From an uncultured Bacteroidota bacterium (GTDB taxonomy: Bacteria; Bacteroidota; Bacteroidia; Chitinophagales; Chitinophagaceae): a stretch of DNA of 32,474 bases. Below, piece after piece: positions 1 through 32,474 of the stretch (positions within the stretch are counted from its first letter, which is position 1; each line of letters opens with the position of its first letter). Where the stretch lies: contig CALFNL010000151.1 of NCBI GenBank assembly GCA_937902875.1, forward strand, positions 1 through 32,474, written 5' to 3'. Below the pieces are notes generated by a model. It worked only from the letters and a program-made list of their open reading frames with translations. It had not been told where the DNA came from and made no database searches. The position numbers and the translations under genes are program-made.

Positions 1-358
1 TCCCGATACCGATGCTTTTTCGCCAGCATCGGATCCCCGGCATGGTTTCAACAAAAATCGTATCCTGCAGCTGGGCCTGGTGGAATTTGTAAATGTTCGC
101 GTATGCCTGGGCGATAGCGGCTTTCAATCCATCACCCAACCGCGAACCCGAATCATTTATTTCCGCCTGTGAAACCGCGGCATCATGGATATCCACCCCG
201 TCAAATTGCCTGGTGAATTTCCTCAAAGCGCCGTCGCCGTTTCCCTTCACTTCCTCCAGAATCAGTTTCACTTTTTCTTCAAGTGAAGTAGCATCAAATG
301 AAGGTCGCTTCAATATGGCACTCCATTCAGTCCGTTCAGGATATTTGATCAACTGCAT
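1..358 (-). CDS. hisD: Histidinol dehydrogenase, N-terminal part (runs off window start)
   Basis: Minus-strand translation MQLIKYPERTEWSAILKRPSFDA...VETMPGIRCWRKSIGIG resembles the HisD N-terminus; lies directly downstream of hisG. Confidence 0.9.
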   Translation of the reverse strand, partial: MQLIKYPERTEWSAILKRPSFDATSLEEKVKLILEEVKGNGDGALRKFTRQFDGVDIHDAAVSQAEINDSGSRLGDGLKAAIAQAYANIYKFHQAQLQDTIFVETMPGIRCWRKSIGIG

Positions 359-454
359 AAGTGAATGTTAATTTCTGATTATTGCTTTTGAATGATTGGT
401 TCATTTGCTCCCCCCTCCGGTAAAAAATCAATTCCTCCTGGTCGCGATGGTTCA

Positions 455-1309
455 TCAAATAACCATTTTTTCAATAGGAACTACCAGTATGCCCTGGGCG
501 CCGGCCGCTTTCAGTTGTTCTATTTTGTCCCAGAATTCATCTTCACTAAGCACGCTGTGCACGGAACTCCAGCCCTCTTCGGCCAAAGGCAATACAGTGG
601 GGCTTTTCATGCCCGGCAGGAGGCCAATGATCTCTTTCAATTTTGCGTTGGGCGCATTCAGGAGCACATACTTGTTGTTCCCTGCCTTCTTCACGGCCCT
701 TATGCGGAAAAGTAATTTGTCGAGCAGTCTCTGTTGCTCACTATTGAATTTCCTGTGCCTGATAAGGATCGCCTGTGATTGCAATATGGTTTCCACTTCC
801 TTTAGCCCGTTGGTCAGCAGCGTTGAACCACTGCTCACCAGGTCACAGATCGCATCGGAAAGGCCTATTCCCGGCGCTATTTCCACGGAGCCGCTGATTT
901 CATGAATTTCAGCATTGATATGGTTTTTCTCCAGGAATTGCCGCACCAATGAGGGATAGCTGGTGGCGATCCTCTTTCCTTCAAGGAATTGCACATCCTC
1001 ATAATGATCGCCTCTGGCAACGGCAAGGCTCAAACGACAACGGGCAAATCCCAGCATATCCACTACCTCCACAGATTTATTTTTCTCATACACCACGTTT
1101 TCGCCCACTATGCCAATATCAGCCACGGCGTCTTCCACGTATTGAGGGATATCATCGTCCCTGAGAAAAAATACTTCCAGGGGAAAATTGACCGCTTCCG
1201 TTTTGAGCTTATTCACTCCATTGGAGATATCTATCCCGCATTCCTGCAGGAGCTTCATGGAATCTTCGTGTAAACGACCCGATTTTTGAATGGCCAATTT
1301 TAATTTCAT
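455..1309 (-). CDS. hisG: ATP phosphoribosyltransferase; start probably at 1309 (MKLKLAIQKSGRL) rather than 1339
   Basis: ORF with HisG-like N-terminus (LAIQKSGRLHEDS), DIGIVGENV, SGSTLLTNGL; adjacent hisD. Confidence 0.93.
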   Translation of the reverse strand: MKLKLAIQKSGRLHEDSMKLLQECGIDISNGVNKLKTEAVNFPLEVFFLRDDDIPQYVEDAVADIGIVGENVVYEKNKSVEVVDMLGFARCRLSLAVARGDHYEDVQFLEGKRIATSYPSLVRQFLEKNHINAEIHEISGSVEIAPGIGLSDAICDLVSSGSTLLTNGLKEVETILQSQAILIRHRKFNSEQQRLLDKLLFRIRAVKKAGNNKYVLLNAPNAKLKEIIGLLPGMKSPTVLPLAEEGWSSVHSVLSEDEFWDKIEQLKAAGAQGILVVPIEKMVI

Positions 1310-1390
1310 GGCTGCTTTTTGAATTTGAAACAATTTCATTCCGCCTCACTGCCCGGAATCTTATCTCTTGGCTTGACCCAAATCTCCGGC

Positions 1391-1421
1391 AAAAAATTAG
1401 GGCCTACCTTATGGTAAGCCC
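1391..1421 (-). terminator. Intrinsic terminator of the his leader (attenuator)
   Basis: Minus strand GGGCTTACC-ATAA-GGTAGGCCC (9 bp stem, one G-U) followed by TAATTTTTT, upstream of hisG. Confidence 0.9.
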
Positions 1422-1459
1422 TCAGCATTTTGTATTATTTCGCACAAAACAACACCGGC

Positions 1460-1510
1460 CTACCCGTATGGTAAGATATGATGGTGATGATGATGTGCTA
1501 TTCTTATCAT
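1460..1510 (-). CDS. hisL: Histidine leader peptide MIRIAHHHHHHILPYG (16 aa, six consecutive His codons)
   Basis: Minus strand ATG ATA AGA ATA GCA CAT CAT CAT CAC CAT CAT ATC TTA CCA TAC GGG TAG, followed by alternative hairpins and a terminator before hisG. Confidence 0.92.
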   Translation of the reverse strand: MIRIAHHHHHHILPYG

Positions 1511-1526
1511 ATTCTAATTATTAGGG

Positions 1527-1559
1527 CAAAAATAGGCGCCAGCACTCAAATGAACAAAA
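1527..1559 (-). promoter_or_regulatory. Bacteroidota-type promoter for the his leader/operon
   Basis: Minus strand TTTTG-N20-TATTTTTG, matching TTTG-N17..23-TAnnTTTG; about 16 nt upstream of the leader ATG. Confidence 0.7.
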
Positions 1560-1713
1560 TTTTGTGAGAACCGGGTGTATGGCCATGTTTTCAGCCTATG
1601 CAAAAATTTTGTTTTTCTTCGGAACCCGGATGGTCAGAACCCGAAAAATTGCAACTCTTTGCAATTTTATATCTAAATTGTTAGCTCTTTCTACAATTCT
1701 TAACAATACAACT

Positions 1714-2499
1714 ATGAACGATTCTGTTAAAAAAATGGCCCTGGCCTTAGGGGCCGGCCTGATTTCATTTACTGCATTTTCTCAGCAGGGAGATCCCAAA
1801 CTCACCGAAGTATGGCAACCGGTTCCAAAGATTGTTACTCCGGGAAATACACCCTCTGACGCACCTTCAGACGCCATCATTCTCTTTGATGGCAGGAACC
1901 TGGATAAGTGGCGTTGCGGTAAGAATGCCGATACTACCCAACCCGCAGGATGGACCGTGGCTAACGGCGTGATCACCGTAAAAAAAGGAACGGGTAGCAT
2001 TGAAACCAAACAAAGATTCATGGACTATCAATTGCATATTGAGTGGCGCATCCCGGCAAATATCACAGGTTCGGGACAGGCCCGTGGCAATAGTGGAGTA
2101 TTCCTGGCTTCAACAGGTGCCGGCGATGTGGGATATGAACTCCAGGTACTGGATTGCTACAATAACACCACCTATGTAAACGGGCAAACCGGCAGCATCT
2201 ACAAACAGGCAATTCCACTGGCTAATGCCTGCAGGAAGCCGGGAGAATGGCAGACATACGACATAATTTGGACTGCACCCCGCTTCAATGAAGATGGATC
2301 CCTGAAATCACCCGCGCGGGTAACCGCAATCCACAATGGCGTGCTCATCCAAAACAATACCGAATTAAAAGGCATCACCCAATATATCGGCACGCCCTAT
2401 TATAAGAAACATGGCGCCTCTTCAATCAAGCTGCAGGACCACGGAGATCCCAGCGAACCCATCAGTTTCAGGAATATCTGGGTAAGACCCTTGGATTAG
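1714..2499 (+). CDS. DUF1080 / 3-keto-disaccharide hydrolase domain protein, secreted (start at 1714 with signal peptide preferred over 1564)
   Basis: MNDSVKKMALALGAGLISFTAFSQQ signal peptide; IILFDGRNLDKW, GNSGVFL, YELQVLD, SFRNIWVRPL motifs. Confidence 0.85.
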   Translation: MNDSVKKMALALGAGLISFTAFSQQGDPKLTEVWQPVPKIVTPGNTPSDAPSDAIILFDGRNLDKWRCGKNADTTQPAGWTVANGVITVKKGTGSIETKQRFMDYQLHIEWRIPANITGSGQARGNSGVFLASTGAGDVGYELQVLDCYNNTTYVNGQTGSIYKQAIPLANACRKPGEWQTYDIIWTAPRFNEDGSLKSPARVTAIHNGVLIQNNTELKGITQYIGTPYYKKHGASSIKLQDHGDPSEPISFRNIWVRPLD

Positions 2500-2505
2500 G
2501 AAAGT

Positions 2506-2549
2506 GTCAATGGCCACTGGCCATTAGTCATTGGTCACTGGTCATTGGG
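2506..2549. repeat. Short degenerate intergenic repeat of CATTGGTCACTGGTCATT-type units
   Basis: tcaatggccactggccattagtcattggtcactggtcattggg. Confidence 0.6.
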
Positions 2550-2672
2550 AGGATTCCCCATGCTCCGCAGGAGTGCTCTATTTGTAAAAAAATTAATGCG
2601 CGGCAATAATGCTCCAGCACAGCCCTCGTTTGTTGGTCATTTTGTCAATGGGTAAATATGTAATTTTGCAGG

Positions 2673-3146
2673 ATGTCTGAAGACCTAACCATCATAGCAG
2701 GCAGCAAGACGGAACAATACGAATCTCTCCTGCCTCAAATCAGGGGTCTCCTGGATGGAGAACCCGATCTGATTGCCAATCTGGCCAATGTATCCGCCGC
2801 TTTGAAAGAACAATTCAAATGGCTCTGGGTGGGTTTTTATTTGGTAAAGGGAAATGAACTGGTGCTGGGTCCCTTCCAGGGTCCCGTAGCGTGTACCCGT
2901 ATCCGAAAGGGAAGAGGTGTATGCGGAACCAGTTGGGAGAATGCCCTCACATTGATAGTGCCCGATGTGGACAAATTTCCGGGCCATATAGCCTGCAATA
3001 GCGGTTCCCGCTCGGAGATAGTAGTGCCATGGATCAGGCATGGCGAAGTGATTGGTGTTTTAGACGTTGACAGTGAATTCGCCGATCATTTTGACCCGAC
3101 AGACCAGGAATGGCTGCAGAAGATTGTGGCGCTCATTCCCGTCTGA
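2673..3146 (+). CDS. msrC: GAF-domain free methionine-(R)-sulfoxide reductase
   Basis: LGPFQGPVACTRI, GRGVCGTSW, IACNSGSRSEIVVP, GVLDVDSEF: fRMsr Cys and GAF motifs. Confidence 0.87.
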   Translation: MSEDLTIIAGSKTEQYESLLPQIRGLLDGEPDLIANLANVSAALKEQFKWLWVGFYLVKGNELVLGPFQGPVACTRIRKGRGVCGTSWENALTLIVPDVDKFPGHIACNSGSRSEIVVPWIRHGEVIGVLDVDSEFADHFDPTDQEWLQKIVALIPV

Positions 3147-3174
3147 AGAAAAGAATACGCATCGGCGTAAGGAA

Positions 3175-4410
3175 TCATTTCAACAATTCGTTGACCGTAT
3201 CGTAAAATCGCTTCCTTGATTCATCGTAATGCACTCCTGTACCGGGTCCATAAAAACCGCCATGGATCTTTTTCACCTTTCCATCTCTACCGATAAAAAT
3301 AGTTGTGGGAAACGCTTTAATGGGCGTGAGCTGGGGCAGTGTCTTTTCGGTTCGTAAAGGATCATCGCTTGTAACACCGGTGATGAGAATGGGATATTCA
3401 ACCTTGAATCTCTGCTGGAATTTTCTCAGGCTCTTACGGGATCTTTCCAGGTCTGTGCTGTATTCATAGGCAAGGGCCACAATTTCAACACCCAGCTTTC
3501 TGTGTGTTGAAAAATATTCGCTCAGGAATGCTGTTTCATCCATGCAATTCGGACACCAGGAGCCCATGATTTGAACCACTACCACTTTGTTACGGAACCT
3601 GTCTCCACTAATGGCAACCTCATTCCCATCAAGGTCATGAAATTTGAAATTCAATCTTTCCTCTCCGGGCCTGAGGTTCATGGCAGACAATTCATCAGGC
3701 AATTCAGCATTTTCATCCCTTGTAGCGATCCAGGACTCGATATGGCTGGAGCCTGCATAGAACATACCCTGAATATTGCTGTCACTTAACAGCTTCGCGA
3801 TAAAATAATAGGCATGAGTGCCGTCGAATACAGAAAGCTGCATGGTATCTGCGCTTACCCTTCCTTCCAGATAACGATAGTCCCCAGACGGAGTCAGAAA
3901 AGTACCGTAGAGTTGATTATTTTCCTGGTGAAATTCGGCAATTGCGGGCCTCGTGATTGTTTCTTCTGAAAAATTCACCTGCCATTTTCCACTGATATTG
4001 TAAAGTGGGGGGGAGCTCTGTTTTGCAAACCGGAAATCTTCCCCGGCTAAAGCGTAGAAAGATATTTTTTGTTCAGTAGTTAAGCTGGTTCCTCTTACCC
4101 AAGCGCCACGCCAGTTTCCATCCGGGAGCACTTTTACCCTGAACTGTGATTCAAATACAGGCATTTGAATGAAGATTGAATCCCTGTCGATGACAACACT
4201 ATCAACACGGAGCCTTTCTTTCCCATTCCTGATATAGATAACGGGCCTGCCACTATCCTGATTCATTTCAAAATTGAAAGGAACCTGTTTGCCGTCATCT
4301 CTTTCAATAACACCCTTATAAATATCCTTTTGAATTCTCGCGTGTTGGGCAAGAAGATCGCTTCTGAAAACCGCTAAAAAGATCAATACGAGGAAAATTC
4401 GGTTACTCAT
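3175..4410 (-). CDS. TlpA-family thioredoxin-like protein, signal peptide
   Basis: C-terminal VVVVQIMGSWCPNCMDETAFL (CPNC), AFPTTIFIGRDGKV. Confidence 0.85.
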   Translation of the reverse strand: MSNRIFLVLIFLAVFRSDLLAQHARIQKDIYKGVIERDDGKQVPFNFEMNQDSGRPVIYIRNGKERLRVDSVVIDRDSIFIQMPVFESQFRVKVLPDGNWRGAWVRGTSLTTEQKISFYALAGEDFRFAKQSSPPLYNISGKWQVNFSEETITRPAIAEFHQENNQLYGTFLTPSGDYRYLEGRVSADTMQLSVFDGTHAYYFIAKLLSDSNIQGMFYAGSSHIESWIATRDENAELPDELSAMNLRPGEERLNFKFHDLDGNEVAISGDRFRNKVVVVQIMGSWCPNCMDETAFLSEYFSTHRKLGVEIVALAYEYSTDLERSRKSLRKFQQRFKVEYPILITGVTSDDPLRTEKTLPQLTPIKAFPTTIFIGRDGKVKKIHGGFYGPGTGVHYDESRKRFYDTVNELLK

Positions 4411-4558
4411 TCTTCAATGGTTCGTCAAAAATAGCATCAAATTTATCGAATAATAATTCAAAGGAATGTTAACTATCCGCCTGCTTACCATGTAATGTTG
4501 AGAATGTTAATGCGGTCAATAAGAGTTGATTTGTTGATTTTACAAGATGAATTTTGCA

Positions 4559-5518
4559 TCAATTACCACCTTTCATTTCTTGCAGGTTCCGGATCATATC
4601 CACGGTCATTTTTTCAATGCCATATTCTTCCTTCCATCCCCAATCCTGGCGTGCTACAGAATCATCAATGCTTCTGGGCCAGCTATCGGCAATGGCCTGG
4701 CGATAGTCAGGCTGATAGGTAATGGCAAATTCCGGAATCTGTTTTTTGATCTCTGCCGCAATTTCTTTTGGCGAAAAGCTCATGGAGGAGATATTGTAGG
4801 AAGTGCGCACAGATATTTTATTCGCCGGCGCTTCCATGAGTTCAATCGTGGCCCGAATAGCGTCAGGCATATACATCATGGGCAAATAGGTATCTTCTCT
4901 CAGAAAGCATTTGTATTTTTTTTCTTCCACCGCGTCCATAAAAATCTCCACGGCATAATCGGTGGTGCCACCGCCAGGCGAGGATTTATAGCTGATCAGG
5001 CCCGGATACCGAAGGCTTCTCACATCTACCCCAAAGCGTTGATGAAAATAATTGCACCAGAATTCCCCGGCATATTTGCTGATACCATAAACGGTGGTAG
5101 GTTCAATGATGGTTCTTTGCGGACAATTTTCCCGAGGTGACGTTGGTCCGAAAACGGCGATGCTGCTGGGCCAATACACTTTATGTAATTTTTCCTCCTT
5201 GGCTATATCCAGCACATTGAGCAAACCCTGCATATTGAGATGCCATGCGAGGTTGGGGTTTTTCTCGCCTGTGGCCGACAATATCGCTGCCAGCATATAG
5301 ATCTGGGTTATATTCTGACGGATCACCTGCACGTGCAGCATTTCCTTATTCATCACGTCGAGGCTCACATAAGGGCCCGTGCCTTTGAGCAAATCGTTTT
5401 CTTCCCTGAGGTCTGAGGCCACCACACTGCTATTGCCAAATATTTTCCGAAGGGCAAGGGTGAGCTCCACCCCTATCTGTCCCGAAGCGCCAATAACCAG
5501 AATCTTTTCCTTTACCAT
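4559..5518 (-). CDS. NAD-dependent epimerase/dehydratase, L-threonine 3-dehydrogenase (SDR) type; start likely 5518 (MVKEKILVIGASGQIG)
   Basis: GASGQIG Rossmann motif, YGISKYAGE, SLRYPGLISYKSSPGGGTTDYAVEIF, PMMYMPDAIRATIELM. Confidence 0.83.
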   Translation of the reverse strand: MVKEKILVIGASGQIGVELTLALRKIFGNSSVVASDLREENDLLKGTGPYVSLDVMNKEMLHVQVIRQNITQIYMLAAILSATGEKNPNLAWHLNMQGLLNVLDIAKEEKLHKVYWPSSIAVFGPTSPRENCPQRTIIEPTTVYGISKYAGEFWCNYFHQRFGVDVRSLRYPGLISYKSSPGGGTTDYAVEIFMDAVEEKKYKCFLREDTYLPMMYMPDAIRATIELMEAPANKISVRTSYNISSMSFSPKEIAAEIKKQIPEFAITYQPDYRQAIADSWPRSIDDSVARQDWGWKEEYGIEKMTVDMIRNLQEMKGGN

Positions 5519-5641
5519 AAAAAGCAATTCAAATGGCAAAGTAGCGGGAAAATGGAAAAGAAAAAAATCCCGCGGCCCCAGGTACTATGGTACAAGCTAT
5601 CAGACGGAATGGGGAATGCGGAATGTTATTAACTTTTCGCC

Positions 5642-6466
5642 ATGGAAAAATTCTTGAAAGATTTATTCGCCAACCAGAATTATGATGAAGAGAATTTCTT
5701 TCTCATAGCCGGTCCATGCGTAGTGGAAAGTGAAGAACTCATTATGGAGGTGGCAGAAAAAGTCGCTGCCATTTGCCGCGAACTGGCCATTCCTTATATC
5801 TTCAAATCCTCTTACAGAAAGGCCAACAGAACCAGTGCATCCTCATTCTCCGGCATTGGCGATGAAAGGGCCCTGGCCCTGGTGAAAAAGCTGGGTGACA
5901 AATACAGGTTGCCCACTACTTCAGATATTCACGCTCATGATGAAGCCGCGCCCGCCGCCAAATATGTGGACGTGCTTCAGATCCCTGCCTTTCTTTGCAG
6001 GCAAACGGATTTACTGGTTGCAGCGGCTGAGACCGGGAAAATTGTGAATGTGAAAAAAGGCCAATTCCTGAGTGGTCCGGCCATGAAGTTCGCTGTTGAG
6101 AAAATCAGGAATGCGGGTAATGATAAGATCATCCTGACCGAAAGAGGCAATAGCTTCGGCTACCACGACCTGGTAGTGGACTATCGGAATATTCCCTGGA
6201 TGCAGGAACATGGAGTGCCCGTGGTAATGGATTGCACCCATTCCCTCCAACAGCCCAATCAAAGCTCTGGAGTAACAGGAGGCAACCCGCAACTCATAGG
6301 AACGATCGCGAAAGCGGCCATCGCCGCCGGTGCAAATGGATTATTCATCGAGACTCATCCAAATCCTGCGGTTGCCAAGAGCGATGGAGCCAATATGCTG
6401 AAACTGGATTTACTGCGGGGGCTGCTGGAACAATTGGTGAAATTGAGGAAGGCCGTCCGGAATTGA
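5642..6466 (+). CDS. kdsA: 3-deoxy-8-phosphooctulonate synthase
   Basis: IAGPCVVESEEL, KSSYRKANRTS, DVLQIPAFLCRQTDLL, NVKKGQFLSG, ERGNSFGYHDLVVD. Confidence 0.95.
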   Translation: MEKFLKDLFANQNYDEENFFLIAGPCVVESEELIMEVAEKVAAICRELAIPYIFKSSYRKANRTSASSFSGIGDERALALVKKLGDKYRLPTTSDIHAHDEAAPAAKYVDVLQIPAFLCRQTDLLVAAAETGKIVNVKKGQFLSGPAMKFAVEKIRNAGNDKIILTERGNSFGYHDLVVDYRNIPWMQEHGVPVVMDCTHSLQQPNQSSGVTGGNPQLIGTIAKAAIAAGANGLFIETHPNPAVAKSDGANMLKLDLLRGLLEQLVKLRKAVRN

Positions 6467-6576
6467 ATTTGGAGGAAATTGCGGTTAGCTTTCACAGGCT
6501 CCGGCCCCTTAGCTGTACGCACATTGATAATCAGGCGCTGAAAGCAGCCCACAAATCTTACAATAGTAAAAAAAAA

Positions 6577-6612
6577 GAAGCTCCTGAATCATAGGATAGG
6601 ACCAGGAGCTTT
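6577..6612 (-). terminator. Hairpin with U-tract on the minus-strand side
   Basis: AAGCTCCTG...CAGGAGCTT; minus strand continues into CTTTTTTTTTAC. Confidence 0.45.
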
Positions 6613-7019
6613 CACAGGATGGTTTTATCAAAGGATTATTTGGATAGTTTTCCTTTGAGGGATTGGATTTTCACTGTTCGGTTTTTCAAAGAATAAAAAC
6701 TTGATATATCTTATAGAACTTTTGTCAAAGAAAGCTCCCGGTAAAAGGAGCTTCATAGGATAATCTGGTGCATTCACGGTTGCTAGTAACCCCGAAATGT
6801 AAACACTCATGTAATAAACGTGAATCCGTAGATTAATTGCAGCCTTTTAAATGTTTTTTTAACAATTAATTGCAAGTCTCCATTATAGCTAAGTGCTTAC
6901 TCTTATGACATGGATCAGCCCATCCCGCTGATTAATTTATGTCAATCAGTACCCAACAATTCAATCGTTTACAGGAATCCATTTTCATAAATCAAAGCCT
7001 CAAATTTGGTGGCGGGGAA

Positions 7020-7238
7020 TCAGTAATTGAGGGGATTTCTTCTCCTGCTCCAGATATAGTTGCGGATATTCAGCCAGAAAGCTATGAACATATAAATGAT
7101 GATGGGTGAACCCATGGTGAGCAGTGAAATATAAATGAAATATTTGCGGATGGTGGTGTTAGCGATCCCGATTTTTTCGCCAATATAGGAGCATACACCG
7201 AAAACCTGCCATTCAATAAAGTGCCTGAATCGGTTCAT
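7020..7238 (-). CDS. PspC domain-containing small membrane protein
   Basis: VFGVCSYIGEKIGIANTTIRKYFIYISLLTMGSPIIIYMFIAFWLN. Confidence 0.75.
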   Translation of the reverse strand: MNRFRHFIEWQVFGVCSYIGEKIGIANTTIRKYFIYISLLTMGSPIIIYMFIAFWLNIRNYIWSRRRNPLNY

Positions 7239-7532
7239 AAAACAAATTTATAAAAAAAATAAATAGTCTCTTTGCAAATGGCTTGTTAGTGAGAAAGGAT
7301 TTTTAGGTAATTTCGCGATGCTTTCCCCGTATTGGATGCCGGGTTGCCGACCTGGGATAACTTATTGAGAAGCGGGAAATTGCATAAAGAATTGGGCCCG
7401 GTAATAACCAATTCTGTCAGGGTTCGGGTCAGTTTGGAGGGCCTGCCTGCTCTTATCCGCTTCTTCAGTCATGCATACCCTGGATCTGCATCCTGCTCAA
7501 GGGTCGGGGCTCAAATCTTAAAAATCTATATC

Positions 7533-9800
7533 ATGGTTTTCGACCTGGATTTAATCAAAAAACTGTATTCGTCTTTGCCTGGCAAAATTGGAGCTGCCCG
7601 CAAACTGGTTGGTCATCCGCTTACTCTTGCCGAGAAAATATTGTACGCGCATTTATATGAAACGCCCACAAGGGCATATGAAAGGGGAAAGGACTATGTG
7701 GACTTTGCTCCGGATCGCGTAGCCATGCAGGACGCGACCGCGCAGATGGCATTATTGCAATTCATGACCTGCGGACGTTCCCGAGTGGCAGTTCCTTCCA
7801 CCGTGCATTGCGATCATCTCATTCAGGCCAAACTAGGCGCACAGGAAGATCTCAACGCGGCATTAAGCGTAAACAAGGAGGTTTATGACTTCCTCGCATC
7901 TATCTCAAATAAATTTGGCATTGGTTTCTGGAAACCGGGTGCTGGAATAATCCACCAGGTTGTGCTGGAGAATTATGCATTTCCGGGTGGAATGATGATC
8001 GGAACCGATTCACATACTCCCAACGCGGGAGGTTTGGGAATGGTGGCGATTGGAGTGGGCGGCGCAGATGCCGTGGACGTTATGGCAGGCCTTCCCTGGG
8101 AATTGAAAATGCCCAAACTGATTGGTATAAAACTCACCGGCAAATTGAGCGGCTGGGTTTCGGCCAAAGATGTAATCCTTAAAGTGGCAGGCATACTCAC
8201 CGTGAAAGGCGGCACCGGAGCAATTGTGGAATATTTTGGAGATGGCGCGGATAGTCTCAGCGCTACGGGAAAAGGAACCATTTGCAATATGGGAGCGGAA
8301 ATTGGAGCAACCTGTTCCATTTTTGCATACGATAATAAGATGTCGGCTTATTTGAAAGCGACAGGCCGCGAAGAACTGGCAGTTTTGGCTGATGGCATCA
8401 GGGACCATCTACGTCCCGATCCTGAAGTATATGCCAATCCCGGGAAATATTATGATCAGTTGATTGAGATCAACCTTAACGAGCTGGAGCCATTTGTGAA
8501 TGGACCGTTCACACCCGACCTTGCATGGCCCATTTCAAAATTCGCCGAAGCAGTTAAGTCTAATAACTGGCCCGAGAAACTGGAAGTGGCATTGATTGGT
8601 TCCTGCACCAATTCTTCTTATGAAGATATCAGCCGTTCTGCTTCACTTGCCAGGCAGGCTATAGACAAGAGCCTGAAAGCAAGAGCAGAATTCACCATCA
8701 CACCCGGATCGGAACAGGTGCGTTACACCATTGAAAAAGATGGCTTCCTGAACACATTTGAAAAGATAGGTGGTGTGGTGTTGGCAAATGCCTGCGGACC
8801 ATGCATCGGTCAATGGGCCAGGCATATTGATGATCCTAATCGAAAGAATTCCATAATCACTTCATTCAACAGGAATTTCGCCAAGCGTAATGACGGGCTG
8901 GCTTCCACGCACGCATTCGTAGCCTCACCTGAAATAGTAACCGCTTTTGCCATAGCCGGAGATCTCACTTTTAATCCCATGAAGGATTCTCTGAAAAATG
9001 AAAAAGGAGAAGAAGTGATGCTCGATGAACCTACCGGAGTTGAGCTTCCACCCAGGGGTTTTTCAGTAGAGGACCCGGGGTTTGAGGCCCCCGCCAGTGA
9101 TGGCAGCAACCTGGAAGTGAAAGTAAAACCCGATTCACAAAGGTTACAGTTACTCGCTCCATTCGCTGCCTGGGAAGGAAAGGACCTGAAGGGATTGAAA
9201 TTGCTGATCAAGGCAAAGGGTAAATGCACTACGGATCATATTTCGATGGCCGGGCCCTGGCTCAAATTCCGCGGCCACCTGGATAATATTTCAAATAATA
9301 TGCTTATCGGCGCCATCAACTATTTCAACGAAAAGACCGATTCAGTAAAGAATCAATTGACTGGCGAATATGGATCAGTGCCAGGCACTCAACGTGAGTA
9401 TAAAGCCGCCGGTATAGGTTCCATTGTAGTGGGAGATGAGAACTATGGGGAAGGAAGCAGTCGCGAACATGCGGCTATGGAACCCCGTCATTTAGGCGTA
9501 CGTGCAATCATTGTTAGAAGCTTCGCCAGGATTCACGAGACCAATCTAAAGAAGCAAGGCATGCTGGCCCTCACTTTTGCCGATAAAGCCGATTATGAGA
9601 AAGTGCTTGAAGATGATAGCATTGATATCAATGGCCTCACAGATTTCAAATCCGGCAAGCCGCTCACGGTGGTATTGCATCATAAGGATGGTTCATCACA
9701 CAATATAACGGTGAACCACACCTACAATGAGCAGCAGATAGAGTGGTTCAGGGCCGGGGGAGCGCTGAATGTGATCCGGAAGCAGTTTGCCAGCTTATAA
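7533..9800 (+). CDS. acn: Aconitate hydratase (start 7533 preferred over the 7332 ORF start)
   Basis: [81 protein letters not shown]. Confidence 0.95.
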
Positions 9801-9920
9801 TCCGCAAGAACAAGCCTTTAGTGTTTATTTGAACTTTCCCGGCGAAAGGAAATGTCGTTTAAATTGATTTTGTAATTGCAAAGATTTACCATCTTTGGAA
9901 TACGGAAAGAAAGTTCCAGA

Positions 9921-9968
9921 AAAAAAATGGCCATCTCTTAATCTTGAGATGGCCATATATTTTTATTT
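9921..9968 (+). terminator. Intrinsic terminator after aconitase (nearly bidirectional)
   Basis: ATGGCCATCTC-TTAATCTT-GAGATGGCCAT (11 bp) then ATATTTTTATTT. Confidence 0.8.
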
Positions 9969-9990
9969 GAAGCGATACACGCCATCACGC

Positions 9991-10055
9991 CATTGCTGTT
10001 TCACGCTGGAAGATCTTAAACAATCTGATTGAGTTTTTCGGGGAGCACCAACAAT
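9991..10055. repeat. Copy A of a roughly 65-bp palindrome-ended repeat
   Basis: cattgctgtttcacgctgg...cggggagcaccaacaat; related to 24099-24165 and 24175-24239. Confidence 0.6.
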
Positions 10056-10527
10056 ACAAAGCATACTACGAAATCGCGAATAATAATCGAGGGGTGGGCG
10101 TACTTACCGCCTTAAATTCCCGGATGTCTTTGCTTTTGTGGGATACAGCTGCCAAAGAGTGAAGATGGCAGAAAATACGTAAAGTTGTCTTGTAGAGCCT
10201 TTCCTGACTGGGCGGACCCTTGCATGCGCGACGCAGACAGGCAAGGAACCGCCCGCTTAAAATTATGGTCGCCATGCTTTTTGTTCCAGAGTGAATTTTC
10301 TAACTTGCCATGAGTTTATGGTTGAACCTTACCTTATGTTCAGCTCAGCAAAGAATGAATTGTGAAATATTCTGAAAACGGGAGCTTCAAGAAATCGATT
10401 AATTACTCTATTCCTGTATCTCCGCAGGGAAGCTACTGGGGAAAGCACTAAAATTTCTTACCCTGAAATGCCAATTTTATAATCCAGGACAATTTAGTTC
10501 TGTGATTAAATTGTTAAATTCCATCTA

Positions 10528-13500
10528 ATGGAAAAACTTAAAAAAAAACTAAGGGGTAGTGCGGTTCAAAATTCTCTGGACCAGGGTCATAATGTTTATG
10601 TATTGCAGGATCAGATTATCTCCTACGAAAAGGAAAAGAATATTCTTCTGGCTTTAAGCAATGACATTACAATGGTCAGAGAAAAGAATGACCTGATCAA
10701 GATTTTTTCTTCGAGACTAAAAGGGTATTTCTATTTTACACATGTGGTTGTTTCGCTGATTAACCAGCAAGAAGAAACTTATTTTCCATTTTTGCTTGAC
10801 ACCCAGACGCATCCCGTCAAAGGCCATGCTGAATTTGAAACGCTGCTTTCCAGGCAGTATCCCCTTAGCGATCCCGATTTCAAATGGCTTTTGGGCTCGG
10901 AGACTCCTGTATCTTATTTGCTGGATGAGATAATGGACAAAACAGGAATTCCCTCATTCATAAAAATAAACTATGAATATGGAATAAGGAAAGCATTGAT
11001 AACTCCATTAAAGAGTAAAATGAAAACTATCGGATTCGTGTTTATTTATTCTGACCGGACCGATAGCTTTCCAGATGACTTTAAGAACGTTTTAACCGGT
11101 ATAGCTCCTCACCTATCCAATGCAGTTTTAAATATTATCATAAATGAGGAAATCAAGTATAAGGAACATGTTAATGAAATCCTGCTCTCCCTTAGTAATG
11201 ATATGGTAACAGTGAGAGACAGGAAAGACCTATTGAATGTGATCAACTCCAGCCTAAAGAAGCTTATTTATTTCACGCATAGTGTATTTACAGTGTTAAA
11301 TGAAACCGGTGAAACCTATCATGCTTTTCTAACAGATCCTGATTCCCGGGCTAAGAAGCATCCGGAATATGCTAAAATGGTTACCCTTCCAAATCCTGTT
11401 CAGGATGGAATTTATAATATTGCATCTCTATCCAACAAACCGGTGGTGCTCAACATGAAATCATTTGATCTCAATAAAGTACCCCTTTGGTTTAAGCTAA
11501 ATTACGACGTAGGGGCAAAGGAAATGATGATCAAGACACTACCTGGCGAAGGCACACCCAAACATAGTATTATTTTATTTTCAGACAGGGCAAATAATTT
11601 TGATGAAAAATGTATAAATATTGTAGAGCGCATTTCCAGTCAGCTCGCTACTGCCGCAATTAATATTTCCGCAAATGAAGAAATCCTGAACAAGGAAAGG
11701 GATAAGTCATTTTTGCTTGAATTCAGCCATAATATAGCATCAGCAAGAACCAAAGATGATCTTTCCATTGCAATTCATAATTCCTTAAAAAAGATAAGCC
11801 AGATAAAGGCATATTTTATCAGAACCATAAATGATGATGGAACTACAATGAGCCCATTTATGCATGATAAGGATATTTTTTATAAGGATGACTCTGCGTT
11901 TAAGGAACTACTTAATACAAAAATTAAAATAACAGATGGTATAACAGGGAAAGTAATGGGTGGAAATATACCTGTTAGTATTGATTTTGTTGAGGAGATT
12001 AGTCGTGGGAACACAGATCATTATATTGAATTTTGGAAACAGCTGGGACCCCAAAAGAAAGCATTTCAAAAAATAGTAGGCACACCACTTCGTGTAGGCG
12101 ATATTGATCTGGGAATCCTTTGGGTAATAACCGACAAAATAAATATGACCATTCTTGAGGGAATATGCGCTCAAATATCCGTTGCAATTTCCAATATCAA
12201 GGCCAATGAGGAAATCGCAAGCAGGGAAGAAGAAAAGTCAATATTGCTTTCTTTAAGTGATGAAATTGCCGCCCTCAGAAGCAGGAATGATTTATTGCAC
12301 GTAGTAAACACAAAATTAGAAGTATTATTTTCTTTTAAACATTTTGGAATCGCACAAATAAATGAAGATCGTACTACTTATAGTTCATTCGTATTGGATC
12401 TCGAAAATAGCTTAAAAAATCATGCTGATTTTGAAAAGATAACTTCTGCTAAATATCCTATTACTGACCGGATATTTAGCAGTATCATGAATTCGGAAGA
12501 CCCGGTCATATTCGATGTACATAAGCTTGCTGAAGAACCTGGAATACCCGCATATGCTGGCTTCTGGAAGAAAGTAGGGCTTCGCCAGGTTTTAGGCACG
12601 GCTCTTCGTGTTGGCGGAAAAAATATTGGTTGCGCCTTCCTGCATACTGACTCTAATGAAGAACTCAGAATGAAAAGCAATTTGCTGAAGTCTGTTTTTG
12701 CTCAAATAGCGGTTGCCGTCTCAAATATCCTGGCCAATGAGCAGGTGCTTTCGTATAAGCAGATGCTGGAAGTCGAGAATGATCATCTTAAGGAGCAGAT
12801 TAAAACCATTTATAATTTTTCTGATATTATTGGAAGTGGCACGGAAATGCAAAAGGTATATCACATGATGTCTCTTGTAGCAGAATCAAATTCAACAGTT
12901 CTATTATTAGGAGAAACTGGTACAGGAAAGGAATTAATTGCACGAGCTATTCACAATTCATCTCCCAGGAAAAATAAATTGATGGTAAAAGTAAACTGTG
13001 CAGCACTTCCCGGAAACCTGATAGAAAGTGAACTATTTGGACATGAAAGAGGATCCTTCACCGGTGCGATTGAACGCAGGATTGGTAAATTCGAACTTGC
13101 GAATAATAGCACACTGTTTTTGGATGAAATCGGGGAAATACCTCTTGAAACGCAGGTCAAATTATTACGAGTTATCCAGGAACGCGAATTGGAAAGGGTG
13201 GGTGGAACGAATACAATAAAAGTAGATGTACGTATCATTGCTGCCACCAATCGTAATTTAGAAGAAGAAGTAACAGCGGGGCGTTTCAGATCTGACCTTT
13301 ATTACCGGCTCAACGTATTTCCAATTGTTCTGCCGCCATTAAGGAACCGGCTTGAGGATATTGCGCCCTTAGCTAATTTTTTTCTGGGGAGATACAGTAA
13401 GAATACCGGACGAAGAGTTACCGCTATTTCTGCACATGTTATCAAGGAATTAAAAAGCTATTTATGGCCTGGAAATGTAAGAGAGTTGGAACATTTGATT

Positions 13501-13773
13501 GAAAGGAGTATTCTTTTAACAGAAGGAAATGTATTAATAGAAATACAGCTGCCCATAAAGAACAAAGTTGAAAGTGATAATGCCGATATTTCTCCTAAAG
13601 CCCTCCAGGAAATTGAATGCTCTTACATCATTGAGATTTTAAAAAGATGTAATGGAAAGATATCCGGTATTGGCGGAGCTGCTGATATACTGGAAATTCC
13701 TGCTACTACGTTGCACTCCAAAATGAAAAAATTGGGTATTTCAAAAGGAGATTATTTCCAAAAATCAACATAA
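10528..13773 (+). CDS. Sigma-54-dependent regulator: apparently four tandem GAF-like repeats, AAA+ domain, Fis-type HTH
   Basis: [15 protein letters not shown] (Walker A), [17 protein letters not shown] (GAFTGA-loop variant), [11 protein letters not shown] (Walker B), [17 protein letters not shown]-terminal repeats with LLxLSNDIxxxRxKxDL. Confidence 0.92.
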
Positions 13774-14061
13774 AGCATCCACAGATTAAAATTGTAAGAT
13801 AAAGAGTGACGATCGGAAAAGATCTTCCGTATGGCTATGAGCCAGGGCAGCAAACGCTTTATCAGCGTTGCCACACACACCTTAATTGTTTTTGAGTAGC
13901 TTTATTTTTCTTTACTTTTCAATACTTCAAACAGTAATTCTGTTTCATAAGTTACCATAATGGCGGCTGAAGGGAAAGGGTGTAGCTCGATAAGATGATA
14001 CATGTGCCTTTCATTTCTTTTCCTGCAGCCACCATTGCTGGTTGAGCATATGTGACGACAT

Positions 14062-14847
14062 TTAATGCGCAGATAACTTCTGAGTGGCTTCGGCGATGAA
14101 AGCAACGACATTACCAGGCTGTGATACCATAGGTACATGGCTGGATTTAAGCTCTATTGTTGTAGCTTTTATCATCTTCGCTTCCGCCCGTTCCAGTTCC
14201 GGATTAATCATCCGGTCATTTGTGGCAACAATACACCAGGAAGGCTTAGTTTTCCAGGCGACGTTGTAAACCTTTTGGGTAGTGGCTGGAGCGGCCCATG
14301 GAACCTGGGTTGAAAACAATACTTTTCTTTTTGCGGCGGGCAAATCCTGGGCGAAGTCTTCCTCGATACCTTTGAGTGTGAGCGATAAAAAGCCAGAAGC
14401 GTCTGGACGGAATTCTGCACTGCCAGGCCCTGCCGGGTAGGGTTGGCTCACGTCCACCACTGATTGGCCCTCATCGGGTATCAACGCAGAAATATACATG
14501 AGCCCGGCTACCTTAGGATCATTGCCGGCTTCAGTAATCACCATTCCTGCCCATGAATGACCAACAAGTAATACCGGACCGTCCATTAAAGCAATAGCCC
14601 GCTTTGTAGCTGCCACATCATCTTCCAATGAAGTAAGCGGATTTTGTACTGCCGTAACATGATATCCTTTGGCCTGTAATAAAGAAATCACATTTGACCA
14701 ACTGGAGCCATCGGCAAAGGCACCATGAACTAAAACCACATTTTTTATCCCTTTTGGTACAGATTGAGATTTTTCCGAAAAGAGCGATGAGAGCATCGCA
14801 ACCGGCGCAATCAATGCGCATAACGTAAGTTGTTTGATTGTAAACAT
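14062..14847 (-). CDS. Alpha/beta hydrolase with signal peptide
   Basis: NVVLVHGAFADGSSW, LLVGHSWAGMVITEAG, C-terminal SSHVPMVSQP. Confidence 0.88.
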   Translation of the reverse strand: MFTIKQLTLCALIAPVAMLSSLFSEKSQSVPKGIKNVVLVHGAFADGSSWSNVISLLQAKGYHVTAVQNPLTSLEDDVAATKRAIALMDGPVLLVGHSWAGMVITEAGNDPKVAGLMYISALIPDEGQSVVDVSQPYPAGPGSAEFRPDASGFLSLTLKGIEEDFAQDLPAAKRKVLFSTQVPWAAPATTQKVYNVAWKTKPSWCIVATNDRMINPELERAEAKMIKATTIELKSSHVPMVSQPGNVVAFIAEATQKLSAH

Positions 14848-15007
14848 AAAATGTAAATTTTTAAGTGAAAAGAAATGTTGAATAAATAATTGATGTTGTC
14901 TTTAACCTTTTATCACGCCTTTTTTAACGATGGGATGATGCACCTGCCACATTAATTCAGGAATAATGCCTATTACATTGTGTGGCTTACGTTATCTACC
15001 GTTTTCG

Positions 15008-15355
15008 CAATTAAATGTTACCGAAGAATTACAGAGTTATGCATGGCCTGGAAATGTCAGAGAACTTGAACATCTAATTGAAAGGAGTATTTTGCCGAGT
15101 GAGGAAAATATATTTAAGGAAATACAATCACCAAAGAGCCGGAATGAAAGAAAAGATGACCAGGCAGATCTTTCCCAAAAAACACTTCAGGATATTGAAC
15201 GTTCCTACATCATTGAAATTTGGAGAAGATATGATGGAAAGATTGCCGGCATGAAAGGTGCAACCGGGATTTTAGGAATCCCATCTACGACATTGCATTC
15301 CAAAATGACAAAAACAGGTATTTCGAAAGCTGACGATTTTCCAAAAAAGGCCTGA
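15008..15355 (+). pseudogene. C-terminal remnant (end of AAA+ domain plus Fis HTH) of a second sigma-54 activator
   Basis: [40 protein letters not shown]...STTLHSKMTKTGISK aligns with the C-terminus of the 10528-13773 protein; no GAF domains or Walker motifs upstream. Confidence 0.8.
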
Positions 15356-15686
15356 ATATTCTGCACTTTGATTTACCACAATCTGAAGTCAATTTCTTAA
15401 TATCACAATATCAGAATACCTAACAATTGCTCTCCGGCAGTTACGTCATTCCCCGTTAATATACTAAAGCTTCACAAGCACATTCCTATCTGCACTTTCA
15501 TTCCTTCACCTCAGTATTTTGAATGATAGATATTCATCTGCCCAATTAAATAAAGCAAAAGTCACCGCCGTTTGAATATTTAGGGATAGGTTTCTCAACC
15601 CGGCAAATCGCATGACCCAGGATTCTTCTCACTAACATGATTCCTCTTGCAGATCTCCTGCCCCTAATATCCATGCCGAAATTTCT

Positions 15687-15703
15687 GTGCATCTAAAATG
15701 CAC
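15687..15703. promoter_or_regulatory. Candidate upstream activator site (inverted repeat)
   Basis: GTGCAT-CTAAA-ATGCAC, 95 bp upstream of the -24 element. Confidence 0.45.
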
Positions 15704-15797
15704 TGTATTTAGTACATCGAATCGCCAATCGACGAAATAAAGTGGAAAATAAATTGATTGTCATTCACGAAATATTCATTTACAAATAGTTGCGAAA

Positions 15798-15812
15798 TGG
15801 CACGTCAGTTGC
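15798..15812 (+). promoter_or_regulatory. Sigma-54 (-24/-12) promoter
   Basis: TGGCACG-TCAG-TTGC, with GG-N10-GC spacing; 70 bp upstream of the 15883 CDS. Confidence 0.82.
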
Positions 15813-15882
15813 CAATGGGAAGCGTATCGGACTGAGGCAATCAGGTAAAGAATTATTAATTCCAAATTAGAAAAATCAGACA

Positions 15883-16677
15883 TTGAAAAAGCAAATCAAT
15901 TTCACCAAGATAAGAATTCAGTTCATCAGCTCAATCATTTCTATTTTATGTATGCTGGCTATGAACAAACCCATAAATGCACAGAATAAGGAGAAGGTAA
16001 AAAACATCGTGCTCGTACATGGAGCTTTCGTAGACGGCTCAGGCTGGGAAAAAGTTTATAAAACCCTAACAAAAAGTGGTTACCATGTGAGTGTGGTTGG
16101 CAATCCCAATACCTCGCTGGCGGATGATGTTGCCGCAACTAAGCGGGTTCTTGCCCGACAGAAGGGACCGGTTATCCTGGTTGGCCATTCCTATATTGGA
16201 GCCGTCATAACAGAGGCAGGTAATGAGCCTAATGTTGTCGGCCTTGTTTACATTTCCGCATTCGCACCTGATTCGGGTGAGTCTATCCTTTCATTGCTTC
16301 CATCTTTGCCTCCGGCACCTAATTCCGGAGTAGGGGCTCCTGAAAATGGTTTCTTTTGGTATGATAAAGCAAAATTCCATTTAGGTTTTTGTGCTGATTT
16401 GAGCGATGAGGAGGCAGCATTCATGTATGATTCACAACTGCCCACCGGAGTTCCAGCTTTCGCAGGAGTTATAAGCCGGGCAGCATGGAGAACCAGACCG
16501 AGTTGGTTCATTGTTGCAACTGAAGACCAGACTATTCCTCCTGATGCGGAACGTCGTTTTGCAAAGCGCGCCGGTTCAAAAGTTACTGAGATTAAGTCAA
16601 GCCACGTTGTATTCATATCACATTCGAAAGAAGTAGCGGACATAATTGAAGCGGCTGCTACTGGAAAAACTAAATAA
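15883..16677 (+). CDS. Alpha/beta hydrolase with signal peptide, paralog of 14062-14847 (TTG start)
   Basis: KNIVLVHGAFVDGSGWEKV, NPNTSLADDVAATKR, ILVGHSYIGAVITEAGNEP, SSHVVFISH. Confidence 0.88.
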   Translation: MKKQINFTKIRIQFISSIISILCMLAMNKPINAQNKEKVKNIVLVHGAFVDGSGWEKVYKTLTKSGYHVSVVGNPNTSLADDVAATKRVLARQKGPVILVGHSYIGAVITEAGNEPNVVGLVYISAFAPDSGESILSLLPSLPPAPNSGVGAPENGFFWYDKAKFHLGFCADLSDEEAAFMYDSQLPTGVPAFAGVISRAAWRTRPSWFIVATEDQTIPPDAERRFAKRAGSKVTEIKSSHVVFISHSKEVADIIEAAATGKTK

Positions 16678-16795
16678 GCGAAAATATATTCCAGTTGATA
16701 GCCGCTGAAAAAAAGGCGCGCCAGAGGCCATCAATCTCTTTTAGATTAAAACTACTTAGGATAATAGATTTTAACACAAGTGAAGAATAATAAAA

Positions 16796-18004
16796 TTGAA
16801 AAAGCAACTACTAATTATCGGAGGTGGATTCGCCGGGTTCTGGAGCGCGATCAGCGCAATTCGTCAGAGTCGGGAAATTCAGAAGAGAGGCGAAGTTGAA
16901 ATCACGCTGGTCAATCCCCACAACCGTATTACCATGCGTCCAAAGTTGAATGAACTGTCCTTTGAAGGTCTGCGCTTTGAGCTGGATAAATATTTAAAAC
17001 CGCTGGGTATTCATCAAATTATCGGCAGAGCTGAAATAATAAATCCGGAAACAAACGAGGTCGTTGTCTCAACCGCCTCAGGAATTAGAAATCTGAATTA
17101 CGACTACCTTATTCTTGCGGCCGGAGCTTCATTAAAAGTGTCAAACCTGCCAGGCATTGATCACACTTTCAACGTGGATTCGTGCGATAATGCGCAAAGA
17201 CTCGAGGATCACATCCTTGAACTTGCAAATAAAGGTTTCAGTGACGAGGGCGCTTCTACATTCGTTGTTGCAGGCTCTGAGATTACAGGTCTGGAAACTG
17301 TTATCGGTATTGAACAAAAAGCACGGGCGATACAGGCATATTCTTCAGGATCAAAATCAGATTTCCGAATTGTTCTCCTGAAAAGCGGAAATCAGGGTGC
17401 ATCACAATTTTCAAAAGAGTGCGAAGAGTATATACGGTATGTGACAGCGTCAAAAAATATCGAGGTTATATCAAACGGTGAATTAACAGTGATCGGGCCT
17501 TCATCTGTTCTTTTAAACGATGGCACACGTATATCTACAAGGACAGTCATCTTGACTGAACGAATTGTCGCAAGTTTTCTGACACATTTTTTCAAAGGAG
17601 CAAAAGATGATCTGAACCGGGTGACCGTAAACCAATTTCTGAAATTGCCCGGATACAATAATGTTATGGCCGCAGGCAATGTAGTTCATGCCTCTGGCGA
17701 TATCGTACATTCCTCTTTAATGGACCGTCAATATGCCCAATTCGAGGGCAGATGGGCCGGTCATAATGCAATCAATGACCTGTTCAATGTTCCGCTAAAA
17801 GAATACGTTCAGCCAGATTATATGCCCTGCGTCGATTTGGGAGAGCCACAAATTCCATACGCCAATGACTGGGAACGAGCAATCCAAAAAAGAAGATATA
17901 AAGAAAGAGCAGCGGAAAAACATATGAACCTGGCGACGATGTACCCCTGGTTAGATGTTGAAGAAACCGTAAAGGTATCCTATCCTGAAGTTCCAAAATT
18001 TTAA
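16796..18004 (+). CDS. NAD(P)/FAD-dependent oxidoreductase (NDH-2-like), TTG start
   Basis: QLLIIGGGFAGFWSA FAD motif, YDYLILAAGASLKVSNLPG, NVMAAGNVVHA. Confidence 0.82.
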   Translation: MKKQLLIIGGGFAGFWSAISAIRQSREIQKRGEVEITLVNPHNRITMRPKLNELSFEGLRFELDKYLKPLGIHQIIGRAEIINPETNEVVVSTASGIRNLNYDYLILAAGASLKVSNLPGIDHTFNVDSCDNAQRLEDHILELANKGFSDEGASTFVVAGSEITGLETVIGIEQKARAIQAYSSGSKSDFRIVLLKSGNQGASQFSKECEEYIRYVTASKNIEVISNGELTVIGPSSVLLNDGTRISTRTVILTERIVASFLTHFFKGAKDDLNRVTVNQFLKLPGYNNVMAAGNVVHASGDIVHSSLMDRQYAQFEGRWAGHNAINDLFNVPLKEYVQPDYMPCVDLGEPQIPYANDWERAIQKRRYKERAAEKHMNLATMYPWLDVEETVKVSYPEVPKF

Positions 18005-18015
18005 ATGATCAGGTA

Positions 18016-18368
18016 ATGAAAATTAATAATCCACAAAGCGCACATGTTGTTTTTGAATCATTCGCCGAGGTTGTTGCTGATCTTAAAACCAGGGGTACAA
18101 ACAGGAATTCAGGAGAGAACCGAGCTGCCTTTGCTGTATCGAATTATATCTGCGGATTACTCCGGAACAATTTAGTGTTGATGAGTCTTAGTACTTCGAC
18201 GAAACTTCAGGTCCTGATGCTGACCGGGTTGTATATGCAATCTCCGCCGGTGGTGGAATGAAGAGGCTTTCAGTGGATACTTATGGAGTTTATGCCGATA
18301 ATATGAGTTTGGAAATGGTTCAAACATTAAGAGAAAGGAACGGCAAATCAATGTTCATGAAAATGTAA
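18016..18368 (+). pseudogene. Decayed copy of a small PRPP-synthetase-annotated-type protein (frameshift plus in-frame TAG)
   Basis: FESFAEVVADLKTRG in frame 1, then LRITPEQFSVDES*YFDETSGPDADRVVYAISAGGGMKRLSVDTYGVYADNMSLEMVQTLRERNG in another frame; parallels 18473-18823. Confidence 0.8.
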
Positions 18369-18472
18369 TAAGGCTTGGCCGCGATAGAGATAACGTTAGC
18401 AAACAATTACTAACCGAAATATCCCTATAACAATTTAGTACACAAAAACATATTCATCAATCCAAAATAGAA

Positions 18473-18823
18473 ATGGTCAAACATTTCAAAGATGGAAATT
18501 TAAATTATGTAGATATGAAAAATTACGAATCACCCGTTGATGCTTTGACTGATCTTAAAAGCAGAGGGTACGAAGCAAATTTTGAGGCAGAATCATTCTG
18601 CCTATACTGCGGAGATCTGGACATGCGCCTAAATCCGGAGGAGTTTAAAGTTGATGAAGAGTACCGTTTTGAAGGGGGTCTCAATCATGAAGACGACTCC
18701 GTGGTCGTTGCTATTACATCCTCTTCGGGCGTTAAAGGGACTTTGGTAGATGGGTATGGCTCTTATGCAGAGAATATGAATTTTGAAAAAGCGAAACAAT
18801 TACAGGCACATCCTGCAGTATGA
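18473..18823 (+). CDS. Small protein of the family commonly annotated phosphoribosylpyrophosphate synthetase in Bacteroidota
   Basis: ALTDLKSRGYEANFEAESFCLYCGDLDMRLNPEEFKVDEEYRFEG...GVKGTLVDGYGSYAENM. Confidence 0.7.
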   Translation: MVKHFKDGNLNYVDMKNYESPVDALTDLKSRGYEANFEAESFCLYCGDLDMRLNPEEFKVDEEYRFEGGLNHEDDSVVVAITSSSGVKGTLVDGYGSYAENMNFEKAKQLQAHPAV

Positions 18824-18957
18824 GCCGATGTGCTGCCGTATAGAATGAACCGAAAATAGTATCATTTAACAGTATGAACATCGCATTTTTCAACAACGGA
18901 AACACATCATATGAGGTAAGTTGAATTGAAATAATAAGGGCAATAAAATTACTTTAT

Positions 18958-20010
18958 ATGAAAAGCATTTTTTTAAATCTGTTATTTCTAACAATATTAT
19001 TTATAAACGAAAACACTTTAGTTATGGCACAGCCAGGTAAACCTGCAAAAGCAGAAAGCGATCCTCACATTTTTACACAGGTAAGAAACTTCCTGAAAGC
19101 ACTTAATTCGGGGGGAGGGAAACCAATTGAACAACTCACTCCTGCCGATGCCCGAGCGGTATTAGTGAATGCGCAAAATTCAGTGATCGTAGATTATTCG
19201 GGTATTGAAGAAACGGAAAGAACGATAACACAGGATGGCCAAACGGTAACCATACACATCACAAAGCCATCGGGAGCTAAACCCAATGCCCCGGTCTTCA
19301 TATTTGTCCATGGTGGAGGATGGGTATTGGGAGATTATCCGACACATAGAAGGCTGGTGAGAGATTTAGTAGTGGAAAGCGGAGCGGTAGCCGTTTTTCC
19401 CGACTATACCCCATCACCCGAAGCACGGTACCCGGTTGCGATAAACCAAATATATGCTGCGGCCACGTGGGTGTCTTTTCACGGAAATGAGATTGGGGTA
19501 AACGGAAAAAACCTCGCCATAGTGGGTAACAGTGTCGGCGGAAATATGGCAGCAGCAGTAGCCCTGATGGCAAAAGAAAAAAAAGGTCCGGAAATAAAAC
19601 TCCAGGTGTTGCTATGGCCAGTGACTGATGCAAATTTTGAAACGAATACTTACAAAGAATTAGGCGAAGGCAGGTTTCTTACCAGGAATATGATGATCTG
19701 GTTTTGGGACAATTACCTGCCAGATGTAAAAAAGCGGAAAGAGATTTATGCCTCGCCCTTGCAAGCGACATTAGACCAACTAAAAGGATTGCCTCCAGCC
19801 CTAATTCAGGTAGCTGAAAATGATGTACTCCGTGATGAAGGCGAGGCCTATGCCCGCAAATTAGACGAAGCCGGAGTGCCTGTAACATTGGCAAGGCAGG
19901 GAGGATTGATTCATGATTATGGTTTGTTAAATCCAATTGCCGGAGTTCCCGCAGTAAAGACGGCGCTCCTGCATGCTGCAGCCAGCATCAGAAAATCATT
20001 GAAGGAGTAA
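18958..20010 (+). CDS. Alpha/beta hydrolase, HSL-like esterase, signal peptide
   Basis: FVHGGGWVLGDYPTHRRLVRDL (HGGG oxyanion hole), IVGNSVGGNMAAAVAL (GNSVGG), C-terminal GGLIHDYGLLNP. Confidence 0.88.
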   Translation: MKSIFLNLLFLTILFINENTLVMAQPGKPAKAESDPHIFTQVRNFLKALNSGGGKPIEQLTPADARAVLVNAQNSVIVDYSGIEETERTITQDGQTVTIHITKPSGAKPNAPVFIFVHGGGWVLGDYPTHRRLVRDLVVESGAVAVFPDYTPSPEARYPVAINQIYAAATWVSFHGNEIGVNGKNLAIVGNSVGGNMAAAVALMAKEKKGPEIKLQVLLWPVTDANFETNTYKELGEGRFLTRNMMIWFWDNYLPDVKKRKEIYASPLQATLDQLKGLPPALIQVAENDVLRDEGEAYARKLDEAGVPVTLARQGGLIHDYGLLNPIAGVPAVKTALLHAAASIRKSLKE

Positions 20011-20095
20011 TTTAATTGCGTATTGTTAATTGGAATACATAAAGAAGTAAACAATTTTTAAACACATAGACCATAAGGTCAAAAAAAATTAATGT

Positions 20096-20863
20096 ATGAA
20101 AATCGTAATCATTGGCGGAACAGGGCTTATTGGATCAAAACTCGCAAACAAGCTTCGCCAGCTTGGTCATGAAGTAATAGCAGCAGCACCCAATACTGGT
20201 GTTAATACGATCACCGGTGAAGGACTCGCTGAAGCATTGGTAGGTGCGGATACTGTAGTTGATGTAGCCAACTCACCATCGTTTGAAGACAAAGCGGTGC
20301 TTGAGTTTTTCGAAACTTCGGGACGTAACCTCCTGGCTGCGGAGGCCAAGGCAGGTGTAAAACACCATGTTGCCCTATCAGTGGTTGGTTCAGACAGGTT
20401 ACCGGATAGCGGGTATTTACGGGCAAAGATGGCGCAGGAACGACTGATCAAACAGTCAGGAATTCCGTACACCATTCTCCGTTCCACGCAATTCTTTGAA
20501 TTTGCCGCCGCTATCGCTCAGTCAGCAACGATTGGACAAATGGTGCATATGCCGCCTGCGCTTGTGCAGCCCATCGCATCCGATGATGTCATCACTGTAC
20601 TAGCAGAGATCAGTATAGCGGCACCGCTCAATGGCACAGTCGAGATAGGTGGTCCCGAACGGCTACCCTTCAACGAATGGATCCGTCATTTCCTGGAACT
20701 AACCGGAGATTCCCGCGAAGTAATTACGGATATACATGCCCATTACTTCGGCACTGAATTAAACGATCAATCGCTGGTTCCGGGCGAGAATCCACATATC
20801 GGCAAAATCAAATACGATGACTGGTTCAGTACCCAACCGATGAAGGCCCAGTCGCAACATTAA
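20096..20863 (+). CDS. NAD(P)-binding / NmrA-like SDR protein
   Basis: KIVIIGGTGLIGSKLANKLRQLGHEVIAA, ILRSTQFFEF, PIASDDVITVLAE. Confidence 0.85.
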   Translation: MKIVIIGGTGLIGSKLANKLRQLGHEVIAAAPNTGVNTITGEGLAEALVGADTVVDVANSPSFEDKAVLEFFETSGRNLLAAEAKAGVKHHVALSVVGSDRLPDSGYLRAKMAQERLIKQSGIPYTILRSTQFFEFAAAIAQSATIGQMVHMPPALVQPIASDDVITVLAEISIAAPLNGTVEIGGPERLPFNEWIRHFLELTGDSREVITDIHAHYFGTELNDQSLVPGENPHIGKIKYDDWFSTQPMKAQSQH

Positions 20864-21187
20864 TATCAAGAAACCCGCTTCATGTCTGTCGCAGCGAAGA
20901 TGACGGGTGTCAGTTCGCAGAGGAGGCTGTAAGGGGCGTGCACTTTCCACCCGTTCGTGCACGGGACAACCTACGTCGGCGCGGCGTCTCCGCGGAAACC
21001 GATCAGCAACACGGCGATGCTACAGGCGGCGAGCATACTGATTAATTTTGAGTGGATACATTGCCTCCACAAAAATGAATGATCCTATGATCATCTCATA
21101 AAGGATTTCCAGGCGATGATCAAAAATTAAAAGCTTCCGGAAGCATTTTTTAAACCAAACATTTTTTACCATTAAAAATGCATTAAT

Positions 21188-21391
21188 ATGTACAACTTTC
21201 CTTCACATACTCATAAGGGAAATCCTGGCAAAGACAAGCCGCCATCAGAAGAGATTGACGATATCATAAGACCTTTTCCTGAGAAAAATATGAGTGATGG
21301 AAGTGAATTCCTGGATGATGCCATCCGGATGAATGAGCAACCATTCGAGACTGACGAAACAAAAGAGAATGAATCCGATAAGAATAATTAA
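21188..21391 (+). CDS. Small acidic hypothetical protein
   Basis: 67-codon ORF; no family recognised. Confidence 0.4.
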   Translation: MYNFPSHTHKGNPGKDKPPSEEIDDIIRPFPEKNMSDGSEFLDDAIRMNEQPFETDETKENESDKNN

Positions 21392-21403
21392 GAATGATTT
21401 AAC

Positions 21404-21754
21404 GTGAACGAACTTTTAATAGAGATCCAAAGGCACATCACAAGCGAAAAACCAACGCCTGCACCGGAACAAATGAAACCCTTACCAGGTCTGGATAGCC
21501 GGTCTTGCGGCGCAGGATAAACTGGTGGCTCCGCCCAGGCGTTGGCACAGGGATGTAAGGTTCATCAACCGGCACAGTACGGTACACCATGGTCCTTATG
21601 CCGAAAAAAAGGAACCCATCGGGAGGTTGTTCCTCGTAAAAGCAAAAGATTATGACGAAGCCACTGAGATTGCAAAATGCAGCCCCATCATCCAATATGG
21701 AGCCATTGTAGAAGTGAGAATGTCTATTCCTGCTGCGCAGCATTTTAGACCATT
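21404..21754 (+). pseudogene. Frameshifted YCII-domain (DGPF-type) protein
   Basis: VNELLIEIQRHITSEKPTPAPEQMK in one frame, then WIAGLAAQDKLVAPP...HHGPYAEKKEPIGRLFLVKAKDYDEATEIAKCSPIIQYGAIVEVR in another. Confidence 0.78.
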
Positions 21755-21755
21755 A

Positions 21756-21784
21756 GAATGCCTTTGTTCCTGGCAAAGGCATTC
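21756..21784 (+). terminator. Perfect 11-bp hairpin with weak U-rich tail
   Basis: GAATGCCTTTG-TTCCTGG-CAAAGGCATTC then CTTCTCAATTTTT. Confidence 0.45.
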
Positions 21785-21871
21785 CTTCTCAATTTTTGAA
21801 CGCAGCTATTCCGATGATAAAAAAAAGAATGGCACAGACAATAATATTACAATTATTTAAAAACAAATTAT

Positions 21872-22348
21872 ATGCTAACAACAAGAACAATTGCGCCGGA
21901 TTTTGAACTTAATTCTACTCCTGATCAGAAACTAAGATTAAGTGAACTGAGCAATAAAAAAGTTATCCTGGCATTTTATCCCGCAGACTGGAGTCCCGTA
22001 TGCGACGACCAGATGACACTGTACAATGAAATGGAAAAATATTTTTCCAGGCACAATGCCCAGTTGATAGGCATTTCGGTAGACAGTAAATGGAGCCATT
22101 TAGCTTTCAGCGAATACCACAAATTTCATTTTCCGTTGCTTTCAGATTTCGAGCCCAAAGGCGCAGTAGCCAGGTTATATGAAGTTTACGACGAAAAAGC
22201 AGGGGCATGCGAGAGGGCATTGTATGTGATTGACGAAAAAGGAATTATTCGCTGGAGCTACCTGTCGCCTGTTGGTATTAACCCTGGAGCAGATGGGATA
22301 TTGAATGCACTGGAGCAATTAGATAACCTAAAATCAATAAACCAATGA
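21872..22348 (+). CDS. Peroxiredoxin (AhpC/TSA family)
   Basis: APDFELNSTPDQKLRLSELSNKKVILAFYPADWSPVCDDQMTLYNE, GISVDSKWSHLAFSE. Confidence 0.88.
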   Translation: MLTTRTIAPDFELNSTPDQKLRLSELSNKKVILAFYPADWSPVCDDQMTLYNEMEKYFSRHNAQLIGISVDSKWSHLAFSEYHKFHFPLLSDFEPKGAVARLYEVYDEKAGACERALYVIDEKGIIRWSYLSPVGINPGADGILNALEQLDNLKSINQ

Positions 22349-22890
22349 CACAATTAATACCGGCCGTAAACAGCAATGACCATAGGTTTGGAAATTCCGC
22401 GGCCCCTCTCGAGTTAGTAGAATACGGCGACTATGAATGTCCTTATTGCGGCCGCGCTTACCCGATTGTAAAAGATATTCAGCGAAAATTAGGAAGCGAA
22501 ATGAAATTTGTGTTCAGGAATTTTCCGTTGTCGAAAATTCATGCGCATGCGTTTTCGGCTGCAGTGGCTACAGAAGCAGCCGGTTTGCAGAATAAATTTT
22601 GGGAAATGCACGACCTCATTTTCGAGAACCAGAATGCGCTGGATGATGAAAATATCTTTCGTTTTGCCAGAACGATTGGCATCGACTTAGAACGCTTCAA
22701 AAATGATATTCAACAAAAAGCGTTGATTGACAAGGTTGAAAAGGATTTTGAAAGTGGCCTTAGAAGCGGCGTAAACAGAACACCCACTTTTTTTATCAAT
22801 GGAAAAAAATATGATGGTGGTTGGAGCGGTGACCAGTTGCTTCAATACCTGAAAAACCAGTTCAGCCGGGATCCTCTTTCGCAAGGATAA
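22345..22890 (+). CDS. DsbA-like thioredoxin-domain protein, overlapping the peroxiredoxin by ATGA
   Basis: LELVEYGDYECPYCGRAYPIVKDIQ, RTPTFFINGKKYDG. Confidence 0.88.
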   Translation: MTQLIPAVNSNDHRFGNSAAPLELVEYGDYECPYCGRAYPIVKDIQRKLGSEMKFVFRNFPLSKIHAHAFSAAVATEAAGLQNKFWEMHDLIFENQNALDDENIFRFARTIGIDLERFKNDIQQKALIDKVEKDFESGLRSGVNRTPTFFINGKKYDGGWSGDQLLQYLKNQFSRDPLSQG

Positions 22891-22991
22891 AACAATCAAA
22901 TATTCATTGAACGGAGCCATGACTGAACAGCATATAATATTTATTCAGAGACAAGCATGGCATTAGAAATAATCTAAAAGGATTCAACAAT

Positions 22992-23999
22992 ATGCACATA
23001 GGAAAATCTTATAGACTCCCGGAATTTCTCCTCTGGACAAGGAGGAACATGTTTTGGCCTTTAATAGTTGGTACTATTGCAACTGCATTTTACCAATTGC
23101 TGAATTTAAAATGGCTAGCCATTCCGTGGACAGTAGTCGGTTTAATAGGTACCGCAACAGCATTCATCGTTGGCTTTAAAAACCTGCAAACCTATAATCG
23201 CACCTGGGAGGCGAGACAAATCTGGGGAGCAGCGATGAGTGCCAGCCGGTCATGGGGAATCATGAGCAGAGATTTTTTTGATAGCGCTGAAAAATCCAAA
23301 GAAATTATATATCGTCATTTTGCCTGGCTTACAGCGCTACGTTATCAACTTAGAGAGGGTAGGCAATGGGAAACCACTACCAAAGCGCACAACAGAGAGT
23401 ATAAAAAATTTTATTCCATCCCCGAAACTGAAATCTCATTGAAAGAAGAATTGGCAAAATACATTTCAAATGACGAATTAGAATATATTTTAACCACGAA
23501 AAACAGGGCAGGGCAATTGCTGAGTCTGCAAAGTAAAACTATCAAAGAACTCTATGATACCGGATTGATTGATGATTTGAAATTTTCCGCTATGCATGAG
23601 GCCGTCCGTGATTTTTTTGGCCATCAGGGCAGGAGCGAAAGAATCAAAAACTTCCCCTATCCAAGACAATATGCTATTATCAATACCATTTTCGTGAAAC
23701 TGTTTTGCTTTCTCCTTCCCTTTGGCATGCTCGGCGAATTTGATAAACTCAATGAGGGAATTTCCGGATTTCTATTTGGAAAGATGGTATGGCTTGTTAT
23801 ACCCTTCAGCGTCTTGATTTCCTGGATTTATACCTCACTGGAGCAGGTTGGAGAAAGCACCGAAAATCCATTTGAGGGCGGCGCCAATGATGTGCCAATT
23901 TCTCAAATGAGCCGAATAGCAGAAATAGATATCAGAGAAATGCTTGGCGAAACAGATTTGCCCCCCGCATTGCAGCCTAAAAACAATATCATCTTATAA
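22992..23999 (+). CDS. Bestrophin-family (UPF0187) membrane protein
   Basis: FKNLQTYNRTWEARQIWGAAMSASRSWG, PFGMLGEFDKLNEG, STENPFEGGANDVPISQMSRIAEIDIREMLGE. Confidence 0.85.
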   Translation: MHIGKSYRLPEFLLWTRRNMFWPLIVGTIATAFYQLLNLKWLAIPWTVVGLIGTATAFIVGFKNLQTYNRTWEARQIWGAAMSASRSWGIMSRDFFDSAEKSKEIIYRHFAWLTALRYQLREGRQWETTTKAHNREYKKFYSIPETEISLKEELAKYISNDELEYILTTKNRAGQLLSLQSKTIKELYDTGLIDDLKFSAMHEAVRDFFGHQGRSERIKNFPYPRQYAIINTIFVKLFCFLLPFGMLGEFDKLNEGISGFLFGKMVWLVIPFSVLISWIYTSLEQVGESTENPFEGGANDVPISQMSRIAEIDIREMLGETDLPPALQPKNNIIL

Positions 24000-24098
24000 A
24001 TATTTACGAGGTTACAATTTCTTCAACATGTAAGCTCTACCGAAATTTGACCACATAAAATAGAGAAGCTGCTCTAACTTTAATGGTCAATTTTGGGC

Positions 24099-24165
24099 CA
24101 TTGTTGCCGTTTCCCGCTGGGTCATCACTGACTTTATGATAAAGATTCCAGGGAGCACCAACAAT
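24099..24165. repeat. Copy B of the palindrome-ended repeat
   Basis: cattgttgccgtttcccgctgg...ccagggagcaccaacaat. Confidence 0.65.
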
Positions 24166-24174
24166 AAAAAGCGC

Positions 24175-24239
24175 CATTGGTGTTTCCCGACCGGATAAGA
24201 TAACCTTGCTTATAAAATTGGTCAGGGAACACCAACAAT
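24175..24239. repeat. Copy C of the palindrome-ended repeat
   Basis: cattggtgtttcccgacc...ggtcagggaacaccaacaat. Confidence 0.65.
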
Positions 24240-24274
24240 CCTCAAATGCTATAATATGGAACAAGATCTCAACA

Positions 24275-24311
24275 AAATAAAAAGGGCCATCTCCTAATTT
24301 TGAGATGGCCC
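24275..24311 (-). terminator. Intrinsic terminator of the 24332-24868 gene
   Basis: Minus strand GGGCCATCTC-AAAATTAG-GAGATGGCCC then TTTTTATTTTG. Confidence 0.8.
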
Positions 24312-24331
24312 CCATATTTTATATGATTTGA

Positions 24332-24868
24332 TTATCTATTGTGTCCTCTTCCCTTGCCATTCCTATGGCCTTTATCCTTGTCGTGCCCATGTCCATTATC
24401 CCTGCCATTTCCACGGTCCCAATTGCGGTTGTCATCACGGTCATGGCCACGGTTATCATAGTTTGGCCGGTTGTAGGCGTTATCGCGTCCCCGGTAATCG
24501 CGGATAACCACTTGGTCATGCCTGTTCCTGTAAGGAGCATACCTGCTGCGGTAAATATCAGCGTGAAGATATGGCCTGGGATCATTGATAACCACTTTGT
24601 AACAGGAATAGAGGTCATAATTCCGGTAGCTAACCGGCAAACTTGCCGCGAATATCCATCGACCGGCATTGAGATAAATAAACTGTTGCTGCGCTACATT
24701 GTAGTAAACATCCATATCAGGGAAATAATAATATCCTGCGTAATCGTATCCTGCAGGGCCCCACTGGGGCTGAGCGCCGATATTAACGTTTATTGATACC
24801 TGCGCTTTGGCCGGAGTCATTAAAGCTGCTCCCGACACCATGACTGCAATTAGTATAATCTTTTTCAT
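24332..24868 (-). CDS. Secreted hypothetical protein with Asp/Arg/Gly/His/Asn-rich tail
   Basis: Signal peptide MKKIILIAVMVSGAALMTPAKAQ; tail NRGHDRDDNRNWDRGNGRDNGHGHDKDKGHRNGKGRGHNR; terminator immediately downstream. Confidence 0.75.
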   Translation of the reverse strand: MKKIILIAVMVSGAALMTPAKAQVSINVNIGAQPQWGPAGYDYAGYYYFPDMDVYYNVAQQQFIYLNAGRWIFAASLPVSYRNYDLYSCYKVVINDPRPYLHADIYRSRYAPYRNRHDQVVIRDYRGRDNAYNRPNYDNRGHDRDDNRNWDRGNGRDNGHGHDKDKGHRNGKGRGHNR

Positions 24869-25094
24869 AATAGAGAATTTGCATTAATAGATACCCATAG
24901 GAACAATCTGTTTAAACACAAAATGTTAAATCTATCCGGGCCCCCCGGCCAGCGCAACCGGCTATGGCAGAAGGATCTGCTTTCAATACCTGCCCTTTAT
25001 ATATTTCCCATTCCAATGCCTGATTCAACTCATATCCGCTGTAAAAATATAATCAAAACAACCTGTATTAAATTGCATATAATAAATCTGAACT

Positions 25095-25928
25095 ATGGCA
25101 AAAAAAAATTGGCTCATCACGGGCATTTCCAGTGGAATTGGCAAAGCGATGGCAGAAGCAGTGCTTGCAAAAGGAGATTTTGTAATTGGTAGTTTCCGAA
25201 AAAAAGAACAGGCCGAATCATTCAATCAGCAGTATAAGGGAAAGGGCTATGCCTTTGTATTGGACATAACTGACGGGGCGGGTATGGCAACCTGCATTCA
25301 GAACGTTCACAATAGATTCGGGGCAATTGATGTGCTTGTGAACAATGCAGGTTACGGATTACTTGGCGCCATTGAAGAGTTGAGTATAGAAGAAGCCAGG
25401 GCTCAAATGGAAACCAATTTTTTCGGCACCTTGCAAATGACTAAATCTGTACTACCCATCATGCGGAAGCAGAAAAAGGGAATGATCATTCAGATTTCAT
25501 CTGCTTCGGGCATCCGGTCCACGCCTGGCTTTGGGCTCTATAATGCCAGCAAATTCGCATTGGAAGGATTCAGCGAAGCCCTGGCCGGAGAACTAAAGCC
25601 CTTAGGCATAAGCGTTATGCTTGTTGAACCAGGCCCCTTCCGCACTGCATTCGCGGGGTATTCACTGGTGCAGGCAAAAGAAAGAATTGCAGACTATGAA
25701 TCCACGGCAGGCCGGTTCAGAATGGTCATGATGGAAAGAAACGGAAGGCAGGACGGGGATCCGGTCAAGGCGGCAGCGGCCATCATTGCAGCTGCCAATG
25801 CAGCGATTCCGCCCCTTCGCCTCGTTCTGGGAAAATCGGCCATGGAAAATGTGAATGCAAAAATAGCCGATCTGCAAAGGGACATGCGCGAATGGGAATC
25901 CGTGAGTGTGACTACATCTTTTGATTGA
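25095..25928 (+). CDS. SDR-family oxidoreductase
   Basis: WLITGISSGIGKAMAEA, VLVNNAGYGLLG, SSASGIRSTPGFGLYNASKFALEGFSEAL (YxxxK). Confidence 0.92.
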   Translation: MAKKNWLITGISSGIGKAMAEAVLAKGDFVIGSFRKKEQAESFNQQYKGKGYAFVLDITDGAGMATCIQNVHNRFGAIDVLVNNAGYGLLGAIEELSIEEARAQMETNFFGTLQMTKSVLPIMRKQKKGMIIQISSASGIRSTPGFGLYNASKFALEGFSEALAGELKPLGISVMLVEPGPFRTAFAGYSLVQAKERIADYESTAGRFRMVMMERNGRQDGDPVKAAAAIIAAANAAIPPLRLVLGKSAMENVNAKIADLQRDMREWESVSVTTSFD

Positions 25929-25959
25929 TCCGGAAATAAGACCTGTTCGGAAAGGCCCA

Positions 25960-26439
25960 TCATTTCCTGAACGTAAAGGTCTTTATCACTTTATTGTCGC
26001 TGTTGTAGAAAACAAATGACTTGATAAAACTGATCCTGTCAAGGGTCACTATCGTGAGAGGGAACATCTTCGTGCTGAGCGTTTCGCCATAGCTCGGCCT
26101 GCAATGCACGTTCAATACGGTGCCGGCCAATTCAACCCTTTCGATGATGAGCGTCGTTTTTCGCATGGTGGCGGGTGAAGCTACGGCCAGCACGAATTGA
26201 GTTCCGAATTTCGGCGCTGCAGGGAGATTGTTGCCGGAACGAACCGGCGTGAACAGTTTATTGAATTGCTGGAGATTTATGATTGCCCAGCAATTCAGGC
26301 CAGTCCCCAATTTCACATTATTCCTCAGAACAAAGCCGTCAAGCTGGCTGTATTCAACAGGTTCTGGCTGTGCGATTGTATTGATAGTAAAAAAACTCAG
26401 CAACAGCATGCAAACCAGGAAGATTCTTGTCTTTTTCAT
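25960..26439 (-). CDS. Secreted hypothetical protein
   Basis: Signal peptide MKKTRIFLVCMLLLSFFTINTIAQ, 159 codons. Confidence 0.6.
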   Translation of the reverse strand: MKKTRIFLVCMLLLSFFTINTIAQPEPVEYSQLDGFVLRNNVKLGTGLNCWAIINLQQFNKLFTPVRSGNNLPAAPKFGTQFVLAVASPATMRKTTLIIERVELAGTVLNVHCRPSYGETLSTKMFPLTIVTLDRISFIKSFVFYNSDNKVIKTFTFRK

Positions 26440-26558
26440 AAGATGAGTTTTGAAGCGGTCGAAATTCCTCTCCTAAACTAAGTATTTCCATTCAAGTTCA
26501 CAAGAACAATAGAACAACCAGGCAGGACCCTTCTTTCGGTGTTCCGTACCGAAATGGC

Positions 26559-27164
26559 TCAGATCCGGGTAAATTCAAGGCCTTTCAACTCTTTCCACCT
26601 GAACAGAACTTCTTCAAGCCGGTTCTTTGGCACTCCCACTACCATCCTGCAGAAAAGCTGTGATTCCTGCTCTTTTACCTTACAGTTAAAATTTTTCAAA
26701 ACCGTCATTACCTCGTTCATGACGGTATAGTCAAATTGCAGTTGATACAGCATTTCAACCGGCTTCTGCACAGCAGCAATGGTCTGCAAAACCAAAGCCG
26801 TAACCGATTTATAAGCGTTAATTAATCCCGGAACGCCCAGTTGCGTGCCTCCGAAATAACGCACCACAACCACCAGTATATTGGTCAACTGCCTGCTGTC
26901 GATCTGCCCCAATATGGGTCTTCCCGCCGTACCGGATGGCTCTCCGTTGTCGCTGCACCTGAAATTATCCCCATCCAGGCCCAGGCGGTAAGCGAAACAA
27001 TGGTGGGTAGCCTTGGGATGTTCCTTCTTCACCTGATCCAAATTCCTCTTGAAATCAACTATTGCTGCTATCGGAAAAGCATAAGCGATGAATCGGCTGC
27101 CCCGGTCGCGCAATTCAGCGGTGCCCGCCCGTTCAATGGTTGTGTAAAAATCAGGTTCCTTCAT
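26559..27164 (-). CDS. YigZ/IMPACT family protein
   Basis: RGSRFIAYAFPI, ATHHCFAYRLG, SDNGEPSGTAGRPILGQI, VVVVRYFGGTQLGVPGLINAYK. Confidence 0.9.
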   Translation of the reverse strand: MKEPDFYTTIERAGTAELRDRGSRFIAYAFPIAAIVDFKRNLDQVKKEHPKATHHCFAYRLGLDGDNFRCSDNGEPSGTAGRPILGQIDSRQLTNILVVVVRYFGGTQLGVPGLINAYKSVTALVLQTIAAVQKPVEMLYQLQFDYTVMNEVMTVLKNFNCKVKEQESQLFCRMVVGVPKNRLEEVLFRWKELKGLEFTRI

Positions 27165-27226
27165 TTACTCCTTAGTTAAACAGGAAAAATTCAAACATCG
27201 GTAAGAGGCAGGTTCGTGGTGAGTGT

Positions 27227-28108
27227 TCATCCATAGGCAATCATTGCAATGGCCACCAGGGCCAGCAAAATACCTATCCAATTGATGCGTGTCAGTTTTT
27301 CCCTGAAAATGACCCAGGCCATCACCGAACTCAGCAACACTATTCCCATATTGTTCACGGGAATAATGGCCGAGCTATTGCCAGCATAGTTTTTCAACAC
27401 CTTCACCAGGCACCACATGGAAAAATAATTGGGTATGCCAATGCAGATTCCTGCCAGCAGGGCCTTCCTGGAAAAGCGTTGCATACCCATTAAATAAAGG
27501 ATGATCAAACTAAGCGATCCAAGGCCGGCTGCAATGCCAAATGCGGTCACAAGGTAACGATCATAGTTTGCCTCATTGAGAAAGCGCTGCTCGGTAAATT
27601 TCACCATCGTATCTAATAGGCCACTCCATACAAAAATGATCAGGGGCACAACGATCAACCAATAGGCAGCAAATCCATCCCGCCTGGTCGTCTCCGCCTT
27701 TCCGCGCAGGCAGGTGAGCACCACAGACAGCATTGCCAATGCCACTCCGCAGCCTTTGAGGAGCGTGAAATTTTCATTGTATAAGTACAATGAAAAGAGG
27801 AATGGTATCACCAGCGAGATTTTACTGACCACCGAAGTAACGGCCACGCCTACCTTCTGCGCCGAAAAGGCCATCAGGTTAAACAAACTAACAAAGCTCA
27901 GGCCCGTGGCAAAAGCCCACCCAATCCAGGGATTGCCCCATTTGAAAGTTCCCTGCGGAAATTCACCGTTCATGATGCTGCCTGTGATTACGCAGGTGAT
28001 ATAGTTGAATACAATGGCCTGTAGATTATTAATGCCATATTTCCCAATGAGCTTGAAAGCCAGGTTGAGATATGAATTGAGGATGATGCTGGCGGCCAGA
28101 TAGATCAA
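27227..28108 (-). CDS. EamA/DMT-family transporter
   Basis: Multi-helix hydrophobic protein; C-terminal SVMAWVIFREKLTRINWIGILLALVAIAMI typical of EamA. Confidence 0.8.
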   Translation of the reverse strand: MIYLAASIILNSYLNLAFKLIGKYGINNLQAIVFNYITCVITGSIMNGEFPQGTFKWGNPWIGWAFATGLSFVSLFNLMAFSAQKVGVAVTSVVSKISLVIPFLFSLYLYNENFTLLKGCGVALAMLSVVLTCLRGKAETTRRDGFAAYWLIVVPLIIFVWSGLLDTMVKFTEQRFLNEANYDRYLVTAFGIAAGLGSLSLIILYLMGMQRFSRKALLAGICIGIPNYFSMWCLVKVLKNYAGNSSAIIPVNNMGIVLLSSVMAWVIFREKLTRINWIGILLALVAIAMIAYG

Positions 28109-28122
28109 TGCTACAATATAAT

Positions 28123-29226
28123 TTAGTTATTTGATTCCGGCTCCCCGGCCCGGTAAATTTGAATCAGGTCTGACGATAATTTCATTTCCTTCACCAGGCC
28201 TTCCTGGATCCCGCGAGGCGCTTTGATTCCCTGGCCAGCCTTCAAATCCTGGTTGGTAATGATCCTGGCTTCATCCCAACTGTTTTCATCAATGAAAGAT
28301 TGTAGTAACAAGGCGCCTCCCTCCACCAGCACCGTTTGTATTTTCAAATGATATAGGGCGTTTAGGATCTGGTGCACCAGGTTTGTATCCTTGCTCACCT
28401 GGTAATATAGTACAGGATGCCCTGCATTCATTTTTTCCCATGGCTGCATATACCGGGAAAAATCTTCTATGCTGTTCTTATACTGATTGAAAATGATGGT
28501 TGGGTATTCTCCACTGAATAATTGCAGGGAAGAAGGCAGTCTCAGGTTCATATCCACTACCAGTCGTATCGGGTTTTTTCCCGGCCAGAGCCTGGTTGTT
28601 AGAGCCGGGTCGTCAAACAACGCAGTATTGGTACCTACCAGGATAGACGATTCTTCACTGCGCCAGCGATGCACCAGGCGATTACTGAATTCATTGCTCA
28701 CCTGCAGCCTCGAATAATCTTCATTCGCGATTCTGCCATCAGCGGTCTGCGCCCATTTGAGAATGATATAGGGGCGATGTTTCGTATGAAAAGTGAAGAA
28801 TCTCCTGTTCAATTCACGGCTATCTCTTTCCATGAGCCCCATTTCCACTTCAATGCCGGCTGACCTGAGTTTTTCAATGCCCCTGCCATTCACTTGTGGA
28901 AATGGATCCCTGCAGCCAATTACCACCCTGGGGATTTCTTCCTTTATGATCCTGTCTACACAGGGAGGTGTTTTTCCATAATGCACGCATGGTTCCAGTG
29001 AAACATACATTGTGCTCCGGCTGATGAATTTCCGGTTCTCTTCTGCCACTGAATGCAGGCAATCAATTTCCGCATGAGGTCCTCCAAAATGGCGGTGGTA
29101 TCCTTCGCCAATGATGCGACCTTCATACACGAGCAAGGCGCCAACCAGGGGATTAGGCGCCACCTGACCCAGGGCAAGTTCAGCCAATTGCAGGCAGCGT
29201 TTCATATATGATTCATGGATGCTCAT
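28123..29226 (-). CDS. ribD: Riboflavin biosynthesis protein RibD (start 29226 preferred over 29304)
   Basis: MSIHESYMKRCLQLAELALGQVAPNPLVGALLV, GPHAEIDCL, VSLEPCVHYGKTPPCVDRII, VLVEGGALLLQSFI. Confidence 0.93.
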   Translation of the reverse strand: MSIHESYMKRCLQLAELALGQVAPNPLVGALLVYEGRIIGEGYHRHFGGPHAEIDCLHSVAEENRKFISRSTMYVSLEPCVHYGKTPPCVDRIIKEEIPRVVIGCRDPFPQVNGRGIEKLRSAGIEVEMGLMERDSRELNRRFFTFHTKHRPYIILKWAQTADGRIANEDYSRLQVSNEFSNRLVHRWRSEESSILVGTNTALFDDPALTTRLWPGKNPIRLVVDMNLRLPSSLQLFSGEYPTIIFNQYKNSIEDFSRYMQPWEKMNAGHPVLYYQVSKDTNLVHQILNALYHLKIQTVLVEGGALLLQSFIDENSWDEARIITNQDLKAGQGIKAPRGIQEGLVKEMKLSSDLIQIYRAGEPESNN

Positions 29227-29234
29227 GAGCAAGG

Positions 29235-29242
29235 CAAAAATA
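29235..29242 (-). promoter_or_regulatory. -7 element of the ribD promoter
   Basis: Minus strand TATTTTTG, 8 nt upstream of the ribD ATG; TTTC 18 nt upstream as a weak -33. Confidence 0.5.
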
Positions 29243-29293
29243 AAGGAATTGGCATTGAGAGAAATGTATTTGTGCCACCGGATGATACAGAGA

Positions 29294-29323
29294 TTTGAAT
29301 CCATTCAGTCCTTCGTATGTTTG
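29294..29323 (+). promoter_or_regulatory. Bacteroidota-type promoter for prmC, overlapping its annotated ATG
   Basis: TTTG-N18-TATGTTTG, exact TTTG/TAnnTTTG match. Confidence 0.68.
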
Positions 29324-29328
29324 CGGCC

Positions 29329-30204
29329 GTGACGATACACCAGGCATATCAGCAGCTTAGTTCGAAATTGTATGATCTCTACGATTACCGGGAGGCGGAG
29401 CAAATTGCAGGATGGGTCATGGAAAATATCAGCGGTCTCTCAAAGATGGACCGGATGCTGAATAAGAACCTCCCCATGTCCACTCCGCAAAAGGAATTGT
29501 ATGAGAAATATAGTTCGGAACTTTTAACGTATAAACCTGTGCAGTATGTATTGCAGGAGGCCTGGTTTTATGGTATGCGACTGTTTGTAGATGAAAATGT
29601 TTTGATTCCCAGGCCCGAAACCGAAGAGCTCGTGGACTGGGTGATAAGGGAAATAAAGACGGATCAATCGGAGCCGAGGAAGGATGACTCAAAATTGACC
29701 ATCCTTGATATTGGAACCGGGAGCGGTTGCATTGCCATAGCCATTAAAAAAAATCTTCCCCATGAAGATGTACTTGCCATTGACCTGAGTGAAGGGGCAT
29801 TGGAAGTGGCGAAGAAGAATGCCATGGCGCAGGGAGTATGCATTCAATTCATGCAACTTGATTTTTTGCAAGAATCAGATTGGGAGATGATACCACCGGT
29901 TGATATCATTATCAGCAATCCTCCTTACATCCCGGCATCAGACAAAGCAGGTATGCAAAAGAATGTATTGGAATTTGAGCCGCACCTGGCTTTGTTTACA
30001 GACGACAATGATCCTCTGGTATTTTATAAAAAGATCGCGGCTTTTGCACGGAAACAATTACGAGCCAGTGGAAGAATTTTCGTTGAAGTACATGAATCTA
30101 ACGGTGAGCAGGTAGTGCAATTATTTTCAAAAAGCGGGTTTGGGCGGATTGAACTGCGAAAAGATATGCAGGGAAAAGAAAGGATGATCAGAATCGGGAA
30201 TTAA
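29329..30204 (+). CDS. prmC: Peptide chain release factor N5-glutamine methyltransferase (GTG start preferred over ATG at 29317)
   Basis: VTIHQAYQQLSSKLYDLYD, LIPRPETEELVDWVI, LDIGTGSGCIAIAI, IISNPPYIP. Confidence 0.92.
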   Translation: MTIHQAYQQLSSKLYDLYDYREAEQIAGWVMENISGLSKMDRMLNKNLPMSTPQKELYEKYSSELLTYKPVQYVLQEAWFYGMRLFVDENVLIPRPETEELVDWVIREIKTDQSEPRKDDSKLTILDIGTGSGCIAIAIKKNLPHEDVLAIDLSEGALEVAKKNAMAQGVCIQFMQLDFLQESDWEMIPPVDIIISNPPYIPASDKAGMQKNVLEFEPHLALFTDDNDPLVFYKKIAAFARKQLRASGRIFVEVHESNGEQVVQLFSKSGFGRIELRKDMQGKERMIRIGN

Positions 30205-30596
30205 TTGGCATTTACAGAAGCCACCGCATTGGCTCCGAGTTTTTTGGCTGTTTGGAGAACCTTATACACATCACCCCAATGACCTGCAGTATCGGCGTTC
30301 ACTACCACGCTGGGCTTTTCAGTTTCTTTGGCAAATATCACTTTCAATTCGCCCTCTAATTCGGGCAGGGTTATTTTCTTCTGCCCCACATAGAGCTGGT
30401 TATTCTTGTCAATAGAAACTACTACGGTTTGCTTTGCTTTTGTATCGCTCTTACCCCTGGGAGCCGAAACCCTGATCACATTGGGATTGGCCAGGGTAGA
30501 CACGATCAGGAAAAATAATAGCAGTATGAATAGAATATCATTCAATGCACCTGTATGCACTTCCGCATGCCCCCTTAATTTTTGCCTCAGATTCAT
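30201..30596 (-). CDS. ExbD/TolR family biopolymer transporter
   Basis: MNLRQKLRGHAEVHTGALNDILFILLLFFLIVSTLANPNVIRVSAP. Confidence 0.88.
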   Translation of the reverse strand: MNLRQKLRGHAEVHTGALNDILFILLLFFLIVSTLANPNVIRVSAPRGKSDTKAKQTVVVSIDKNNQLYVGQKKITLPELEGELKVIFAKETEKPSVVVNADTAGHWGDVYKVLQTAKKLGANAVASVNAN

Positions 30597-30650
30597 ATTC
30601 TAATTTTCAATTGATAATCCTTATTCTCAAAATTCAACTATTCCTGCTTC

Positions 30651-31376
30651 CTATCGGGTAGGTTCCTGCAGGATGTCTATAAATTCCGCGCTCGCCGCCT
30701 CCATTTTGTTAACATTTTTGTCAATCTGTGCGTTCAGGAAATTATGTCCAACATAGGCCAGCAATCCGATGATCAATCCGCTGGCGGAGGTGATCATCTT
30801 GGTATAGATGCCGCCCGCGATTGTGCTCAGGGTATATTCCCCGGTAGAGGAAATGCCATAGAATAATTGAACCATACCCACGATGGTACCCAGGAATCCA
30901 AACATGGGTGCGATGCCGGCCACCAGCGATAGCACGGAAAGATTCCTTTCCATTTTATAAATTTCCAACTTGCCCACATTTTCCATGCTTTTTTCAATGG
31001 CGTCAATAGGCTTGCCAATACGTTGGATTCCTTTATCAATCATTCGCGCAACGGGGCTGTTTGTATTCTTGGCCAGGGATCTCGCGGCCGTTACATTTCC
31101 AGTAACAACATGATCCCTGATAATGCTCATGAAATTGGCGTCCATCTTGCCCGCGTTCCTGATTGCGATCAATCTTTCAAAGAAAAAGAATATCGCTATC
31201 ACCAGCAGCAGGGCCAGCGGTACCATGATCCAGCCCCCGGCAAGCAACAAATCCCAAAGATTCATCTTGGTTCCAGGTTCAGGAATACCATGCTGGCTGG
31301 CCAATGCCCTGTATAAACTGTCTTTTATCCTTAAAGAATCAGAAAGTACCTGCAGGAAGTATATTTTCATGTGCAT
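30651..31376 (-). CDS. MotA/TolQ/ExbB proton channel family protein
   Basis: GGWIMVPLALLLVIAIFFFFERLIAI, VAGIAPMFGFLGTIVGMVQLF, GGIYTKMITSASGLIIGLLAYVGHNFL. Confidence 0.92.
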   Translation of the reverse strand: MHMKIYFLQVLSDSLRIKDSLYRALASQHGIPEPGTKMNLWDLLLAGGWIMVPLALLLVIAIFFFFERLIAIRNAGKMDANFMSIIRDHVVTGNVTAARSLAKNTNSPVARMIDKGIQRIGKPIDAIEKSMENVGKLEIYKMERNLSVLSLVAGIAPMFGFLGTIVGMVQLFYGISSTGEYTLSTIAGGIYTKMITSASGLIIGLLAYVGHNFLNAQIDKNVNKMEAASAEFIDILQEPTR

Positions 31377-31653
31377 GTTTGTTGAGAATGAAACAAATGT
31401 AACTACAATCAGGAAATAATTCCGCTAACTCTTGGCGAACGTGAAAATAGGCGGATTATTTTTTTCAATACCTGAATAGCTTTGCTATTAACAATTTATA
31501 TAGAATCCTCCGCAAAATGGCGCTGGAGGCCGATTTTGAAGAATGGACAATATCAGCCCATTCCATTCATATTGACGGAGCCCTCAGGTGCATTTTATTG
31601 CTCATCCCCTCGTCACTCCGAACTGTAAGATTCCTGTACAATCTAATTCCGGA

Positions 31654-32474
31654 TCAGGATCTTTGAGTGGTATCCATTCTCAGCAGGCTCATGATCTGCT
31701 GCATACTTTTTTGCATGCCATCACTACTACCGTCTAGAAAAATGATATTCCCCTTGCCTAATTCGGCAAAATTCTTAATGGCTTCCGTCCACATGCTGAA
31801 CAAAATCACATTCGTATCCAGATTGGCCTGTTTCATTTTTTCAGCAGCCTGGCTCATCCCCTTGGCCACTTCTTCGCGAAAGAGAGCAACACCCTGGCCA
31901 CGCAGTTGGGCAGCCTGACGTTCAGCCTCAGCCGCAATCTTGATGGAATTCCCTTCGGCTTCGGCAGCCTTTGTTTTAGTGATCAACAATGCCTGGCCTT
32001 CATTTTCTGCCGCGGCTTTAAGGTTGTTGCTGGCCACCACTTTGCTCATACTTTCCATGATTGCCTGGTCAAAAGTGATATCATTGATTTGCAGGTCAAG
32101 CAGGTGGTAACCCCATTCTTCCAGCAGGTGATCTATCTGCTCTTTCACATATTCCACAATTTCCCTGCGCAGGCTCAATATTTCTGCCTGCCTCTTAGTG
32201 GCCACAAAAGAGCGAATGGTTCCTTCAATGGTGCGGGTGAGCGCCTGCATCAGGTCGCGCTCGCTGATGAATTTGAATGCCACTTTCTTGATGGTCTCTT
32301 CATCAGCATTTTGTACGGCATACAAGAGCATGTTTTTGAAATACACAGGGGTTGGATCGGTGTGTACCGCCTGAAATTCCAGTTCAACCGATCGGTTCTG
32401 AATGGAGATCCTCTTATAGATCTGTTCCACCACAGTCACCTTGAAATTAAGTCCAGGCTTGACTATCCGCCTAT
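31654..32474 (-). CDS. SPFH/band-7 domain protein (5' end beyond window)
   Basis: VTVVEQIYKRISIQNRSVELEFQAVHTDPTPVYFKNMLLYAV, IVEYVKEQIDHLLEEWGYHLLDLQINDI, alanine/glutamate-rich AEAEGNSIKIAAEAERQA. Confidence 0.85.
   Translation of the reverse strand, partial: RRIVKPGLNFKVTVVEQIYKRISIQNRSVELEFQAVHTDPTPVYFKNMLLYAVQNADEETIKKVAFKFISERDLMQALTRTIEGTIRSFVATKRQAEILSLRREIVEYVKEQIDHLLEEWGYHLLDLQINDITFDQAIMESMSKVVASNNLKAAAENEGQALLITKTKAAEAEGNSIKIAAEAERQAAQLRGQGVALFREEVAKGMSQAAEKMKQANLDTNVILFSMWTEAIKNFAELGKGNIIFLDGSSDGMQKSMQQIMSLLRMDTTQRS

Follow-up and report, generated by a model that had tools for sequence, protein, structure and literature searches.

A predicted histidine-sensing, ribosome-mediated attenuator upstream of hisG in Chitinophagaceae, with counterparts in other Bacteroidota

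Results and Discussion

Organization of the hisG locus

The window analyzed here (the whole 32,474-nucleotide stretch of DNA) corresponds to contig C151 in a draft assembly of 3.8 Mb and 461 contigs. The nearest named relatives of this genome belong to the Chitinophagaceae, with Agriterribacter humi as the closest named species (HisG identity of 85%). On its minus strand the window encodes hisG (455..1339), a long-form ATP phosphoribosyltransferase with HisG_C-term (NCBIfam TIGR00070, 193.7 bits versus a cut-off of 75.75), and a partial hisD (2..358; NCBIfam TIGR00069, E 1e-17) that is ended by the contig edge. Because most homologue alignments begin only at query residue 8 to 13, the real start of hisG is probably the second ATG, at 1309, rather than that at 1339. 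The order on the minus strand is promoter, leader ORF, alternative stems, U-run, hisG and hisD. About 50 nt separate the end of the terminator from hisG, and the start region of hisG lies outside the terminator. The gene on the other side of the element is oriented divergently and encodes a 3-keto-disaccharide hydrolase-domain protein; thus, no other transcript ends at the hairpin, and no other gene needs a terminator at this position.

Promoter and leader ORF

A Bacteroidota sigma-A promoter was recognized from its sequence and by comparison within the family. Its −33 element, TTTTG (1555..1559, minus strand), is separated by a spacer of 20 nt from the −7 element TATTTTTG (1527..1534, minus strand), which follows the consensus TAnnTTTG. 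TTG at the equivalent −33 spacing was found for 69 of 98 family leaders, and a −7 element of the TAnnTTTG type precedes 91 of the 98. In F. psychrophilum, TAnnTTTG is positioned at −12 to −5 and 5.5% of the mRNAs are leaderless (PMC9723704). With this placement, transcription in the window is predicted to start at 1522 (minus strand), and the leader would have a 5′ UTR of 12 nt, since 16 nt separate the last base of the −7 element from the ATG. The same distance ranges from 4 to 27 nt among the 91 family leaders and is exactly 4 nt in 20 of them, for which the placement predicts an AUG at +1.

The leader ORF (1460..1510, minus strand), identified from sequence and family conservation, encodes MIRIAHHHHHHILPYG in 16 codons. 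These read, from 1510 to 1460, ATG ATA AGA ATA GCA, six consecutive CAY codons for His (1495-1478), and ATC TTA CCA TAC GGG, followed by TAG.

Mutually exclusive stems and terminator in the window

Downstream of the His codons, the leader RNA can form three stems (1:2, 2:3 and 3:4) that are mutually exclusive. Region 1 (CTTACC, 1470..1475, minus strand) is the partner of region 2 (GGTAGGCC, 1457..1464, minus strand) in the least well supported of the three, and region 2 overlaps the stop codon of the leader. Region 3 (GGGCTTACC, 1413..1421, minus strand) is common to the antiterminator 2:3 and to the terminator 3:4. Region 4 (GGTAGGCCC, 1400..1408, minus strand) is the 3′ arm of the terminator; it was identified, like region 3, from the sequence and the family alignment. 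Directly 3′ of this hairpin lies TAATTTTTT, with its last base at 1391 and the U-run of the intrinsic terminator at 1391..1396 (minus strand). The promoter, the six-His leader ORF, regions 1 to 4 and the U-run had all been proposed in a first-pass annotation of this DNA, and each was found on the minus strand exactly where it had been placed, to the base. The 2:3 hairpin of that annotation had been drawn too short: an inner helix that lies between the two regions (1426..1450, minus strand), identified by folding and moderately supported by the alignment, pairs UUUUGU with ACAAAA plus neighbouring bases and extends 2:3 to −17.8 kcal/mol. By this estimate the antiterminator is level with the terminator 3:4 (−17.0 kcal/mol), and 1:2 with its outer helix reaches −16.3 kcal/mol.

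The fold of the window leader was more stable than those of 197 of 200 dinucleotide shuffles (z −2.6), and the complementarity of 2:3 also exceeded that of shuffled sequence (p 0.01). The locus combines a short ORF rich in cognate codons with an intrinsic terminator before the first gene.

Folding as a function of ribosome position

Switching between the stems was simulated by folding only the ribosome-free RNA, beginning 13 nt beyond the start of the A-site codon. By this approach, alternative-structure folding recovered the switch with ribosome position that the first-pass annotation had led us to expect. When the A-site was placed on any of His1 to His6, the probability of 2:3 was about 0.98 once region 3 had emerged, and 2:3 persisted until most of region 4 was out (to 1402), at about 0.6 for His5 and His6. 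With the A-site anywhere from Pro to the stop codon, the probability of 2:3 was zero and that of 3:4 rose to 1. When the entire RNA was out and at equilibrium, 3:4 won at every ribosome position; thus, the outcome must be decided kinetically, as it is in other attenuators. In silico, then, an antiterminator exclusive of the terminator is governed by the position of the ribosome.

Conservation in Chitinophagaceae

A search of 200 genomes from the same family yielded HisG in 150, and about 500 nt upstream of hisG were examined in 104 family genomes, with two of these regions shortened by contig ends. The poly-His ORFs and stems that were to be looked for in relatives proved to be conserved upstream of hisG in Chitinophagaceae. 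An automatic scan gave His-run leader matches for about 98 of the 104 genomes, one of them (L056) apparently spurious and located in an inserted gene, with the true leader further upstream. In a second set of 80 named, mostly Chitinophagaceae, loci, which overlaps the family set, 76 carried the leader. A PDDEXK_3/GxxExxY gene is inserted before hisG in three of the family loci and four of the named loci without an adjacent leader (L241 and L347 are apparently one genome), and in every such locus our own covariance model detected the attenuator just upstream of the insertion at 99-117 bits. One further miss of the scan has a degenerate HHYYH run, yet scores 72 bits against the covariance model, and another is explained by a contig end. 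On the reverse strand, the background of His-run ORFs was 1 of 90, and for the wider set it was 5 of 80. Among the His codons of the leaders, CAT occurs 404 times and CAC 80 times, a mixture that is expected of a coding constraint and not of a repeat constraint. In several genera the leader ORF continues past region 2 and stops further downstream; the geometry with the stop in region 2 is not universal.

Terminators, located without any sequence motif, were found in 97 of the 98 family loci with a leader, and 3:4 was the best conserved of the stems. In alignment A1, which comprises 77 family leaders gathered with a terminator motif and therefore inflates conservation, 98.4% of cells were paired in 3:4 versus at most 64% in slid controls (0 of 500 shuffles as high), with both sides changed in 7 of 9 pairs; 2:3 was paired in 96.4% of cells versus at most 54% when slid, with both sides changed in 6 of 8 pairs, albeit in few cells; and 1:2 plus its outer helix was paired in 80% versus at most 49%. 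Stem 1:2 itself was paired in 82.6% of cells of the 77 family sequences, with weak covariation. Conserved stems with compensatory change are thus well documented for 3:4 and 2:3 and weakly for 1:2. Within the family there is hardly any variation in regions 2, 3 and 4, from which we infer a multi-way constraint, because a change in region 3 must suit both 2 and 4, and a change in region 2 both 1 and 3.

A second, motif-free test of 2:3 located terminators by hairpin score alone and compared with shuffles how well the terminator 5′ arm pairs with the RNA that follows the last His codon and precedes the terminator. By this test, 77 of 97 family loci reached p≤0.05, with about 5 expected by chance, as did 10 of 14, 3 of 3, 2 of 2 and 2 of 2 loci in four other families. 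E. coli hisL, taken as a positive control, was not significant (p 0.33), probably owing to its different layout, so the test is without a positive control.

His leaders in other Bacteroidota lineages

His leaders also precede hisG elsewhere in the same order (f2, 5 of 5 loci), as well as in several other families of the class and phylum; the families are numbered here and not named (f5 resembles Flavobacteriaceae). Among 30 loci of the wider phylum the leader was absent from 12, and some of the matches, e.g., in f9 and f10, are doubtful. The stem sequences differ by clade: CTCARGCGA is found with CCCGTTTGA in f5, TGGCAGGTTTA with AAGGCTTGCC in f8, and AAGACGGA with ACCGTCT in f4. When the leader segments of each clade were combined with the terminator arms of every clade, the true assignment gave the best total, ranking 1 of 40,320 permutations of eight clades, two of which have almost identical arm sequences and several of which are small. 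This result is the strongest evidence that 2:3 pairing has been under selection. The other Bacteroidota clades retain the attenuator logic in different sequences.

Two outside families depart from this arrangement. In f23 (L143-L147) and f3 (L121-L125), His-rich leaders lie before hisG and a convincing intrinsic terminator is missing in 9 of 10 loci. The f23 leaders average 8.6 His, and the base composition of the next 75 nt is 0.25 C and 0.07 G; such a C-rich, G-poor spacer suggests Rho-dependent release.

Proposed mechanism and alternative explanations

Family conservation, compensatory or coordinated changes and ribosome-position folding all agree in silico with the attenuation reading put forward in the first-pass annotation. 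The parts, their order, their conservation, their coordinated change and their thermodynamic switching are established by sequence and computation. From these data and the folding model we infer ribosome stalling, termination and a response to histidine at the hisG leader, and we hold it to be very probable that the element in the window controls the his operon by ribosome-mediated transcription attenuation, with charged tRNA-His as the signal sensed. Transcription would begin about 12 nt ahead of the 16-codon ORF with its six His codons. A shortage of His-tRNA would make the ribosome stall on these codons and leave region 2 free; free region 2, with the inner helix, would then pair with region 3 upon its emergence, which would block 3:4 and allow read-through into hisG. 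With ample His-tRNA, the ribosome would instead reach Pro-Tyr-Gly-stop and cover region 2, so that 3:4 terminates. If the leader is not translated, the first-transcribed stem, 1:2, should also favour termination.

Whether the element is specific for histidine was considered with a scan of 102 family upstream regions for short ORFs with at least 4 copies of one residue within seven codons. His was found in 88 of the 102 regions, Leu in 12, Ser in 9 and any other residue in at most 6 (a Met signal came solely from CAT runs read as their complement); the reverse strand gave His in 0 of 102. This strong enrichment of His alone at hisG argues against the leader ORF and terminator being a fixed brake on hisG, or one that senses translation in general (growth rate) and not histidine specifically. 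Any coupled leader ORF before a terminator does respond to translation generally, and some genera have only three His codons or the degenerate HHYYH run; however, other operons of the family carry the leader cognate to their own pathway, with Trp at trpE and Lys/Thr at asd, and we regard a non-specific brake as very unlikely.

Still less probable is action at the level of translation or via Rho in place of intrinsic termination. The spacer composition of f23, behind a His-dense leader without an intrinsic terminator, would fit such a scheme, as would the missing terminators of most f3 loci. By contrast, the window and nearly all leader-bearing loci of the family have a hairpin with a U-run, no stem is better conserved than the terminator, and the terminator ends well before hisG and excludes the hisG start region. 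Finally, the notion that the His run reflects chance low complexity or a tag-like artefact, with the hairpin serving only as a passive terminator, for which nothing speaks beyond the ease of finding stem matches in a single sequence, was rejected as having almost no chance of being correct, given the conservation of the His run across the family (where it is near-universal, against its rarity on the reverse strand) and, with different sequences, in other families, together with a divergent upstream neighbour that leaves no other gene needing a terminator.

Relation to known attenuators

The predicted His attenuator of the window resembles enterobacterial hisL in its short His-run leader ORF (E. 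coli MTRVQFKHHHHHHHPD), its terminator before hisG and its presumed logic of ribosome stalling. It differs from hisL in its very short 5′ UTR, its TAnnTTTG promoter and its unrelated stem sequences. The E. coli his attenuator is usually drawn with six segments; by contrast, the layout in the window has four and is trp-like (1:2, 2:3 and 3:4). In an Rfam search at gathering score of the window and 18 related loci, the sole match was the E. coli control. The His_leader model (RF00514) scored 17.1 bits on the window, below its gathering score of 49, compared to 131.6 for the E. coli control. Neither the Bacteroid-trp model (RF01692) nor the T-box riboswitch covariance model of Rfam matched in the window, and no Rfam family was found at gathering score for the his leaders or for the trp and asd leaders tried.

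The Bacteroid-trp RNA, which as its name suggests is linked to trp genes and attenuation, differs from the window element in concerning trp and not his. An abstract of the attenuator survey of Vitreschak et al. (2004) reportedly mentions attenuators in some Bacteroidetes/Chlorobi. In the cited literature, Bacteroid-trp is a predicted cis-regulatory candidate in Bacteroidetes (PMC2864571), and sORFs reminiscent of leader peptides have been noted in B. thetaiotaomicron (PMC7366714). For F. psychrophilum, which shares the phylum (the f5 loci described here carry a Flavobacteriaceae-like His leader), strong clues to leader-peptide attenuation at amino-acid operons were reported, in a main text that contains neither a mention of histidine nor a description of the anatomy (PMC9723704). 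A 2021 study of his genes in the superphylum mentions attenuation for enterobacteria only (PMC8305728). A His-codon leader with terminator and antiterminator has been predicted in the Bacillus cereus group, Eubacteriales and Erysipelotrichales (PMC9413887; PMC2965389); these lie outside Proteobacteria, as the window element does, but are Firmicutes. According to the 2010 report, its own Firmicutes case was preceded by demonstrations of leader-peptide systems in Proteobacteria and Actinobacteria alone (PMC2965389).

Within the literature searched, nothing specific to His attenuation in Bacteroidota was returned. The first-pass annotation had been unsure whether this version had been described in the lineage, and such caution was justified, as no account of the Chitinophagaceae His element was found in the literature searched. 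The attenuation mechanism is already known, and attenuation in the phylum is suspected; the new contribution is to demonstrate attenuation comparatively for his and to describe how widely it occurs and how the element is built. By this comparative evidence, classical His attenuation is predicted to be near-universal in Chitinophagaceae and widely recurrent in Bacteroidota, a phylum in which amino-acid regulation is poorly mapped and the his elements of which are missing from Rfam. The element also offers a setting in which to test attenuation against a background of few Shine-Dalgarno sequences and very short 5′ UTRs.

Leaders at asd and trpE

The his-leader covariance model matched the asd leader of the window's own genome at 37 bits. 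Upstream of asd, which encodes aspartate-semialdehyde dehydrogenase, lies a short ORF rich in Lys and Thr, MTMIKKHTKLTKKQLSPGEA, with a strong terminator behind it (L253:547-670, part of G000:C352:519-669). Leaders of the MK.TK.TKK or MK.TKRTKK type with a terminator precede asd in 15 of 20 loci scanned, and from its sequence the asd leader looks like a Lys/Thr attenuator. At trpE (L325, L315-L329), conserved WWW leader peptides with a terminator were found in 11 of 15 loci; that of the window's own genome is MKKILINNHWWWHTNSLRGL. Against the Rfam Trp_leader model, the trpE leaders of L325, L329 and L315 scored 28-31 bits, under the cut-off of 41.

A joint reading of these leaders, which we offer tentatively and consider possible though doubtful, is that a separate family of leader-peptide attenuators arose within Bacteroidota, independently of those in Proteobacteria; that in this family one four-segment scaffold, often on a leaderless mRNA, was codon-swapped (to His at hisG, to Lys/Thr at asd and to Trp at trpE); and that at least one lineage (f23) kept the His leader with its intrinsic terminator replaced by a Rho-like zone rich in C and poor in G. 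Parallel leaders with unrelated sequences allow one to ask whether attenuators arise repeatedly.

Replacements and insertions upstream of hisG

In three family genomes (L090, L151 and L160), a Flavobacteriaceae-like his leader and terminator (QLHHHHFHT...; CCCGTYTGA arm) replaces the family type, and the sequences suggest that the whole hisG region may have been transferred. In six genomes (L345, L346, L347, L207, L221 and L248), a PDDEXK_3/GxxExxY segment of 480-570 bp lies between the U-run of the attenuator and hisG. It is bounded by inverted ends, GTCTGAAC...GTTCAGA, and its gene is apparently decayed in some of the six; the segment is possibly a small mobile element that favours the attenuator-hisG site.
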